Shown piece by piece: positions 1 to 64,000 of a stretch of 64,000 nt of DNA. Origin of the DNA: Planotetraspora silvatica (GTDB taxonomy: Bacteria; Actinomycetota; Actinomycetes; Streptosporangiales; Streptosporangiaceae); assembly GCF_016863315.1 (NCBI RefSeq), contig NZ_BOOQ01000001.1, positions 1 to 64,000 of the forward strand, read 5' to 3'. The notes under the pieces were generated by a model, which saw only the letters and a program-made list of their open reading frames with translations, ran no database searches and was not told the origin of the DNA. A program made the position numbers and the translations under genes. Every line of letters begins with the position of its first letter. The stretch's first letter is position 1.

Positions 1-439
1 TGCGTGTATGGAATCTGACACGAAGCGATCAAACCGCTTACTGGGTCGGCGATCACCCCGTTGTGGCATGCACAGTTTGGTCTGAAGGCTGCTTACAGGT
101 GGGTGTGGGTCAGGTGGAGGGAGCACCGTACGTTCTGGAGCTATGCAGTCCACGCAATTCCGACTCCGCTGGGGGACGGAATCGATGAGCCTGGACCGCG
201 GCCCAGACCGTGTGGGGGCTGGGCCCGGCCCCCATACCGAGCGAGCGTAGCGCCGCCCTTGATATATACAGGCTCAATTCGACTCCTCGGTGACGTTTCC
301 TGGCCAGCGCGTACCAGCTGACCACCCAATACGCCAAGGAGTCGCTACTCCATTCCCGGGGGCCGGAATCAAAAGTCGTTGTCAGCAGAGTGGCGAGGCG
401 TCGCCGCCTTGGAAATTCACACCCATCGGGGCCTCCTCC
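1..439. other. Left-edge intergenic stretch
   Basis: I see no convincing gene here; the short open frames in all six directions have no recognisable domains and no good ribosome binding sites. A near-perfect 20-nt GC palindrome lies at about 214-233 (GGGGGC and GCCCCC arms around GGGCCC). It lies downstream of the minus-strand membrane protein gene that ends at 440, so it may act as its terminator, although no T-run follows. Confidence 0.4.
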
Positions 440-1957
440 TCAGGTGTCGGACTTGTTGTTGTCGTGCCGGCGTCGCTGGTGCCCGTCGAGGACGGAGGGT
501 CCATAGAGCAATGCCTTGGGGTCGTCGATGCGCCGGATCAGCGCGTCCATGTAGATCGTCTCGAGGTGGTCGAAACCGCCCTCGACCCGCATCGTGTGGG
601 TCTCCCGGTTCTGCCGGGCGGTCGACAGGTACTGGGCGAGTTCGGACGCGTACGCGTCGGACTCGGCCTGGCGTGCTTCCGCGGCTTTCAGGACCTGTGT
701 CGCGTAGCGCAGGCCGGTGCGCTGCTCCTTGAGGTCGCGGTCGTTGGGGTTGCCCATGCGGCGGCCGAGTTCGGTGGCGATGAGCGCCGTGAAGATCATC
801 AGCGCGAAGACGAGGATCCCGGCCGGGATCAGTCCCCACCTCTCGATGAGCCAGGGCGCCTTGCGCAGGACACTCTCCGAGTCGACGTAAGTGACATTGT
901 CGATCATGAGGAGCCTTAGCGACCCAACCGTTGCGAGCGCGGCCAGCCAGATCACCGGGGTGAGGAAGAGGATGACTGGCCGCCCAGCGAGGCCTCTTCG
1001 CCGCGGCCGCCCACCGTCCCGCCCGGTGTCGTCCCCGATGTCCTGCCCGTGATGGCGTCGTCCGCGGAACTCCTCCCATTCCCGGAACTTCCGACCATAG
1101 AAATGCGGCCCGAAGACGAACACGAAGATCGCACCGATCACGAGCGCGTACGCCATGGTCGTGGACCCGCCCCAGCCGAGGAACGTCTGGTAATAGATGG
1201 GCACCTCCACGGTGAGGAGCACGAGCAGAGGCACGCCCCACTGCTTGAACACCTCGCGCCAGCCCCCGAGAATCGCGATCGAGCTCGGCTTGCCGTCCCC
1301 CGGCCACTGCGAAGGCCCGATCTCCAGACGCTCGACCCGCCCGCGCGCCGTCTCATGCACGGCTCTCGCCCGCGCGTAGTCGTGGCCCACGGACTCCGCC
1401 TGCTTGGCGTGCTCCACCTGCGCGGTCTGGGCGGCGAGTTCCTGCTGGGCGAGGTGGGCATGAATCGCGTCGATGGCAAGCTGCCGCTGCGCGTCGAGCA
1501 CGAGAAGATGGGGCGGCTCGAAGCCGTGTGTTCTGAGGGTGATCGCGTCGAAGCCGGAGTTGGTGGCGTCCTCCGCGCCTTTCGCCTCCACCTCGCTCTC
1601 TAGGGCAGCCCAGTCGGGCAGGTGAACCTCTTCGGGGCGCCACCGCTGCGGCCCATGGGCGTGCTCGCGCACCTCTCGGAGCTGGGAAAGCACTAGAACC
1701 GACTCACCGGGGTCACGGGGCCGTCCCCCTGCCTGACCAATCTCCGATGCTGGGGAGATCTCCCTAATGCTGCTTCGCGATGGTTGCAGTTGGTCATCAA
1801 GGAATGTGACCGTCATGCTGTCGGCGGGGCTAGCCTGGGCCCCAGCGGCGATCAGAAGCCGCGCCCACCGCGGAGATAAGGTGACCCGCAGCCACGGCCT
1901 CGGCCGGTTTCCGCGTGCCAGTCGGCTGAGTAGGGTGTTAGCCCGCACGCGCAGCAT
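440..1957 (-). CDS. Four-helix membrane protein of unknown function
   Basis: About 505 residues. The first 240 or so are soluble and charged, with an Ala/Gln/Glu-rich stretch that could form a coiled coil. Two pairs of hydrophobic segments follow: one pair near the centre (WGVPLLVLLTVEVPIYYQTF and then TTMAYALVIGAIFVFVFG), and a second pair (PVILFLTPVIWLAALATVG and GLIPAGILVFALMIFTALIA), ending in a charged tail of about 110 residues. I chose the ATG at 1957 over the longer open frame (1993) because GGAGG at 1966-1970 sits 8 nt upstream. This start overlaps the end of the upstream gene by about 20 nt, which suggests translational coupling. I recognise no family. It lies at the edge of an element-like region. 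Confidence 0.7.
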   Translation of the reverse strand: MLRVRANTLLSRLARGNRPRPWLRVTLSPRWARLLIAAGAQASPADSMTVTFLDDQLQPSRSSIREISPASEIGQAGGRPRDPGESVLVLSQLREVREHAHGPQRWRPEEVHLPDWAALESEVEAKGAEDATNSGFDAITLRTHGFEPPHLLVLDAQRQLAIDAIHAHLAQQELAAQTAQVEHAKQAESVGHDYARARAVHETARGRVERLEIGPSQWPGDGKPSSIAILGGWREVFKQWGVPLLVLLTVEVPIYYQTFLGWGGSTTMAYALVIGAIFVFVFGPHFYGRKFREWEEFRGRRHHGQDIGDDTGRDGGRPRRRGLAGRPVILFLTPVIWLAALATVGSLRLLMIDNVTYVDSESVLRKAPWLIERWGLIPAGILVFALMIFTALIATELGRRMGNPNDRDLKEQRTGLRYATQVLKAAEARQAESDAYASELAQYLSTARQNRETHTMRVEGGFDHLETIYMDALIRRIDDPKALLYGPSVLDGHQRRRHDNNKSDT

Positions 1958-2288
1958 CCTTCTCACCTCCCTCCAGCTCATTCTGCGCCGCATCGCCAGG
2001 TTTGGCCCCGGTCACCTCTACGCGTGCCAAGAGTCCTTGCACCATGGACGGCGCGCCTACCCCCAGGATGAAAGCTGGCCAGGGACCGCTCATCTGCTGA
2101 CTCGCTGCGGCCGCCACCAACGCCCCCAAGGCCAGCCCGACAGCCATGACGAATAGCCGGGCCAGTCCTTCCTCTCTGCCGGTCCGGGGAAACGTGTATG
2201 ACGCCGCGACTACCGACGCGCTCAGGGCAACGAGGCCTGCGGCCGTACCGCCCGCAAGGCCCCAGAGGCCAGCTTCGATCGGTCCCAT
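1938..2288 (-). CDS. Small three-helix membrane protein
   Basis: 116 residues with three hydrophobic segments: AGLWGLAGGTAAGLVALSAS near the N-terminus, LFVMAVGLALGALVAAAAS in the middle, and WPAFILGVGAPSMVQGLLA. The C-terminal tail is polar and Glu/Lys/Ala-rich. No family is recognised. Its 3' end overlaps the start of the next minus-strand membrane protein gene, so the two probably form one transcript and perhaps one membrane assembly. Confidence 0.6.
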   Translation of the reverse strand: MGPIEAGLWGLAGGTAAGLVALSASVVAASYTFPRTGREEGLARLFVMAVGLALGALVAAAASQQMSGPWPAFILGVGAPSMVQGLLARVEVTGAKPGDAAQNELEGGEKDAARAG

Positions 2289-2683
2289 GTGTTGACGGTA
2301 ACCGCGCTAAGTCGTGCATTACAGGCGTACACCGCTACAGCACCATTTGGGGGAGCATCTGCGGGTCACACCATGGTCGCAACGGTATGCGCTGCCCGGC
2401 AGCCGCTCTCCGAGCGGGGGTCACGTCGACCGTCACCTCGCACGCAGATCATGAACGTTGCGGAAGCTGCCGGAGTCAGTCAAGGCAGAGCACCTCCAGG
2501 ACCTCGCCGGCGGCGATCGACTCCACGAGTACGGCGTCCGCATGGTCGCAAGGCTGACAGGTCAGGCTTCGCCTTGTCCGGATTAGCTCGGGGCGGCCAA
2601 AGATCTTGGCGACGCGTCAGTCGGATTCGGCGAGCCCGCTCTTGCAGAGAACGTGTGTGATGCCGTCACTTATCCTGTGGGAG
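2289..2683. other. Intergenic gap, no gene recognised
   Basis: About 395 bp between the small membrane protein gene and the XRE regulator. The open frames here are short, overlap in several frames and show no conserved motif. The promoter of the minus-strand membrane-protein pair should lie near 2290-2340. I see no repeat or hairpin that stands out. Confidence 0.35.
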
Positions 2684-3160
2684 CTAGAGATCTTCTGCCC
2701 TCCGCCCACGCTCTAGGCGGGCGGCGCTGATAATAAAGTCGGCGACGAGCTGACGGCCACCATCGGACAGCTCGACCAACGCTCGCAAGGCCTCCCGGTT
2801 GAGGCCGGATTCCCCGACTAAAGACGAAGCGGCAACACGGTCCGCAGTGGCCTCCGCGTCCTCATCATCGCCAAAGTAGCCGATCGGCACTCCGAAGAAC
2901 GCCGACAGAGCCTTCAAGGTCTTGAGTTGCGGATTGTCGGCTCTTCCCGTCCGCAGCTTCCAGACCGTTGTGGACGACAGGTCCTCCCTCGTCGCCTCCG
3001 AGATCGCCGCCGCAGCCTCGACGTTGTTCTTCGGCGGCGAGCTATCCGCCGGCCAACGGTTCTGGATCAGCCACTCAATCTTGGCCGCGAGCGAACTGGT
3101 GACCGCCTCGTCAGGCACAGCCCACCACATCAACTTTAAGCAACAAGTTCGCCACTTCAT
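2684..3160 (-). CDS. XRE/EspR-like helix-turn-helix regulator
   Basis: Up to 158 residues. The middle carries an XRE-type HTH in the arrangement known from actinobacterial EspR-like regulators: an N-terminal helix (LAAKIEWLIQNRWP), the segment EAAAAISEA, the recognition region STTVWKLRTGRADNPQLKT, and then LKALSAFFGVPIGYFGDDE. The C-terminal helices resemble a dimerisation domain. The start is uncertain: the ATG at 3160 lies inside a candidate operator with a weak ribosome site, and a GTG giving VPDEAV is a possible shorter start. It diverges from the 3260 operon, and palindromic sites lie between them. It probably controls itself and that operon, in the manner of an element's master repressor (inference). 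Confidence 0.8.
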   Translation of the reverse strand: MKWRTCCLKLMWWAVPDEAVTSSLAAKIEWLIQNRWPADSSPPKNNVEAAAAISEATREDLSSTTVWKLRTGRADNPQLKTLKALSAFFGVPIGYFGDDEDAEATADRVAASSLVGESGLNREALRALVELSDGGRQLVADFIISAARLERGRRAEDL

Positions 3161-3227
3161 CCACTTCAGTTGACAGTCGATTACGCTCCGTGATTATGCT
3201 GGCCATCGTCATCAACTTTAGTTGATG
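3128..3227. promoter_or_regulatory. XRE regulator operators in divergent promoter
   Basis: A perfect 8-bp-arm palindrome CATCAACTTTAGTTGATG occupies 3210-3227. A second, imperfect copy (CATCCACTTCAGTTGACA) occupies 3158-3175 and covers the regulator's ATG. A half-site CATCAACTT begins at 3128. The two full sites have centres about 52 bp apart. Their position between divergent genes fits autoregulation by the XRE protein; that link is inferred. Confidence 0.6.
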
Positions 3228-3259
3228 GACCTGGCCCTCTCCTCGCTCGAAGGTTACCG

Positions 3260-3538
3260 ATGCCAGCAACGCTCACGCGAGCACCTGACGAGATCAGCGC
3301 ACGTCGCGTACGCCTCCTGCAGCTCCACCAAGAGCTCACCCTCCGTCGCTGCCGCAGTCGGCTGATCCGCTACCGCCGCAGGAGATGGGTCCTCAAGGTA
3401 GGGCGCTACACCGTGCTCTGCGCTGGCGCGGACGGCGTGTACGCCTACGTCACCAAGCGGGGGCTCATCCTCTCCCCTGCCGACCAGGACGGGATCGCCA
3501 CTGCGGTGTACCGCCTGGTGGAAGGCGGCCTGGGGTGA
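3260..3538 (+). CDS. Small basic protein, first gene of element operon
   Basis: 92 residues, very Arg-rich in the middle (RRCRSRLIRYRRRRWVLKVG), then YTVLCAGADGVYAYVTKRG. It may bind nucleic acid. A GAAGG ribosome site precedes the ATG by 6 nt. Its stop overlaps the GTG of the DUF2637 gene (GTGA), which indicates coupling. It is the first gene after the palindromic operators. Family unknown. Confidence 0.6.
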   Translation: MPATLTRAPDEISARRVRLLQLHQELTLRRCRSRLIRYRRRRWVLKVGRYTVLCAGADGVYAYVTKRGLILSPADQDGIATAVYRLVEGGLG

Positions 3539-4380
3539 CGCGGCGCCTCACCGTGGCCGTGATAATCGCGGCCTGCCTCATAGCGCCGCTTGTGCTGGCC
3601 CTGGCAGTCCTCGGTGGCATCGGCTCCTTCGCCACGGTCCGTGACCTCGCAGAACCGTGGTTCGGAACCAACGCCTGGATTGTGCCGCTGGGCGTCGATG
3701 TCGGCGTCCTCACACTCTTGGCCTGGGATCTGCTCATGGAGTTCGCCGACTTGTCCTGGCCGATCCTGCGCTGGGTTGCCTGGGCATTCATCGCAGCAAC
3801 CGTCGTCCTCAACGTCGCCGCTGCCCAGGGTGACCCCATCGCCGGCGTCATGCACGCGGCGATGCCCGTCCTGTTCATCACCGTCATCGAAGGCGTTCGT
3901 CATCTCATCCGCCGCTGGGTCGGCCTCGCCACCGGGTCACGCCGCGAGCGCGTTCCCCTGACCCGCTGGCTCCTGTCCCCCATTTCGAGCTTCCTGCTCT
4001 GGCGGCGCATGGTGCTGTGGAACGTCACCAGCTATCCCCGCGGCCTGCAGCTCGAGTACCTGCACCTGCACGCGATCTCGACTCTCCGCCAAGAGCACGG
4101 ACGTTGGCTGTGGCGATGGCGCGCCCCCCTGTCCGAGCGGATCGCCATCCGGCTGCAACTCGCCGGCGCGGCATTCCCCATCAGTCCGCTCTCCCAGCAA
4201 GACGGCGACGACCAACTCATCCAGGCCGCCCAGACCATCGTCTCCCAGGCCGAGCAGCGCGGCATTCGGCTCAGTCAGATGGATCTCGCTGCCCAGCTCC
4301 GAGCCCAGGGGCACCGAATCGCCAACGAACGGCTGCGCTGGCTCGCCACCACCATCGGCCTCCGCCGCGAATCGGTCTAA
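3535..4380 (+). CDS. DUF2637-type membrane protein
   Basis: 281 residues from a GTG that overlaps the previous stop by 4 nt. The N-terminal half has four hydrophobic helices (about residues 5-27, 40-63, 70-90 and 98-115), the pattern of DUF2637 proteins found in actinomycete plasmids and integrative elements. The C-terminal half is soluble and Arg/Gln-rich, and may contain a helix-turn-helix-like end (SQMDLAAQLRAQGHRIANERL). The role of DUF2637 proteins is not established; a part in element spread or maintenance is likely from context. It is followed 11 nt later by the primase gene. Confidence 0.75.
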   Translation: MTRRLTVAVIIAACLIAPLVLALAVLGGIGSFATVRDLAEPWFGTNAWIVPLGVDVGVLTLLAWDLLMEFADLSWPILRWVAWAFIAATVVLNVAAAQGDPIAGVMHAAMPVLFITVIEGVRHLIRRWVGLATGSRRERVPLTRWLLSPISSFLLWRRMVLWNVTSYPRGLQLEYLHLHAISTLRQEHGRWLWRWRAPLSERIAIRLQLAGAAFPISPLSQQDGDDQLIQAAQTIVSQAEQRGIRLSQMDLAAQLRAQGHRIANERLRWLATTIGLRRESV

Positions 4381-4391
4381 GGGAGACACCC

Positions 4392-5453
4392 ATGCTCATC
4401 GCCATTCACCAGCACGCTGAACGCTTCTTCCAAGCTCACCACAGCGGCAGTTGGGTGCCCGGCTACCTGGAGAAGCGTGGCTTCGACATCGTCACGCAGC
4501 GGCAGTGGGCAGCCGGCTACGCCCCCAACGAATGGCTCACACTCACCAACCACCTACGCAACCTCGGCTTCGGCGACACCGCGATCGAAGCCTCCGGCCT
4601 CGCACGCAGAACAACGCGGAAGACCCTCGTCGACTTCTTCCGCGACCGCGCGGTGTTCCCCATCAAGGACCCCGACGGCACGACGATCGCCTTCATCGGA
4701 CGAAACCGCGACGGCGACCCCAAATACCTGAACAGCCCGCACACACCCATCTATGCCAAAGGCCAGACCCTGTTCGGCCTCCACGCGATCACCACGCACT
4801 CCACGCCCGTCATCACCGAAGGCCCCCTCGACGCGATGGCGGTGACCCTCGCCAGCCAGGGGCGTTTGACCGGACTCGCTCTGTGCGGCACCGCACTGAC
4901 CCTGGACCAGGTCAAAGCCCTGGGTGCAGCCACAGACCTCAGCAACAGCGGCGTCCTAATCGCCTTCGACAACGACCGCGCCGGACAGGAGGCTGCGGTT
5001 CGCTCCTACGCCCTGTTCAAAGACAGGTGTACCGCTGACGCCATCGCACTCCCCCGAGGCTGCGACCCGGCGTCGGTCCTCCGCGACGCCGGACCCGCGA
5101 CCCTCTCCCTAGTCCTGCGCGAGAAGGTCCTCCCGCTGGCCGATCTGGTGACCGACGCCGCCATCGCCCCCTGGCAACAGTCTCTCCAGTACGCCGAAGG
5201 ACGCCTTGGTGCCCTCCGCTCAGCCGGAAAAGCGATCGCCGCAATGCCACCTCACGACGTCCCCCGGCAAGTCGCCCGCGTAGCCGCCCAGCTCAACTTC
5301 GACCACGCCATGGTCACCGCAACCACCGTCGACGCCGTGAGCGCCCACCTGGCCATCCGCGACTTCCCTCTGTCGCCCACCGCCGGCAACACCACTGCAC
5401 GCCACTCGGGAAGGAAGCCGAATGAACGACCACCACGAGGACCCATTCCGTGA
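4392..5453 (+). CDS. Toprim-domain (DnaG-like) primase of mobile element
   Basis: 353 residues. The N-terminal part matches the DnaG catalytic-core N-terminal subdomain (GYLEKRGF, AAGYAP, then DFFRDRAVFPIKD and PKYLNSP). The Toprim domain follows, with the catalytic Glu in EGPLDAMA (E143) and the acidic pair in FDNDRAGQ (D193, D195). It has neither the N-terminal zinc-finger domain nor a C-terminal helicase-binding domain, as is usual for short primases of plasmids and integrative elements. It would make RNA primers for element replication. GGGAG precedes the ATG. The 3' end overlaps the next gene by 32 nt. Confidence 0.85.
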   Translation: MLIAIHQHAERFFQAHHSGSWVPGYLEKRGFDIVTQRQWAAGYAPNEWLTLTNHLRNLGFGDTAIEASGLARRTTRKTLVDFFRDRAVFPIKDPDGTTIAFIGRNRDGDPKYLNSPHTPIYAKGQTLFGLHAITTHSTPVITEGPLDAMAVTLASQGRLTGLALCGTALTLDQVKALGAATDLSNSGVLIAFDNDRAGQEAAVRSYALFKDRCTADAIALPRGCDPASVLRDAGPATLSLVLREKVLPLADLVTDAAIAPWQQSLQYAEGRLGALRSAGKAIAAMPPHDVPRQVARVAAQLNFDHAMVTATTVDAVSAHLAIRDFPLSPTAGNTTARHSGRKPNERPPRGPIP

Positions 5454-6051
5454 AGCGGCAGCGCAAGGCCTTGAGCGGGCTGTCCAGCTGACCTCCGTCG
5501 CCGGCGCCGCAGCACAGGTCCGCGTGCAGATGAAGGCAGAACGCGCACGGGAACAGGCCGAACAGCAACAGCGACTCGCTCGTCAGTCCCGAACCGCACA
5601 CCGGGCAGCACGGCATGCGGCGCGCCTGCAATGGCTACCCGCCAACGACCCAGCCTGGCTGAAAAGCGCAGACCTCAACCGCGTCTTCCAGGCATGGGCC
5701 GCGACCATTCCGTACATCGCTGAAGACAAGGCCGCCGAACGCACCCGTCTCAAGTGCGAGGAACGGCTTCGCGAACTCCATCCGTACGGCATGCGCCAAT
5801 ACGACCGACTCCGAGGCGAAGGCTTCGCACCGGAACCGGCCATGCGCAAAGCCGCGCCCTTCTTCTCTCGGGAACCCAACCCGCGCACCGGCCACGCTGC
5901 GCCACGATGGCGAGAGCTCTCCCCCGTTGAACTGGCCCAGCAAGACTTCCCGATGCCGATGGCCGACGTCCTGGGTGCGAAACCGGCCGCAGCTCCAGCC
6001 ATTCAGTCAGCACGGCCAATGCATCGAGCAACGCCAAAACCCAAAGCGTGA
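5422..6051 (+). CDS. Basic hypothetical protein following primase
   Basis: 209 residues. The N-terminal third is a probable coiled coil rich in Ala/Gln/Arg (AERAREQAEQQQRLARQSRT). The middle contains PANDPAWLKSADLNRVFQAW, and the C-terminus is Pro/Ala-rich and low in complexity. No family recognised. Its start lies 32 nt inside the primase gene in another frame, so it is almost certainly translated from the same message and may work with the primase. Confidence 0.6.
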   Translation: MNDHHEDPFREAAAQGLERAVQLTSVAGAAAQVRVQMKAERAREQAEQQQRLARQSRTAHRAARHAARLQWLPANDPAWLKSADLNRVFQAWAATIPYIAEDKAAERTRLKCEERLRELHPYGMRQYDRLRGEGFAPEPAMRKAAPFFSREPNPRTGHAAPRWRELSPVELAQQDFPMPMADVLGAKPAAAPAIQSARPMHRATPKPKA

Positions 6052-6075
6052 CCATCCGAATATGGAAGGACCGAC

Positions 6076-6183
6076 GTCGTAGCCACACTGGCCAGCAGCT
6101 ACACCCTCTGGATCGCACTCGTCCTGCTGCTGGCGACCGCGTACTTACTCCACAGCCTGATCGGCCTCGTGCGCGGGGTCTAG
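6076..6183 (+). pseudogene. Possible small membrane-protein remnant lacking a start
   Basis: A 35-codon frame reads VVATLASSYTLWIALVLLLA and continues to a TAG at 6181. It resembles the single-helix proteins often seen in element operons. A GGAAGGA ribosome-site-like sequence lies 6-8 nt upstream, but the codon at the expected start is GTC, and no ATG, GTG or TTG is in frame. Either the start codon has been lost or this is chance. Confidence 0.3.
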
Positions 6184-6267
6184 CACCTACCGCTGCTCAT
6201 CACGGTCAACCTCATCGGAGGCCTGACCTGCATCGACTGGCCGACGGCACTGCTCGCAGCGAGTCGT

Positions 6268-7230
6268 CTAGATCAGGTCGATCGGCACGCCGTCATCGCT
6301 CCAGGGTGCGCTGCTGAGCTGCTTGGAGATGGCGTTGAACTTGGCGGCGGCGTGGGTGTGATCGTGATTCGCGGCCCGGCTGAACCAGGTAGCGGCGGAC
6401 CATTGATCACCCTTCTGGGCATAGATCTTGCCGAGCTGAAACGCGGCCTCTGCATGACCCTCGCCTGCTGCCAGCTGGTGAAAGAGCATAGCGATACTGG
6501 TCTTGTCGGTTTCAGAGTCTTCGTACTCACAGCCGTACTGAAACGCAAGATCGGCGGCCAGCTTGCGAGCGTCCGGCTGCAGCGCACGCGCGTCGCGGTG
6601 GCCTTCCACCCGGGCGCGGCGTAACCACTCACGCGCTTCACCTTGCCATCCGTGAAGCAATGTGACGACGGCCAGCCGGACACAAGCATCGGCATCCCCG
6701 GCCTCGGCTTGTCGAAGTAGCCGGGTTCCGGTGCGGCCGAAGGCAGTACGGTAGCGGCGCATCTGTCCTGAGATCGGTGGGTCAGACTTCGCGACGCTAG
6801 CCACGGCCTCATGGTCGTCGAGAACCTCGACCCCATGAGTGATCTGTTCAGGCACTCGGGGTTCCTGAGTATCGGGCGCAAGCGGGGACGCCGTAGCGAA
6901 GGCCGGCAGAGGAGCACGTGCGTCACTCCACCGGGCGTGCCAGTCCCGAACAGTACCCATGGAAGTCGCATCGAGGCCGGTTATGGATGCTGCCGCGTGG
7001 CATGCGGCGACGTAAGACGCAACCCACGGCCAGTCAGGCAGACGTGAACGCTTCCCCGTCAGGATGTCGTGCGTTGTGCTCTCGGCGAGCACTCGAAGCC
7101 GGGTACCTCCTGTGCCAGGTCGCTCCGAAAGCTTGCGCAGCTCGGAGAGCGGTGGGGAGCCGGCGAGCTCCCGCAGCGCGTTGAGCTGGCCGACGAAGAC
7201 ACTGCGCGCAACGTCATGTTGTTCAGCCAT
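6268..7230 (-). CDS. HTH protein with Sel1-like repeats
   Basis: 320 residues. The N-terminal part (FVGQLNALRELAGSPPLSEL, then STTHDILTGKRSRLPDWPWV) resembles the degenerate XRE-type domain of many actinobacterial proteins. The C-terminal half has Sel1/TPR-like repeats (for example AEAAFQLGKIYAQKGDQWSA and ATWFSRAANHDHTHAA). Such proteins usually act as regulators or scaffolds with unknown ligands. It is transcribed opposite to the primase operon, and its 5' end faces the CGGA array at 7352-7428, which could lie in its promoter. Confidence 0.7.
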   Translation of the reverse strand: MAEQHDVARSVFVGQLNALRELAGSPPLSELRKLSERPGTGGTRLRVLAESTTHDILTGKRSRLPDWPWVASYVAACHAAASITGLDATSMGTVRDWHARWSDARAPLPAFATASPLAPDTQEPRVPEQITHGVEVLDDHEAVASVAKSDPPISGQMRRYRTAFGRTGTRLLRQAEAGDADACVRLAVVTLLHGWQGEAREWLRRARVEGHRDARALQPDARKLAADLAFQYGCEYEDSETDKTSIAMLFHQLAAGEGHAEAAFQLGKIYAQKGDQWSAATWFSRAANHDHTHAAAKFNAISKQLSSAPWSDDGVPIDLI

Positions 7231-7351
7231 CGCCTCAGCCGGAATGAGTGGAGAGTGATCAATGATCTACGGTGTGTGGCGGGATCATGCTCCCATCAGA
7301 AGGCGGCCAAGACGGGTCGAATCGCCGTTTCCCATCTCATCCCACGCCGTA

Positions 7352-7428
7352 CGGACCAGTCCGGTAGCAAGGTCCGGACAGAACCGGATAAGCCCGGACG
7401 GGACCGGAACCGCTCGGACGGCCCCGGA
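7352..7428. repeat. Iteron-like array of CGGA at 10-bp spacing
   Basis: CGGA (once CGGT) occurs at 7352, 7362, 7375, 7385, 7395, 7405, 7415 and 7425. The spacing is 10 bp except for one 13-bp step, and each copy is usually preceded by C or CC. All copies therefore lie on about the same face of the helix. The array sits in the 340-bp non-coding gap 7231-7571, between an HTH-Sel1 gene and small element genes. It could be an origin iteron array or a cooperative regulator site; the sequence alone does not decide. Confidence 0.5.
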
Positions 7429-7571
7429 TAACGCATCACTCATATGCCCCAAACGGGTCGGCCCGGCCATGTTCTCCGGAGTCGTCCGAGCACGTTTGGA
7501 GTAGTGGCGACGGCCGGTGGGGGCGCGCATCGTTGATTCCATCACCCCCCGCTCCCAGGAAGGCTCTCTTG

Positions 7572-7826
7572 ATGCTGCGCTCCGTCTTAGCGCCACGTGT
7601 CATCCCAGTCCCACCGGCCGACTACCTCCGAGAGGGCATCTTCCCCGCCCCCTGGATGTCACCCGATGACGAGTTGCTCTCGTTACTGCTGACCATGTGG
7701 GCCCTTCACACAGGCCGACTCCCAGCCGACACCCCCGATCACCTGACCCCGGAACAGCTGATCGACTTTTGGGCGGATGAGCAGACCGCCACCGGGAACC
7801 CCCTGCAGCTTCAGGAAAGACGGTGA
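7572..7826 (+). CDS. Small acidic hypothetical protein
   Basis: 84 residues. An early YLREGIFPAPWMSPDDE segment is followed by ELLSLLLTMWALHTGRLP and a C-terminal TPEQLIDFWADEQ. It is probably a small helical protein with no recognised family. AGGAAGG precedes the ATG at 7572. Seven bases after its stop comes another small gene on the same strand. Confidence 0.55.
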   Translation: MLRSVLAPRVIPVPPADYLREGIFPAPWMSPDDELLSLLLTMWALHTGRLPADTPDHLTPEQLIDFWADEQTATGNPLQLQERR

Positions 7827-7832
7827 ACGAGC

Positions 7833-8015
7833 ATGTTTTCCTTGCCCGCCCTCCTCACCCTCATTGGCGCCACGGTGGTCGCGACCATTGCCTGCGCGCT
7901 CGTCTTGTCCTCCGGCGCTCTGTGGCCCACAGCTCTGCTAAGCGGCGGGGCGGCTGGCGGGGCCACTCTCGGACTGCTTCCCCGCCTACTGAAAGACCAC
8001 GACGACTCCAACTGA
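7833..8015 (+). CDS. Small two-helix membrane protein
   Basis: 60 residues with two hydrophobic segments (LLTLIGATVVATIACALVLS and then ALWPTALLSGGAAGGATLG) and a short charged tail ending HDDSN. AGGAAAG lies upstream of the ATG. It probably shares a transcript with the preceding 84-residue gene. Function unknown. Confidence 0.5.
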   Translation: MFSLPALLTLIGATVVATIACALVLSSGALWPTALLSGGAAGGATLGLLPRLLKDHDDSN

Positions 8016-8129
8016 TACGCCACGACGCGCCCAGCTGACACACCGCGGCCAGCAGCGGGCGCCGCGGTTCAGCCAGCCGCCGCGGGGCTTTGAGCAGCAA
8101 CTGACCGGCCAGTGCAAGGAGCGGCGCCA

Positions 8130-8364
8130 GGAGCAGCCGGTTGAGCGCCTGCGACATGGCGCCGACCTGGTCGTCATGCGCGGCCGAGCGGTAGCCGGCG
8201 TGCTCATCGACGAACGCTCCGACCCAGGGGACGAGCTCCGGAGCGGCCAGGAAGACCTGACCGGCCTCAATAAACGAGGCGATGGCGGAGGCGGGGGCCA
8301 ACTTCGATCCATGCGGTTCTTCAGGGATCAGCCCGGATATCGTACGGCTCAGCGAGTTGACCAT
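8130..8364 (-). pseudogene. Phage terminase large-subunit C-terminal remnant
   Basis: The minus-strand frame reads HGSKLAPASAIASFIEAGQV, then VPWVGAFVDEHAGY and AAHDDQVGAMSQALNRLL. This is the conserved C-terminal nuclease end of phage large terminases, which typically reads as a 'G.K..RA.AV...EAG.V..P' pattern followed by 'HDDQVDAM.QAL'. Upstream ATPase and other nuclease motifs are absent, and the frame runs on past the family's usual end into the neighbouring gene. It is a prophage relic. The usual HDDQVDA has become HDDQVGA, so a metal-ligand Asp has also been lost. Confidence 0.7.
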
Positions 8365-8593
8365 CGCAGTGCCGTTCGCTTGTCCGCGACGAGCTGAGCG
8401 TGAAGCGCCGGCCGGGTAGCTCGCTCTCGGGCGGGTCGGCCTGCTCGGCGATGCGCGCAGAGGGGACCCGGAGCGATGCCTGCGCGAGGTGGAGTTCGGT
8501 GACGAGCTCGGCCTCGTCGCCCACGGCGAGAGGGACGAGGACCTGGTCAGGCACGATGCTGGTCTCCTTGGTCTGTCGAATGTTCGTCTCCAT
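8321..8593 (-). CDS. Small hypothetical protein, possibly 3'-truncated
   Basis: Up to 90 residues. The first 70 or so codons have strong GC-rich third positions and read like a real protein (QVLVPLAVGDEAELVTELHL, then SARIAEQADPPESELPGRR). After about 8380 the codon bias fades and the frame enters the terminase remnant, so the original C-terminus may have been lost at that junction. It starts 24 nt downstream of the hydroxyacid oxidase gene on the same strand. Family unknown. Confidence 0.4.
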   Translation of the reverse strand: METNIRQTKETSIVPDQVLVPLAVGDEAELVTELHLAQASLRVPSARIAEQADPPESELPGRRFTLSSSRTSERHCDGQLAEPYDIRADP

Positions 8594-8616
8594 GAGGTGG
8601 ACGAGTGCGGAGCCGG

Positions 8617-9750
8617 CTACTGGACAGGCATCAGGCAGGTGCCGTCTATCTGCTCGGTGGAAGCGAAACCGGTAAGGGCCATGGCCCGGTCGAACTCGGT
8701 CACAAGGATCTCCAGGACCCGTTCGACGCCCTCCTGCCCGCCGGCGGCCAGACCGTACAGGTAGGGGCGACCGACGAGGACGGCACGGGCGCCCAGCGCG
8801 AGTGCGGTCAGGATGTCGGTGCCGCGGCGAACACCGCCGTCGAGGAGGACCTCCGCGCGGCCGGCGGCGGCCGAGACGATCACGGGCAGCGCGTCGAGGG
8901 CGGCGGGGGCCCTGTCTAGTTGGCGGCCGCCGTGGTTGGACACGATGATCCCGTTGGCCCCGCGCTCGATGGCCGTCTCACAGTCGGCGGGATGCAGGAT
9001 CCCCTTGACCAACAGAGGGCCTTGCCAGTGGTCCCGGATGAACGCCAGGTCATCGGCGGTGACGGGGTAAAGACTGCTCAGGATCTGGCGCTGGGTACCG
9101 AACGGCGAGACGCGGCCGTCGGGCTGGGCGCGCTGAGGCAAGTTGCCGCGGATGAATTCGGCGGTCCAGCGAGGCCGGGTGGCGCAGCGCAGAATCGCGA
9201 CAGGCGAAAAGCTCAGCGGGATCGTCAGGCGGTTGCGGCGGTCCCGCTCGCGGTTTCCGAACACGGGGACGTCGACGGTGACCACAAGGGCGCGGAATCC
9301 GACGTCGGCGATCCGCTTCAACGTCTCCAGCAGCCGGGGGCGATCGCCGGACGCGTACAGCTGGAACCAGAACGGGTCGACGGCGGCCACCTGCTCCGGC
9401 GTGTGACCGCTGACCGTGCCGTGCACGTAGCCCAGGCCACTGGCGCGGGCGGCGCGGGCGACAGCGAGCTCGGCGTCCCGGTGAAGCACGCGGGCGGCCC
9501 CCGTCGGGGCGAGCAGGATCGGAGCCCGCAGCTTGGTGCCGAGCACGGTCGTGCCGCTGTCCCGGGAGGCGACATCGGCGAACGCCCTGGGCAGCAGTCG
9601 ATGACGGCGGAAGGCGTCCAGATTGCCGCGCATCGTGATCTCGTCCTCGGCGCCGCCCTCCACCAGGTCGAACACCGGCCGCGGCAGCCGACGCCTGGCG
9701 AGCTCGCGCACCTCGTCGACATTTACGGCCCGCGCCACCGACATGTTCAT
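8617..9750 (-). CDS. FMN-dependent alpha-hydroxyacid oxidase/dehydrogenase
   Basis: 377 residues, the normal length for the lactate/glycolate/mandelate oxidase family. Seen: the N-terminal helix region ARRRLPRPVFDLVEGGAEDE, LAPTGAARVLHRDAELAVAR, the catalytic Lys in LLVKGILHPAD, the active-site His in SNHGGRQLD, and the phosphate-binding DGGVRRGTDILTALALGARA. It should oxidise an L-2-hydroxy acid to a 2-oxo acid. Its ATG overlaps the stop of the upstream dehydrogenase gene (ATGA), so it ends the long importer operon. The substrate is unknown; an aryl hydroxy acid such as a mandelate is plausible from context. Confidence 0.85.
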   Translation of the reverse strand: MNMSVARAVNVDEVRELARRRLPRPVFDLVEGGAEDEITMRGNLDAFRRHRLLPRAFADVASRDSGTTVLGTKLRAPILLAPTGAARVLHRDAELAVARAARASGLGYVHGTVSGHTPEQVAAVDPFWFQLYASGDRPRLLETLKRIADVGFRALVVTVDVPVFGNRERDRRNRLTIPLSFSPVAILRCATRPRWTAEFIRGNLPQRAQPDGRVSPFGTQRQILSSLYPVTADDLAFIRDHWQGPLLVKGILHPADCETAIERGANGIIVSNHGGRQLDRAPAALDALPVIVSAAAGRAEVLLDGGVRRGTDILTALALGARAVLVGRPYLYGLAAGGQEGVERVLEILVTEFDRAMALTGFASTEQIDGTCLMPVQ

Positions 9751-10661
9751 CCGGCCATGACAGCGCGGAGAGGGTGTCCCTGCGCATATCGGACGAGTTG
9801 CTCCGCGGCGTACTCGATCGAGCGCCGTCGCCCCTCGTGGGTCGCCCCTGCCACGTGCGGCGAGAGGTAGCAGCCTGGGAGCCTCCACAGCGGATGCGAG
9901 GCGGGGAGTGGTTCGGGATCGGTCACGTCGAGGACGGCACGCAGCCGGCCGGTCAAGAGCTCCGCCACCAGCGCATCGGTGTCGACGACGGAGCCGCGGG
10001 CGGCGTTGACCAGAACGGCGCCGTCGGGCATGCGGGCCAGCAGTTCCGCGTCGACCATCCGCTCGGTCGACGGCGTGGCGGGTACGAGGAGCACCAGCGC
10101 GTCGGCGTCCGCGACCAGCTTGGAAAGCTCGTTCGCCGAGTGCACATCGGCACGGGCGCGCGAGGCCACGGATACCACGTCCACACCGAGGCCACGGAGC
10201 AGGCGGGCAGCGGCCCGCCCGGTCGTTCCCTGCCCGGCGACGATCACGCGCCGGCCACGCAGCTCCCGCGACGGCACCCGGCTCCAGGCCGCCTCGTCCT
10301 GGTGCCGTACGGCGGGCAGCAACCCGCTCGCCAGACCGAGCAGCGAGGACGCGACCCATTCCGCCACCCCGTTGTCGCGGGCGCCGACTGGCCGACACAC
10401 CATGACGCCGGGCGGCACGAACGGCACGACCCACTCGGTTCCGACGATCAGCGACTGGACGACACGCAAGACGGGAAGCCGGCCGAGCAGGGCCACGATG
10501 TCCCGCCGCTCATGGTCGAGCACGAGGAACTCGACCCCGGCGAGCCGTTCGGTCACGTCCGCCCGGCCTGCCTCCGGAACCTCGACGACCTCGACCCCGG
10601 GAGGGGCCGCGGCCCTCAGGACGGACACGGCATCGGGCGGCACCGCGGCGATGACGGCCAT
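9747..10661 (-). CDS. D-2-hydroxyacid dehydrogenase family protein
   Basis: 304 residues. It has the NAD-binding loop VAGQGTTGRAAARLL, the catalytic Arg in NAARGSVVDTDALV, the Glu region in DVTDPEPLP, and the catalytic His in LSPHVAGATHEGRR. These are the standard D-isomer 2-hydroxyacid dehydrogenase landmarks. I chose the ATG at 10661, one base after the upstream stop, because the longer open frame reads into the upstream gene. With the hydroxyacid oxidase it could interconvert hydroxy and keto acids, perhaps inverting stereochemistry (inference). Confidence 0.85.
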   Translation of the reverse strand: MAVIAAVPPDAVSVLRAAAPPGVEVVEVPEAGRADVTERLAGVEFLVLDHERRDIVALLGRLPVLRVVQSLIVGTEWVVPFVPPGVMVCRPVGARDNGVAEWVASSLLGLASGLLPAVRHQDEAAWSRVPSRELRGRRVIVAGQGTTGRAAARLLRGLGVDVVSVASRARADVHSANELSKLVADADALVLLVPATPSTERMVDAELLARMPDGAVLVNAARGSVVDTDALVAELLTGRLRAVLDVTDPEPLPASHPLWRLPGCYLSPHVAGATHEGRRRSIEYAAEQLVRYAQGHPLRAVMAG

Positions 10662-10662
10662 G

Positions 10663-11862
10663 TCAGCCCAGCTCCACGATCTGCTTGTCGAACTTGTGGA
10701 TCTCCTCCACGCTGCCGTCGGCCTTGGTGATGAGGTTGTCGCAGACCCAGGCGCAGAAGCCGTCCGCCACATAACGGGGATGGCAGGCGATGTTCATGTT
10801 CGCCTGGATCGCGAACGGCTCCTCCGACCGGATCATCGGCGGCTCGACCAGGTCGGTGCCCTGACTGTGACAGTGCAGCCGATCTTCCTCCGGTCGGCCG
10901 TTCCGCCGCAGGAACTCGTTGTAGGCGGTCCAGACGTCGCCGGCGGCGACGCCCGGCTTGAGCAGGCTCATGCAGTACCGCTGCGCCTCCAGGCAGAACT
11001 GGTACTCCTCCTTCATCTGCTGCGACAGCGAACCGAGGACGCAGATCCTGCCGAGCTCCGTGTACATCCCACCGGGACCGTTGACCTCGATCATCAGGTA
11101 GAAGAGGTCCCCCTCCCCCATCACCCGGTGCTGGCTGTGAGGATGGGCGACCCTGGCGGGCTCCCCCGGCGGCGCAGAGGCGCACCAGTAGATGCCCTGT
11201 TCGCTCCCGAGGTCCTGGGCCGCGTGCTGGGCGACGGCGGCGATCTCACTGTCGCGGCGGCCGGGCGCAACGGCCGCGAAGGCGGCGGCCATCGCGGCGT
11301 CCTGCAGCGCGGCGGTCGCACGGACGCAGTCGAGCTCCTCCTCCGACTTGACCGCGCGCACCCGGTTCACCAGGTCGGACTCCTCGCTGAAGACCGCGCC
11401 GTGCAACTCCTGCTTCAGGTGTTCACCGAAGGCGAGGGGGATCGTGCTGGTTCCGACCAGGCCGATCCGTGCCGACCTGAACGGGCGCAGCGCGTCGAGC
11501 GTGAGAGCGGCGTCGTCCAGCCGGGTGTAGGGCGCCGAGCTGATGTATGGGCTGGCCATGGCACGGCCCACGCCGCGCAGGACGGAGTCGCCGTGGGGGT
11601 CGACGTCCATGTCCTCGCCTCGGCGGCCGTGCCGGATGACCGTCATCGGCTCCTCGCGGGGGAACACGACGGTGACGGGGTAACCGTTGGTCGCCGGGAT
11701 GTCCGTGAAATAGCGGACGAACCCGCCCACGTAGTCGTTGTTGTTCTGCATGACGAGCACGTCGAGGCCCTGCACCTCCATGGCCGCGCGCACCTCACGC
11801 CAGCGGCGTTCCAGCTCGTCCCGGCTGACCGGGAAGTTGAGCCGTTCCGACAATCCGCTCAT
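10663..11862 (-). CDS. Creatinase-like M24 protein with atypical metal site
   Basis: 399 residues: an N-terminal creatinase domain (LDVLVMQNNNDYVGGFVRYF) and a C-terminal pita-bread fold. Where M24 metallopeptidases have their five metal ligands, this protein has IEVNG and TELGRI (Asp to Glu twice), keeps a His (HCHSQGTD), and seems to lack the two C-terminal Glu (QANMNIACHP, FCAWVCDNL). It is therefore unlikely to be a normal dimetal aminopeptidase. It may act like creatinase, which needs no metal, or as a lyase such as DddP-type members. Its ATG overlaps the TGA of the ABC ATPase gene (TGATG). Confidence 0.75.
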   Translation of the reverse strand: MSGLSERLNFPVSRDELERRWREVRAAMEVQGLDVLVMQNNNDYVGGFVRYFTDIPATNGYPVTVVFPREEPMTVIRHGRRGEDMDVDPHGDSVLRGVGRAMASPYISSAPYTRLDDAALTLDALRPFRSARIGLVGTSTIPLAFGEHLKQELHGAVFSEESDLVNRVRAVKSEEELDCVRATAALQDAAMAAAFAAVAPGRRDSEIAAVAQHAAQDLGSEQGIYWCASAPPGEPARVAHPHSQHRVMGEGDLFYLMIEVNGPGGMYTELGRICVLGSLSQQMKEEYQFCLEAQRYCMSLLKPGVAAGDVWTAYNEFLRRNGRPEEDRLHCHSQGTDLVEPPMIRSEEPFAIQANMNIACHPRYVADGFCAWVCDNLITKADGSVEEIHKFDKQIVELG

Positions 11863-12644
11863 CAGGCGGTCACCTCCGCGCCGTCGCGAGTGATCAGTTT
11901 GAGCACTTCGGTGCGTAGCTCGGCGAAACGGGGCAAGGCCTTGGTGGCGATCTGGCTCCGAGGGCGGGGCAGGTCGACGGTCACGGTGTCGACGACCGTG
12001 GTCGGCCGGCCGGACATCACGACGACCCGGTCGCCGAGGTACACGGCCTCGTCGATGTCGTGCGTCACCAGCACGATCGTGAGGCCGGCGTCGTGGCGCA
12101 CCCGCAGGATCAGGTCCTCCAGATCGGCCCGCGTCTGCGCGTCCACCGAGGCGAACGGCTCGTCCATGATCAGGAACTCTGGCCGGTACGCGAGGGCTCG
12201 AGCGATCGCGACGCGCTGCTGCATCCCGCCCGACAACTGCCAGGGGTAACTGTCGGCGAACCCGTCGAGGTCGACCTCGCGCAGTGCCCGCTCCACCTGC
12301 TCGTGACGCTTCCCGCGTTCGCGGATCTTGTTCTTCAACGGGATCTCGACGTTGCGCCCCACCTTCGACCACGGCATCAGCGAGCGGCTGTAGTCCTGGA
12401 ACACACAGGCGATCTCCGGCGGGGGTGAGTCGACCACCCGGCCGCTCGTGGTGAGGGTCACAGAGCCACCGGATCGGGGCAGCAACCCCGCCAGGCATCG
12501 CAGCAGCGTGGTCTTCCCCGCGCCGGAGGGCCCGACGATGGTGACGAACTCGCCGGCCTCCACCGTGAAGGAGATGTCCCGCAACACCTCGAGGGAGCCA
12601 CCGGAGTGCGGGTAGGACTTCTTCAGGTGTTCGACACTCAGCAT
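11862..12644 (-). CDS. ABC importer ATPase (SsuB/TauB/NrtD type)
   Basis: 260 residues. Walker A GPSGAGKTT (about 38-46), ABC signature LSGGMQQR (138-145) and Walker B FLIMDEPFASVD (158-169) are all intact. The family supplies energy for uptake of sulfonates, nitrate, taurine or small aromatic and organic anions. The gene follows two permease genes and precedes the M24 gene with a one-base overlap. The substrate is probably an aromatic acid or its precursor, judged from the catabolic genes around it. Confidence 0.9.
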   Translation of the reverse strand: MLSVEHLKKSYPHSGGSLEVLRDISFTVEAGEFVTIVGPSGAGKTTLLRCLAGLLPRSGGSVTLTTSGRVVDSPPPEIACVFQDYSRSLMPWSKVGRNVEIPLKNKIRERGKRHEQVERALREVDLDGFADSYPWQLSGGMQQRVAIARALAYRPEFLIMDEPFASVDAQTRADLEDLILRVRHDAGLTIVLVTHDIDEAVYLGDRVVVMSGRPTTVVDTVTVDLPRPRSQIATKALPRFAELRTEVLKLITRDGAEVTA

Positions 12645-12653
12645 GCATTTCTC

Positions 12654-13439
12654 CTAGTCGTGCGAGTACCAGCGCAGCAGGCGGCGCTCGAGGAGCACGA
12701 ACGCTCCGTTGAACAGGACGCCGAGGATCCCGAGCAGCAACATTCCCGCCCACATCTGCGGCACCTGGAAGCTCTGCTGGGCCTGCAGCGTGACGTAACC
12801 GATCCCGTCGGTGGCGGCGACCAGCTCGGTGACGACCATGAGGACGAACGACACGCTGAGCGCGATCCGCATGCCGGAGACGATCTGCGGCGCGGCGGCA
12901 GGTAGCTGGACGTGGAAGACGCGCTGTAGCCGGGTCAGCCGGAACGACCGCGACACGTCCTCCAGGACCTCGTCAACCGCGCGTACGCCGTCGATCGTGT
13001 TGAGCATCACGGGAAAGACGGTGACGAAGGCGATCAGCGCGACCTTGGGGGCGGTTCCGATGCCCATCAGCACGATGCTCACCGGCACGAGAGCGGTCGC
13101 GGGCAGCGCCCGGCAGAACTGCAACGCCGGGTTGAACGCCCGGTGGAGCAGCGGGAATCGGCCGAACAGGATGCCGAGGCCGACGCCCACGACGACGGCG
13201 ATGCCGTAGCCCGCGAGCATCCGTCCCAGGCTCGGCACGACGTCGGAGCCCACCCGCGTGAACAGCCACGTCTCCTGGAAGGCCGACAGGATCGCCTGCA
13301 GGGAAGGGAAGAAGGGCGAGGTGCTGTCCAGAGACGCGAACCACCACAGCAACACCGCGGCGACGGGCACGACCATGGAGACGATCACGCCGGCGGGCTT
13401 GGCATACCACCTGCGGCCGGTGGTGGCCATCACGCTCAT
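12654..13439 (-). CDS. ABC importer permease (SsuC type), second
   Basis: 261 residues with about six membrane helices. The EAA-type cytoplasmic loop reads VSRSFRLTRLQRVFHVQLPAA and leads into PQIVSGMRIALSVSFVLMVV, typical of BPD_transp_1 permeases of the SsuC/TauC group. Its ATG overlaps the stop of the first permease gene (ATGA), so the two probably form a heterodimer. A ribosome site (AGGAG) for the following ATPase gene lies just after its stop. Confidence 0.9.
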   Translation of the reverse strand: MSVMATTGRRWYAKPAGVIVSMVVPVAAVLLWWFASLDSTSPFFPSLQAILSAFQETWLFTRVGSDVVPSLGRMLAGYGIAVVVGVGLGILFGRFPLLHRAFNPALQFCRALPATALVPVSIVLMGIGTAPKVALIAFVTVFPVMLNTIDGVRAVDEVLEDVSRSFRLTRLQRVFHVQLPAAAPQIVSGMRIALSVSFVLMVVTELVAATDGIGYVTLQAQQSFQVPQMWAGMLLLGILGVLFNGAFVLLERRLLRWYSHD

Positions 13440-14299
13440 CTGCCCGCCTCCCGATACGACGTGTGCCAGTGGAGCTGCCTGCGCTCAAGCCGCTCCAGGC
13501 CGAAGTTCATCAGGACGCCGAGGGCGCCGACCACGACCAGCAGGGCGTACATCTGCGGGTACACCGCGTTGGACGCATACGCGGCGATGTCACTGCCCAG
13601 CCCCGCGACCGAGCTGATGATCTGGACCGCGGTGACCACGACCAGGACGTGCGACGCGGCGATCCGCAGGCCGGTGGCGACGAACGGCGACACTGCGGGC
13701 AGCGTGATGTGCAGCAGCCGCTGGTGGGGCCGCAACCCGAACACCCTGCCGGTGTCCCGCAAGATGGCCGACACGCCGGTGACGCCGTAGTACGTCTGGA
13801 ACAACATCGGCCAGATCGCGCCGGCGGCACCGAGCACGTAGCCCACTCCCGGCGTCGAGCCCAGCAACAGGATCAGTACCGGCAGGTAGACGACGGCGGG
13901 GATGAACCGGAGGAAGTCCAGCAGGTAGTGCGTCAGCTGGTAGAGCAGCGGAACCGCGCCGAGCAGGACGCCCAGCACGATTCCGGCCACACCGCCGACC
14001 AGCAGTCCGACCACGAACTGCTCGATGGTCGCCAGAAGCGAGGCCCCGAACTCGTGCGTGGGCACGAGCTTGATGAGGGCCCGCGCGATCTCCGTCACCG
14101 GCGGGATCTCGCTGGGGAACACCTTCGCCCGCGACAGCAGCTCCCACACGACGAGCAGCGCGATCGAGGTCCCCCAAGGCAGCAACCTCGCCGCCGCGCT
14201 CGAGCGATCCCGACCGGTGGGGTCCGTCCCGGGTCGCGCCTCGGCCTCGAGCGTCATCGTCTCCGCTGGGAGCTCGGCCGCCCTTGTGCCGGTGTTCAC
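13436..14299 (-). CDS. ABC importer permease (SsuC type), first
   Basis: 287 residues from a GTG that overlaps the stop of the binding-protein gene (GTGA); a shorter ATG start at 14257 is possible. After a polar N-terminus there are about six hydrophobic segments and the EAA loop GRVFGLRPHQRLLHITLPAV. It is the partner of the following permease. An importer with two different permeases of this class is less common than the homodimeric SsuC form. Confidence 0.88.
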   Translation of the reverse strand: MNTGTRAAELPAETMTLEAEARPGTDPTGRDRSSAAARLLPWGTSIALLVVWELLSRAKVFPSEIPPVTEIARALIKLVPTHEFGASLLATIEQFVVGLLVGGVAGIVLGVLLGAVPLLYQLTHYLLDFLRFIPAVVYLPVLILLLGSTPGVGYVLGAAGAIWPMLFQTYYGVTGVSAILRDTGRVFGLRPHQRLLHITLPAVSPFVATGLRIAASHVLVVVTAVQIISSVAGLGSDIAAYASNAVYPQMYALLVVVGALGVLMNFGLERLERRQLHWHTSYREAGR

Positions 14300-15279
14300 G
14301 GCACTACGAGGGAGGTGTAGGCGGGCGCCTGCTTGATCACACCGTATTTCACGGCGAACTGCACCTCCTTCTCGACCGTGCCCTGGTCGAGCTTCGCGGT
14401 GTACTCCGGCAGCGGAGCGCTCGCGACGAGATCCGGGTTGGCCGAGGTCTGTTTGATGATCGTGGCCCTGACCTCGTCCGGGTGCGCGTTCGCGTAGTCG
14501 CTGGACTTCTGCAAGGCGCGGCGCCACTTGTCGACGATGCCGGGGTGATCGGCCACGAACGACTTGGCCATGTAGAACACCGTGTTCCCGTTGTTCGGGT
14601 TGTCGAAGGCCGAGGCGGGAGAGTCGCCGACGTCGCGGAAGCCCTGCTGCCGCAGTTCCGTGGCGTACGGCTGCGCGGTGCTGATCGCGTCGACCTTGCC
14701 CTGCTTGAGCGCGGTGATCTGGTCGGGGAACGACAACTGCACTGGCTTCAGCGCATTGGGGTCGCCTCCGTCCTTCTGAACGGCCTCACGCATCCAGAAC
14801 TCCCAGCAGCACTTGAGCGAGTTCACCGCGACCGTCTTGCCTGCCAGGTCCTTGAACGACTTGACCGGGCTGTCAGCGGGGACCATCGTCTGGTACTGCG
14901 TGCCGTCCGGGGACGGCTTGTCGTTGACGGCTCCCGAGACGATCTGCACCGGGATGTTGGACGCCACGGCCGTCACGACGGGTGAGATGCCGCCCAGGGC
15001 CGCCTGTTGCTGGCCATTGATCAGCTGGGTGATGGCGCCCGCTCCGGTCGCCGCCTTACCGATCTTGAGGTCGATGCCCTCTTCCTTGAAGAAGCCCTTC
15101 GACTGGCCCATGAGCAGGGCGGTCGACGACTGGGATGCGGCGACACCCGCGGTGATCGTGACCAGCCCGTCGGCGCCGGTCCCCGCCGCGGCCGTTTCTC
15201 CGCCCGCTCCACCGCAGGCGGCCACCAGCAGGGCGAGCCCGCTGATCGCAAAGACGGCTTTGGTTCTCGTACGGAACAC
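14296..15279 (-). CDS. Substrate-binding lipoprotein (NMT1/SsuA-like)
   Basis: 327 residues. The signal peptide ends in the lipobox LLVAAC (Cys22), so it is a membrane-anchored solute-binding protein. The mature part has the NMT1/THI5-like pattern: VTITAGVAASQSSTALLMGQ, SKGFFKEEGIDLKIGKA, then LNGQQQAALGG and DLAGKTVAVNSLKCCWEFWM. It is the first gene of the importer operon; an operator-like palindrome lies just upstream at 15297-15311. The ligand is unknown, probably an organic anion. Confidence 0.9.
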   Translation of the reverse strand: MFRTRTKAVFAISGLALLVAACGGAGGETAAAGTGADGLVTITAGVAASQSSTALLMGQSKGFFKEEGIDLKIGKAATGAGAITQLINGQQQAALGGISPVVTAVASNIPVQIVSGAVNDKPSPDGTQYQTMVPADSPVKSFKDLAGKTVAVNSLKCCWEFWMREAVQKDGGDPNALKPVQLSFPDQITALKQGKVDAISTAQPYATELRQQGFRDVGDSPASAFDNPNNGNTVFYMAKSFVADHPGIVDKWRRALQKSSDYANAHPDEVRATIIKQTSANPDLVASAPLPEYTAKLDQGTVEKEVQFAVKYGVIKQAPAYTSLVVP

Positions 15280-15296
15280 TGCCGGCTCCTTAAATT

Positions 15297-15316
15297 AGTA
15301 CGTATACGGACATTAG
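15297..15316. promoter_or_regulatory. Operator-like palindrome before importer operon
   Basis: The plus strand reads AGTACGTATACGGAC at 15297-15311, a near-perfect dyad centred on CGTATACG, 18 nt upstream of the binding-protein ATG. The core GTATACGGAC recurs as GTATGCGGAC (minus strand) at 22257-22276 and more weakly near 19021-19040. This suggests one regulator, most simply the tandem MarR protein, acts on all three units. Confidence 0.5.
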
Positions 15317-15400
15317 ACGGGGCTCACAGCGCCACGCAATACCGTGTGCATTAGTTTCGGGAACGATTTGAATACGGACGGATCCGCTCGAAATAGGCCA

Positions 15401-16348
15401 TCAACCAGCAGTCAAGGAGCCCTGTGACAATCGCGGGAGCAGGGCGAGGGCGTTGTCCCGGTTGATCGCGACGCGCTGTTCGGCGGACAGTGGGTACTCG
15501 TCCAATTGCCCGGTGAAGTACTGCGCGTTGTCCCCCCGGGCGTACGGCCAGTCGCTGCCGAACAGCACCCTGGACGGGTCGGCGAAGGCGAGCAGGCTGG
15601 GCAGCGTGAACGGGTTGGCCGACAGTGCCGTGTCGAACCAGAACGTGCGCAGATCGCGCAGGAAGCCCTCCCGGGTGACGGTGTGCCCGTTCGCGCCCTC
15701 AGTGAGAGAGGCCATGCGATGAGCCGCGTACGGGACGAAGCCACCCGCATGAGACAGGATCATCCGAAGGTGCGGCCGGCGCCCGACCGTTCCGTGACGC
15801 ACCAGGTTGAGCGCGGCCCGGGTCGTGTCCAGCAGGAAGTCGGCGCTGAACGGCGGCACACCGGGGACACCGGGCCCGGGTGGCGCCGTCGGGTGGATGA
15901 AGACGATCGCCGATCGACGGTCGAGCTCGGCCATGACCGGCTCGTACATCGGGTCGCCCAGGTAGACCCCGTCGTAGTTGGCGAGCAGGATGACGCCGTC
16001 GGCGGACAACTGGTCGAAGGCGTGCTCGATCTCGGCGAGCGAGCCCGCCACGTCGGGCAGGGGAAGCGTGGCGAAGAACCCGAACCGGCCAGGGTGGTCG
16101 CGCACCATGCCTGCGGCGTACTCGTTCACGGCGCGCGCGAGGACACGCGTCTCCGCTGCGTCACCGAGCGCGACACCGGGACGTCCCACAGAGACGACGG
16201 CGGTGCCGATGCCCAGCTCGTCCATGAGGTCGATCGCGGCTTCCGGGTTCCACACCGGGGTCGCCTGGCCGCCGAAGTAGTCGTGGGCGCGAAGCGCGTC
16301 GGCCCAGACCGGCGGGACGATGTGGTGATGGGTGTCGATCCTGTTCAC
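15401..16348 (-). CDS. Amidohydrolase-2 (ACMSD-like) protein, probable decarboxylase
   Basis: 315 residues from a GTG overlapping the upstream stop (GTGA). The N-terminal metal motif DTHHHIVPP (H7, H9), the later His in MILSHAGGFVPY and the Asp in FGSDWPYAR mark the amidohydrolase-2 family. That family includes aminocarboxymuconate-semialdehyde and resorcylate decarboxylases. It closes the P450 operon, which suggests a non-oxidative decarboxylation or a hydrolysis in aromatic-acid breakdown. The precise reaction cannot be read from the sequence. Confidence 0.85.
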   Translation of the reverse strand: MNRIDTHHHIVPPVWADALRAHDYFGGQATPVWNPEAAIDLMDELGIGTAVVSVGRPGVALGDAAETRVLARAVNEYAAGMVRDHPGRFGFFATLPLPDVAGSLAEIEHAFDQLSADGVILLANYDGVYLGDPMYEPVMAELDRRSAIVFIHPTAPPGPGVPGVPPFSADFLLDTTRAALNLVRHGTVGRRPHLRMILSHAGGFVPYAAHRMASLTEGANGHTVTREGFLRDLRTFWFDTALSANPFTLPSLLAFADPSRVLFGSDWPYARGDNAQYFTGQLDEYPLSAEQRVAINRDNALALLPRLSQGSLTAG

Positions 16349-17535
16349 TGGCTGACCGCCTTCGCGACCTGGGCTCCGCCGATCGAGGCGCGCCATCGGG
16401 TGAAATCGCGGGCGGCGTTCCACCCCAGCACGCCCACGACCGCGCCGTCCCGGGAGAGTGTCGCCACGAATCTCCCGTCGGAGACGCTGCCAGAGACGAC
16501 GTCGAGCGTGCCGTCCGGGGGAAAGGCGCCGACCGCCTGGATGCGGAAGCCGTGCTGATCGCTCCAGAAGTACCGGGTCGGACGAAGCTTCTCACCGGCG
16601 CCGAGCAGGTTGAGCGCGGCGGAGCGACCCATTTCCGTCGCGTTCATCCGGTGCTCGAATCGGCGCGCCTCGCCGGTCAGGGGATCGCGCCAGCTCGCGA
16701 TGTCGCCGGCGACGTAGACCCGGTCGGCCGCCCGGCAGTCGGCGTCGCTGCCGACGCCGTCGCCCAGCCGCAGGCCCGAACCGGCCAGCCAATCGGTGTC
16801 GCAGACGGATCCGACCGCGGCGACCACGACGTCGGCCGTGATCGCGGTCCCGTCGTCCACCTGAACGAGCGTCCGGCCGTCCGGTAGCGCTTCGATGTCG
16901 CGGACGCCCACGCCGAGCCGGAACTCGGTGCCGCGCTCCTCGTGCGCCTGCCGTACCAGCTCCCCGATCACGGGTCCGAACTGGCGCAGCATGGGCTGCG
17001 ACTGCGGTTCCACGACGATCACCCGCGACCCGTACCGCGCCGCCGCCGAGGCGATCTCGACGCCGAGGAAACCCGCACCGACGACGACCGTGGTCCGGGC
17101 CGCCGCGAGCCGCTCCCGCAGCCGGAGCGCGTCCTCGATCGTGCGCAGGTAGGCGACGTCGGTGCCCGGACGGGCGGCGCGAAGCGGGCGGGCCCGCACA
17201 CCGGTGGCGATGATCAGCCCGTCGAAGCTCAGAGCCTCGCCGTCGTCGAGCAGCACGCGCCGGTCGGTGAGGTCCAGCCGCCTCGCCGTCCGGCCGAGCC
17301 GCAGGTCCAGGCCGAGCTCGTCATAGCTGTGCGGTGGGCGCAAGGCCAGCCGGTCCGGTTCCATCGAGCCGAGCAGGACCTGCTTGGACAGCGGCGGGCG
17401 GTCGTAGGGCAGGTGAGCCTCCTCACCGACGAGGCGGATCGGCCCGTCGAAACCTGCCTCCCGCAGGCACTCCGCCGCGGTGAGTCCCGCGGCGCCCGCC
17501 CCGACGATGAGCACGTCCCGGATCAGGCCGGTCAT
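16345..17535 (-). CDS. FAD-dependent ferredoxin reductase
   Basis: 396 residues. An FAD-binding VGAGAAGLTAAE lies near the N-terminus, a second Rossmann motif VVVGAGFLGVEIASAA binds NAD(P)H, and VYVAGDIASW is the typical C-terminal FAD contact. This is the class that feeds electrons to [3Fe-4S] ferredoxins serving P450s. Its ATG overlaps the ferredoxin stop, and the P450 gene is upstream, so the three make one electron chain: NAD(P)H to reductase to ferredoxin to P450. Confidence 0.92.
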   Translation of the reverse strand: MTGLIRDVLIVGAGAAGLTAAECLREAGFDGPIRLVGEEAHLPYDRPPLSKQVLLGSMEPDRLALRPPHSYDELGLDLRLGRTARRLDLTDRRVLLDDGEALSFDGLIIATGVRARPLRAARPGTDVAYLRTIEDALRLRERLAAARTTVVVGAGFLGVEIASAAARYGSRVIVVEPQSQPMLRQFGPVIGELVRQAHEERGTEFRLGVGVRDIEALPDGRTLVQVDDGTAITADVVVAAVGSVCDTDWLAGSGLRLGDGVGSDADCRAADRVYVAGDIASWRDPLTGEARRFEHRMNATEMGRSAALNLLGAGEKLRPTRYFWSDQHGFRIQAVGAFPPDGTLDVVSGSVSDGRFVATLSRDGAVVGVLGWNAARDFTRWRASIGGAQVAKAVSQ

Positions 17536-17735
17536 CGCTGCCCGTCGAGGACGTGAATGGCCCGGGCGGGGCAGACCCTGGCCGCCGACAACACCGCGTC
17601 CTCCTCGCCACCGGTGACCTCGGAGCCGAGCAGCACCACGATGCCGTCGTCCTCGTTCTGGTCGAAGACCGACCCGGCGATGAGCACGCACTGCCCGGAC
17701 GCGATGCACTTGTCCGGCTCTACTTCGACCTTCAC
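17532..17735 (-). CDS. [3Fe-4S] ferredoxin for P450
   Basis: 67 residues. The cysteine pattern is C10 (DKCIASGQC), C16 and C55 (CPARAI), with no fourth cysteine in the first cluster motif. That is the usual arrangement of one-cluster [3Fe-4S] ferredoxins encoded beside actinomycete P450s. It lies 25 nt downstream of the P450 gene and overlaps the reductase gene by 4 nt. Confidence 0.92.
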   Translation of the reverse strand: MKVEVEPDKCIASGQCVLIAGSVFDQNEDDGIVVLLGSEVTGGEEDAVLSAARVCPARAIHVLDGQR

Positions 17736-17760
17736 GCCGACCTCCTGGAAATAGTCGTGG

Positions 17761-18969
17761 TCACCATGCGACGGGCATCGAGAACAGGCCGTAGAAGACC
17801 GAGTGGGTCTTGAACGGCAACTCGTTCATCGGCGCGGCGAGGCGCAGGTCCGGGAGCCGCCTGAACAGCGTGGGATAGACGACCTGCAACTCGACCCGGG
17901 CGAGCGGCTGGCCGAGGCACTGGTGCACGCCGTACCCGAAGGTCAGGTGGTGGCGCGCGTCCCGTTCGAGGTCCAGGACGTCCGGGTCCGGGAAGGCGTC
18001 CGGATCGCGATTGGCAGAGTCGTTGGCCACCACCACCGCCTCGCCGGCCTTGATCGTCTGCCCGCCGATCTCGAGGTCCTCGACGGCAATGCGTCGCCGG
18101 CCGAAATGGCTGATCGTCAGGTAGCGCAGGAGCTCCTCGACCGCGGCCGCCACGCGCTGCGGCGACGGGTCGTTACGCAGCCGCTCCAGCTGCTCCGGAT
18201 GCTCCAGCAGCGCCAGCGTGCCGAGAGCGATCATGTTCGCGGTGGTCTCGTGCCCGGCACCGAGGAGCAGGCGCAGCATGTTGAGCAGTTCGTCGATCCC
18301 GATGTCGCCACGCGTCTCGAGCTCCACCAGGTGGCTGATCACGTCCTGTGCCGGCTCGGCCCGCTTGCGGTCGACCAGGCCGCGCAGGAACTCACGCAGC
18401 TCCTCGTAGGCCTGCAACGCCTCCACCGGCTCCACGTCACCAGAGGAGATCGTCCGGCTGCGACTCTCGAAGAACTCGTGGTCCTCGTACGGCACGCCGA
18501 GCAACTCGGAGATGGTCGCCGACGACGTCGGCAGCGCGATGCCGGTGACCAGGTCGGCGGGCTGCGGCCCGGCGCTGAACTCGTCGATCAGCGCGTCGAC
18601 GTGCCGCTGGATGCGCGGCCGCAGCGCCTCGACATGCTTGATCATGAAGTCCCGCGTGACCATCCGGCGCTGCTTGGCGTGCTCGGGGTCGTCCATGTTG
18701 AGGAACGTCCGATGCTTCTGCCGGGTGGCGGCGACGCTCGCGTTGTGGGCCGGGAAACCCGGCCGGCTCATGTCCGAGCTCAGCCGCGGGTCGGCCAGCA
18801 CCTCGCGGACGTCGTCGTAGCGGGTGACCATCCAGGCGAGGCCGCCGTTCCAGAGGCGCACCTGCGAGACGGGCTGCTCCACGCGGAGGCGCTCGAAGTC
18901 CTCCGGTGGGTCGAAGGGGCATTTGGCCGATCGCTGTAGGGGATATTCCGGAATATGGGGAGTGATGAT
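17761..18969 (-). CDS. Cytochrome P450 (CYP105-like) without a standard start codon
   Basis: Landmarks are intact: I-helix AGHETT, the ExxR in EELLRY, and the haem loop FGYGVHQCLGQ. The first in-frame ATG/GTG/TTG is a GTG at 18882, yet clear P450 N-terminal sequence continues upstream in the same frame (EYPLQRSAKCPFDPPEDFER). It runs back to ATC codons at 18969 and 18966, which lie 6 and 9 nt after GGAGG. I extend the gene to 18969 on that basis (402 residues, the usual length). Start from 18882 would remove the A-helix region. Likely role: hydroxylation or O-dealkylation of an aromatic acid. Confidence 0.85.
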   Translation of the reverse strand: MITPHIPEYPLQRSAKCPFDPPEDFERLRVEQPVSQVRLWNGGLAWMVTRYDDVREVLADPRLSSDMSRPGFPAHNASVAATRQKHRTFLNMDDPEHAKQRRMVTRDFMIKHVEALRPRIQRHVDALIDEFSAGPQPADLVTGIALPTSSATISELLGVPYEDHEFFESRSRTISSGDVEPVEALQAYEELREFLRGLVDRKRAEPAQDVISHLVELETRGDIGIDELLNMLRLLLGAGHETTANMIALGTLALLEHPEQLERLRNDPSPQRVAAAVEELLRYLTISHFGRRRIAVEDLEIGGQTIKAGEAVVVANDSANRDPDAFPDPDVLDLERDARHHLTFGYGVHQCLGQPLARVELQVVYPTLFRRLPDLRLAAPMNELPFKTHSVFYGLFSMPVAW

Positions 18970-19020
18970 GACGCACCTCCAGAACGAGGCACAGGGTGTT
19001 GCCCCCGTGTCAGCGGGCGA

Positions 19021-19040
19021 ACTATTCCGTGTACTTACTA
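19021..19040. promoter_or_regulatory. Weak operator-like site before P450 unit
   Basis: The minus strand reads AGTAAGTACACGGA within this span, resembling AGTACGTATACGGA at 15297. It lies in the short gap between the hydrolase stop and the P450 5' end, where a promoter for the P450 unit could be. The match is partial and the dyad is poor, so confidence is low. Confidence 0.3.
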
Positions 19041-19925
19041 TTTTGCCGACCGGACCGGTGTGAGCTCAGCCGGCGGCACCGGTCCGCGGCCGGCGCCCTT
19101 CGTCGGGCACGCCACGGCGTCTTCGGCGCCGACCTCCACGGCCAGCGCGCCGATTCTGGTGATGCTCACGCCGATCCGATCACCGTCGAAGATCTGGCCG
19201 ACACCCGCGGGCGTGCCTGTGGAGATCACGTCACCCGGGAAAAGAGTCATCACGGACGAAACGTACTCGATCAGGGCCGGCACACCCCAGATGAGGTCCT
19301 TGATGTCAGCGTCCTGGCGGAGCACTCCGTTGACCGAGCAGGTCAGCCGGAGGTCTGCAAGGTCACCGATCTCGTCGCGGGTGACCAGTGCCGGGCCCAT
19401 CGGCGTGAACGTGTCGAACGACTTACGGGTCGACCGGTCCTCGCCGCCCCGCATGGTGATGTCCAGCAGGCAGGTGTACCCGAAGATGTACGCGTCCGCG
19501 TCCGCGGCGGCGACGTCACGGGCCGTCCGCCCGATGACCAGCGCGAGCTCCCCCTCCTGGTCGAAGCGCCTGTCGGTGTACGGCAACCTGATCCTGGCGC
19601 CCTGCCCGATCAGCGAGGACGGTGCCTTGAGGAACACACCGAGGCTGTCGATGTGCGCGCTCTCGTTCATCTCGGCCTTGTGGTCGAAGTAGTTGACCGG
19701 GGCCGCGACGATCTTCGAGGGGTCGGTCACCGGCGGCAGCAGCGTCACCTCGCCGATCGCGGCAGAGGCCGAGGCCTCGGGGGTCACCCGTGCCGGATCA
19801 CCCCCGCAGGCGGCGATCAGCGTCCTCATCGCGCCCGCGCCCTGACTCACGTCGAAGACGTCGTCGCCGCGCAGGACGCCGGCGCGCTCGGTCCCGTCCG
19901 GATGCAGGTAGCTGATCAGTCTCAT
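19038..19925 (-). CDS. Fumarylacetoacetate-hydrolase family protein
   Basis: 295 residues. The FAH-fold motifs are present: VNYFDHKAEM, FDQEGELALVIGRTARDV (metal-binding acidic residues), DITMRGGEDRSTRKSFDTF and FPGDVISTGTPAGVG. In gentisate pathways such enzymes split fumarylpyruvate, or maleylpyruvate directly, into pyruvate and a C4 diacid. Its ATG overlaps the stop of the monooxygenase gene (ATGA). No maleylpyruvate isomerase is encoded nearby. Confidence 0.88.
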   Translation of the reverse strand: MRLISYLHPDGTERAGVLRGDDVFDVSQGAGAMRTLIAACGGDPARVTPEASASAAIGEVTLLPPVTDPSKIVAAPVNYFDHKAEMNESAHIDSLGVFLKAPSSLIGQGARIRLPYTDRRFDQEGELALVIGRTARDVAAADADAYIFGYTCLLDITMRGGEDRSTRKSFDTFTPMGPALVTRDEIGDLADLRLTCSVNGVLRQDADIKDLIWGVPALIEYVSSVMTLFPGDVISTGTPAGVGQIFDGDRIGVSITRIGALAVEVGAEDAVACPTKGAGRGPVPPAELTPVRSAK

Positions 19926-21091
19926 GAGGCGAGCTCCTCTTCCGCGGCGTAGAGCCAGTCCAACTCGGTGTAGTCGTCGGCGCTTCGCGACCGCATCACG
20001 CGAGAGCGCAGGCCGAGCATCGCCGCGTTGTCGCTGTGCCAGACCTCGCCCCAGGGGCGGGCGGACAGCTGACACCGCGTAGCCTTCGGCAGCCGCCTGT
20101 CCTGGTAGGCGACGAGCGCCTTGTCGACGTCCTCGTCGTGCCGTGCGAGTTCCTGTCCCAGCGCGAGCGCGTCCTCCAGCGCCTGGCACGCACCCTGGCC
20201 GAGGTATTGCAGCATCGGGTGCGCGGCATCGCCGAGCAGCACCGCGCGTCCGGAGATCCAAGTCGGCAGCGGGTCGCGGTCATAGATCGGCCAGTTGCGG
20301 TCCCGTGCTATCCGGGCCGCGTGTCCCTGAACCGGCGCGCAGGCCTTCGAGAACCGCTCCCGCATCTCTTCGCCGAAGTCGGCAGGGTTCTCGTTGCGAA
20401 ACACCGCCACCTGGTTGTACACCTCGCCGCGCCGCACCGGGTACTGGATCAGGTGCATGCCCGGCCCGACCCACAAGACGACGTCGTTCTCGGCAACGTC
20501 CGTACGGACCTCGCTCATCGGGACCGTGCCCCGGCAGGCCGAGAACCCGCTGTAGACGGGCTCGTCATTGGAGATCAGGGTACGGACCTTCGAGCGCAGC
20601 CCGTCGGCGCCGATGAGCAGGTCGGTCGTGTAAGTGGACCCGTCCGCGCAACGCACGCCGGCCGAATCGGGGTCGCTCCACACCTCGACCACCTGCCGGT
20701 CGTTCTCCAGGTGCACCAGCCGCTCGGCCCGGCACGCGGCGACCAGCATGCCCAGCAGGTCGCTGCGATGGACCACCACGTACGGGTAGCCGTACCTGTC
20801 CCGAAAACCTTGCCCCAGGTCGAGAACGGTGAGCGGCTCCCCCGTTACGGCGTCCAGCATCACCCCATTCCTCGGCAGCACGGACACCTCGAGGAGCTGG
20901 TCGAGCAGACCGAGACGGTCCAGCACACGGGTCGCGTTCGGACCGATCTGCAGGCCGGCGCCGATCTCCGTGAACTCGGACGCCTGCTCCAGGAGGTGCA
21001 CGGCACGGCCGCTCCTGGCGACGGCGAGGGCGGTCGCCAACCCGCCGATCCCGCCGCCGACGATGAGCACCGGAACATGTGTTGTCGTCAT
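19922..21091 (-). CDS. FAD monooxygenase, 3-hydroxybenzoate 6-hydroxylase-like
   Basis: 389 residues. It has the N-terminal GGGIGGLATALAVARSG, the DG motif GADGLRSKVR and the GD motif VLLGDAAHPMLQYLGQGA of class A flavin hydroxylases. The stretches GAGLQIGPNATRVLD and FRDRYGYPYVVVHRSDLL, and the C-terminal TELDWLY, resemble what I recall of the Rhodococcus 3-hydroxybenzoate 6-hydroxylase. It would make gentisate, the substrate of the next enzyme encoded upstream. Salicylate hydroxylase is the main alternative. Confidence 0.82.
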   Translation of the reverse strand: MTTTHVPVLIVGGGIGGLATALAVARSGRAVHLLEQASEFTEIGAGLQIGPNATRVLDRLGLLDQLLEVSVLPRNGVMLDAVTGEPLTVLDLGQGFRDRYGYPYVVVHRSDLLGMLVAACRAERLVHLENDRQVVEVWSDPDSAGVRCADGSTYTTDLLIGADGLRSKVRTLISNDEPVYSGFSACRGTVPMSEVRTDVAENDVVLWVGPGMHLIQYPVRRGEVYNQVAVFRNENPADFGEEMRERFSKACAPVQGHAARIARDRNWPIYDRDPLPTWISGRAVLLGDAAHPMLQYLGQGACQALEDALALGQELARHDEDVDKALVAYQDRRLPKATRCQLSARPWGEVWHSDNAAMLGLRSRVMRSRSADDYTELDWLYAAEEELAS

Positions 21092-21149
21092 CTCGCTCCA
21101 ACAGGCACGGTGGTGAGGGGTTCCGGCCGCGCACCGGCGGCCGGGCGGG

Positions 21150-22202
21150 TCAACAGTCCTGCTCTCGGTAGAGGCCGAGCGCTTCGAGCACCGGCGCGTC
21201 GGTGACGCTGAAGACGTCCAGCTCCTCGTCCGCCTCCAGGCCGTATCGGGCCCAGGACGGCACAGCGAAGATGTCGCCGGGCCCCAGGCTGAAGCTCTCT
21301 TCGCCGATCGATGCGGTCCCCGTGCCGCTCAGCACGGTCGCCACGCGGGATCCCGTCTGCTGCCGGAACCCGCTGCGTCCGCCGGCGCGCAGCCGTCGCA
21401 TCTCGCAGCGCATCGTCGGCATCACGTCCCCGCCGCTCGTCGGGTCGGCGAAGCGCAACTCGGCATCCGCGCCGCCGGAGTCCGCGAGGCTCGCGGCGAG
21501 CGCACGATCGGTGTCCGCCCAGCGGTAGGCCAGAAGCGGCGAGTGCGGCCGTGTGTGCCGGGACTTCCCCCGCGCCGGCAGCAGGCCGGGGCCGCCACCC
21601 CACACGCGTTCGGAGCCGGACATCTCTCCGGTGCGGAGTGTGGGCTCCTCGGTCGGCCCTTCCTCGAAGAACACGGCGTCCAGGCCGGCCACCATCGGCA
21701 GGTCGAGCACGTCCATCCACATCATCGGCTCGCCGCCGGGATTGTGGTGCTCGTGGAAGGTCATGCTCGGGGTCAAGATGAGGTCGCCGGTCGACATCCG
21801 CAGGGGGTCGCCGTCGACGAGAGTCCACACACCCTCGCCCTCCAGCACGAACCGCAGGGCCGCCGGGGTGTGCCGGTGCGCCGGAGCGGACTCGCCCGCG
21901 CCGAGATACTGCACCGCCGCCCACATCGACGAGGTGGCATAGGGAGCGCCCCCGAGGCCGGGGTTGGCGCAGGCGAGCACCCGCCGGTCGCCGCCCCGGT
22001 CGATGCCGACCAGTTGTCCGCTTCGTTCGGCCATCCGGCGCAACATGTCGGCGCGCCACCGGTACGGCCGCGTCCGGACGACCGGCTCCGGCGTCAGCAG
22101 GCCGGTCAGCTTCCACAGTGGCTGCAGGTCGTTGTCGGCGAGATCACCGTAGAGCGCGCCGAGGTCGGGGTCTGGATCGGTGAAGCGAGGCGTTGCGGTC
22201 AT
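21150..22202 (-). CDS. Gentisate 1,2-dioxygenase (bicupin)
   Basis: 350 residues from the ATG at 22202, which has GGAAG 8 nt upstream; a TTG at 22238 would add 12 residues. The first cupin carries PAHRHTPAALRFVLEGEG (H109, H111) and a later His-rich TFHEHHNPGGEP, the Fe(II) ligands of gentisate and 1-hydroxy-2-naphthoate dioxygenases. It cleaves gentisate between C1 and C2 to maleylpyruvate. It is the first gene of the catabolic unit that diverges from the MarR gene. Confidence 0.87.
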   Translation of the reverse strand: MTATPRFTDPDPDLGALYGDLADNDLQPLWKLTGLLTPEPVVRTRPYRWRADMLRRMAERSGQLVGIDRGGDRRVLACANPGLGGAPYATSSMWAAVQYLGAGESAPAHRHTPAALRFVLEGEGVWTLVDGDPLRMSTGDLILTPSMTFHEHHNPGGEPMMWMDVLDLPMVAGLDAVFFEEGPTEEPTLRTGEMSGSERVWGGGPGLLPARGKSRHTRPHSPLLAYRWADTDRALAASLADSGGADAELRFADPTSGGDVMPTMRCEMRRLRAGGRSGFRQQTGSRVATVLSGTGTASIGEESFSLGPGDIFAVPSWARYGLEADEELDVFSVTDAPVLEALGLYREQDC

Positions 22203-22256
22203 TCGATGGTCTTCCGTCCGTTCAAGCACAGCGACCAACCGGGCCTTTCGCCCAAC

Positions 22257-22276
22257 TAGTCCGCATACGGAGTACT
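22257..22276. promoter_or_regulatory. Operator-like site in the divergent marR/gentisate promoter
   Basis: The plus strand reads AGTCCGCATACGGAGTACT at 22258-22276, an imperfect dyad around TCCGCATACGGA. It is related to the site at 15297. It lies between the divergent gentisate dioxygenase and MarR genes, where a MarR repressor would act on both. Confidence 0.5.
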
Positions 22277-22432
22277 TTTGATGGAGCGTAGGCCCCGCCC
22301 GGATCGACAGTCAAGGCCAGGAGGCGTGCATTGCGGCTGTTATCGGTTACGGTGCACTTGTACGGGTGCGTCCCATCGCCGTCCATGTTCTGGCACGTTC
22401 AAATCCGTCGGGCACGCAGAAGGGGAAAGTCC

Positions 22433-23371
22433 GTGTCCATACAGATGTCCGGCCACACCGGCGACAGCGAACTGTCACCCGTGACCGTGCCGGTGCTGGA
22501 GCTCGCCACGACCCTGGGTCACCTCATCAGGCGTGCGCAGCAGGTGCACACCGCGTTGTGGTCGGCCGAGCTCAAGGGTGATCTGACCGGCCCGCAGTAC
22601 GCACTGCTCAGCGCGCTGTCCAATGCGACCGGACTGGACCAGCGGTCGGCCGGGCAATTGGCCTCGCTGGACAAGTCGACGACCGCGGACGTCGTCGCCC
22701 GGCTGGAGCGGAACGGCTGGATCAGACGGGATCGCGACCCGCTCGACGGCCGTCGCTATACCCTTACGCTCACCCGGGTGGCGAACGCGGCCCTCCGTGA
22801 GATCACTCCGAGGGTGCGCCGGGTGCAGGCTCGGCTGATCGAGCCCCTCGACTCCGCGGATCAGGGCGCCCTCGTCGACCTGCTCGGTCGGGTCGCCTAT
22901 AAGGGCCCGCCGCCGATCGAGGAGGCCCCTGACGCGCCGGTCAGCGTACTGCTCCTCAGCACCACGCCCGGCCACCTGCTTCGCCGTGCCGAGCAAGTGC
23001 ACGGCGTGCTGTGGGCGACGCATGTAGGCGCTACCGTGACGCCCTCGCAGTACGCCCTGCTGTGCGTGCTGGCCCAGCGCCCGGGAACCGACCAGACGGC
23101 GGCAGGGGACCTGGTCTCTCTGGACAAGTCCAGCGCCGCCGACATCGTCGCCCGCCTGGTCCGGCGAGGTCTGATCGTCTTGACCCCGGACCACTCGGAC
23201 CGCCGCCGCAAGCGTCTCTCCCTTTCCCCGGACGCCGTCCGGATCATGCCGGAGGTCACTCCCGCCGTACAAACTGTCCAACAGGATCTGGCCAGCCCTC
23301 TTTCGAACGACGAGCAGGAGCGGTTGATCGCCCTCCTCCATCAGATCGCCTACCACTCCCCTTCGCTCTGA
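22433..23371 (+). CDS. Tandem-duplicated MarR regulator (two fused MarR domains)
   Basis: 312 residues, about twice the usual MarR length. Two complete winged-helix units follow each other. The first has LGHLIRRAQQVHTALWSAEL, GPQYALLSAL, LDKSTTADVVARLERNGWI and DPLDGRRYTLTLT. The second has PGHLLRRAEQVHGVLWATHV, PSQYALLCVL, LDKSSAADIVARLVRRGLI and DHSDRRRKRLSLS. The protein could thus fold as an intramolecular MarR dimer. The GTG at 22433 has AGAAGGGG upstream. It probably represses the divergent catabolic genes until an aromatic ligand binds. Confidence 0.88.
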   Translation: MSIQMSGHTGDSELSPVTVPVLELATTLGHLIRRAQQVHTALWSAELKGDLTGPQYALLSALSNATGLDQRSAGQLASLDKSTTADVVARLERNGWIRRDRDPLDGRRYTLTLTRVANAALREITPRVRRVQARLIEPLDSADQGALVDLLGRVAYKGPPPIEEAPDAPVSVLLLSTTPGHLLRRAEQVHGVLWATHVGATVTPSQYALLCVLAQRPGTDQTAAGDLVSLDKSSAADIVARLVRRGLIVLTPDHSDRRRKRLSLSPDAVRIMPEVTPAVQTVQQDLASPLSNDEQERLIALLHQIAYHSPSL

Positions 23372-23373
23372 TT

Positions 23374-23410
23374 CGGCTCTGTGAGTGCCTCGATACCGCC
23401 ACCAGAGCCG
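23374..23410. terminator. Hairpin between convergent genes
   Basis: 8-bp arms CGGCTCTG (23374-23381) and CAGAGCCG (23403-23410) enclose a 21-nt loop, just after the MarR stop codon and before the convergent 23440 gene. There is no T-run; it probably serves as a factor-assisted or bidirectional end. Confidence 0.4.
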
Positions 23411-23439
23411 GAGCGTGATCTCAAAGCTGGAGATACGGC

Positions 23440-24849
23440 CTACACCGACGCGCCCAGAGCCTTCAGCCGGTCTGCGGCAAGGGCCCTGGGGTAGACGGAA
23501 AGCCGGCGACCCACCCACGCCGGAGCGCTTCTTCCGTCGAGATCAGCGATCAGGCCGTTCACGTCGACCGTGCACGTGATGCCGTACGGCCATTCCTCCA
23601 AGAGCACACCGAGGATGAGGTCTTCCGCACCGCCTTGAATGATGCGGTGCAGTCGCTCGGCCGCCGCGCCGGGAGAGAGGAAGGCGAATAGCCAGGGCAT
23701 GTCAGCGGGTGCTCCGGAGTCTGACCGCTGTCCTGTTCGGCGAACGATCTCCACTTCGAGTTCGGTGATTACGTCCAGAAGGCTGTTCAGCACGGTCAGG
23801 CCCGGAACGTGCCGGAGCTCTTCGCTCGCGTAGTCCCCGAACAGGCGAGCCATGTCGTCATGCGAAATGAGCACTCGGGCCGAGATATGACCGCTGGTCA
23901 GCAGCTCCACGATCATGGCGCGGGCCACACTGTCAGAGCCGGGCCCCGTAAGCCCCATCCCGCGGAGCGCCGACAGGGCGACCGCGTAGCCGATCGACGT
24001 CGCCGATTCCTCCTCGGCAGGAGGCAGCATCTCCGTCGGGGAGCTGGAGCGAAGGAGGCGGTCACCATCGCGGGCGAGGCGGTTCCTTCTCCACCGCATT
24101 CGCAGCTGGCGCCGGAACGAGAAGGCGATGCCCAGGAGTAGCACTGCAATCACGGCGGCCGAGATGACCATGGGAGAAGGGCTGGCGGGCGCCGTTTCGT
24201 GGCTTAGCACCTGTCCGGCGCCCGGGTTCACCGCGGTAGGCGCGGAACGCGGCTCTACGCCCGAAGTCCTGAGCGCTGGATGGTGTTTTCCCGTTGCGCG
24301 CCGGATCCTGTCACCTCGAGCTCCGGCAACGTCGCGGCCATGGCCATACGTTTCCGGGTGATGCATCTTTCCGGATCGGAGTGTGGGAGTGGGTGTCGCA
24401 ACATCGGGGCGGTCGGTGGAAAGTTCGGGACGGCGATCCGTACCCGCCACATCGGGATGGTGGGTGGTGTGCCGGTGTCGCCTGGCAGGTTTCTTCGCTT
24501 GCGCCTGGCCGCTGTTCTCCTTAACAGGTTGCGAAGGAGTTCCAGGCGACTGGATCGGGTTCGCTTGCTGAGGGACCACCTGCACCGTGGATCCCTTCGC
24601 CGACTTACTCAAGGCCCGGCCGAGATCTGGCTGCTGGCCGGTGGCGATCCAGTTCGCGACTTCCTGCTGGAAGTTCACGCACAGCTTTTCCTCGTCGATG
24701 TACCGGTTGGCCGTCTCCCCCAGATGCGGACATCCCGCAGCGGCGAGCGCCGGCGTGGCGCTCACAGCAGGCACGCTCATCGCGGCGAGCAGCCCGATGG
24801 CTGCCCAGCGACACGCAGCGGACAAAGCCATGATCGGCACGACGGTCAC
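23440..24849 (-). CDS. Exported single-pass membrane protein of element type
   Basis: 469 residues. It has a signal peptide (WAAIGLLAAMSVPAVSATPA), an extracellular domain with two Cys (AGCPHL, KLCVNF), a long low-complexity His/Arg/Pro linker and one membrane helix (MVISAAVIAVLLLGIAFSF). The cytoplasmic C-terminal domain (GMGLTGPGSDSVARAMIVEL) resembles part of large LysM/BTAD membrane proteins of actinomycete conjugative elements. It is encoded just downstream of the relaxase gene, so a role in mobilisation or in sensing at the envelope is plausible. Not assigned to a named family. Confidence 0.6.
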   Translation of the reverse strand: MTVVPIMALSAACRWAAIGLLAAMSVPAVSATPALAAAGCPHLGETANRYIDEEKLCVNFQQEVANWIATGQQPDLGRALSKSAKGSTVQVVPQQANPIQSPGTPSQPVKENSGQAQAKKPARRHRHTTHHPDVAGTDRRPELSTDRPDVATPTPTLRSGKMHHPETYGHGRDVAGARGDRIRRATGKHHPALRTSGVEPRSAPTAVNPGAGQVLSHETAPASPSPMVISAAVIAVLLLGIAFSFRRQLRMRWRRNRLARDGDRLLRSSSPTEMLPPAEEESATSIGYAVALSALRGMGLTGPGSDSVARAMIVELLTSGHISARVLISHDDMARLFGDYASEELRHVPGLTVLNSLLDVITELEVEIVRRTGQRSDSGAPADMPWLFAFLSPGAAAERLHRIIQGGAEDLILGVLLEEWPYGITCTVDVNGLIADLDGRSAPAWVGRRLSVYPRALAADRLKALGASV

Positions 24850-24957
24850 CCCCGAACGTTGACCACGCCCGAGGCATGATCAACTAACCCGCCTGCCGAT
24901 TTGCCCCGCCAGCCAAGACTGCACTCCCCCAGCTGAGCAAAGGACTGTTCGCCTTCT

Positions 24958-26415
24958 CTAAAGTCGAGGGCGCCGCCCAGCCGACGGCTCTGGTCGAGCT
25001 GCGGAACGGCCGGACTTGCCCGGAACCGGTGCGGAATCCAGCGGAACGCCGGTACGCGGGAAGTCGGCCGCAGCCAGCAGTGAAACGGCCGCGACACCGG
25101 AAGCAGCGGTTCGGCTCAGGCACTGGACCGCTGACCGAGCCGCCACCGCCTGAGCGAGCCGACCCTGAACGGCCCGCAACTGTGCCACCGCATTCATCAA
25201 AGCCACGATGTTGGCGACCATGGCGCCGGCAGCGATCGTCGAACCCGACCGTGTCGTCCCCGCGGAAGCCAGCTTTCGTGCTGCCCTCCTCAGGGCGATC
25301 CCAGCCGGCGTCGTACCTCCGATCCGCGCATACGGCTCCCGCGCCGCCCGGTCGAAGGCATCCGCCGCGCTCCGGAGTCGTCGGTCCTTCAGCACGCTCG
25401 ATGCGACATGCAGCAGGTCGGAGGTGGCGCCGGCGATGTCTGCTGCGGCATTCGGATCAGTGGCCACCACTCGCCGGATGTGAGCGGCGGCCGCTGCCGC
25501 GGCTTCAGCAGCGTGATCCCACACCTGCCGCCGGTCAGCCGAGTCGATCGCGCCCGCAGGTGCGCCGCTTCCGCCGTTCCAGCGCGTGCGGAGTTTCGGA
25601 AGAGTGAGATCGCAAGCCAGCTTCCCACCGCCGAACCAGACCGGTTCTCCCGTGCGGTTGAGCTGGATCGGCAGGGCCACCGCGTAGCCGGTGACCTCAC
25701 CGGGGGTCCGCTGGCTGAACCGCTTGCGGACCAGCACTCCGGAAGCCTCCAGCCGGCGGAAGAACTCCTCCTCCGAAGCAGCCCCCGCCGCGGCCGTGGT
25801 GACATGCCGCCGAAGCGCGATTCTCGGCACCTCAGCCCAGCGCCGCCGCCGCGCCTGCTCAGTCTCACTTCGCGTCGGCCGCCGGGCAGCCGTGCGATCG
25901 CCAGGAGCCGTCACTTTCAGCCCGTAATGGCGCTCGACCGCCTGGCAGGCCTCCCGCACCCGGTAGAAGTCATTCCAGGTCTTCGGCTTGGTCCCATCCT
26001 GACGCGCGAGCGTGGCCACGATATGAATGTGGTCATCGGCATGCCGTACCGCGACCCAGCGCACCGCATCATCATCCCCGCTGGCGGCAAGACCGGTCCG
26101 GTTCATGATCTCGTAGGCGACCTGAGCCCACTCATCGTCGTCCAAGATTCGATCATCGCGAGCGGCTCGGGCGACGCAATGCCACACCGGCTCGTCGTAA
26201 CCATCGCCGCCGAGGGCGGCGAGAGGCTGATTCAGCAATCCGATCAGATTCCGGAAATCCCGCCCACCATCCGCACGGAGAGCCGGCTCCAACTCGACCG
26301 GATGCCGCCACCCCGCCACAATGTGCGGGTTCACATGCTCATTAGCCCGGCCCGGGCCGTACAGGTAATAGAGCAGCCCCTCGACGCGCGTCCCGCGAAG
26401 CACTTTTCCGATCAT
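24958..26415 (-). CDS. Relaxase/mobilisation nuclease (MobA/VirD2-like)
   Basis: 485 residues. The N-terminal region has candidate catalytic tyrosines (GLLYYLYGPG, Y16/Y17/Y19) and the metal-binding histidine motif HADDHIHIVATLARQDG (H125, H129, H131), followed by RVREACQAVERHYGL. This is the MOB-type relaxase signature. The C-terminal half is Ala-rich and helical. It would nick the element's oriT and pilot the strand during conjugation. Its ATG overlaps the MobC stop (ATGA). No coupling protein or transfer pore is encoded in the window, so it is probably mobilisable rather than self-transmissible. Confidence 0.88.
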   Translation of the reverse strand: MIGKVLRGTRVEGLLYYLYGPGRANEHVNPHIVAGWRHPVELEPALRADGGRDFRNLIGLLNQPLAALGGDGYDEPVWHCVARAARDDRILDDDEWAQVAYEIMNRTGLAASGDDDAVRWVAVRHADDHIHIVATLARQDGTKPKTWNDFYRVREACQAVERHYGLKVTAPGDRTAARRPTRSETEQARRRRWAEVPRIALRRHVTTAAAGAASEEEFFRRLEASGVLVRKRFSQRTPGEVTGYAVALPIQLNRTGEPVWFGGGKLACDLTLPKLRTRWNGGSGAPAGAIDSADRRQVWDHAAEAAAAAAAHIRRVVATDPNAAADIAGATSDLLHVASSVLKDRRLRSAADAFDRAAREPYARIGGTTPAGIALRRAARKLASAGTTRSGSTIAAGAMVANIVALMNAVAQLRAVQGRLAQAVAARSAVQCLSRTAASGVAAVSLLAAADFPRTGVPLDSAPVPGKSGRSAARPEPSAGRRPRL

Positions 26416-26831
26416 CGGATGCGCTTCCGAACGGCTTCCGCGATTCCGTCCAGGCGCTGCACCGCCCGCACGCAGGCGGCCGCGTACGGAAGGAGGTTTC
26501 CTGGGTCAGCCCCTGTAGCGTTCAGCGCCGCGACTGCCTGGTTGAGGTTCACGCCGATGCGCCGTACTTGGCCCGACGCCTGCATCAGCTCGATCAGTGC
26601 TTCCCGCAATGGGTCCGGCATCGGCGGGTTCGCCATCCGCGCCGCCGCCAAAGACGCCTCGGCCGCATACGCCCCCTGCGCCAACCCAAGTCGCTCCGCC
26701 GCCGCCCGGAAGTCGGCGTACTCCTGCTCGGTCAGCACGAACTTCACCACGTACGGCCTCGGCACGGCCTGCCGCTCCCGCCGCCGCTGCCGTACCTTCC
26801 TGGACCCTGCTTCCACTCCCCCATCGGACAT
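26412..26831 (-). CDS. MobC-like relaxosome accessory protein
   Basis: 139 residues. A basic N-terminus precedes VKFVLTEQEYADFRAAAERL (ribbon-helix-helix-like), followed by the MobC-type helix pair ending SGQVRRIGVNLNQAVAALNA. MobC proteins bind oriT and help the relaxase to open the DNA. The gene lies directly upstream of the relaxase gene with a 4-nt overlap, and a large inverted repeat follows on its 5' side. Confidence 0.85.
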   Translation of the reverse strand: MSDGGVEAGSRKVRQRRRERQAVPRPYVVKFVLTEQEYADFRAAAERLGLAQGAYAAEASLAAARMANPPMPDPLREALIELMQASGQVRRIGVNLNQAVAALNATGADPGNLLPYAAACVRAVQRLDGIAEAVRKRIR

Positions 26832-26868
26832 GCCTCGACCGCTCCCCCGACGACCGCGCCCGGTCCCT

Positions 26869-26922
26869 GTTGATCAGAACCCACCCCCGCGCCATCTGCG
26901 GAAGTGGGTGGTTCTGATCAAC
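26869..26922. other. Candidate oriT inverted repeat
   Basis: GTTGATCAGAACC (26869-26881) and its exact complement GGTTCTGATCAAC (26910-26922) enclose a 28-nt loop, which extends the stem partly (CACCC and GGGTG, with a one-base offset). It sits 38-91 bp upstream of the mobC ATG in a 366-bp gap (26832-27197) that otherwise holds no gene. Position and form fit an origin of transfer; a promoter element is the alternative. Confidence 0.5.
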
Positions 26923-27197
26923 TATGTCCCCCTCTGGATCCCGCCGGATTCAGAGGTAATGGGACATTACGAATATCTTGCTCCGCTCCGCTGCCTGCAG
27001 CTTGACTCTGGTCCGCGATGTCGCCGAAAGATGTCACATCGAGCTGGAAACCGCCGACCGGGAACGTGGCCGACCGGATTTGAGCGTGATGCGTCCCACA
27101 GGAGTAGACGACGTCGGCCTTTGAGCAAATGATCTGAGTCGAGACACTCACTGGATTGGCCGACGCCTGCCGATCCGTCCACGAGGAGACGATCTCG

Positions 27198-29138
27198 ATG
27201 CCGGCTGCCCTCCGATCGTCTGCGCCCCGGACATGGAGCGTGCTGGAACGGCGTTTATGGAAGGCCTTCCAAAGCGGCGATTGGTTCGACGTGCCTGCCA
27301 AGCCGGGCGAAGAGACGGTGGGCCCCCGTATCCGGAGCTCGGTCATCCGGCACCTACTGCTCACACCGCCGACTCCCGCCGACGGACACATGCTTCAGAT
27401 GCGGGTGCGAGGTGCCCGGATCAACAACGGCCTGGACCTGGCCGGGGGCGATGTCGGTATCCCGATCTTCTTCGAGGACTGCGTCTTCGATACGGCACCC
27501 TGCTTCGACAAGGCCAGGATGACGAGTATCAGTTTCGACAACTGCACTCTGCCGGGGCTCTCAGCTAATGGAGTCGCGGTGGAAGGCGACGTCGAACTGC
27601 GGGCCTGTCAGATCAACGGACAGGTGGATCTGGTGAGTGCCAGGATCGGCGCCGACCTCGTCCTGGCCCATACGCGGATCATGCCTCACGACCGCATCGG
27701 GATCGACGCGGACGGCGTCACCGTCGGCGGGAACGTCTCCGCCAGAGGGATGCGATGTGAAGGCAGCTGGTATTTGAACTCTGCCGCGGTGGGAGGCGTC
27801 TTCCTGGATGAGGCGCAGATCGTGGGTGAGAACGCCATCGTCCAGGCAGCCCAGATGATCATCGGCAACGGTGGCTTCTATGCCCGCGACGGGTTCCGGG
27901 CCGAGGGCATGGTGAACCTCTTCGGTTCGACGGTCGCGGGACCGATCGCGTTCAGAAACGCGACCCTGTCCCGGCCGGGGAAACGTGCCTTCGTCGGCAT
28001 GGCGCTTCGCCTGAACGGTGACCTCTACGCCGGCGAAGGGCTGGTCGTGGAAGGAAGCATCGACATGCGCGGTGCGGAGATCTCTGGTGTGTTCGACCTG
28101 GCTGGAGCGACTCTGACGTGCCCGGCACCCGAAGGATCGGTACGGCTGAGCCGAGCCGCCGTTCATGGGGGTGTCACCGCCGGGCAGGCGCATCTCGCGG
28201 GCCTCCTCGACCTGTCCATGTCCCAAGTGACCGGCGGAGTCGTCCTGACGGAAACCGTGGTCAGTGGGGCGGAGGAAAGCCCCGGATCCGTCGCTCTCGC
28301 AGGAGCCTCCATCTCCGGCGACCTGGACATGCGCAAGGCCAATCTCTCCGGGCTGCTGGATGTCAGCTCTGCCGTACTGCAGGGCAATGTGGACCTCGCC
28401 GACGCCACGCTTGGAGAGCAGGACGGCGTCTCCCTTCGCGCCGGAGGACTCGTCGCTCGCAGGTTCACCTTCTCGCCCGTACGGCCTCCAGGAAGGATCG
28501 AACTCGGTCACGCGGCGGTGGAGATCTTCGACGACGACCGCGCCTCCTGGCCCACGGAGACCGGGCGGGTCGAGCTGGACCAGTTCAGCTACCGATCATT
28601 GGCCGGCAACATGGCCGTGGAGGAGCGCATCACGTGGCTCGCCAGAGGAACGCCGAACACCGAGCCCGGGCCATACAACCAGCTCGCCGACTGCTACCGC
28701 GCCACAGGGCGGGAGCGGGACGCCAGTCGGGTACTGCGGGAGAAGCTGCGGCGCGTGGCCCGAGCCCGAGGCCGACTCTGGCGGCTCTGGGGTTTCATCC
28801 AGGACCTCACTCTGGGGTACGGATATCAGCCGTGGCGGGCGATCATCGGCGTCATCGGCCTGCTCGCCCTGGGAACCATCTACTTCTCCACCGTGGCGTG
28901 CGGCACCGGTGCAGCCCGGACGGACGGCCTCTGCCCGATCAAAGCGGACGAACACCCCGACTGGGACCCGTTCATCTACTCTCTAGATCTACTGATCCCG
29001 CTGGTCAGCCTCGGACACGACGCGACATGGAACCCCACGGGCCTGGCAAAGATGATCACCATGGTGTTGATCGTGTCGGGATGGGTCCTGGTCACCACGG
29101 TCGCCGCCGCTGCCGCACGCGCGTTCAATCGCTCCTGA
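27198..29138 (+). CDS. Beta-helix repeat protein with C-terminal membrane helices
   Basis: 646 residues. From about residue 60 to 450 it has short repeats of the form 'G.v.l..a.i.G.ldL.ga.l' (for example SIDMRGAEISGVFDLAGATL and GDLDMRKANLSGLLDVSSA), as in pentapeptide or bactofilin-like right-handed beta-helices. The C-terminus has a helical stretch (TGRERDASRVLREKLRRVAR) and two or three membrane segments (AIIGVIGLLALGTIYFSTVA and MITMVLIVSGWVLVTTVAAA). Similar actinomycete proteins are often called membrane-associated oxidoreductases without evidence of enzyme activity. GAGGAGA precedes the ATG at 27198. Confidence 0.65.
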   Translation: MPAALRSSAPRTWSVLERRLWKAFQSGDWFDVPAKPGEETVGPRIRSSVIRHLLLTPPTPADGHMLQMRVRGARINNGLDLAGGDVGIPIFFEDCVFDTAPCFDKARMTSISFDNCTLPGLSANGVAVEGDVELRACQINGQVDLVSARIGADLVLAHTRIMPHDRIGIDADGVTVGGNVSARGMRCEGSWYLNSAAVGGVFLDEAQIVGENAIVQAAQMIIGNGGFYARDGFRAEGMVNLFGSTVAGPIAFRNATLSRPGKRAFVGMALRLNGDLYAGEGLVVEGSIDMRGAEISGVFDLAGATLTCPAPEGSVRLSRAAVHGGVTAGQAHLAGLLDLSMSQVTGGVVLTETVVSGAEESPGSVALAGASISGDLDMRKANLSGLLDVSSAVLQGNVDLADATLGEQDGVSLRAGGLVARRFTFSPVRPPGRIELGHAAVEIFDDDRASWPTETGRVELDQFSYRSLAGNMAVEERITWLARGTPNTEPGPYNQLADCYRATGRERDASRVLREKLRRVARARGRLWRLWGFIQDLTLGYGYQPWRAIIGVIGLLALGTIYFSTVACGTGAARTDGLCPIKADEHPDWDPFIYSLDLLIPLVSLGHDATWNPTGLAKMITMVLIVSGWVLVTTVAAAAARAFNRS

Positions 29139-29451
29139 AACGCTCTGTTCTACTCGCACGTGATCCCCTTCGAGCAGGCAGTCCCTTTTTCGATCGCGCG
29201 CGATTCGAAAAGGGTTACAGCGACCCGCTTCAATCCGAGTCACAAGGACCCACGGGGCCAACTACGTCAGGGAAGCAATCTCAATTTTCGGCCGCTCGTC
29301 CAAGTCGGAGCCTCCTTGTCCAGCACCAAGATCACCTACTGGCTAAGGACCATTCAAAGGACCTTCAAGATTGCGGGGTCAAAGCTCCGACGGCCCATTC
29401 TTTGCCTCAGAGTCACTCCGGTGTGCAGAACCGGCAGAGCGGAGTGCTGAA
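29139..29451. other. Intergenic gap with near-perfect palindrome
   Basis: No gene is evident. A 32-nt near-palindrome at 29183-29214 (CCCTTTTT arm, central CGCGCG, AAAAGGG arm) lies 45 nt after the beta-helix gene and could end its transcription. The rest is unremarkable and presumably carries the promoter of the lipoprotein gene at 29452. Confidence 0.4.
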
Positions 29452-30165
29452 ATGAGTCGCAGAGTGACCTCGTTTGTCGGGCTATTCGCCCTCATGGCGG
29501 CCGGGTGCGGAGCGAGCACCGAGAGGGCTCCCCACATCGACACTCCCTCAGCCGCCAAGCCCAGCCCAATCGCTTACTCGGCACAGTCTGAAACCCGCGA
29601 GGATGTCACTGCGCTCTTCCTTGATCCAGCGGAAGCCGGACTATCCGGCGGCGAGACTCAAACCGTCCCTGAGGGCACCCTCTCGAGGCTCAACATCTGC
29701 GTACCACTCAACCCGCTGAACACCCCCGGAGTACCCGTCGACAAGCAGTACGCGACGGCCAAGGAAGCGTTCACCGTCCCCTACAAGGGGCGCCTCACGC
29801 AACAGGGTTGGGTGCTGCCCAGCGAGGCCGCCGCCTCCACCCTCATGAAGCAGGTCAACCGGAAACTCCCCCAATGCCGCTACAGCGGATCCACGAACGA
29901 CCCAGTCGACCCGACAAGGCGGATCAGCGGCGTCTCCCGCCCCCAGACCTATGAGCCTGACGCTTTCGGCTGGCACGGCCAGCAGATCGAGCAACTCATG
30001 AACGTCAACGGCGAACGCACATCCGTCAGCACCGTGCTCATCCTTCAGCGCGGACCGGTCATTCTCGCCCTCGACTACACCAATTACGAACCCAAGGAGC
30101 CGGAGCAGACCCTACGCGCCTACAACCTCGGCGTCCTCCGCAGAGTTCTCGCCCACCCGGCTTGA
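29452..30165 (+). CDS. Putative lipoprotein
   Basis: 237 residues. The lipobox LMAAGC (Cys19) follows a short signal peptide. The mature protein has a Ser/Pro-rich linker and then an alpha/beta domain with two Cys (LNICVPL, PQCRYSG), reminiscent of the extracellular sensor domains of PknH-type lipoproteins. Ligand and role unknown. The end of the gene overlaps the convergent LacI gene by 54 nt. Confidence 0.6.
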   Translation: MSRRVTSFVGLFALMAAGCGASTERAPHIDTPSAAKPSPIAYSAQSETREDVTALFLDPAEAGLSGGETQTVPEGTLSRLNICVPLNPLNTPGVPVDKQYATAKEAFTVPYKGRLTQQGWVLPSEAAASTLMKQVNRKLPQCRYSGSTNDPVDPTRRISGVSRPQTYEPDAFGWHGQQIEQLMNVNGERTSVSTVLILQRGPVILALDYTNYEPKEPEQTLRAYNLGVLRRVLAHPA

Positions 30166-31224
30166 TACCGCGTTCGGCGGCCGCCGGCCCTCCTGAAAGG
30201 CATCGAACATCACGGCCGCACTGCCTCTCACAATGAGTTGGGGCGTAACGGCGAGCCGCTCACGTTCGGCGGGGCCGTCGGACTCGATCTGCGCCAGCAG
30301 GACGTCAACACTGTCCCGGGCAACGGCAGCGAAGTCCTGCCTGACGGTAGTGAGGGGTGGTGAGAAGAACTCGGACTCGGCAATGTCGTCGAAGCCGACA
30401 ACGCTCACCTGGCCGGGAACGGGCACGCCCGCTTCCGCCAACGCCCGCAGAACGCCCAGCGCCATCTGATCGTTGGCCACGAACACCGCGGTTACCCGGC
30501 CAGGAAGTGTCATCAGCAGCTTGCCTGCCTGATATCCAGATCGGGGACTCCAGTCTCCGATCAGCACGTCCGGAACCTGCCGCCCTGCCGCACGGAGCGC
30601 GGCGCGCCAGCCTTGAACCCGTCCGTCGGCCTCCAGCCAGCCGGCGGGCCCGGCGACATGCCACACGGTCTCATGCCCGAGTTCCAGTAAATGGCCAGTG
30701 GCCAACATGGCCCCTTCGACCTGGTCGACGCCTACCACGGGAACTCCCCCGGTACCCCAGCCCTCGACGACCACCGCAGGCGTTCCCTCCGGGAGGCCGC
30801 CGAACGCCCCGGTCGCCGAACTCCGGGGACCGATGATCACGACTCCCTCGACCCCTTGTTCGGCCAGGTGGCCGACGGCGGCGTCGATACCGGCCCGGTC
30901 GAGGGTGCGCAGGTTCACGATGCTGACAGAGTAACCCCGTTCCCTGGCGGCCTGCTCGATCGCGAAGACGATCCCGGCCCGGCCGTACCGGGTGGCGTCG
31001 AAGCTCACCACTCCCAGCCTGCGAGAGTGCCGAGTGACCAGCGCCCGAGCCGTCAGATTCCTTCGGTACCCGAGCCGCTCGATGGCGAGTACGACCCGGG
31101 CGCGGGTCTCCGCACAAACGCGGGGATGGTCGTTGAGCACTCGGGAGACGGTCTGTGGCGACACTCCCGCGAGCTTGGCCACGTCCGCCATGACCGGCGT
31201 ACGGCGATCAGGGGACGTGCCCAA
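30112..31224 (-). CDS. LacI-family transcriptional regulator (first)
   Basis: 370 residues. N-terminal LacI HTH (VMADVAKLAGVSPQTVSRVL) with hinge (NLTARALVTRHSRRLGVVSF), then the periplasmic-binding-like sensor domain (FVANDQMALGVLRALAEAGV, VSVVGFDDIAESEFFSPPLT). I kept the TTG at 31224, which has GAGGAG 7 nt upstream. It lies next to the GH93-like gene and the sugar importer and probably controls the secreted hydrolase. GACAGCTGTC at 31246-31255, in its own upstream region, is a possible self-operator. Confidence 0.88.
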   Translation of the reverse strand: MGTSPDRRTPVMADVAKLAGVSPQTVSRVLNDHPRVCAETRARVVLAIERLGYRRNLTARALVTRHSRRLGVVSFDATRYGRAGIVFAIEQAARERGYSVSIVNLRTLDRAGIDAAVGHLAEQGVEGVVIIGPRSSATGAFGGLPEGTPAVVVEGWGTGGVPVVGVDQVEGAMLATGHLLELGHETVWHVAGPAGWLEADGRVQGWRAALRAAGRQVPDVLIGDWSPRSGYQAGKLLMTLPGRVTAVFVANDQMALGVLRALAEAGVPVPGQVSVVGFDDIAESEFFSPPLTTVRQDFAAVARDSVDVLLAQIESDGPAERERLAVTPQLIVRGSAAVMFDAFQEGRRPPNAVSSRVGENSAEDAEVVGA

Positions 31225-31545
31225 CTGGATGCTCCTCTCCGGCGGGACAGCTGTCTCCTTCGTCAGGGGAATGTGGATCAGCGCCCCAGCAGCAAGGTGA
31301 GCGCGCCGCTGGGGCGCCGGTACACATCAACGCCACGAGCTTTCTCACCGGACGGGCATGACGAATTCAATGGTGATCGCGACCGTCGATGCGGGCCCTC
31401 TTCCTGAGTACCGGACGGGGATATCCAGCCACCGCATCACCAGCGGCATGGCCTTTGGAGGTCTTCTGTACCCGACGTGGCCGACCGTCCCCGATGGGCT
31501 GCTCTCGCCGGTTGATTCGACCCAGCGAGAGCAGCATGGTGGCGG
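31225..31545. other. Intergenic gap with two hairpins
   Basis: Two same-strand genes flank this gap: the GH93-like gene ends at 31546 and the first LacI gene starts at 31224. GCGCCCCAGC (31281-31290) pairs with GCTGGGGCGC (31308-31317), and a second hairpin at 31499-31534 is listed separately. A dyad GACAGCTGTC lies at 31246-31255. No gene is seen. Confidence 0.4.
31499..31534 (-). terminator. Terminator hairpin after GH93-like gene
   Basis: Perfect 10-bp arms CTGCTCTCGC (31499-31508) and GCGAGAGCAG (31525-31534) with a 16-nt loop lie 12 nt after the stop codon of the minus-strand GH93-like gene. There is no T-run, as is common in high-GC actinomycetes. Confidence 0.55.
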
Positions 31546-34263
31546 TCAGTTGGTCACTTTGACCGTAAGGGGACTACTCGTCGTGGCTCCAGCAGCGTTG
31601 CTGAACTCGACGGTGTAGACGTACGTGCCTGCGGCCTTGCCCGAGACGTTTAGCTTGGCCTGCTGCGCGGCAGGAGTGTTGGACGCGAAGTCTCCAGTGG
31701 CCACAACGGCACCGTTCTCCAGGAATCGGTAGGAGGTCGCGTTCTGCCCCCACCAGAGATCGGCGGTCACGGTGTACGTCCCATCGCCGTCCCAGTTGTC
31801 GGCTGACAACACCGGCTTGCCCGGGTTGGCATCGGTCACCTTGACGGTCAACGGGGCGGTCTCCGTGGAACCCTTCGAGTTGACCAGCACGCCGGTGTAC
31901 TTGTATTCACCATTGGGCCTGCCGCTGATGTCGACACTTACGTTCTGGGCGTCGTCGCCACCGAATGTCAGGTCCCTGGTGGCTACGAGTTCACCGTTCT
32001 CATAGAGCTTGATCAGGTCCGCGTTCTGGCCCCACCAGAGGTTCATGGTGATGGTGTAGTCGCCGTCCCGAAGGCCGTCGTCCCATCCGTTGTTGGACGA
32101 AAGCACTCCCTTCGCCGGTGCGGATGCGGCTCCGTCACCGGGCAGCACATAGACGCTGTCCCACATCATGGGCGTCTCGTCAAAGACGACTGCGATCTTG
32201 GAGTCTCCCGCCTTGAGCGCGCCGGGAAGCGAGACCGTCGCCTTCTGGTCGGAGCCGAAAGAGACCGCGCCCAGGTCGACCGGGGTGCTGCTGCCCGGCG
32301 TTAACGCGTAGACGTGACCGGTCACGTTCGCATGCGACACGACAGGATGCGTCACCGTCGCGTTGAGGGACAGGGTGCCGTTCTGGGCAATCGTGTCTGA
32401 CGAGATCAGGCTCGCGGAATGGTCGCCCGAGGTGAGGTCGTCCGCAGCAGGAGCCTCTTGGGCCAACTGCCACTCCTGGGAGCCGTCGCTGACCGCGTTC
32501 TGCAAGGTGAGCGCGGCCCCTGTGGTCGAGCCGGTCAGGTAGACGCCAGTGTTCTTGACCGCCTGGAGCTTGTAATACCCGTCGTCGGACTTGATCAGAT
32601 TCCAGCTGCCGGTCGGGCTGTTGTCGACCCATTGGCCGATCTTCTGTCCGACGGTGGCGTTGCCGGTCCAGATGGCTGCCGCACGGCCGCCCGACTTGTT
32701 CAGCAAAGACACGCCGCCATTGGGCGCCGTGAAGATGTGCCAGTACTGGGTGTCTTTGCTCACCGCGGAGCCGGCGTCCTCCAGGACGACGTCAGGGACG
32801 TCACCATTGCCGATGTTCGCGTCGTTGGTCTTGCCTCCGGTGCCGATCACCTGGCCGGTCTTGCGGTTCACGAGCCGGTAGTAGGCGCCTTCGGAGTGTC
32901 CGAGGTCGACCTCACCGTAGGCGATCGTCGAGGTGCCCTGGTTGCGGAGGATGACGATGCGGCCGGTGCCGTTGACGTACTGCAGATTGCGGCTGTAACC
33001 GGATCCCAGGCTGGTCTGGTACTCCTTCCAAACGCCGTCGCTGCGCCCGCTCTGGTTGACCCAGACGTCGCCGCTGCCGGAGGCGTTGTAGACCAGGCGC
33101 CCATCGGGAAGCTTGATGGTGACAGGGCTGCCTCCTGTCGCCGGCTTCTTGGAACCGGAGTCGACCGGCAAAGAGGTGATAGGGGTGCCAGCCGGATCGC
33201 CGTCCGCATAGAACTTCAATGGGTCATCGGCGACCTTGTACCTGACATTGGCTCCACCGCCCCAGTATTCATAGGTGATGAGCCACTTGCCGTCCATCGT
33301 CGGGACGACGTTCGTCATGCCGGGGCGTCCCCCGCCGATCTCCGCCTTGCCGCCGCCCATGTTCTGGGTGAGTCCGGAGACATCGATGACGGGATCGCTC
33401 CACGCTGAGCTGCTGCCGTCCCAGGTCTTGTGGACGAGGACCTGGCCCTGTGAATCGGTAGCCGTGTCGTTGTTCGGATCCAGCGTCGCGACACCGGTGG
33501 CGGGGTCGAAGCCGATGTAGTCGTTCTCGTCGGAGTAATAGCAGATGAGCTCGCCGTCATAGACCATCAGGTACGGTTCCCAGAGCGGATCCACCTGCTT
33601 GTACGTGTTCGCGCCGGCGACGTTCCTGCCGATCGCACCCGCGCTGCCACCCTGCCATCCACCCGTCGCGATGACGTTGACGACGTTCCAGGTCACGCCT
33701 TCGTCGGTGCTCGAGTAGAGCGCGATCGCCAGATCCTTACGGTCGCCATCACTCGATGGCGACCAGGTCGGGTCGGCCGCCTTGTGCTCCTTGTAGTAGT
33801 AGTCGTCTCCTGACACGACACTGGCCAGGAGCAGCGTGCCCGCCTTCAGACTCCCGACATCCTGCGGAAGCACATAGAGATACGGATTCGTCCAGTTGCT
33901 CGTGTACTTCGCGTACTGCGGGTCGCTGGAAAGATACGCCGGCGCCTTGACCTCAGACAACGACTGCCACGTGGTTCCGTAGTCGTCGCTCTTGTAGATC
34001 GGCAGGGTCTCCCGGTCGGCGCCTCCCGTCTCTGGTACGACGGTGGCCTTCTCGAACGATGCGACCAGACGCCCGCTCGGCAACTGCGCCGACTTCGGGT
34101 AGATCGCACAGTTGCCCCGCCCCTTGAGGCACGGGTCACTGCCGAGTTGGTACATGATCCCGCCCGTCGGGCTGTACGCCTGTGCGGGGATCACCGGCAC
34201 GAGCAGCATCGCGGATGCTGCGAGGACGACTCCTAGAGACGTCCCTAACCTTCTTGTTTTCAT
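31546..34263 (-). CDS. Secreted multidomain GH93/sialidase-like beta-propeller hydrolase
   Basis: 905 residues. A signal peptide (LGVVLAASAMLLVPVIPAQA) leads into a catalytic beta-propeller of about 430 residues with Asp-box-like turns (SDDYGTTWQS, STDEGVTWNV). This fits GH93 exo-alpha-1,5-arabinanases or the sialidase superfamily. A ricin-type beta-trefoil follows (AYYRLVNRKTGQVIGTGG, then QYWHIF and WQLAQE), then an Ig-like segment and two related C-terminal modules sharing LWWGQNA and a FLENG/YENGE core, as in chitinase N-terminal or Fn3-like domains. It probably trims arabinan or a related plant polymer outside the cell for the neighbouring importer. The exact specificity is uncertain. 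Confidence 0.75.
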   Translation of the reverse strand: MKTRRLGTSLGVVLAASAMLLVPVIPAQAYSPTGGIMYQLGSDPCLKGRGNCAIYPKSAQLPSGRLVASFEKATVVPETGGADRETLPIYKSDDYGTTWQSLSEVKAPAYLSSDPQYAKYTSNWTNPYLYVLPQDVGSLKAGTLLLASVVSGDDYYYKEHKAADPTWSPSSDGDRKDLAIALYSSTDEGVTWNVVNVIATGGWQGGSAGAIGRNVAGANTYKQVDPLWEPYLMVYDGELICYYSDENDYIGFDPATGVATLDPNNDTATDSQGQVLVHKTWDGSSSAWSDPVIDVSGLTQNMGGGKAEIGGGRPGMTNVVPTMDGKWLITYEYWGGGANVRYKVADDPLKFYADGDPAGTPITSLPVDSGSKKPATGGSPVTIKLPDGRLVYNASGSGDVWVNQSGRSDGVWKEYQTSLGSGYSRNLQYVNGTGRIVILRNQGTSTIAYGEVDLGHSEGAYYRLVNRKTGQVIGTGGKTNDANIGNGDVPDVVLEDAGSAVSKDTQYWHIFTAPNGGVSLLNKSGGRAAAIWTGNATVGQKIGQWVDNSPTGSWNLIKSDDGYYKLQAVKNTGVYLTGSTTGAALTLQNAVSDGSQEWQLAQEAPAADDLTSGDHSASLISSDTIAQNGTLSLNATVTHPVVSHANVTGHVYALTPGSSTPVDLGAVSFGSDQKATVSLPGALKAGDSKIAVVFDETPMMWDSVYVLPGDGAASAPAKGVLSSNNGWDDGLRDGDYTITMNLWWGQNADLIKLYENGELVATRDLTFGGDDAQNVSVDISGRPNGEYKYTGVLVNSKGSTETAPLTVKVTDANPGKPVLSADNWDGDGTYTVTADLWWGQNATSYRFLENGAVVATGDFASNTPAAQQAKLNVSGKAAGTYVYTVEFSNAAGATTSSPLTVKVTN

Positions 34264-34613
34264 TGCCACTCCTGTGGGGGATGGGTGACGGGATGTGCGG
34301 CGTGAGCCGCGGCACGCAGCTGTCAGGGGGGCAGCTGCGCGATCGACACTGGTCTGGATGCGAGGACGCACCGTTTCCGGTGAGACCGGGCTCCGCCTGT
34401 TTTCGGGCAGCCGGAGGACGAAAGCCAGCCGATGCTGCCTGCCATGACTCGTCCGTAGTGGCTGCCGATCCTCGCTCTTACTGCTCGAAGAGAGAGGGCA
34501 AGCGGCGGCCGCCCAGACGAGTCGGGTCGACGGGCGTGAACGTTGTTCGTACTTGTTCTGAAGGAGGCGTGGCGCCAGCCGGACTACGGCGGGACCGGCA
34601 AAGGAGTGGTGCG
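34264..34613. other. Intergenic gap upstream of GH93-like gene
   Basis: 350 bp between the stop of the second sugar permease and the GH93-like start. It should carry the hydrolase promoter. GAACGTTGTTC (34538-34548) is a small dyad that could be a LacI-type operator, but nothing supports it beyond symmetry. No gene is seen. Confidence 0.35.
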
Positions 34614-35516
34614 CTATCCCTTGACGCTGCCGGTGGCCAATCCGGACTGCCAGTAACGCTGGAGGAAGAGAAAGGCGATGACCAGCGGCACCACGGAGAT
34701 GAAGGATCCGGTGATGACGGTGGAGAACAGTGCTTGGGCGCCGCCTCCTGCGGCGCTGGCCGACTGTTCCTGAGCCAGGCCGACGGTGAGTGGATACAGG
34801 TCGGAGCTGTTGAGCATGATCAGCGGCAGGAAGTAGTTGTTCCAGGTCGCCACGAGAGAGAAGAGAAAGACGGTGACGATGCCGGGGCTGAGCAGGCGGA
34901 TGCCGACCTGCCAGAAGATGCGCAGCTCACCGGCGCCGTCCATGCGGGCCGCCTCGAGAAGGGAGTCGGGGACGGAGTCGGCGGCGTAGACGCGCATGAG
35001 GTAGACCCCGAAAGGGCTGACCAAGGACGGCACGATGATGGCCCACATCGTGTTGGTCAGGTGGATGGAGTTGAAAATCAGGTAGGTGGGCAGGGCGAGG
35101 GCGGTCAGGGGGATCATGATGGCGCCGAGGATGACGCTGAACATCGCGGTGGCGCCGGGGAACTTGTACTTGGCGAAGGCGTAGCCGGCCATCGTGGCCA
35201 GCAGAGAAGCGCCGATCGCGCTGACGCCTGCGTAGATGATCGTGTTGAGGCCCCAGCGGGCGAACTGGCCGTCGCGGACGGTGAAAACCGAGACGAGGTT
35301 GTCCCAGAGGGAGAAGCCGCGGCCGAACCAGAAGCCGAAGGTGGAGAACAGATCAGAGTTGTCCTTGGTGCTGGCGATCAGGAGCCACACCAGCGGAAGC
35401 ACGAAGTACAGGGCGCAGAGCCACAGCAGTATGGACAGGAGGTTGCTGCGGCGGCTGTCCCGGCGCTGCGGCACTGAGGTTGCCTTCCTTTCGGTGCGGG
35501 TCAGGGTTTCGGTCAC
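34614..35516 (-). CDS. Sugar ABC permease, MalG type
   Basis: 300 residues from a GTG overlapping the previous stop (GTGA). About six membrane helices; the EAA loop reads LLEAARMDGAGELRIFWQVG, followed by IRLLSPGIVTVFLFSLVATW, typical of CUT1 MalG-like permeases. It pairs with the MalF-type permease encoded just upstream. No ATPase gene is in the cluster, so the shared MsiK-type ATPase common in actinomycetes probably energises it (inference from the family). Confidence 0.9.
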   Translation of the reverse strand: MTETLTRTERKATSVPQRRDSRRSNLLSILLWLCALYFVLPLVWLLIASTKDNSDLFSTFGFWFGRGFSLWDNLVSVFTVRDGQFARWGLNTIIYAGVSAIGASLLATMAGYAFAKYKFPGATAMFSVILGAIMIPLTALALPTYLIFNSIHLTNTMWAIIVPSLVSPFGVYLMRVYAADSVPDSLLEAARMDGAGELRIFWQVGIRLLSPGIVTVFLFSLVATWNNYFLPLIMLNSSDLYPLTVGLAQEQSASAAGGGAQALFSTVITGSFISVVPLVIAFLFLQRYWQSGLATGSVKG

Positions 35517-36439
35517 CGCTTCTCCCCCTGCCGTCGGTTCTGGGCGGTCTGGACGAAGTAGGAGATGACCGCGATGACGATGCCGAGCAGAAAGGCCAGC
35601 GCACCGGCGTAGTTGACGTCCTGGTTCACGAAGGCGACGTTGTACGCGTAGAAGTTCGGGGTGAAGTCGTCGCCGACCGAGTTGGGGGCCGCGGTGTGCA
35701 GGAGGCTCGGCTCGTTGAAGAGCTGGAAGGTGCCGATGATGGAGAAGATGACGGTCAGCATGATCGCTGAGCGGATGGCGGGGATCTTGATGCTCCAGGC
35801 GATGCGGAACTGGCCGGCGCCGTCGATCTCGGCTGCCTCGTAGCGCTCCTGCGGGATCGCGCGGAGCGCGGCGTACATGATGATCATGTTGTAGCCGACG
35901 TACTCCCAGGTGACGATGTTCATCATCGAGCCGAGGATGCTGTGGGAGGACAGCAAGTTGGGCGCGGCCAGGCCCATGGCGCGCACGACCTGCGCGATCG
36001 GACCGTAGTCGGGCCCGTAGATGTAACCCCACATGAGGGTCGCCACAACACCGGGAACCGCGTAGGGGACGAAGAACAGGAGCCGCAGAGCTTTGGACCC
36101 CCGGATGCGGCCGCTGTCGAGGGCGAGGGCGAAGAACAGGGCGAGACCAAGCATGATCGGCACTTGGATGACCAAGAAGATCGCCATCCGCCCGAGTCCA
36201 CCGAGGAACGAAGGATCGGTGAAGGCACGCAGATAGTTGGCGAGCCAGGCGAACTGCTCCCCGCCGACCAGCTGAGTACGGAAGAAGCTCAGGTACGCCG
36301 AGTAGGCCAACGGCACGATGAGCATCGCCGCGAAGACGATGATGAACGGCAAGACGAGGGCGTAGGCGGCGCGATTCTGCCTGCGGGCCGCCGTCGCGCC
36401 GGCGCTCCGTCGCGGCACCGGGCCGGCGCTGACGGTCAT
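35513..36439 (-). CDS. Sugar ABC permease, MalF type
   Basis: 308 residues with six hydrophobic segments. The EAA loop reads YEAAEIDGAGQFRIAWSIKI, followed by PAIRSAIMLTVIFSIIGTFQ. CUT1 family, for oligosaccharide import. The ATG at 36439 was chosen because the open frame further upstream lacks domain similarity. It lies 101 bp downstream of the binding-protein gene. Confidence 0.9.
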   Translation of the reverse strand: MTVSAGPVPRRSAGATAARRQNRAAYALVLPFIIVFAAMLIVPLAYSAYLSFFRTQLVGGEQFAWLANYLRAFTDPSFLGGLGRMAIFLVIQVPIMLGLALFFALALDSGRIRGSKALRLLFFVPYAVPGVVATLMWGYIYGPDYGPIAQVVRAMGLAAPNLLSSHSILGSMMNIVTWEYVGYNMIIMYAALRAIPQERYEAAEIDGAGQFRIAWSIKIPAIRSAIMLTVIFSIIGTFQLFNEPSLLHTAAPNSVGDDFTPNFYAYNVAFVNQDVNYAGALAFLLGIVIAVISYFVQTAQNRRQGEKR

Positions 36440-36540
36440 GGGGGCTCCTGTTTCCGAGGCTCTCGAGTGGCGGGTCGGATGCTCGATCCGATCTGGTGGG
36501 GGCGACGCCGGGCGGTGCGTCGCCCCACTTTCCAGGGCGC

Positions 36541-37902
36541 TCACTGCTGAGCGGTGAAGCCCTGCTGCTTGGCGTAGCCGACCAGTTTGTCCTGCCACTG
36601 ATCTGCCGCAGCTGACAGGTCGCCCTTGTTCGTCATGGCGTTGCCGACCGTGTTGTTGAACTCGCTGTAGGCGTAGTCCATGAAGGGCAGCCACTGGAAC
36701 TTCGTGTTGACCGTCGGGGATATCTGCGCGAACAGTTCGTTGATCTTCTGCCCGCCGAAGAAATCAGAGGTCGCGTCGGTGAACGACGCCTCGTTGAGCA
36801 CGGAATTCATCGCCGGGAACAGGTTCTGCTGTGTGTTCAGCAACTTGGTCGAGGCCGGGTCGGTGTTGATGAATTTCGCCAGTTCGTAGGCCGCGATGGG
36901 GTTCTTCGTAGTCGACAGGACCGCGTTGGTGGAACCGCCCCAGTTGCCGGAGACGTTGTCGCCGGCGTTCCACTGTGGCAGCGGCGCAGCGGCCCACTTG
37001 CCGGCGGTGTCCTTGACGGTTCCCTGGAGGAACAGCGGGCCCCAGGCGGCGGTCACCCAGCCGGCGTACTTGTCGTTGGAGAATCCCTGGTACCACTGGT
37101 CGTTGAAATCCGGGTCGGTGGAGACCAGATCCTGCTGGATGAGGTTCTGCCAGTAGCTGTAGACCTTCTTGGCCTCTGCGCTGTTGACGTCGATGGTCAC
37201 GGTCTTGTTGCCGTCGAAGCCGAACGGCTGGGCGCCGGCCTGCCACAGCAGTCCGACCATGCCGACGGGCTCGTTGGAGGCGATGTCGCCGATGTAGGAG
37301 CCGGTCTTTTCCTTGACGATCTTCGCGTCGGCGGCGTATTCATCCCATGTCTTCGGCGGGGAAGTGATGCCAGCCTTCTTCATGATGTCCGAGCGGTAGA
37401 GGTGCCCCATCGGCCCGGAGTCCTGCGGGACGGCGTAGACACTGCCGTCCTGGGAGACCTGGTTCCAGATCCACTCGGGGTAGTTGCTCTTCAGGTCGCC
37501 GGCGCCGTAGGGCGTGAGGTTCAGCAGCGACTTGGTGATCGTGAAGGACGGGATGTGCTGGTACTCGATCTGCGCCAGGTCGGGGGCGCCGTTTCCGGAC
37601 TTCAGGGCGGTGCGCAGCTTCTGATACTGGTCCGGCCCCTGTCCGACGTTCTCGACGTTGACCTTGATCTGCGGGTACTTCTGCTCGAACAGCTTGACCT
37701 CGTCGTCGATGTCCGACACCCAGGTCCAGAAGGTGAGCGTCGTCGGCGTGTTCATCGCCTTGTCGATCTCGGCCTGGCCGGCCTTACTGCTGCTGGGAAC
37801 AGGGCTACCGCCGTTATCTGAGGAGGAGCAGCCGGCGAGAGTGAGCGCGGTGACCACAACACTCGCCGCGAGGGCCGTTGCCCGCTTTGTTGCTTTCAGC
37901 AT
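36541..37902 (-). CDS. Sugar-binding lipoprotein (CUT1, family 1)
   Basis: 453 residues with a lipobox LTLAGC (Cys25). Domain marks: TLTFWTWVSDIDDEVKLFEQ, then VNVENVGQGPDQYQKLRTAL, APDLAQIEY and YAVPQDSGPMGHLYRSDIM, typical of SBP_bac_1 oligosaccharide-binding proteins. The protein would capture sugars released by the GH93-like or GH42 enzymes. It lies 57 nt downstream of the GH42 gene and is probably co-transcribed with it. Confidence 0.9.
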   Translation of the reverse strand: MLKATKRATALAASVVVTALTLAGCSSSDNGGSPVPSSSKAGQAEIDKAMNTPTTLTFWTWVSDIDDEVKLFEQKYPQIKVNVENVGQGPDQYQKLRTALKSGNGAPDLAQIEYQHIPSFTITKSLLNLTPYGAGDLKSNYPEWIWNQVSQDGSVYAVPQDSGPMGHLYRSDIMKKAGITSPPKTWDEYAADAKIVKEKTGSYIGDIASNEPVGMVGLLWQAGAQPFGFDGNKTVTIDVNSAEAKKVYSYWQNLIQQDLVSTDPDFNDQWYQGFSNDKYAGWVTAAWGPLFLQGTVKDTAGKWAAAPLPQWNAGDNVSGNWGGSTNAVLSTTKNPIAAYELAKFINTDPASTKLLNTQQNLFPAMNSVLNEASFTDATSDFFGGQKINELFAQISPTVNTKFQWLPFMDYAYSEFNNTVGNAMTNKGDLSAAADQWQDKLVGYAKQQGFTAQQ

Positions 37903-37959
37903 GTGTGTTCTTCTTCTCGTGGGGGTGACGGTGCGAGGGTTTCGGTGACCCGGACGGAC

Positions 37960-40059
37960 TCAGGTGTCGAGCAGGATCCGCGTGGACCATGCGGGGACAG
38001 AGAGGGAGGCTCCCGCCTCGTGAGCGGTGCCGGCCACCGGGTCGGTGGTGGAGCGGAGAATCGTGATGGAGGTCTCGTCCCAGCTCCAGTTGAAGATGAA
38101 CCAGGCGCGTCTGCCGTCGGGCAGGGTCCCGGACGAGATCGTGACGGGCAGCGCGCGGGACGGAGCGAGCTCGTCAGCGATCATCGTCGCCAGCGCCCAG
38201 GAGACCACGGCCGCGGACAGCGTCGGGTCTGGGACGGTCCCGACCGTGGTGATGCGACCTGATCCATGGACTCGTGTCACTGCGGTGGGGAAGGCGCCGA
38301 AGCGCGGGTGACTGTATTCGGCGATCGGTTCGGCCCCGTCCGGGATGAGTCCGTCGATCCAGTAGGTCGCTGCCGCAGTCGCGGGGGCGGCGAAGTCGCC
38401 GCGGCCGGTGACCGGGATCGGCTCCTCGACGTTGGAGAACTCCTCGTAGTGCACTCCGGCCGGCTCCCGCAGGATCGCGGGCGCGACGTCAACGCGGGCG
38501 CGGGCTTCGTGGTCGCCGTATCCGGTGCGGATGCCGATGATGAGGTGCCCGCCGGCTGCCGCGTAGTCGCGTAGCAGTTCCAGCTCGCGGTCGGCGGCCA
38601 CGTAGAGAGCGGGCGCGATCAGCACCGGGTAGCGCTTCGCCAACTCGGCTGCGCCCAGTTCGACGGCCTGGTGGGCGTGCAGGATGCGCGCCTGCGCGCC
38701 CGCGTCGATGACGCCACGGTGGAAGGCGTCGAAGATGCGCTCGTAGGATGCCGGGTCGGGGCGGCCCTCCACGCTCAGCGGTGGGAAGAACTCGAATGCC
38801 CACCGCGAGTCGTTCGACCACAACAATGCCGCGTCGCCGTCGGGCTCGAAGCCGTCAAGTGCGTCCCCGAGGTTCCGAAGCGCGGCGCCGATGGCGGACA
38901 CCTCCTGATACACACGGCCTGGCTGCAAGGAGTGCGGGAGCACACCGCCCCAGTAGGTCTCCGCGCCGTAGGGAATGGTGTGCCAGTGCCAGTACTCGAT
39001 CATGGCGGCGCCGCGGCTGATGAGGGCGAAAGCCGCCTGCTGCAGTTGGCCAGGCCACGGGGGCAGGTTGTTGGCACTGCCGTCGATGCTCTGAGCATTC
39101 GTCTCGGTGACCAGGAAGCGTTCCTGCCGCGACGAGAACAGGCGGTCGGCCTGCCGGAACAGTCCGGCGACGCCTGTGGTGGTCCACTCCGTTTGCGGGG
39201 CCAGTTCCTTGGTCGGGTCCAGGTGGTCCTGCATGGAGTAGTAGGGGTTCCCGGCGGTCACGTTGAGCGCCGCGGAGAGCTTCAGGTCGTCGTGCGCCTT
39301 GCGCGGGTAGTTGATGCAGGTGGTCACGAACTGGTCCTCGTTCGCGTACTCGCGCACGATGTCCGCCTGCCACGAGATGAACTCGGTGGTCAGCTCCGAC
39401 TGGTATCGCCGCCAGGCCAGGTCGTACTGCGGCAGGCTGTTTCCGTCAGGGCGCCACAGCTCGGACCAGTCGGCGATCCGATGGGACCAGTACGTCAGGC
39501 CCCACTCCCGGTTGAGCGTGTCCACGTCGCCGTACTGCGCCTTCAACCGGCGCACGAAGCGGGTGAACGCCCCGTGGTTGTGGAACAGTTCCAGGCCCGG
39601 CTCGTTGTCGACCTGGTAGCCGATGACGGCGGGGTGGTCGGCGTAGCGGCCCACCACCTGGCGGATCACCCGCTCCGCATGGAACAGGAATGCCGGATGC
39701 GAGTAGTCGACCTCCTGGCGTGCTCCCCAGGGAATCGGATTTCCCGTCGCTCGCTCGGCAGCGATCTCGGGGTAGGCCTGCTGAAGCCACGGCGGCACGG
39801 CGTAGGTGGGCGTTCCCAGGATGACCTTGATGCCGCGTTCATGGGCGCTGTCCAGCACCGGTAGCAGCCACTCCAGCTCGAAGCGCCCGTCCTCCGGCTC
39901 CCAGGTCGACCAGACCGACTCGCCCACCCGGATCACCGTGAACCCGGCCTGCTTCATCAGGTCCAGGTCCTGCTTGACCCGGTCGCTGAGGTGGTACTCG
40001 GCGTAGTACGCGGCGCCGAAGAGAACACCGGTCGGCCGATAGGGCGGCACAAGACTCAC
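37960..40059 (-). CDS. GH42 beta-galactosidase
   Basis: 699 residues, normal for GH42. It has GAAYYAEYHLSDRVKQDLDL at the N-terminus, the acid/base Glu in YQVDNEPGLE (E153) and the nucleophile in FLVTETNAQS (E319), then the trimerisation and C-terminal beta domains. There is no signal peptide, so it acts on imported galactosides; some GH42 members also cleave alpha-L-arabinopyranosides. Two perfect LacI operators lie 80-125 bp upstream. It is the first gene of the GH42, binding protein, MalF, MalG operon. Confidence 0.92.
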   Translation of the reverse strand: MSLVPPYRPTGVLFGAAYYAEYHLSDRVKQDLDLMKQAGFTVIRVGESVWSTWEPEDGRFELEWLLPVLDSAHERGIKVILGTPTYAVPPWLQQAYPEIAAERATGNPIPWGARQEVDYSHPAFLFHAERVIRQVVGRYADHPAVIGYQVDNEPGLELFHNHGAFTRFVRRLKAQYGDVDTLNREWGLTYWSHRIADWSELWRPDGNSLPQYDLAWRRYQSELTTEFISWQADIVREYANEDQFVTTCINYPRKAHDDLKLSAALNVTAGNPYYSMQDHLDPTKELAPQTEWTTTGVAGLFRQADRLFSSRQERFLVTETNAQSIDGSANNLPPWPGQLQQAAFALISRGAAMIEYWHWHTIPYGAETYWGGVLPHSLQPGRVYQEVSAIGAALRNLGDALDGFEPDGDAALLWSNDSRWAFEFFPPLSVEGRPDPASYERIFDAFHRGVIDAGAQARILHAHQAVELGAAELAKRYPVLIAPALYVAADRELELLRDYAAAGGHLIIGIRTGYGDHEARARVDVAPAILREPAGVHYEEFSNVEEPIPVTGRGDFAAPATAAATYWIDGLIPDGAEPIAEYSHPRFGAFPTAVTRVHGSGRITTVGTVPDPTLSAAVVSWALATMIADELAPSRALPVTISSGTLPDGRRAWFIFNWSWDETSITILRSTTDPVAGTAHEAGASLSVPAWSTRILLDT

Positions 40060-40136
40060 GCAAGGACTCCGTTGTCGTTCAAGGGATGCCCGACGGCACC
40101 GTTTACGGGGTGGCTGACGGGCACGCTACCCCCACT

Positions 40137-40184
40137 TCGTTACCGGTAACAATATGGCGTGATGAATTCGTTACCGGTAACGAT
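40137..40184. promoter_or_regulatory. Twin LacI operators before GH42 operon
   Basis: GTTACCGGTAAC occurs at 40139-40150, and the longer perfect dyad CGTTACCGGTAACG occurs at 40169-40182. The centres are 31 bp apart, about three helical turns, which would allow one LacI tetramer or two cooperating dimers to bind the same face. The sites lie between the LacI stop and the GH42 start. Confidence 0.8.
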
Positions 40185-40191
40185 TTAGGGC

Positions 40192-41238
40192 CTAGCCGCT
40201 CCGCGCAGGGCCGCTGGAAGCGCGTTCGACCAGCTCAGCGGTCATGATCCCAGGCGCCGACGAACGCCCTTCGAGCTGGGTGACGAGACGGCGGAACGCA
40301 TCACGGCCCTGCTCCTCGAAGTCCAGGCGGACGGTTGTGAGCGGCGGGCAGAGATATGCAGCTTCAGGGATGTCGTCGAAGCCGGTGACGGAGACATCCC
40401 CTGGGATGTCCAGGCCTGAGGAGGACAGGGCGAGAATCGCCCCTAGGGCCATTTGGTCGTTGCCGGCGACTACAGCGGTGATGCCGAGCTCTGATGGAAT
40501 TTTGCGTGCCGCCTCATAGCCGCTGGCCGCCGACCAGTCGCCGTAGGCGGTGCCGAGCGATGCGATCCCGTACCGACTCAGCGAGCGCTCGTAAGCAAGC
40601 TCGCGGTTGCGGGCGGCTACCCAGGTACGGGGACCGGCGATCTGGAAGAAACGGCGATGGCCGAGGCCAACGAGATGGTCGACGACCTGATCCAGTCCTC
40701 GCGCGTTGCGTTGGGCTGGATGCTCTCCCAAGGCGTCGTCCTCTTCGGCACCGATGAAGGCCGGGACGCGAAACTCCGCGTGGGCGAACGCGGCAATCAT
40801 CTCGTCGGTGGAGGCCAACGCGAGGATTCCCGCAATGTCTTCCCCGTTGACCTGCCCAATTGCCTCGTCGATGGCGGAGCGGTCGCTGACGTCCAGGGTG
40901 ATGATGTCCAGCAGGTAGCCCGCCTGTCGCGCCTCCGCGCCGACCCCCTGGAGTATCCGGCCGGGTCCGACCTGACCGATTTCCTGGGTCAAGACCGCGA
41001 CGCGATGCGACTTGTTGGTGGCCAGCCAGCGCGCAGCCAGGTTGGGGCGATACCCGAGTTCCTCCAACGCCTGCAGGACGCGCTCACGGTTCTTCGGGCG
41101 AACGCCTTCACCTTTCAGCAAACGGCTCACGGTCTGATGCGAAACGCCGGCGACCTTGGCAACGTCGTAGATCGTCGGAGAGCGCCCATCACCCGCTCTT
41201 GCCATCGACGCGCCCTGCTCGGCGCTCTCGCTGCTCAT
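40192..41238 (-). CDS. LacI-family transcriptional regulator (second)
   Basis: 348 residues. HTH TIYDVAKVAGVSHQTVSRLL and hinge NLAARWLATNKSHRVAVLTQ, then the sensor domain with VVAGNDQMALGAILALSSSG and VSVTGFDDIPEAAYLCPPLT. It is transcribed in the same direction as the GH42 operon and just upstream of it; the twin GTTACCGGTAAC dyads are its obvious targets. A related dyad AAACGT-N8-ACGTTT at 41407-41426 lies upstream of its own start and may mediate autoregulation. Confidence 0.9.
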   Translation of the reverse strand: MSSESAEQGASMARAGDGRSPTIYDVAKVAGVSHQTVSRLLKGEGVRPKNRERVLQALEELGYRPNLAARWLATNKSHRVAVLTQEIGQVGPGRILQGVGAEARQAGYLLDIITLDVSDRSAIDEAIGQVNGEDIAGILALASTDEMIAAFAHAEFRVPAFIGAEEDDALGEHPAQRNARGLDQVVDHLVGLGHRRFFQIAGPRTWVAARNRELAYERSLSRYGIASLGTAYGDWSAASGYEAARKIPSELGITAVVAGNDQMALGAILALSSSGLDIPGDVSVTGFDDIPEAAYLCPPLTTVRLDFEEQGRDAFRRLVTQLEGRSSAPGIMTAELVERASSGPARSG

Positions 41239-41885
41239 CCCGACCTCCAGTTCGGTCCGCTTAGTGTAGGGCGGCTCAACATCGACGCAGGCGGCGAAAA
41301 GGCGTCACCAACGGGCCTCAGGGGGACTCGCCCGCCCGCGCCTGCACTACGAAAGACTTCAACTTGCCCAGCCCCGAAGAGCAGCACCTGCATTAGCGTA
41401 AGACGCAAACGTTACCGCTCACGTTTCGTGCGGAACTCCGGCCCCGAGAAGCACCGCCGTACCGTCTCGCACAACCACGCCCTGCCGAGCGATCCCTGAT
41501 CGCCTACGGACGAGTCCCTGGGCAGACGATCAGCCTGAGAACTTGTGTGAAATTACAGCTCGGTCACCTGGGCTCAGTTCCAGCAGTCCCGGACGGCCTG
41601 CCATTCAAGTGGGTCTGTAGGCAGGTGACGGCCACCTGGCGGACCCCGCGGCCCGTCAGGGCCGAGCCCAAATGCCGCGCCCTTTACGACGTAGATTCGC
41701 TTTTCGTTTGAACACGGCCTGCTCGACGACACGCGAGACCAGCGAATGCGCTGACACGCTGGAGAGAAATTTGTCACCCAACGGCAGCCCCCGAGACGTC
41801 GAGCTTGGGTGACACCTGGGTGACACAAGCGAAAAGCCACAGTATCCGATCATGGATACTGTGGCTCCGACCTGCCGAAACAGTG
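41239..41885. other. Gene-poor stretch beside tRNA, possible integration scar
   Basis: No convincing gene. It contains AAACGT-N8-ACGTTT at 41407-41426 (possible LacI site). Repeated TGGGTGACAC-type motifs are at 41771-41781 (inverted), 41805-41815 and 41816-41828, close to tRNA-Pro. Such repeats resemble the arm-type binding sites of tyrosine integrases. With the adjacent tRNA they suggest an old integration site whose integrase is gone. Confidence 0.35.
41835..41866 (-). terminator. tRNA-Pro terminator
   Basis: Perfect 13-bp arms AGCCACAGTATCC (41835-41847) and GGATACTGTGGCT (41854-41866) with a 6-nt loop. On the minus strand the stem is followed by TTTTCGC. It lies about 20 nt past the 3' end of the tRNA, an intrinsic terminator. 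Confidence 0.85.
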
Positions 41886-41959
<74 letters not shown>

Positions 41960-42043
41960 CTGCCCGTTCGGGCTTCACCAACCTTAGCGCAGTTTGAGGG
42001 CACGTGCGTACAGGCTTACCCCTCCGGACCTAGGCTGTGGATC

Positions 42044-42517
42044 ATGGGTAGGAAACCTCGCATCGATCAAGACGAGCTCCGCAGCCTGATCGCGGAGGGC
42101 TGGTCGAACTCGCAGCTCGCCGCCCACTTCGGGGTGACCGATTCCGGGATCCTGCAGGCGAAGCGGGCCGCGGGGTTGTCCAAGCCGATGACCGACCACA
42201 GCCGGGCGCTGCCCTGGAAACTGACCCGCGAGCATAGCCAGAGCGGGCCGGCCACCAACCTTCGCAACCTGTCCGCCGTCGCACAGGGCCGGACGATCCC
42301 GAAGGAGAAGCTCAACACCGCCCTCCGCTGGGCGAGCCGCCTGGTCGACAACGATCTCGACGTCACCTACGACCCCGAGCGGGGATTCCAGGAGGCGCCC
42401 GCCCGCGGTTCCTCGCACATCGCCATGGTGCTCGCGGAAGCGGAACAGGCGATGCGGCCGACTCCGAACGATCAGGACGTAACCGATCGCCCACCGGACG
42501 CCACTCCAAAGATGTGA
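42044..42517 (+). CDS. HTH-domain hypothetical protein
   Basis: 157 residues. The N-terminus (RIDQDELRSLIAEGWSNSQL, AAHFGVTDSGILQAKRAAGL) has the form of a resolvase-like or sigma-region-4-like HTH that recognises DNA. The rest (KEKLNTALRWASRLVDNDLD, VTYDPERGF) is of unknown fold and the tail is polar. It is probably a small DNA-binding protein. Monocistronic, just downstream of the tRNA and on the other strand. Confidence 0.6.
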   Translation: MGRKPRIDQDELRSLIAEGWSNSQLAAHFGVTDSGILQAKRAAGLSKPMTDHSRALPWKLTREHSQSGPATNLRNLSAVAQGRTIPKEKLNTALRWASRLVDNDLDVTYDPERGFQEAPARGSSHIAMVLAEAEQAMRPTPNDQDVTDRPPDATPKM

Positions 42518-42682
42518 ACCCACCAGCACACGGCCGTCCCCGAGCCCGGCGGTGATCGGCAGTCTCTGGTCGTGGTGGCCCCGATCCCCGATGACGCCGT
42601 CTTCCTGTTGTTCGGAGTCACCGTTTCCGGTCCCGGATCCATCGATTCACTACGGTTCAGGACCGCGATCGGAACCCGGCGG

Positions 42683-43015
42683 TCAAACGTCCTGACGCTT
42701 GATGGGCGTCGTCTCGTCCTGAACATAGACATGCCGCTCACTCGGCCGCACCTCGGTCTCGCGGACCGTCTCGTGCACAACCTGCGGCTGGGCCGGCGGG
42801 TCCACGGTGTACATCACGTCGGGCTCAATGGTCTCGACCGTGTCCTCCGCGTGAGGACGGCGCGTGTAAAGACCGGTGAGCAGGGCGCCGACGGCACCGA
42901 CGGCCATGAGGATCCAGCCGATCATCTGCAGGTCGATCCCGGGGACGTCCCATTTGACGGCGAAGGCGAGCACCGCGCCGATCGCGAGGAAAGCGAGACT
43001 GGCTCCGAAGCCCAT
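42683..43015 (-). CDS. DUF6458-like small membrane protein
   Basis: 110 residues. Two membrane helices (SLAFLAIGAVLAFAVKW and IGWILMAVGAVGALLTGLY) and a polar tail rich in Glu/Val/Arg. The start GFGASLAFLAIGAVLAFAV followed by VPGIDLQMIGWILMAVG matches the DUF6458 pattern, common beside actinomycete stress genes. Function unknown. It diverges from the 43136 gene. Confidence 0.75.
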   Translation of the reverse strand: MGFGASLAFLAIGAVLAFAVKWDVPGIDLQMIGWILMAVGAVGALLTGLYTRRPHAEDTVETIEPDVMYTVDPPAQPQVVHETVRETEVRPSERHVYVQDETTPIKRQDV

Positions 43016-43135
43016 GATTACCTCCTCAGACGGTGATCAGCGCCTCTACCCCGCAAATCCCGCATTACGCAATGCGTGAAGGGTGCATTCCAGGGCAGTG
43101 CGAACGAACAACGCACAATCACCCTGGAGGCAGAT

Positions 43136-43729
43136 ATGTCCGCCATTGCATGGGTGGCCGTCGTCGTAGTCGCGGTGGCCGTGATCCTGGTGGTCGGCTA
43201 CCTCGTTTCCGGCCAGAATCGCCGCCGGCACCTGCAGAGCCGCTTCGGACCGGAATATGACAGGACCGTCGAGGAGAGCGACAGCCGCAAGGAGGCCGAG
43301 CAGGACCTGCTCGCCCGTGAGGAGCGCCACGCCAAGCTCGACATCAGACCGCTCGACCCGGAGACCCGCGAGTCCTACGCCACGAAGTGGACGGAGGTCC
43401 AGGAGCGTTTCGTCGACGCGCCCGGCTTCGCCGTGACCGAGGCGGACGCCCTGGTCACCTCTGTCATGGCCGACCGCGGATATCCGACCAACGAGTTCGA
43501 GCAGCGGCTGAGCGATCTGTCCGTCGCCCACGGCGCCACGCTCGACCACTACCGCGCGGCCCACGACATCAGCAGCCGCGCCGCCCGGCAGGACGCCTCC
43601 ACCGAGGAGCTCCGCCAGGCGATGGTCCACTACCGCGCGCTCTTCCAGGAGCTGCTCGCGGACTCCGCCGAGACTCCCGTGAACGGCCGTCACGCCGAAC
43701 GCTCCAACGCCGAGGAGGCTGACCTCTGA
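43136..43729 (+). CDS. Membrane-anchored protein, first of a three-gene stress operon
   Basis: 197 residues. One N-terminal helix (AIAWVAVVVVAVAVILVVGY) is followed by a soluble, charged domain (KWTEVQERFVDAPGFAVTEA, then DALVTSVMADRGYPTNEFEQ) and an all-helical C-terminus ending in HYRALFQELL. GGAGG lies 6 nt before the ATG. Its stop overlaps the next start (TGATG). The 'RFVD.P..AV..AD.LV' segment recurs in the next protein, so the two share a domain. Function unknown; seen widely in actinobacteria. Confidence 0.75.
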   Translation: MSAIAWVAVVVVAVAVILVVGYLVSGQNRRRHLQSRFGPEYDRTVEESDSRKEAEQDLLAREERHAKLDIRPLDPETRESYATKWTEVQERFVDAPGFAVTEADALVTSVMADRGYPTNEFEQRLSDLSVAHGATLDHYRAAHDISSRAARQDASTEELRQAMVHYRALFQELLADSAETPVNGRHAERSNAEEADL

Positions 43730-44571
43730 TGCAAAGCAACCCCTACGAAAGCCGGTACGGCACGCCGGAACAGCCGGTTCCCGAACCTTCCGAGGCTGAG
43801 GACGCCAGGAGGGATGAGGCACTGGCAGGCGAGCGGCGTGACGATCACGACGGCCCCGGCCCGGTGTACTCCGCGGAAGGCGCCGACGACGCGACCTCGA
43901 ACGAGACCCGGCGGATCCACGCGCTCGGCTCAAGGACCGATGACGACTCCGAGGCCGACGAACTCGATACCCGTGACTCCGCGCTCAGGGACGCCGACGA
44001 CTCCGACCACGCCGGGTACGGCGACGCCGTACGGAACACCGACGACGACGCGACCGCCGGGACCGGCACCCGCACCGGCGTGCAGGACGGTCCGGAGAGC
44101 GTCCCGGTCGACCGGCACGGCTCAGAGAACGCCGACTCCCGGGAGGCCGTCGAATCCGTGGACGACCGCGACGACGTCCTGTCGCCCGGCCTCGTCCGGG
44201 ACGACGGCGCGGTCCCGGCGCCGGAGGACAGGGACGCCGACGTCCTCGTGGCGGCATCCGCCGCGACGGAGCCTGGCACCCGCGGCGCCGTCGAGCCGGT
44301 GGACGACCTCGAGCCGGTGGACGACCTCGAGCCCGTGGACGACGTCGACTTCGAGCAGAGCTGGCACGAGATCAAGGCCCGGTTCGTCGACGACCCGCGC
44401 GCCTCGGTCGAGCAGGCCGACTCGCTCGTCGAGGCGGCGGTGGCCGTGTTCACCATGCGCCGTCAGTCGTTGCTGGACCAGTGGAAGAACAGCGATCAGG
44501 CCGACACGGAGGCGCTGCGCCTGGCCCTGCGTGAGTACCACACCCTCCTCGCCCAACTGACCGGAAAGTGA
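43729..44571 (+). CDS. Acidic low-complexity protein with paralogous C-terminal domain
   Basis: 280 residues. About 200 are Asp/Glu-rich and probably disordered, including a threefold EPVDDL/EPVDDV repeat. The last 80 or so (SWHEIKARFVDDPRASVEQA, DSLVEAAVAVFTMRRQSLLD) resemble the soluble domain of the preceding protein. It may be a binding partner or a spacer for that domain. Its start overlaps the preceding stop by one base. Confidence 0.7.
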   Translation: MQSNPYESRYGTPEQPVPEPSEAEDARRDEALAGERRDDHDGPGPVYSAEGADDATSNETRRIHALGSRTDDDSEADELDTRDSALRDADDSDHAGYGDAVRNTDDDATAGTGTRTGVQDGPESVPVDRHGSENADSREAVESVDDRDDVLSPGLVRDDGAVPAPEDRDADVLVAASAATEPGTRGAVEPVDDLEPVDDLEPVDDVDFEQSWHEIKARFVDDPRASVEQADSLVEAAVAVFTMRRQSLLDQWKNSDQADTEALRLALREYHTLLAQLTGK

Positions 44572-44578
44572 GACAACC

Positions 44579-44767
44579 ATGCTCGCCATCGCCGCGGCGA
44601 TCGTCTTCGGCATCGCCTTTCTCCTCGACCTTCTCAATGCCAGCATCGGCATCGGCCTCACCGCGCTGATCGCCCTGGGACTGTGCCTGCTGGCGCTGCA
44701 CCAGGCCGGCATCGGAACGGCCAGCGTGAGCTCCTACCGCGGCAACTGGCGCCGCGCCCGCCGCTGA
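44579..44767 (+). CDS. Small two-helix membrane protein
   Basis: 62 residues. Two hydrophobic helices (LAIAAAIVFGIAFLLDLLNA and GIGLTALIALGLCLLALHQA) and a basic tail GNWRRARR. It starts 7 nt after the preceding gene and ends the operon. Function unknown. Confidence 0.65.
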   Translation: MLAIAAAIVFGIAFLLDLLNASIGIGLTALIALGLCLLALHQAGIGTASVSSYRGNWRRARR

Positions 44768-44813
44768 GCACGACGGCTGAGCACAACAGCTGACGAAAGC
44801 CTCCTGAGAACGA

Positions 44814-44844
44814 TGTGCCGCGTGGCCCCGGGCCACGCGGCACA
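44814..44844. terminator. Bidirectional terminator hairpin
   Basis: TGTGCCGCGTGGCCC (44814-44828) pairs with GGGCCACGCGGCACA (44830-44844), a 15-bp perfect stem with a minimal loop, between the convergent 44579 and 44868 genes. It can serve both strands. Confidence 0.8.
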
Positions 44845-44867
44845 TTCGCATCTCGGGACGGCCCGCC

Positions 44868-46166
44868 TCAGGAGCGACCCGCGAGCTTGAACTCCGCATG
44901 CGGCCGCTGGAGCGCGCCGAGCGAGACGATCTCTCTCGGGAAGAGCAGCCCGAGGGTCCAGTCCATCAAGATGCGCGACTTCTTGTTGAAGGTGGGCATT
45001 CTCATCAGGTGGTAGGTCCGGTGCATGAACCACGCGGGGAACCCGCGCATCTGCCGGCCGTAGATCTGCGCCACGCCCTGGTAGAGCCCGAGGCTCGCCA
45101 CCGAGCCGACGTCCCTGTGCCGGTACGGCGTGCAGGTCTGGCCCCTGATGGTCGCGAGCACGTTGTCGGCCAGCCTGCGGCCCTGCCGTACGGCGTGCTG
45201 GGCGTTGGGCGGGCAGAGCAGGCCCGGCCGGGTGAGGTCCGGCACCGCGGCGGCGTCGCCCGCGGTGAAGGCGAAGTCGGTGCCCTTGATCCGCAGATAG
45301 GCGGTGGCCTTGACCCGGCCCTTCTCGTCGAGGGGCAGGTCTCCGGCCGCGACGACCGGGTTCGGCTTGACGCCGGCCGTCCAGACGAGGGTCTCCGCGT
45401 CGAACTCCTGCCCGTCGTCCAGCACGATGTGGCCGTTCTCCGCCGACGTGAGCAGGGTCCGCGTCCGGACCTCGATGCCGCGCCCGCGCAGCTCCTGCAC
45501 CGTCCACCGGGCCATGTCCTCGCCGACCTCGGGCAGGATGCGGTCGGTGGCCTCGACGAGGATCCAGCGCATGTCCCCCCTGCCGATCCCCTCGAAGTAC
45601 CTGCAGGCGTCGGCGGCCATGTCCTCCAGTTCGCCGAGCGCCTCCACCCCGGCGTAGCCTCCGCCGACGAAGACGAAGGTGAGCGCGCGGCGCCGCACCC
45701 GTTCGTCAGGCGTCGAGGCGGCGAGATCGAGTTTGCCGAGCACGTGGTTGCGGAGGTGGATGGCCTCTTCGACGGTCTTGAACCCGATGCCGTGGTCGGT
45801 GAGCCCGGGGATGGGCAGCAGCCGGGAGACCGAACCGGGGGCGACGACCACGTAGTCGTACCCGATCGTGACGGCCGGGCCCTCGTGCGGCTGGAACCGC
45901 GCCGTGCGGTCCGCCAGGCTGACCGACTCGACGGTCCCGCTGAGGATCTCGCATGATCGGAGAATCCGCCGGAGCGGGACGACGACGTGCCGGGGCTCGA
46001 TGTTCCCCGCGGCGGCCTCGGGCAGGAAGGGCTGATAGGTCATGTACGAGCCGAAGTCCGCCACCGTCACGTGGGCCTCGCCGCGCCGGAGCCTGCGCTG
46101 AAGGCGCAGCGCCGTGTACATGCCGACGTAACCGCCGCCGACGATCAGAATCCGTGGGACAGCCAT
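44868..46166 (-). CDS. Type II NADH dehydrogenase (NDH-2)-like
   Basis: 432 residues. FAD-binding motif ILIVGGGYVGMYTALRLQRR, NADH-binding motif FVFVGGGYAGVEALGELEDM, and the C-terminal FAD contact FAFTAGDAAAVPDL. The N-terminal YMTYQPFLPEAAAG and the C-terminal amphipathic segment near PAWFMHRTYHLM are typical of NDH-2 and its homologues. It passes electrons from NADH to quinone at the inner membrane face without pumping protons. Monocistronic, close to the stress-sigma genes. Confidence 0.88.
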   Translation of the reverse strand: MAVPRILIVGGGYVGMYTALRLQRRLRRGEAHVTVADFGSYMTYQPFLPEAAAGNIEPRHVVVPLRRILRSCEILSGTVESVSLADRTARFQPHEGPAVTIGYDYVVVAPGSVSRLLPIPGLTDHGIGFKTVEEAIHLRNHVLGKLDLAASTPDERVRRRALTFVFVGGGYAGVEALGELEDMAADACRYFEGIGRGDMRWILVEATDRILPEVGEDMARWTVQELRGRGIEVRTRTLLTSAENGHIVLDDGQEFDAETLVWTAGVKPNPVVAAGDLPLDEKGRVKATAYLRIKGTDFAFTAGDAAAVPDLTRPGLLCPPNAQHAVRQGRRLADNVLATIRGQTCTPYRHRDVGSVASLGLYQGVAQIYGRQMRGFPAWFMHRTYHLMRMPTFNKKSRILMDWTLGLLFPREIVSLGALQRPHAEFKLAGRS

Positions 46167-46193
46167 ACGGGGCCCTTACCCGCTGGACACCCG

Positions 46194-46625
46194 CTAGACC
46201 AGGAAACGCATCGAAACGGTCGTCCCATTTGCCCCAGTACGGACAACAATTTCATGGCTCAGCATCCGGGCGACCCAGAGTCCCATCCCACTGGTGGCGT
46301 TCTCCGGCGGCGGCGTGTGACCGGGCCTGGCCTCCGGATGCCAGAGCCGGCCGTCGTCGTGGACGTCGACGACGAGCGAGCCGCCGTCCGTCCACAGTCG
46401 CAGCCACGCCTTGGACGACCCGTGCGTCACCGCGTTGGTGGCCACCTCGTTGAGGGCCACGAGGAAGTCGCCGACCGCGTCCGCGCTCATGCCCCGGTCC
46501 TGTGCCTGCGCAGCGGCGAACTCCCGCACGTCGGGCAGATCGGCCAAGGAGAACGTGAGCTCTTTGGCCGTCGCCGCGGCGGACGGAGGAACGCCGTCTT
46601 CGTTCACCCGGTAAACGCCTCCCAC
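46194..46625 (-). CDS. Anti-sigma-type ATP-binding protein (RsbW-like)
   Basis: 143 residues. GHKL ATPase marks: N-box LNEVATNAVTHG, G1-like DVHDDGRLW, and G2 GMGLWVARMLSH. Proteins of this kind bind SigB/F-type sigma factors or phosphorylate STAS antagonists in partner switching. It lies downstream of the sigma gene, separated by a hairpin. It is a candidate partner for that sigma factor and for the STAS protein at 47712. Confidence 0.85.
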   Translation of the reverse strand: MGGVYRVNEDGVPPSAAATAKELTFSLADLPDVREFAAAQAQDRGMSADAVGDFLVALNEVATNAVTHGSSKAWLRLWTDGGSLVVDVHDDGRLWHPEARPGHTPPPENATSGMGLWVARMLSHEIVVRTGANGTTVSMRFLV

Positions 46626-46674
46626 CGGACCTGACTCAGCCGTACGACCTGGTGAGCCGTGGCATACGGACGAA

Positions 46675-46719
46675 GATACCCCGGGACGTCGCCGGGTCGG
46701 CGGCGATATCCCGGGTATC
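46675..46719. terminator. Hairpin between sigma and anti-sigma genes
   Basis: GATACCCCGGGA (46675-46686) pairs with TCCCGGGTATC (46709-46719) with one bulged base. It follows the sigma-factor stop codon and precedes the anti-sigma start, so it may end or attenuate the sigma transcript. Confidence 0.5.
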
Positions 46720-46742
46720 GCGTGATCGTCGCGGGTTCATCG

Positions 46743-47522
46743 TCAACTCGCGACGAGCTCGGATCGGAGCTGGTCGAGCGTCTTGCGGAGGATCCGCGAG
46801 ACGTGCATCTGGGATATGTCGAACTCCGCGGCGATCTCGGCCTGGGTCATGTTGCCGTAGAAGCGCAGCAGGAGGATGTTCTTGTCGCGCTCGGGGAGAT
46901 GGTCGATGAGCGGCATCACGGCCTCCCTGTCCACGAAGGCGGACAGGGCGTCGTCCTGCTCGGGGATCACGTCGCCCAGCGGCGCGGAGTCGCCGTCCGC
47001 ACCCATCGGCGCGTCGAGGGAGAGGGTGCTGTAGGCCGCCGACGCGTCCATGGTCAGCAGCATGTCCTCTTCGGAGATGCCCATCTTCTCGGCGAGCTCG
47101 GCGACCGTGGGGAACCGGCCGAGCTGCTGGGTCATGTCGGCGACGTGCCGGTTCAGCTCCGAGCGCCGCTCCTGGTAGAGGCGGGGGACCCGGACGGCCC
47201 AGGTGCGGTCGCGGAAGTGCCGCTTGACCTCACCCGTCATGGTGACCATGGCATAGCCCCTGAAGCTGTGCCCGAGACTGGCGTCGAAGCCGTTGATGGC
47301 CTTCATCAGTCCCACGTAGGCGGCTTGGAGGAGGTCCTCCATGGGCTCGCCCCGGTTCAGGTATCTCCTGGCGATGTCCCGCGCCATGGGGCGGTGCATC
47401 TCGACGATGATCTCCCGCAGGCGCTCCCGCCGCTGTTCGGACACATCATCTCGGACCAGCTCGATCAGGAGTTCCTCGGTGGTCGGCTCGCTGATGGTCG
47501 CTACTCGGATATCGGCAGACAT
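46743..47522 (-). CDS. SigB/SigF/SigG-type sigma factor
   Basis: 259 residues from the ATG at 47522. Region 2 (YLNRGEPMEDLLQAAYVGLM, then INGFDASLGHSFRGYAMVTM and the -10-recognising GEVKRHFRDRTWAVRVPRLY), region 3 (QQLGRFPTVAELAEKMGISE) and region 4 (LLLRFYGNMTQAEIAAEFDI, then SQMHVSRILRKTLDQLRSEL). This is the stress/sporulation sigma class of actinomycetes. Divergent from the STAS gene and next to the anti-sigma gene, which indicates partner-switch control. Confidence 0.93.
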   Translation of the reverse strand: MSADIRVATISEPTTEELLIELVRDDVSEQRRERLREIIVEMHRPMARDIARRYLNRGEPMEDLLQAAYVGLMKAINGFDASLGHSFRGYAMVTMTGEVKRHFRDRTWAVRVPRLYQERRSELNRHVADMTQQLGRFPTVAELAEKMGISEEDMLLTMDASAAYSTLSLDAPMGADGDSAPLGDVIPEQDDALSAFVDREAVMPLIDHLPERDKNILLLRFYGNMTQAEIAAEFDISQMHVSRILRKTLDQLRSELVAS

Positions 47523-47711
47523 CTGCGCATATCCCCTCGTATGTCTTGCGAGGGCTACGCCGACCTGGGAAGTCACCCGTGCAGAAGGCGCGCCTCGCTA
47601 CAGTTTCGAGACGAGGCCCTCTGCTGGACCTCTGACGCAGTATATTGCCCGAATTTCGGGAGTATCACCACCCCCGCGGCACCAGTAATGTTTCCGTCGA
47701 GGAGGTGCGAC

Positions 47712-48080
47712 GTGTCCGACAACGGTCTGCTGTCTCTGCGATCGACCATGGCCGGCACCATTGTGGTGGTCCACATCGATGGCATTCTCGACGCCACGAC
47801 ACGCGACCAGTTCGCCGACCGCCTGGACACCGAGGCCGAGGACCACGGCCCGGACATGATCCTCGACCTGGGCGGCGTCACCTTCATGGACTCCCGGGCG
47901 CTCGGCCTCATCGTCCATCACTGGCAGCGGTCGACCACGGCGGGCGGCAACTTCGCCCTCGTGGCGGTGCAGTACCCGAGCTCCAAGGTCATGTGGGTGA
48001 CAGGCCTGTCGCAACGCCTGCCCCTGTTCGACACGCTCGACGAGGCCCTCGCGGCCTTCGCCGCCGACCCCCAGTCCTGA
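47712..48080 (+). CDS. STAS anti-sigma-factor antagonist (RsbV-like)
   Basis: 122 residues from a GTG with GGAGG 6 nt upstream. The STAS fold has IVVVHIDGILDATTRDQFAD, then MILDLGGVTFMDSRALGLIV, where the Ser of MDSRALG is the normal phosphorylation site. Unphosphorylated, it would bind the RsbW-like kinase and free the sigma factor. It diverges from the sigma gene. Confidence 0.9.
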   Translation: MSDNGLLSLRSTMAGTIVVVHIDGILDATTRDQFADRLDTEAEDHGPDMILDLGGVTFMDSRALGLIVHHWQRSTTAGGNFALVAVQYPSSKVMWVTGLSQRLPLFDTLDEALAAFAADPQS

Positions 48081-48147
48081 CCCCCGCCCGAAGCGTCGGC
48101 CCTGGATCCGGCCCCCGATGGTCAACGGCTGATCCGGGCGCGGCCGG

Positions 48148-48855
48148 TCACGGCGTGGCTCCCCCGTGCTTTTGCTGGTGCTCGGTGACCAGCAGCCGCG
48201 CCAGGTCGGCGACCTTGACCTGATGGTGCTGGGACACCCGTCTGAGCTCGTCGAACGCGGCCTCGGCCGAGCAGCCGCTCTTCGACATGATGATGCCCTT
48301 CGCCTGGTCGATGACCGAGCGTCCCGCGAGGGCCTCCTGCATCTGCGCGGCCCCGGTGAGGACGTCGTCGAACTCCCAGACATTGGCGAGAGCCACCGTC
48401 ACCTGCTCCTTGAGCAGGGACATCAGCGCCTCCCCGTCGGCGTGCACACCGGTGCGCACGCCGTACAGGCCGATGATCACGACGGCGTTGTCGACCTCGA
48501 TCGGCAGGATCAGCACCGACCGCACGCCGTGCCGTACGGCGGTGGCCGCGTAACGGGGCCAGCGGGAGTCGCGCATGACGTCCGTGACGGTGACCGGCCG
48601 GCCCGAGGTCAGCGCCTCCCTCGACGGGCCCTCCCGCAGGTCGCTCTCCCGGTCGGTCAGAGTGATCAGTTCGCTGTGGGAGGCGGCGAGCAGCACCCGC
48701 CCCTCCATCCACAATTCAGCCGTTCCGCCGGCGCATCCGGGCACACCGCGGGCGATGGCCTCGGTGATTCCGCGAAGGACGCTTTCAGCCGACGCGCCTT
48801 CTGTCACACGGCCGAGAGCGGCGAGATCACGGGCGAGGATGGACGTTGTCTCCAT
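48148..48855 (-). CDS. GAF-ANTAR RNA-binding regulator
   Basis: 235 residues. An N-terminal GAF sensor (about 20-165; VRSVLILPIEVDNAVVIIGL) and a C-terminal ANTAR domain (QEALAGRSVIDQAKGIIMSK, then CSAEAAFDELRRVSQHHQVK). ANTAR proteins bind paired hairpins in nascent RNA and prevent termination. It lies between the STAS and SpoIIE-like genes in the stress cluster. Confidence 0.88.
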   Translation of the reverse strand: METTSILARDLAALGRVTEGASAESVLRGITEAIARGVPGCAGGTAELWMEGRVLLAASHSELITLTDRESDLREGPSREALTSGRPVTVTDVMRDSRWPRYAATAVRHGVRSVLILPIEVDNAVVIIGLYGVRTGVHADGEALMSLLKEQVTVALANVWEFDDVLTGAAQMQEALAGRSVIDQAKGIIMSKSGCSAEAAFDELRRVSQHHQVKVADLARLLVTEHQQKHGGATP

Positions 48856-48953
48856 GGTAGAAAGACCATTCCCATAGTTCTGGTGTTAATCCAGGCTGCA
48901 TCGATTAGATCGGCTGTCTGGCGTAGCGTCTAATCTCTAGAGAGGGGGCAGCG

Positions 48954-50759
48954 TTGGCCGACATCGCCGAGCTTGAGCGCTCGCTCAGCGGGCTCGCCGA
49001 CCGCATCGCCGTGCTCCGGGACGATCCCGGGTCCGGCGCGGCGCTGCGCGAGCTGGAGAACGCCGAGGAGCTGCTCCGAAACGCGCTGGGCGAGCTGGCC
49101 AGAAGCCGCAGGCGCAAGGACGGCGGCAACCAGCGCGAGCAGAAGCTGCTGCGCCAGATCTTCCGCGCGCTGCCCATACCGGTGATCATCATGGACACCG
49201 GCGCCACGGTCCGCCGCATCAACAACGAGACGACCCGCCTCCTCGGCAGCCCCGCCGGGTATCTCATCGGCCGCGCCTTCCCGCTTCTCGTCGACGTCTC
49301 CGGTCGCGCCGCCTTCCGCTCCCACCTGACCACCGTCCTGCGCGGCGAGGAGAGCGCGGCCTTCCAGACCCGCCTGGCCCACCAGGGCCGGACGCACACG
49401 GTCAGGCTCGTCCTCAGCACGCTCCGCATGCCCGGCGAACCGCAGGAGATGATCGCCGCGGTCGTCCTGCCCACCGAGGTCCAACTGCCGGAGGCCCAGG
49501 AATCGTCCGGCGACCCGGACGAGGCGGTGATCATGGCCGCCGCGCACCGGCACGAGTTGCTGTCCCAGCTGACCCGGCTGCTGCTCGACGAGGAGAGCCT
49601 GCGCGAGCCGGTGGCCCTCATCCGGGCCGCCCGCCTGCTCGCGGCCGAGACGGCCGACTGGGTGATCGCCGATGTGATCAGGGACGGCCGGCCGCACAGA
49701 GCCGCCGTCGTCGGTCCCGCCGACCAGCCGCCCGGCCGGCTCCAGCGGGACCTCGAAGGGATGGATCCGGCCGCCGTGCCGATCGTCGGGCAGGTCCTGA
49801 CCACCCAGAGCGGGATCGTGAACGAGATGCTGTCCGACGACACGCTGCTCGGCGACGACGTGCTCGAGGCGATGGAGGCCGGCTCGCTGCTCAGCGTGCC
49901 GATCACCACCGGGGACCGGATCGGCGGCGTCCTCACGCTCGTGCGATCGCGCGACCGGCGGCCGTTCGGCCTGGCGGACCTCGGACTTCTCGAGGAGATC
50001 GGCCTCCATCTCGGCCTCGCCATCCGGGCCCAGCGGAGCTTCCAGCGCAGGTCGCTCGCGGCCGACACTCTGCAGACGGGCGTGCTCCCCCGCAATCTGC
50101 CGGACCTGCCCGGTTTCGAGACCGCCGCCATCTACCACCCCGGATCGGCCCTCCGCGCGATCGGCGGCGAGTTCTACGACGTGTTCCCCGTCAAGAACGG
50201 CTGGGGCTTCGTCATCGGCAGCGCGGCCGGCAAGGGCGAGGAGGCGGCCGCCGTCACCTCGATGGTCCGTAACGGCATGCGCGTGCTCAGCGTCTGGGAG
50301 GACCACCCCGGTCAGGCTCTGCGCAAGGTCAACGACGCGCTCGTCGTGCAGAACACCGGCCTGTTCGTCATGGCCGCCGCCGGGTTCGTGCGCGGCCGCA
50401 AGGTACGGCTGGCCTCGGCCGGCCATCACCCCGCGGCCCTGCTTCAAACCGACGGGCAGGTCCGGTTCTCCGGAGGCGGCGGGGTCCCGCTCGGCTTCGA
50501 GGAGGGGGCCGAGCCGGCCACGGAGGAGCTGACCCTGTCGGCGGGTGAGACCCTGGTGCTCTACTCGGACGGCCTGGTGGGCTCCCAGAGCGACGAGGGG
50601 ACCGTCTACGGCGAGGGCCGCCTCACCGAGGTCCTCGCCCGCTGCGTGGGCCAGCCGCCCGGCACGGTGGTCAAGGCCATCGAAGAGGACCACCAGGCTT
50701 TCTGCGGAAGCCACGTCATCGACGAGATCACCGTGCTCGTGCTCAGGAAATCCCGGTGA
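48954..50759 (+). CDS. PAS-GAF-SpoIIE-like protein with degenerate phosphatase site
   Basis: 601 residues from a TTG with GAGGGGG 5 nt upstream. A coiled coil (about 1-60), PAS (65-175), GAF (200-355) and a PP2C/SpoIIE domain (375-600). The phosphatase motifs are altered: GGDFYD is GGEFYD (E406), the usual Asp of 'GD..GKG' is Ser (IGSAAGKG, S423), and the final DD is DE (D590, E591); LYSDG (D539) is intact. Two of the usual metal ligands are thus changed, so catalysis may be weak or absent. If inactive, it may act as a scaffold or decoy in the sigma network. Confidence 0.85.
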   Translation: MADIAELERSLSGLADRIAVLRDDPGSGAALRELENAEELLRNALGELARSRRRKDGGNQREQKLLRQIFRALPIPVIIMDTGATVRRINNETTRLLGSPAGYLIGRAFPLLVDVSGRAAFRSHLTTVLRGEESAAFQTRLAHQGRTHTVRLVLSTLRMPGEPQEMIAAVVLPTEVQLPEAQESSGDPDEAVIMAAAHRHELLSQLTRLLLDEESLREPVALIRAARLLAAETADWVIADVIRDGRPHRAAVVGPADQPPGRLQRDLEGMDPAAVPIVGQVLTTQSGIVNEMLSDDTLLGDDVLEAMEAGSLLSVPITTGDRIGGVLTLVRSRDRRPFGLADLGLLEEIGLHLGLAIRAQRSFQRRSLAADTLQTGVLPRNLPDLPGFETAAIYHPGSALRAIGGEFYDVFPVKNGWGFVIGSAAGKGEEAAAVTSMVRNGMRVLSVWEDHPGQALRKVNDALVVQNTGLFVMAAAGFVRGRKVRLASAGHHPAALLQTDGQVRFSGGGGVPLGFEEGAEPATEELTLSAGETLVLYSDGLVGSQSDEGTVYGEGRLTEVLARCVGQPPGTVVKAIEEDHQAFCGSHVIDEITVLVLRKSR

Positions 50760-50793
50760 TCCACGGAACCGGCCGAGACTGAGGAGGTCCGCC

Positions 50794-51624
50794 GTGCTGC
50801 GCATGGCACCAGGAGAGCACCGGTCGGTGGCCTTCTCCGACGAGGCCGAACTCGAGCCCGTGCTGGCGCCGTTCGTCCACGAGGGGCTCGCCGGCCGGGA
50901 CAAGGTGCTCTACGTCACCGACGTCACGCATCCCGCCGTCGCGACCGGGCTGCTGCGCGGCTGGGGCATCGACCCCGACGCGCACGCGGGACGGCTCGAG
51001 GTGCGCACGCTGGGCACCTCCGACCCCGATGTGATGGTCGCCCAGCTCACCGAGACCGCGTACCGGGCGCGTGACGAGGGGTACCGCGCGCTGCGTTTCA
51101 CCGGCGAGATGAGCTGGGCCGTCCGTGAGGGGACCGACAGCCTCACCGCCTTCGAGACCAAGGTCCAGGCCCTGTTCGACTCGGGCGTCGCGATGGGGGT
51201 CTGCCAGTACGACCGGCGGGTCTTCCCGCCCGTCACCTTGTCGGAGCTGCAGCGCCTGCACCGGGGAACAGATGTGAACCTGGAGTTCGACGGCGCCCTG
51301 TTGCGCATCCGCCGCAGCGTCGACCCGCCGGGGCTCGAACTGGACGGCGAGATCGACGCCAACGCGGTCGACGAGCTGACCAGGGCGCTGGCGTCGGCCG
51401 TGCGCCGGGAGCCGGGCGACGTGCACGTGGACATGGGCCGGATATCGTTCATCGACCTGTCCGGCCTCAGGGCCCTGGTCGACACGGCGACGTCTCTGAA
51501 ACAGGGCAGGTCCCTCGTGCTGGATCGAGTGCCGGAACACGTCGCGCAGCTGATCGGCCTGATCGGCTGGGACAAGGCGCCGGGGCTGCGCGTGCGAGGA
51601 GGGGACGCCCGATGGAGCAGATGA
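50794..51624 (+). CDS. MEDS-STAS protein
   Basis: 276 residues from a GTG with GAGGAGG upstream. N-terminal MEDS (DcmR-like sensory) domain (APFVHEGLAGRDKVLYVTDV, YRALRFTGEMSWAVREGTDS, AMGVCQYDRRVFPP) and C-terminal STAS domain (PGLELDGEIDANAVDELTRA, DMGRISFIDLSGLRALVDTA). It may pass a ligand signal to the anti-sigma partners. It overlaps the next MEDS gene by 13 nt, so the two proteins probably act together. Confidence 0.85.
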   Translation: MLRMAPGEHRSVAFSDEAELEPVLAPFVHEGLAGRDKVLYVTDVTHPAVATGLLRGWGIDPDAHAGRLEVRTLGTSDPDVMVAQLTETAYRARDEGYRALRFTGEMSWAVREGTDSLTAFETKVQALFDSGVAMGVCQYDRRVFPPVTLSELQRLHRGTDVNLEFDGALLRIRRSVDPPGLELDGEIDANAVDELTRALASAVRREPGDVHVDMGRISFIDLSGLRALVDTATSLKQGRSLVLDRVPEHVAQLIGLIGWDKAPGLRVRGGDARWSR

Positions 51625-52538
51625 TTCATCAGGCGAGCCTGTACGGCTCGGATCAGGAGTTCCTCGAGATGGCGGTGCCGTTCGTGCGGGACGGCCTGGC
51701 CAACGGCGAGCCCGTCCTGGTGACCACCACGTCGGGCAACCTCGAACTGCTCGGCGAGGCGCTGGGCGAGGACGCCACCCGGGTCGACCACGCGGAGACC
51801 GCCTACTACGGCCGCAGGACGGCCCAGCGCGCCACCGCGTTCACACGGTACTGGCGGCGCAACAGCGGTCACCGGCGGGTGCGGATCCTCGCCGAGCCGG
51901 TGTGGCAGGGCAAGTCGACGCGTGACGTGCTGGCGTGGAAGCGGATGGAGTCCGGTCTCAACGTCCTGCTCGATGACACCGGGATCTGGATGATCTGCCC
52001 CTACGACACGCGTGCGGTCGGCGCGGGCATCGCCGAGGACGCGCTGCGGACCCATCCGTCGGTCAGCGCAGACGGCAGGACGGCACGGCCCTCGGCCACC
52101 TACGCCGATCCTCTCGACTTCATCGGCCGGTGCGACGCGGCGCCGCTGGCCGCGCCCCCGGCGGGCTCGGTGAGCGCCCCCCTGGACGAGATCAACGACG
52201 TCCGCCGGTTCGTGGCCGCGGAGGCGCGCCGCCGGGGTCTCACCGAGGAGAGCGCCTCGTTGCTGGCCGTGGCGGCGCACGAGGCCGCCCGCTATCTCGG
52301 CACCCCGCTGACAGCGGGCATGTGGGAGGACTTCGGGGCGGTGGTCTGCGACCTGCGGCGGCCGGGGAAGGCGATCTCCGACCCGCTCGCCGGATTCCGG
52401 CCCCCCGGTCCCATCGAGCGGGCCGAGGACGGGCTCTGGCTGGCCAGGCAGGTCTGCGACCATGTGGATGTCCGGTCCGACGCCACGGGCTGCACGATCA
52501 GGCTCCAGACGGCGGGACCGCGGCTGCAGACGGGATGA
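51612..52538 (+). CDS. MEDS-HATPase-like anti-sigma sensor
   Basis: 308 residues. N-terminal MEDS domain (EMAVPFVRDGLANGEPVLVT, RRVRILAEPVWQGKSTRDVL, IWMICPYDTRAVG), a Pro/Ala linker, then a GHKL-like domain (LLAVAAHEAARYLGTPLTAG, AEDGLWLARQVCDHVDVRSD). The N-box Asn is not evident (HEAARYL instead of NEA.NA), so ATP binding may be altered. With the MEDS-STAS protein it forms a candidate sensor pair: antagonist plus anti-sigma. Confidence 0.82.
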   Translation: MEQMIHQASLYGSDQEFLEMAVPFVRDGLANGEPVLVTTTSGNLELLGEALGEDATRVDHAETAYYGRRTAQRATAFTRYWRRNSGHRRVRILAEPVWQGKSTRDVLAWKRMESGLNVLLDDTGIWMICPYDTRAVGAGIAEDALRTHPSVSADGRTARPSATYADPLDFIGRCDAAPLAAPPAGSVSAPLDEINDVRRFVAAEARRRGLTEESASLLAVAAHEAARYLGTPLTAGMWEDFGAVVCDLRRPGKAISDPLAGFRPPGPIERAEDGLWLARQVCDHVDVRSDATGCTIRLQTAGPRLQTG

Positions 52539-52650
52539 TTTTCCCGATTAGGTGTTTAGCTCGATCCAGGCTACGGTAAACACGCTTACATAGATCGTGC
52601 CTAAGACGCAGGCACACCTTTTCAAGCGCCTTTCTGCCTTGAGGTGTGCC

Positions 52651-53700
52651 ATGGATATCGCGATCGTCTCCGCTCACGAGCTCACTCCCGACACCCCCGC
52701 CCTCGCACGCGAGCTGGCGCGGGGCCACCGGGTCACCGTATACACACGTTCCAAGGCCAAGGGTGCCGGAGTGGAACATGTCCCGGCCGGGCCCGACATG
52801 GAGCTCTCGGAGAGCGACCTTCTTCCGTACATCTCGGACTTCAGCGACGGATTGCGGCGGCGGTGGAGCAAGAGCCGTCCCGACATCATCCACGCCCACT
52901 CCTGGTCCAGCGGGCTCGCGGCCATCGCCGGATCCGAGGGGCTCGGCGTGCCGGTGACCCAGACGTTCCACGGCCACGGGGACAGCGCGACGCCCGCGAC
53001 CGTGCGCCGGCTGGAGTGCGCGATCGGCCGGCGGGCCCGCGCCGTCATCGCCGCGTGCGCGGACGAGGAGTCGGAGCTGATCCGGATGGGCGTCCCCCGG
53101 CGCAACATCTCCGTCGTGCCCCACGGGGTCGACACGCAGCGCTTCCGCCGTCAGGGGCCTGCGTTCCCGCGCGGGAACATGCCCCGCCTGCTCCACGTCG
53201 GGCACGCCGGGGCGGCCAGCGCCGTCGACGCGCTGGCGTCCGTCCCCGAGGCCGAGCTCGTGATCGCGGGCGGCGACGACCTCAGCGTCGAGCGGCTGCG
53301 CGCCCTCGCCGGCGAGTACGGCGTCGCCGACCGGGTGGAGCTGCTGGGCATGGTGCCCCACACCGCGATGCCGAAGCTCATGCGCAGCGCCGACCTGATC
53401 CTTTCGCTGCCCTCCAGCGTGCCCACGGGCACGGCCGCGCTCGAGGCCATGGCGTGCGGGATCCCTGTGATCGCCTCGGCCGCCGGCGCCCACCTCGACT
53501 CGGTCGTCGACGGCGTGACCGGCTTCCTGATCCGCCCGGACCACCCGGCCGAGGTGGCGGGCCGGATCCGTCAGCTGCTGGGCGACCCGACCCTGCGGAC
53601 GGCGATCGGCTACGCGGCCGCCGACCGGGCCCGTTCGCGGTACTCGGTCGAGCGCATCAGCATGGAGCTCCTGCGGGTCTACGAGCGGACCTGCGCCTAG
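52651..53700 (+). CDS. Glycosyltransferase family 4
   Basis: 349 residues from the ATG at 52651 (GAGG 7 nt upstream); an in-frame start at 52597 lacks similarity. N-terminal acceptor domain (IAIVSAHELTPDTPALAREL, IIHAHSWSSGLAAIAGSEGL) and GT-B donor domain (NISVVPHGVDTQRFRRQG, then SLPSSVPTGTAALEAMACGI with PVIASAAGA). The E-x7-E-type sugar-nucleotide motif is present in part. It transfers a sugar to an unknown acceptor. Monocistronic. Confidence 0.85.
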   Translation: MDIAIVSAHELTPDTPALARELARGHRVTVYTRSKAKGAGVEHVPAGPDMELSESDLLPYISDFSDGLRRRWSKSRPDIIHAHSWSSGLAAIAGSEGLGVPVTQTFHGHGDSATPATVRRLECAIGRRARAVIAACADEESELIRMGVPRRNISVVPHGVDTQRFRRQGPAFPRGNMPRLLHVGHAGAASAVDALASVPEAELVIAGGDDLSVERLRALAGEYGVADRVELLGMVPHTAMPKLMRSADLILSLPSSVPTGTAALEAMACGIPVIASAAGAHLDSVVDGVTGFLIRPDHPAEVAGRIRQLLGDPTLRTAIGYAAADRARSRYSVERISMELLRVYERTCA

Positions 53701-53714
53701 CCCGGAGCCGTTCC

Positions 53715-53768
53715 CGCGATCACCGGTCCCCCGTGGGCTACACGCCCCGCGGGGGACCGGTGATCGCG
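53715..53768. terminator. Bidirectional terminator hairpin with 19-bp stem
   Basis: CGCGATCACCGGTCCCCCG (53715-53733) pairs perfectly with its complement at 53750-53768 across a 16-nt loop. It separates the convergent glycosyltransferase and PucR genes, and its right arm includes the last codons of the PucR gene. Confidence 0.8.
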
Positions 53769-54811
53769 GCGGCCTTCAGCGAGAGGTGGAGGAGCAGGCG
53801 GTTCTCGCCGTCGGCGAGGTCGAGGCCCGTGAGCCGCTCGGCCTTGCGGAGCCGGTAGTACAGCGTCTGGCGGTGGACGCCGAGCCGCCCGGCCGTCTCC
53901 CCCGCGTGACCGGACCGGTCCAGATACTCCTCGACCGTCGCGGCCAGCCCTCCCCCTGCCGCTGTCAGCGCCGCCGACTCGGCCGCCAGTTCGGCGAGCT
54001 CACGGTGGGCGAGCCTGGCCAGCAGGCGGTAGACGCCGAGGTCGGCCCAGGTCGCGACCGGGGCGTGCCGCTCCACATGCTCGGCCACCCGCAGCGCGAC
54101 TACGGCCTCCCGCCAGCTCTCCCACGCCTCCTCCGCGTCGTCCCTGACCCCTCCGGCCCCGGCGGCGGTGCCGTACATCTCCTGGAGCCTCCGCGCGACC
54201 TCGCCGGCCTGCGACGCGGGTGCGAGCACCGCGAGAAGCGCCTCGTCCGGAGCCGGCTCGGCGAGCACGCCGCGCGGGAGCGTCCACAGCGCGGCCGCCC
54301 GCCCGGGCGAGGTCCGTACGGCCATCGCGACCACGGGGCCCTCCGCCTCCACCCCCGCGGCGGCCCGGGTGGCGGAGTCGGCGGAGAAGAAGTCCCTGAG
54401 CCGGGCGTGCCTGCCCCGCGCCTCGTGCGCGAGAAGCGCGGCGGCGCGGTCCACGAGCGGCGTCACCGAGGCCAGCCGTTCGTCGGTCAGCGCTCCCGAG
54501 TCGAGCAGCCACAGGTAGCCGTAGTTCACCCCGCCGTGCCGCAGGGGCACGCAGACCCGGCCGAGCATGCCGGGAAGGCCGGGAATCCGGACCGGGCCCT
54601 CGGCGGTGGCGATGCCGTACGCCTCGAAGTGGGCGCGCACCTCGTCGGTGGCACGCCTGCGGAGGATCGACTCCTGGCGGACCGTGTCGATGTCCCCGCT
54701 CTGCGCGCCGTACGCCAGAAGATTGAACGAGCGGTCTTCCAGCGTCACCGAGGCGTCGAGGATCCGGGCGATCTCGTCGGCGATGTCTTGCATCCCTCCA
54801 TTGTTGTGCAT
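53738..54811 (-). CDS. PucR/CdaR-type regulator of proline catabolism
   Basis: 357 residues from the ATG at 54811; upstream frame extends to 54988 but lacks similarity, and no good ribosome site is visible, so it may be leaderless. N-terminal ligand domain (IADEIARILDASVTLEDRSF, ESILRRRATDEVRAHFEAYG) and C-terminal HTH_30 (VEEYLDRSGHAGETAGRLGV, HRQTLYYRLRKAERLTGLDL). Regulators of this type activate proline dehydrogenase and P5C dehydrogenase genes in actinomycetes. It diverges from those genes with a 65-bp shared promoter region. Confidence 0.88.
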   Translation of the reverse strand: MHNNGGMQDIADEIARILDASVTLEDRSFNLLAYGAQSGDIDTVRQESILRRRATDEVRAHFEAYGIATAEGPVRIPGLPGMLGRVCVPLRHGGVNYGYLWLLDSGALTDERLASVTPLVDRAAALLAHEARGRHARLRDFFSADSATRAAAGVEAEGPVVAMAVRTSPGRAAALWTLPRGVLAEPAPDEALLAVLAPASQAGEVARRLQEMYGTAAGAGGVRDDAEEAWESWREAVVALRVAEHVERHAPVATWADLGVYRLLARLAHRELAELAAESAALTAAGGGLAATVEEYLDRSGHAGETAGRLGVHRQTLYYRLRKAERLTGLDLADGENRLLLHLSLKAAAITGPPRGV

Positions 54812-54876
54812 CTGTATGAAAACGCTGTGGCGGATGTCCGTGGACCACCTGTGAGCTGCGGATTTACTCTTTCCCC

Positions 54877-55788
54877 ATGTTCGGTTCGCTGCTTCTGGCA
54901 GGCTCACGGAGCCCGCTCGCCCGCCGGGCGGTGTCGGGCTTCCCCCTGACCCGCAAGGTCGTCGACCGTTTCGTCGCCGGTGAGTCACCCGACGACGCCG
55001 TCGCCGCCACCCGGCGCCTGACGGACGCCGGGCTCTCGGTCACGATCGACCACCTCGGCGAGGAGGTCCGCGACACGGGTGCGGCGATCGACGCGGTCAA
55101 GGCCTATGTGACCCTGCTCGGCGCGCTCCGGCCGCTCGATCTCGGCCGGCAGGCGGAGGTGTCGGTGAAGCTGTCGGCGCTCGGGCAGGCGCTCGACGCC
55201 ACCATGGCACTCGATCATGCCCGGCAGATCGCCGCGGCCGCCCGCGACTGCGGCTCCACGGTGACGCTCGACATGGAGGACCACACCACCGTCGACTCGA
55301 CGCTGGACATCCTGCGCGCGCTGCGCGAGGACTTTCCCGAGACCGGTGTCGCCATCCAGGCCTACCTGTTCCGCAGCGAGGCCGACTGCCGTGATCTCTC
55401 CGGGTCGAGGGTGCGCCTGGTGAAGGGCGCCTACCGTGAGCCCGCCTCGGTCGCCCACCAGAAGAAGACCGAGGTGGACATGGCCTACGTGCGCTGCCTC
55501 CGGATCCTCATGGCGGGCACCGGCTATCCGATGGTGGCCACCCACGACGACCGGCTGATCGCCATCACCGAGTTGCTGGCCGACCGGAACGACCGGGACC
55601 GCGAAAGCTTCGAGTACCAGATGCTCTACGGCATCCGGACCGACAAGCAGGAGGCGCTCGTCGGCGCCGGGTCGCAGACCCGGGTCTACGTTCCCTACGG
55701 CGACGACTGGTACGGCTACTTCATGCGCCGCCTCGCCGAGCGTCCGGCCAATGTCGGTTTCTTCCTCCGCTCCCTGAGCGGCAAGTAA
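54877..55788 (+). CDS. pruB: Proline dehydrogenase
   Basis: 303 residues, the normal length of monofunctional actinobacterial proline dehydrogenases. FAD and substrate marks: AEVSVKLSALGQ, VTLDMEDHTTVDSTLDILRA, AIQAYLFRSEADCRDL, RLVKGAYREP, YPMVATHDDRLI and FEYQMLYGIRTDKQ. It oxidises proline to pyrroline-5-carboxylate and passes electrons to the respiratory chain. The P5C dehydrogenase gene follows 31 nt later. Confidence 0.95.
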   Translation: MFGSLLLAGSRSPLARRAVSGFPLTRKVVDRFVAGESPDDAVAATRRLTDAGLSVTIDHLGEEVRDTGAAIDAVKAYVTLLGALRPLDLGRQAEVSVKLSALGQALDATMALDHARQIAAAARDCGSTVTLDMEDHTTVDSTLDILRALREDFPETGVAIQAYLFRSEADCRDLSGSRVRLVKGAYREPASVAHQKKTEVDMAYVRCLRILMAGTGYPMVATHDDRLIAITELLADRNDRDRESFEYQMLYGIRTDKQEALVGAGSQTRVYVPYGDDWYGYFMRRLAERPANVGFFLRSLSGK

Positions 55789-55819
55789 TTCTCTGATCGG
55801 CGAAATAGAGGGGTCAGCC

Positions 55820-57511
55820 ATGGATGCGATCACCAGTGTTCCGGTACCGGCCAACGAGCCGGTGCGCGGTTACGCGCCCGGCACCGCGGGGCGCGGCGAA
55901 CTGGAGAACCGGATCAAGGAGCTCACCGGGGCCCGGCTCGACCTCACGATGACGATCGGCGGCGAGCGGCGTCTCGGCGGGGGCGCTCCGATCGACGTCG
56001 TCCAGCCGCACAACCACGCCTCGGTGCTCGGCACCACGGCCGACGCGACGCCCGCCGACGTCCGCGCGGCGATCGACGCGGCGGCCCAGGCGGCGCCCGC
56101 ATGGCGGGCCCTGCCGTTCGAGGAGCGGGCCGCGATCTTCCTGCGGGCCGCCGACCTGCTGAGCGGGCCGTGGCGTGCGACGCTGAACGCCTCGACGATC
56201 CTCGGGCAGTCGAAGTCGGCCCACCAGGCGGAGATCGACGCGGCGTGCGAGCTGATCGACTTCTTCCGCTTCAACGTGTCGTACGCGCGGCAGCTGCTCA
56301 GCGAGCAGCCGCTGTCGTCGGCCGGGGTGTGGAACAGGATGGAGTACCGCCCGCTGGAGGGCTTCGTTCTGGCGATCACGCCGTTCAACTTCACCTCCAT
56401 CGCCGCGAACCTGCCGGCTGCTGCGGCGTTGATGGGAAATGTCGTCGTATGGAAGCCGTCGCCGACGCAGCAGTTCTCCGCGCACTTCCTCATGCGCCTG
56501 TTCGAGGCCGCCGGCCTGCCGCCCGGCGTGATCAACATGGTGACCGGCGGCGGTGCGGCGGTCTCCGAGGTGGCGCTGCCGCATCCCGACCTGGCCGGCA
56601 TCCACTTCACCGGCTCCACCGCGACCTTCCAGCACCTGTGGCGCACGGTCGGTGAGGGCATCACGGGCTACCGGAGCTATCCGCGGCTCGTCGGCGAGAC
56701 CGGCGGCAAGGACTTCGTCGTGGCCCATCCGTCGGCGTCGGCCGACGTGCTGTCGACCGCGCTGATCCGGGGTGCGTTCGAGTACCAGGGCCAGAAGTGC
56801 TCGGCGGCGTCCCGGGCGTACGTGCCGCGGTCGCTCTGGTCGCGCATGCGCGACGACCTGGTCTCCGCGGCCGAGTCGCTCACGATCGGCGACGTGTCCG
56901 GCGACCTGTCCACGTTCCTGGGCGCCGTCATCGACGCGAGGGCGTTCGCCAAGCACAAGGACGCCATCGACCGGGCCCGCGCGACCGGCTCGATCGACGT
57001 GCTCACCGGGTCGTACGACGACTCCACGGGCTATTTCGTGAAGCCGACCATCCTGGAGTGCTCCGACCCCACGGACGAGATCTTCGTCAAGGAGTACTTC
57101 GGCCCGATCCTGTCGGTCCACGTCTACGACGACTCGTCGTACGACACGGTGCTCGACCAGATGGAGAGCGCCGCGCCGTACGCGCTGACCGGCTCGATCA
57201 TCGCGCAGGACCGGCACGCCATCACGGACGCCACGGAGCGGCTGCGCTTCGCGGCGGGCAACTTCTACATCAACGACAAGCCCACGGGCGCGGTCGTCGG
57301 CCAGCAGCCGTTCGGCGGCGCGCGGGCCTCGGGCACCAACGACAAGGCCGGCTCGATCTTCAACCTGATCCGGTGGGTCAACGCCCGCACGATCAAGGAG
57401 GCGTTCGTCCCTCCGGTCGTCGACGGGCCGTACCGGGGTGACGTGCCGCAGAGCGGCTCGCCGCAGCCCGACCTGGGCGGCCTCGGCTACCCGGACGGCG
57501 CCGCCGGATAA
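55820..57511 (+). CDS. pruA: 1-pyrroline-5-carboxylate dehydrogenase
   Basis: 563 residues, close to the usual length of this group. Aldehyde-dehydrogenase marks: FVLAITPFNFTSIAANLPAA, IHFTGSTATFQHLWRTVGEG, the general-base region VGETGGKDFVVAHP, the catalytic Cys in YQGQKCSAASRAYVP, and EIFVKEYFGPILSVHVYDD. It oxidises glutamate semialdehyde to glutamate with NAD. Co-transcribed with proline dehydrogenase. Confidence 0.95.
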   Translation: MDAITSVPVPANEPVRGYAPGTAGRGELENRIKELTGARLDLTMTIGGERRLGGGAPIDVVQPHNHASVLGTTADATPADVRAAIDAAAQAAPAWRALPFEERAAIFLRAADLLSGPWRATLNASTILGQSKSAHQAEIDAACELIDFFRFNVSYARQLLSEQPLSSAGVWNRMEYRPLEGFVLAITPFNFTSIAANLPAAAALMGNVVVWKPSPTQQFSAHFLMRLFEAAGLPPGVINMVTGGGAAVSEVALPHPDLAGIHFTGSTATFQHLWRTVGEGITGYRSYPRLVGETGGKDFVVAHPSASADVLSTALIRGAFEYQGQKCSAASRAYVPRSLWSRMRDDLVSAAESLTIGDVSGDLSTFLGAVIDARAFAKHKDAIDRARATGSIDVLTGSYDDSTGYFVKPTILECSDPTDEIFVKEYFGPILSVHVYDDSSYDTVLDQMESAAPYALTGSIIAQDRHAITDATERLRFAAGNFYINDKPTGAVVGQQPFGGARASGTNDKAGSIFNLIRWVNARTIKEAFVPPVVDGPYRGDVPQSGSPQPDLGGLGYPDGAAG

Positions 57512-57841
57512 GGGACGGCCCCTTTCGCTCGCGAGCCGCTCGGTCAACGTCGCCCGAGCGGCTCGCGCCGTCATATGAACGCCCTGCGGTGCCGTACGAG
57601 GGAGTGCCTTCTGGCGGCGCGGCTGACGGCCCTCGGCTGACGGCGCGGGGCGACGGATGCGCGGGCGCCGGGCGCGGGGCGACGGATGCGCGGGCGCTGG
57701 GCGCCGGGGGACCGAACACGCTTTTTCGGCATGTTTCTATCGGTAGATATCCACGGACCCTATTTTCCCTGCGTATTCTCATCCTGCGTGTCGCCTCCGG
57801 CCGCTCGCGCCATCCGCTCCGAAGCCGAGAGGAGACCGGCC
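57512..57841. other. Intergenic gap: terminator, 29-bp direct repeat, promoter
   Basis: 330 bp. A perfect stem GCGAGCCGCTCGG (57531-57543) with CCGAGCGGCTCGC (57554-57566) ends the pruBA transcript. At 57647 and 57676 a 29-bp unit beginning GGGGCGACGGATGCGC is directly repeated with one or two changes. An A/T-richer stretch near 57720-57780 probably holds the promoter of the GNAT gene. Confidence 0.6.
57531..57566 (+). terminator. Terminator after P5C dehydrogenase
   Basis: 13-bp perfect arms with a 10-nt loop, 20 nt after the pruA stop codon; no T-run. Confidence 0.75.
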
Positions 57842-58672
57842 GTGGACCCTCTGACGGCGGTCGCCGAACTCGCCGAAGCCGAATCCCTGTACGCGCTCAT
57901 CGCCCCCGCGCCCGAACCCGCCCGGACCTCGCTGGGCATCGCGTCCGCCCGCATCGGCGGGGGCGTCGCGTTGTCGATGCGGCACGACTCCACCGGCTAT
58001 TGGAGCAAGGCGCTCGGGTTCGGGTTCGACGAGCCGGTCGGCCACAAGCTGATCGCCGAGGTCTGCGACTTCTATCGCGAGCAGGCGAGCCCGGGCGCCG
58101 TTCTGCAGATCGCCCCCGCGTGCCTGCCGCCCGAGTGGCCCGGCATCTGCGCCGCGCAGAACATCTCCGCCGGATCGACCTGGGTGAAGCTGGTCCGCGC
58201 GGCCGACATCGGAACGTTCCCACAGGTTCGGACGGACCTGCGCGTCGCCGCCGTGGGGAAGGACGAGGTCGCCGAGTGGGCCGCGGTCCTGCTGCGGGGC
58301 TTCGGCATGGCCGTGGAGGACATGGCGCCGGTGCTGGTCCACGGCGTGGAGAGCGGCCGATTCCGCGCCTATGCCGCCTGGAGCGGGCACGACATGGTCG
58401 GCGCCGCCAATCTGCGCGTGCATGGAGACACCGCTTCGTTCTCCGGTGCCTCCACGCTGCCCGAGCATCGCGGCAGCGGCGCGCAGTCGGCCCTGCTGGC
58501 CGTACGGGCCCGCGACGCCGCAGCGGCCGGCTGCCGATGGCTCGTCGCGGAGACCTGGAAGCCGGCCCAGGACACGTTGAACTCGTCACTGAACAACATG
58601 CTGAGGGCCGGCTTCACGGTCATCCATCCCCGCCGGAACTGGCTCTGGAAGCCGGACGGTCTGCCGGCCTGA
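57842..58672 (+). CDS. GNAT-family N-acetyltransferase
   Basis: 276 residues from a GTG with GAGGAGA 6 nt upstream. The N-terminal half (STGYWSKALGFGFDEPVGHK, LIAEVCDFYREQ) is a GNAT-like domain without an obvious CoA loop. The C-terminal half has the acetyl-CoA loop LPEHRGSGAQSALLAVRARD and the terminal strand CRWLVAETW. It may acetylate a small molecule; the substrate is unknown. Monocistronic. Confidence 0.82.
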   Translation: MDPLTAVAELAEAESLYALIAPAPEPARTSLGIASARIGGGVALSMRHDSTGYWSKALGFGFDEPVGHKLIAEVCDFYREQASPGAVLQIAPACLPPEWPGICAAQNISAGSTWVKLVRAADIGTFPQVRTDLRVAAVGKDEVAEWAAVLLRGFGMAVEDMAPVLVHGVESGRFRAYAAWSGHDMVGAANLRVHGDTASFSGASTLPEHRGSGAQSALLAVRARDAAAAGCRWLVAETWKPAQDTLNSSLNNMLRAGFTVIHPRRNWLWKPDGLPA

Positions 58673-58682
58673 CGCGGGACCG

Positions 58683-58727
58683 GCGGGGACCGGGGACCAG
58701 CGGGGACCGGGGACCAGCGGGGACGGG
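58683..58727. repeat. Short GC-rich tandem repeat
   Basis: About 2.6 copies of a 17-bp unit GCGGGGACCGGGGACCA lie in the 79-bp gap between the convergent GNAT and LLM genes. Probably a slippage product; no function is evident. Confidence 0.6.
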
Positions 58728-58751
58728 CGACCGGGCGGGGACGGGGGATGC

Positions 58752-59624
58752 TCAGAGGCCGGCGACCGCCGGGATGACCTGGCCTCCGATGATCTCTAGC
58801 GGCTCGAGGCGGTGGGCCTCCTTGACCTGGCCGATGGCATGGCTGAAGCCCATCTCGGCGAACCCGCCGAGGTCGTCGACTATCCGCTGGGCGTTCTCAC
58901 CGTTGTCGCCTACGTCGTAGCGGTAGTAGACGGTCTTCTCGATCTCGTCGTAGTCGCGGCCCTCGGCCTCGCAGTGGGCCCGGAGCACGTCCAGCTTCCG
59001 CGCCAGGTCGGGGCCGGGGAACAGATTGCAGGCCTGCGCGTATCGGGCCACCAGACGGAGGGTCTTCTTCTCCCCGCCTCCGCCGATGAGGATCGGAGGG
59101 TGCGGCCGGGTAAGGGCCTGAGGCGAGTTGAGCGGCCGTTCGAGCTGGTAGTGCCGGCCGTGGTAGGGCTTCTCGTCGTCCGTCCACATCTGCAGGCAGA
59201 TCTGGACCGTCTCCTCCAGGCGCTCGAGCCGTTCGCGCGTCTCGGGGAAGGAGAATCCCAGTCCGCGCGACTCCTCGTCGTTCCACGCCGCGCCGACCCC
59301 CAGCCAGGCGCGGCCGCCGGAGAGAACGTCGAGGGTTGTGACGATCTTGGCAAGCAGGCCGGGCTCGCGATAGATGGCCCCGGTGACGAGAGTGAACAGA
59401 TCGGCCCTGGTCGTGTGGGCGGCCAGGTAACCGAGGGTCGTGTAGGCCTCCAGCATCTCGCCCTCGCTGGGACCCACGCTGCGGATCTGGAAGAAGTGAT
59501 CCATCACGGCGATGGCGGCGAATCCCGCGTCATCGGCGGTCTTGGCGATCGCCGCCAGGTCCGTGCCAAGGGTGGCGGGGCCGCCGGGGTAGGTGAAATC
59601 GGGGATCTGTAGTCCAATTTTCAT
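58752..59624 (-). CDS. LLM-class F420-dependent oxidoreductase
   Basis: 290 residues. TIM-barrel luciferase-like marks: MKIGLQIPDFTYPGG, AAIAVMDHFFQ, LVTGAIYREPGLLAKIVTTL, DVLSGGRAWLGVGAAWN, and PPILIGGGGEKKTLRLVARY. This subgroup uses F420 rather than FMN. The substrate is unknown. GGAGGAAT immediately precedes the ATG in an unusually A/T-rich leader. It is preceded by a second F420-type gene on the same strand. Confidence 0.88.
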   Translation of the reverse strand: MKIGLQIPDFTYPGGPATLGTDLAAIAKTADDAGFAAIAVMDHFFQIRSVGPSEGEMLEAYTTLGYLAAHTTRADLFTLVTGAIYREPGLLAKIVTTLDVLSGGRAWLGVGAAWNDEESRGLGFSFPETRERLERLEETVQICLQMWTDDEKPYHGRHYQLERPLNSPQALTRPHPPILIGGGGEKKTLRLVARYAQACNLFPGPDLARKLDVLRAHCEAEGRDYDEIEKTVYYRYDVGDNGENAQRIVDDLGGFAEMGFSHAIGQVKEAHRLEPLEIIGGQVIPAVAGL

Positions 59625-59707
59625 TTATTCCTCCTATTACTTACTTACACCTCTTGCCTTGGGCGCACAAAGCCCCATCGCTCACAGATTTTCGAAGACG
59701 GGGGGCG

Positions 59708-60133
59708 TCAGGCCGCTATGTTCCGGATCGCGACGACCCGGTCGATCCTCAGCCTGACGAGCAGTTCGCCCGGCACGCCGTTGCGCTCGCCGAACTCCCC
59801 GGCCCTGTCCTGGCCCATGTAGCGGCCGCCGATCACGGACGCCCACTTGATCAGGTCGTCGAGGTCGGACGAGATGGTCACCTCACCCTCGATCATGACG
59901 AAGGCGTACGGAGCGCGGTCGTCGTCGACGCACAGGGTCGCCCGGGGATCACGCTGGAGCGCCTTCCCCTTCACGCCGGTCTCGCCGGTGTTGAACACCA
60001 CGTCGTCGCCGTCGAGGACGAACCAGATAGGGGTCACATGGGGCCGGCCGTCCGCACGGGCGACCGCCAGCTTCCCGGTCCGGGTACCCGTCATCACGAA
60101 CTCGCGCCACTCGGCATCCGTCATGACTTCCAT
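59708..60133 (-). CDS. PPOX-class F420-dependent oxidoreductase
   Basis: 141 residues. Split-barrel flavin-reductase fold of the pyridoxamine-phosphate-oxidase type: FVMTGTRTGKLAVARADGRP with HVTPIWFVLDGDDVVFNTGE, then ALQRDPRATLCVDDDRAPYA and FVMIEGEVTI. Members use F420 or haem. The start may be the ATG at 60133 or 60124. A large inverted repeat array begins 31 bp upstream. Confidence 0.85.
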   Translation of the reverse strand: MEVMTDAEWREFVMTGTRTGKLAVARADGRPHVTPIWFVLDGDDVVFNTGETGVKGKALQRDPRATLCVDDDRAPYAFVMIEGEVTISSDLDDLIKWASVIGGRYMGQDRAGEFGERNGVPGELLVRLRIDRVVAIRNIAA

Positions 60134-60163
60134 CCCCCAAACCTACGCCCACCCCCCTCCGCC

Positions 60164-60559
60164 GTGATCATGCACCCCTTCGGCGATTGCCGCGCCGACC
60201 GGCGCAAACCTGGGCCGTGATCATGCACGGATTCGGTGATCAGGTCGGCGAGCAGGGCGAACGCCTTTCGTGATCATGCACGGATTCGCTGGCATGGCCG
60301 ATGACCAGGCACGATGACTTTCGTGATCGTGCAGACAATCCTCAGACTCGCCCTTGCCTTGCCGGAATTGCATGATCACGAAGTGATTCCGCGCTGGTCA
60401 GGTGGCGCCTCTCCGAATCCGTGCATGATCACGGACGATGTTTCCGCAGGTCAGGTGCCCTGTGGGCGAATCTATGCATGATCACGCCGGGTGTTGGCGC
60501 AGGTCGGCGTGGCAGTGGCCGAACCTGTGCATGATCACGCGAGAGTTGTGCATGATCAC
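60164..60559. repeat. Dyad array of 53-bp repeat units (GTGATCATGCAC)
   Basis: GTGATCATGCAC or a close variant heads units at 60164, 60217, 60270 and 60323 on the plus strand, exactly 53 bp apart. Its complement heads units that end at 60379, 60432, 60485 and 60538, again exactly 53 bp apart. Matching units on the two sides are all symmetric about 60351. A ninth copy lies at 60548-60559. The first forward unit and the last reverse unit share 28 of 41 positions after the head, and several units share GGATTCG and TGACC.GCGC. The array occupies almost all of the 442-bp gap between the PPOX and TPP-enzyme genes. Confidence 0.85.
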
Positions 60560-60575
60560 GAGGGGGGTTGGGGGG

Positions 60576-62336
60576 TCAGTGGCCGCGGAAGGCTTCTTCG
60601 AGCCACCAGGCGCCCTTGTCGGCCGTCACCTTGGCGTGGACCACCAGGGGCTTGTCCCTCGGGCCCTTGAGCCACTCGGCGACGTCCGCCAGATCGGCCC
60701 TCTCCCGTACGGCGACAGCCTCACAGCCGAACCCTCGCGCGATCCCGGCGATGTCCACCGGCGGGAACCTGACCGTGTCGAGCGGGAACCCGTCAGGCCC
60801 GAAATGGTGCACCTCGGCCCCGTAACCCTGGTCGTCGTAGACCACGACCACCATGGGGATGCCCAGCCGTACGACCGTCTCGAGCTCTCCGACGCTCATC
60901 AGCAGGCCGCCGTCGCCCAGCGCGGCGACGGGCAGCCGGTCAGGCCGGGCCAGCGCCGCCCCGATGGCGGTGGCCAGGCCGAGCCCGACCGACTGGAACG
61001 CCTGGGTGAAGCAGAAACCGCTTCCGTCGGGGACCGACATGAACATCGTCGGGTACCCCATGAAGTTGCCCGAGTCGATGGACACGATCCTCTCCTCGGG
61101 CAGGAGATCGTCCAGCTCGATCGACAATGTCCGGGGGTCGATCCGGCCGTCTCCGCTCAGATCCTCGTACGGAACATCCCGCCAGCGGACCTCACTGGCG
61201 ATCCGCCCGGCGAGCTCGGGGCTGCGATAGCCGGTCGTCGCCTCACCGGGCTCAGCCGGAGCCAGCAGGGCGCCCACCGTCCGCGCGATCTCCCGCACGT
61301 CTCCGACCACGCCCAGGTCGACCGGGCGGTTGACACCGACGGCGTCGGGGTCGATCTCGACCTGGACGACCTTGGCGTCCGGCCCGATGAGCGTGCCGTG
61401 CCGCGTGGTCCACATCGTGAAGGAGCAGCCCCATCCGACGACGAGGTCGGCCGCGCCGATGAGCTCCGCCGCCAGCGGGGACGCGAACCCGCCGCTCACG
61501 TCAAGATCCCACGGGCTGCCGTGGAAGTGCCCCTTCGCGACCGCCGAGGTCGCGAACAGCGCGCCGACGCGTTCCCCCAGCGCCTCGAGTTCCTTGCGGG
61601 AGCCGCGCGCGCCGCGTCCCGCCACGAACACCGGACGCTCCGCGGCCGCCAGCAGGCCCGCCAGCTCCGCCACGGCTCCGGAGACGCCGGGGCCCCCGCT
61701 CGGCGAGCCCGAGGCGATCGGCTCCTCCGCGTTGGACTCCTGTACGCCCGGAAAGGTCAGACCCCATGGAGGCGGGACGAGGCCCGCCGCCTCCTGGCGC
61801 CTGCTCCCCCGTCCCGCGCGCAGTTCCTGTACGGCGTGCACGACGTCGTCGGGCAACTCTTCGGCCTGGACGTCGAGGGGCAGGTTGAGCAGCACCGTAC
61901 GGCGGCCGAGCAGGGCGGCGAGGTAGGCCATGACCGTGTCGTCCACCACGGTCTCCGCCGAGCCCACCCTGGCCCCGTGCGCGCCGACGGCGGCCGCGAG
62001 CGCGGCCTGGTCGATCCGGAAGTTCGAGCGCGGCGAGGTGGCCTCGGCGGCCAGGACCAGCAGAGGTGTGCGGCTCTTGGCGGCCTCGGTGACGCCGGTC
62101 AGGGCGTTGGTGAGACCGGGCCCCTGGTGCACGCTGAGCACCGCGACGGTGCCGCTCATCCGCGAATAGGCGTCCGCCATGGTGGCGGCGCCGCCCTCGT
62201 GCCGTGCAGCGACGTAGCGGACGCCCTGCTCGGTCAGGGCGTTGGTCACGTGGAAGTTGCCGCTCCCGACGACGCCGAAGGCCGCGCGGACGCCCAAAGA
62301 GGCGAGCACGGTGCCGACGGCCTCCGCGACGTTCAT
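60576..62336 (-). CDS. Thiamine-diphosphate-dependent enzyme (acetolactate synthase-like)
   Basis: 586 residues. N-terminal PYR domain with the catalytic Glu in AARHEGGAATMADAYSR, central domain (PVFVAGRGARGSRKELEALG) and C-terminal PP domain with the ThDP motif GDGGLLMSVGELETVVRLGI continuing to YDDQGYGAEVHHFG. Canonical family members have NN where this has DD before QGYG. It could be a 2-oxo-acid decarboxylase or carboligase rather than a biosynthetic acetolactate synthase, since no small subunit is encoded. Its ATG overlaps the stop of the cyclase-family gene. Confidence 0.85.
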   Translation of the reverse strand: MNVAEAVGTVLASLGVRAAFGVVGSGNFHVTNALTEQGVRYVAARHEGGAATMADAYSRMSGTVAVLSVHQGPGLTNALTGVTEAAKSRTPLLVLAAEATSPRSNFRIDQAALAAAVGAHGARVGSAETVVDDTVMAYLAALLGRRTVLLNLPLDVQAEELPDDVVHAVQELRAGRGSRRQEAAGLVPPPWGLTFPGVQESNAEEPIASGSPSGGPGVSGAVAELAGLLAAAERPVFVAGRGARGSRKELEALGERVGALFATSAVAKGHFHGSPWDLDVSGGFASPLAAELIGAADLVVGWGCSFTMWTTRHGTLIGPDAKVVQVEIDPDAVGVNRPVDLGVVGDVREIARTVGALLAPAEPGEATTGYRSPELAGRIASEVRWRDVPYEDLSGDGRIDPRTLSIELDDLLPEERIVSIDSGNFMGYPTMFMSVPDGSGFCFTQAFQSVGLGLATAIGAALARPDRLPVAALGDGGLLMSVGELETVVRLGIPMVVVVYDDQGYGAEVHHFGPDGFPLDTVRFPPVDIAGIARGFGCEAVAVRERADLADVAEWLKGPRDKPLVVHAKVTADKGAWWLEEAFRGH

Positions 62337-63118
62337 CTCTCCACCAGGGCGAGGACGCGCGTCGGGCTGCCCGAGCCGCCGACGATCGGCAGCGGACCCG
62401 CGATCACGACCGCTCCCGTGGGCGGCAGCCGGTCGAGGTTGCGCAACTGGGTCAGGCCGTACTTGCCGGCTCCGAGCAGGAACGAATGACACGGGAAGGC
62501 GGGGTCGAACGAGTGCGCCGCACCGGCGTCGGTGCCGACGGTCTCCACACCGAGTCCCGCGATCGGGGTCTCCTCGGCGAGGTAGCGGGCACACTCGACC
62601 GAGATGCCCGGTGTGTGGGGCCCGGTCTCGTCGGCGTTCAGGAACTCGGCCTGGTCGTGCGCCCGGACGTCCCAGCCGGTCCGGTAGAGGAGCCAGCCTC
62701 CGTCAGGCAGCGGACCGTGCTCCTCCTCCCACTGCTTGACGTGGTCGATCTCGAGGAGGAAGTCGGGGTCGCGCCGCGCCTCGGCGACGAAGTCGAGCAC
62801 CACGGCCGGCGCGATGAGCTTGGAGACGGCGACCTGGGAGATGTCCTCTCCGTCCCTGGCCGTCACCCAGTGATTCGGGGCGTCGAAGTGGGTCCCGACG
62901 TGTTCGCCGGTCGTGAAGTTGTTCCAGTACCAGGCCGGGCCCCGGTCGTCGTACCGGCTGATCTCATGGAGCGCGAAGGGCACCGTCTGCCCGAACTGCT
63001 CGGGTAGCAGGAGGATCGGCGTCGTCCCACTCAGCGGCGCGGTCAGGTCGAGCACCTCGATCCCACCGGTCCGGATGCTCTCCACCAGTTCGCGCAGCAC
63101 CGACATGCCGACTCCCAT
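62333..63118 (-). CDS. Cyclase-family (kynurenine formamidase-like) hydrolase
   Basis: 261 residues. The defining metal motif is EHVGTHFDAPNHWV, with TPGISVECARYLAEETPIAG and VGTDAGAAHSF in the C-terminal part, as in the PF04199 family that includes bacterial kynurenine formamidase and isatin hydrolase. It shares an ATGA overlap with the TPP enzyme, so the two form a two-step unit: hydrolysis of an amide, lactam or ester followed by a keto-acid reaction (inference). Confidence 0.85.
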   Translation of the reverse strand: MGVGMSVLRELVESIRTGGIEVLDLTAPLSGTTPILLLPEQFGQTVPFALHEISRYDDRGPAWYWNNFTTGEHVGTHFDAPNHWVTARDGEDISQVAVSKLIAPAVVLDFVAEARRDPDFLLEIDHVKQWEEEHGPLPDGGWLLYRTGWDVRAHDQAEFLNADETGPHTPGISVECARYLAEETPIAGLGVETVGTDAGAAHSFDPAFPCHSFLLGAGKYGLTQLRNLDRLPPTGAVVIAGPLPIVGGSGSPTRVLALVER

Positions 63119-63478
63119 CTGTCAGGATGGGAAGATCCTCCTACACCCCACTCCCGAATGCCAGATCAGAATCGGCCCGCTCTGGTCCGGCGTCCGCACT
63201 CCCGGATCACATTCCGCATGTGCCGAACTTACGTCTACATCACACAGCCAACGCCAACAATTCGGACTTATTGGCATAAATAGACATTGGGCATAGCATC
63301 GGAAAACCTGGTCTACCCAGACGACAGCACCGGTGTTCCGAGCCCCCAGAGGGTCCTGAACGAGGGTCCGTTGCGGCTCGGCGTACCTGACGTGGCGGGA
63401 TGCCCGCGGCGCGACCGCTTGCCGTCATCGCGGACGGGGCACAAGTTGGCCTTGAGAACGGACAAGGACGGCGTGGTC
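63119..63478. promoter_or_regulatory. Divergent promoter region of cyclase and dhaK genes
   Basis: 360 bp without a gene. A sigma-A-like promoter for dhaK can be read as TTGGCA (63271-63276), a 17-bp spacer and TAGCAT (63294-63299), which would leave a leader of about 170 nt. The region is A/T-rich compared with its surroundings. The cyclase promoter should lie near 63130-63200. Confidence 0.4.
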
Positions 63479-64000
63479 ATGAAGAAACTCATCAACAGCG
63501 TCGACACGATCGTCACCGACACCCTCCACGGCGTGGCGGCGGCGCATCCCTCGCTCCGCGTGGACATCGAGAACCGGGTGATCTACCGGCGGGACGCTCC
63601 GCGCCAGGGCAAGGTCGGGCTCGTCTCCGGCGGCGGAGCCGGCCACGAGCCGCTCCATGGCGGTTTCGTCGGGTACGGCATGCTCGACGCGGCCTGTCCC
63701 GGTGAAGTCTTCACCTCACCCGTCCCCGACCAGATGATCGAGGCGTCCAAGGGGGTCGACGGCGGAGCCGGAGTGCTCCACATCGTCAAGAACTACACGG
63801 GCGACGTGCTCAACTTCGAGATGGCGGCCGAGTTGTGCGCCGACGAGGGCATCGAGGTCGCCAGCGTCCTGGTCAACGACGACGTCGCCGTCCAGGACTC
63901 CCTCTACACCGCCGGCCGCCGCGGCACCGGGGCCACCCTGTTCGTCGAGAAGATCGCCGGCGCCCTGGCCGAGACCGGCGCCCCGCTCGCGGAGGTCGCC
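63479..64000 (+). CDS. dhaK: Dihydroxyacetone kinase subunit DhaK, 5' part
   Basis: The first 174 residues are in the window and the gene continues beyond it. [20 protein letters not shown] begins the protein, and [60 protein letters not shown] and [20 protein letters not shown] are the conserved DhaK core. The His that binds dihydroxyacetone covalently lies further on, outside the window. DhaL and a phosphotransfer or ATP partner would be expected next. It phosphorylates dihydroxyacetone. Confidence 0.95.

Follow-up and report, generated by a model that had tools for sequence, protein, structure and literature searches.

The array of repeated sites described here, from Planotetraspora silvatica, belongs to a real and widespread class of phased DNA site arrays at gene ends, apparently undescribed as far as our searches show (no published description of such phased arrays was found in the open-access literature searched). 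Read directly from the genomes compared are the family itself, the phasing of its sites, their preference for gene 3' ends, their conservation, a lineage-specific extension of the core together with a consensus switch, and the lack of RNA-type covariation. The best explanation we can offer for these features, which we rate just below an even chance, is that the arrays are phased binding platforms for a candidate sequence-specific protein and act as transcript-end boundaries. The window analysed is a stretch of 64,000 nucleotides (contig NZ_BOOQ01000001.1, positions 1 to 64,000), and the array lies near its right end.

A symmetric array between two genes

By direct reading of the cores, the window array consists of four forward and four reverse copies with a 53-bp period and a dyad at 60351, in agreement with the eight copies, the spacing and the centre of symmetry given in the initial annotation. 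The forward half-array (60164-60334, + strand) holds four units with cores at 60164, 60217, 60270 and 60323, in steps of 53 bp; the first three 12-mers are exact and the one at 60323 is GTGATCGTGCAG, with two mismatches. The four units of the reverse half-array (60368-60538, - strand) have their 12-mers at 60368, 60421, 60474 and 60527, again in steps of 53 bp, exact at 60421 and 60527 and with one mismatch each at 60368 and 60474. All mirrored core pairs are centred on 60351, inside a centre of 33 bp (60335-60367, without strand) that separates the innermost 12-mers; this length differs among arrays, the commonest being 13 bp between 11-mers (16 of 68). The outer arms of the window array are 79% complementary over 73 nt. 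The ninth copy, described earlier as breaking the spacing at the right end, is indeed an extra terminal core (60548-60559, - strand), placed 21 bp, or two helical turns, from its neighbour and outside the 53-bp register; five distinct cases of such 21-bp steps occur in Planotetraspora.

The array occupies most of the intergenic gap between two genes, and the context first read from the letters alone, a PPOX gene next to a TPP enzyme, was borne out by Pfam. On the right, the stop codon of a TPP-dependent enzyme gene (60576-62336, - strand; PF02776, PF00205 and PF02775) abuts the array, 16 bp away, with a C-rich tract on the sense strand of this gene (60560-60575, - strand) between the stop codon and the first core. 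The start codon of this gene is a placement by a simple codon-usage caller, and the open frame extends to 62594; the reverse half-array is the sense half relative to it. On the left, a PNPOx-fold gene (59708-60133, - strand; PF01243) faces the array with its start, the outer edge of the forward half-array lying 30 bp from its ATG at 60133. No Rfam family matched the array at gathering score when the window was searched, the sole match being a tRNA gene (41886-41959, - strand).

With up to two mismatches allowed, the 11-mer matches 33 times in the window; 100 shuffles average 13.25 matches and never exceed 21. The window array is non-random: chance is excluded by the 53-bp spacing together with the genome-wide counts of the 12-mer, of which there are 360 + 338 exact copies in the 8.66-Mb genome and 0 + 0 of the reversed control word.

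A family of arrays in Planotetraspora

A genome-wide motif search had been proposed in the initial annotation, and it uncovered, behind this repeated 12-mer, a family of arrays. We located 23 of them in the 839,464 bases (839 kb) of the window genome examined, about one per 36 kb: 12 two-sided (usually four to five forward copies followed by four to five reverse ones), 6 reverse-only and 5 forward-only. Extrapolation from the exact-copy count and this density gives an estimated 150-240 arrays per genome. A second member (contig C1, 65640-66140) lies 1.6 kb past the right end of the window, between convergent genes, and has four forward and six reverse copies. A scan of named genomes returned at least 98 stretches, mostly from Planotetraspora, with a few from Actinomadura, Microbispora, strain NEAU-GS5 and unrelated genomes.

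Spacing is strict within the genus: of 639 distinct steps between neighbouring same-strand cores no more than 120 bp apart, 551 measure exactly 53 bp, 34 measure 52 bp and 9 measure 54, with minor groups at 21, 30-31, 42, 62 and 95. The unit profile, built by a chain search limited to steps of 52-54 bp and their doubles (220 distinct halves; 567 + 37 + 9 steps), begins with a nearly invariant core, GTGATCATGCA, which has A in 89% at position 11. Positions 12-15 form a variable extension, followed by a TTCG box at 16-19, a YGACCTGC box at 33-40, weaker preferences at 45-48 and a C at 53. Outer cores are mostly exact and inner ones looser, and between different arrays the spacer columns have little in common (mean identity 0.345). 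The second box, in the form YGACCTGCGC (unit columns 33-42; window 60164-60538), resembles a degenerate core about 31 bp, or three turns, behind the first, and units may on this account hold two sites.

These features also bear on what the array had been said not to be. A CRISPR array has near-identical repeats of about 24-47 bp, in one orientation, with unrelated spacers; here the core is 11 bp, both orientations are used and boxes are conserved in the spacer, and the earlier judgement that the array is neither a slippage product nor a CRISPR array holds.

Arrays beyond the genus

Across 297 Streptosporangiaceae genomes, abundance of the core CGTGATC[A/T]TGCA is confined to a scattered set. 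Microbispora-like genomes (g79) and group g48 use steps of 53 bp, genome G070 steps of 41-42 bp, the g64 genomes (including Actinomadura alba) mixed shorter steps, and groups g62 and g39 have single inverted pairs. The 53-bp pair pattern was found in 5 of 394 genomes of the class, two in the family plus G329, G388 and G447 in three other families; raised core counts are seen in these and also in G327 and G535. Conserved 53-bp phasing elsewhere, named beforehand as support for a functional element, is thus strongly evident across Planotetraspora and other genera. The distant arrays share the plan of the Planotetraspora ones, with GTGATC[A/T]TGCA followed by an extension of their own and cores often placed behind a stop codon and a C-rich tract.

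In G329, G388 and the Actinomadura-type genomes, 64 of 68 distinct spacings fall at 31-38, 41-47, 51-55 or 62-64, and the distant arrays favour whole helical turns. In a scan of 7-16 bp the best period for the 68 spacings is 10.0 (nR2 14.2, reached by 0 of 500 jittered controls), and when the 51-54 steps used to find the G329 and G388 loci are removed the remaining 51 spacings give a best period of 10.5 (nR2 7.1, 1 of 500 controls), in both cases with steps from one array entering as non-independent values.

A motif-agnostic search of 100 kb each gave one single-word coding match in G155, one intergenic match in G121 and none in G151, and in 100 kb of G202 it gave one array plus other repeats, against three arrays found by core search. 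The same search picked up a coding tandem repeat with a 21/42-bp period in G202 (contig C1, about 99.4 kb). A near-perfect 43-bp tandem repeat in a Myxococcales MAG (positions 837-1061 of locus L059), unrelated to the family, also contains the core word. Distant blastn returned no array match in phages or plasmids; core pair matches in viral contigs amount to three stretches (L342-L344) on two IMG/VR contigs.

Arrays lie mostly behind genes

Placement was examined for 52 arrays from three species, with orthologous arrays counted together and all genes called with one simple codon-usage caller. The set comprises 25 two-sided, 16 reverse-only and 11 forward-only arrays, so that 27 of the 52 have no partner half within 400 bp. 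Of the 77 outer edges in Planotetraspora, 57 are turned towards the 3' end of a gene, with a median gap of 17 nt, and in 13 of these 57 the TGA of GTGATC coincides with the position of the stop codon; the other 20 face a gene 5' end, at a median of 86 nt. At least one gene 3' end is touched by 43 of the 52 arrays and none by 9. The arrays are extragenic, just two of them overlapping a called gene by more than 30 bp. They are also enriched between convergent genes, which the two-sided arrays favour: among gaps of at least 150 bp on contigs C1 and C2 of the window genome, 10 of 25 convergent gaps hold an array versus 12 of 176 others (Fisher p 3.6e-5). Outside the genus, 37 of 50 outer edges face a gene 3' end and 13 a 5' end, G329 being weak by itself (7 of 12 facing a 3' end). 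No common factor emerged among ten neighbours of arrays that are exceptions to the 3'-end rule or stand in odd contexts; these neighbours are enzymes, a membrane protein, an AAA/SMC-like protein, an IclR-type regulator and one protein without a family.

Ahead of the first core lie 30 nt that are rich in C and poor in G (C 0.487, G 0.21; 217 halves); after 268 gene ends without an array, the initial 30 nt have C 0.36-0.39 and G 0.33-0.34. Rho-dependent terminators are marked by RNA of this C-rich, G-poor kind following the stop codon, and the flanks of the arrays bear the mark. The mark of an intrinsic terminator is a stable hairpin behind the stop codon, and strong hairpins within 120 nt of the stop were found at 5 of 38 gene ends with an array versus 59 of 165 without (Fisher p 0.004), pooling the window genome (3 of 26 versus 43 of a sample of 120) and G136 (2 of 12 versus 16 of 45). 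The contrast is modest, with one-sided rank-test p values of 0.05 in the window genome and 0.03 in G136, and is absent from two small, distant sets outside the pooled count (G388, 2 of 9 versus 1 of 4; G329, 0 of 4 versus 3 of 9).

Taken together, the scarcer hairpins, the C-rich flank and a polar position following stop codons suggest that the arrays could be an alternative to hairpins for ending or insulating transcripts.

Probable constraint on the DNA rather than on an RNA hairpin

The dyad had been suggested to form a long hairpin RNA or a cruciform. For the window array the folding part of this suggestion stands, since the array alone folds as a long RNA hairpin (z -8.9), as expected of an inverted repeat. 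It does not extend to the family, where 27 of 52 arrays are one-sided, convincing covariation is lacking and mirrored units are no closer to each other than neighbours. In 467 non-redundant units, values of mutual information above 0.064 are confined to columns 1-3 apart, with a few weaker values at columns 7-9 apart (42-51, 12-19) slightly above the null maximum of 0.051, and we found no convincing pair covariation within units. An imperfectly palindromic hairpin unit of the REP/BIME kind is not what these column links describe. Identity between mirrored units is 0.394 versus 0.417 between neighbours of the same half (random 0.343-0.345), which rules against selection for a long hairpin, and yet many arrays have innermost forward and reverse cores with 11 bp of complementarity.

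Antisense halves are as intact as sense halves, with 0.23 versus 0.23 mismatches per core and 4.2 versus 4.1 copies, in nine two-sided arrays that lie between tandem genes in three species, some of them orthologous. Because covariation is not convincing and antisense halves are equally intact, the data point to a double-stranded-DNA element.

Conservation, switch and probable loss among relatives

Of 28 comparisons with closer species in which both flanks mapped in sampled DNA (P. kaengkrachanensis 15, P. mira 13), 27 gaps keep an array of the same type, one has another type and none is empty. Copy number drifts between conserved orthologous arrays. In matched units, the core is 98% identical and columns 20-32 are 60% identical in P. 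kaengkrachanensis (69 of 93 units matched, 24 unmatched); in P. mira the values are 97% and 83% (74 of 82 matched, 8 unmatched). At the larger distance of P. thailandica, 17 comparisons, which represent 11 arrays and several target genomes, gave the same type in 9, another type in 2 and absence in 6. Seen as an empty-site test for a MITE or transposon, absence is 0 of 28 between the closer species and 6 of 17 at the larger distance.

The initial annotation had also called for comparing the PPOX/TPP-enzyme gap in related genomes, and P. mira, P. kaengkrachanensis and P. thailandica all proved to have the window array. In P. phitsanulokensis (locus L229) the PNPOx-fold gene has been inverted with respect to the TPP gene, single cores being left at the borders. 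No support was found for the earlier idea of a recombination site.

In P. thailandica (L044, L231 and other loci), positions 12-14 are GAA in 113 of 126 units; the other species compared have mostly CAG, CAC or CGG there, and GAA lies outside their commonest 4-5 variants listed. Whole-unit copying explains this switch poorly because the spacers of different arrays are little alike; a trans-acting factor with a changed taste would account for a switch across the genome.

In one Microbispora-like genus, 4 of 15 species carry 46-209 cores and the other 11 carry 2-8. At one locus an array is common to the four bearers, and four array-poor relatives have 51-164 bp without a core. Trees of the flanks (about 1.2-1.5 kb) intermingle bearers and non-bearers; therefore, whole array sets were probably lost more than once among these relatives. 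An apparent loss of the whole set in close relatives is seen in G115, G170, G226 and G155 when set against G136. Six of eight G136 arrays could be mapped in the array-free G115, where five of the gaps are 63-160 bp without a core and one is 1,004 bp. Replacement of the array by a hairpin terminator does not describe these gaps, as a hairpin stronger than composition predicts (mononucleotide shuffles) occurs in just 2 of the 5 core-free ones.

Candidate binding proteins

Of the functions first listed for the dyad, a multi-site protein-binding array is the one that the evidence favours. We found no binding protein; RAYT and ArgR were examined as candidates across genomes and neither was supported. 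The RAYT (Y1 transposase) family PF01797 is present in 9 of 20 genomes and its distribution does not follow the arrays: no Y1/RAYT match was found in the other 11, nine of which have raised core counts, namely the window genome (G000), P. phitsanulokensis (G002), P. kaengkrachanensis (G003), P. mira (G004), G078, G070, G202, G231 and G069. Transposon cargo between separated forward and reverse halves is likewise not indicated, the four intervening genes tested being ordinary host genes for CobD/CbiB, a TypA/BipA-type GTPase, a nuclease-fold protein of the MTES_1575/DUF559 family and a histidine phosphatase, with the L102 interval outside this set.

ArgR was considered since PMC5839063 lists, as shifted by this protein, a Streptomyces coelicolor fragment whose predicted box includes CCGTGATCATGCAC; the ARG box is described there as an imperfect palindrome of up to 20 nt, occurring singly or in contiguous pairs. 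Among the open-access papers searched, the exact 12-mer occurs in this one and in one on yeast. A single ArgR match is the rule whether or not a genome bears arrays (29 of 32 genomes have one), and among the 32 genomes searched no ArgR was found in the array-bearing G102, G069 and G108. Between the window genome and P. thailandica (G001), the DNA-binding domain of ArgR differs at 2 of 67 residues despite the switched unit consensus, and what we take to be the helix reading DNA is unchanged. Neither the presence of ArgR nor its binding domain tracks the arrays, and an ArgR operator is not a description that fits them.

Discussion

We consider it probable that the arrays are protein platforms on DNA. 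Whether they end or insulate transcription is a more tentative matter, on which we are nearly balanced and lean slightly against. We infer that one protein binds the arrays and that the row it forms halts RNA polymerase leaving the gene or helps to release it. A sequence-specific protein would dock on each 53-bp unit, which carries the core, the TTCG box and the YGACCTGC box. Spacing the cores by whole turns would align the bound molecules on one face of the DNA, within touching distance, in an oriented row that usually starts right behind the stop codon of a gene. Such a row could serve as a roadblock terminator or insulator, perhaps assisted by loading of Rho on the C-rich tract, and two-sided arrays would serve both directions of transcription. 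The window array would then close the TPP-enzyme gene and separate it from the PNPOx-fold gene.

The arrays could instead be sites of topology or chromosome organisation, at which a nucleoid protein or a recruiter of topoisomerase or SMC would handle supercoils between convergent genes and leave termination unaffected. The preference for convergent genes, the two-sided symmetry of 25 of the 52 arrays, a frequency of one per about 36 kb in the DNA sampled and a constraint acting at the DNA level all agree with this reading, but the 27 one-sided arrays and the fact that arrays begin at the stop codon or close to it suit a polar role at transcript ends better, and it does not predict the lower hairpin content at array ends; we regard it as unlikely, if well worth keeping in mind. 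Another reading is an RNA element of the 3'-UTR, in which the sense transcript or a two-sided hairpin would be bound or cut and so set the ends or the stability of the mRNA. To this we give little credence: the sense orientation behind stop codons, the fold of the window array and the 11-bp complementarity of the innermost cores speak for it, whereas antisense halves are preserved equally, pairs do not covary convincingly, one-sided arrays have no partner arm nearby and helical phasing would be purposeless in RNA.

A selfish, copy-spreading repeat family of the REP/BIME kind, landing in tolerated places behind genes, would explain the patchy distribution, the lineage-specific extensions, the location and the gain or loss in 6 of the 17 larger-distance comparisons. 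It sits badly with type and orientation kept in 27 of 28 gaps between closer species, with a spacing maintained although spacers differ between arrays, with the missing Y1/RAYT match in genomes rich in cores and with the ordinary host genes found between separated halves, and we think it improbable. As for binding of the cores by ArgR, the arginine repressor, the resemblance to an ARG box is that of the predicted box with CCGTGATCATGCAC in the one shifted fragment (PMC5839063), and the one ArgR match per genome regardless of arrays, the bearers in which none was found and a binding domain that hardly changed while the unit consensus switched make it very improbable indeed.

If a protein does form rows on these arrays as proposed, some Actinobacteria would end or insulate transcripts at many loci by DNA-bound protein rows and not by RNA hairpins. 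With somewhat less confidence than in this transcript-end role, we suggest a general, undescribed boundary system in which helix-phased polar protein rows behind gene ends replace hairpin terminators and site and protein co-evolve; in such a system the sites of a whole genome can switch consensus together, as in P. thailandica, or the set can vanish, as in the Microbispora relatives. It would be compact, polar and often symmetric, and its home is in soil bacteria, whose closely related array-poor species would provide natural controls; the genome-wide switch would allow a direct test of how a protein co-evolves with hundreds of dispersed sites. The arrays may also yield well-defined insulators for genetic engineering.

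Comparison with known systems

The arrays share with ARG boxes the core word inside the predicted box of one ArgR-shifted fragment, but those boxes are single or in contiguous pairs (PMC5839063), and neither the distribution of ArgR nor its binding domain follows the arrays. From actinobacterial intrinsic or Rho-dependent terminators the arrays differ in having fewer strong hairpins than array-free ends and in their long arrays of sequence-specific cores. Such terminators lie behind the stop codon, as the arrays do, and the C-rich sense flank is a further likeness.

In enterobacteria, REP/BIME elements occur in hundreds of extragenic copies behind genes, in inverted orientation and in excess between convergent genes. 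The arrays resemble them in all of these, with many extragenic copies behind genes, inverted orientation and a convergent-gene excess, but show no hairpin covariation and no consistent RAYT association, are phased by whole turns over up to 10 copies and keep their positions between related species. In eukaryotes, TTF-I Sal-box terminator arrays and Reb1 roadblock terminators place repeated protein sites behind a gene, where polymerase is stopped in a polar manner. The arrays differ from these in being bacterial and in occupying, by extrapolation, about 150-240 loci per genome; the likeness lies in the proposed logic only, that of repeated sites behind a gene and a polar stop to polymerase.
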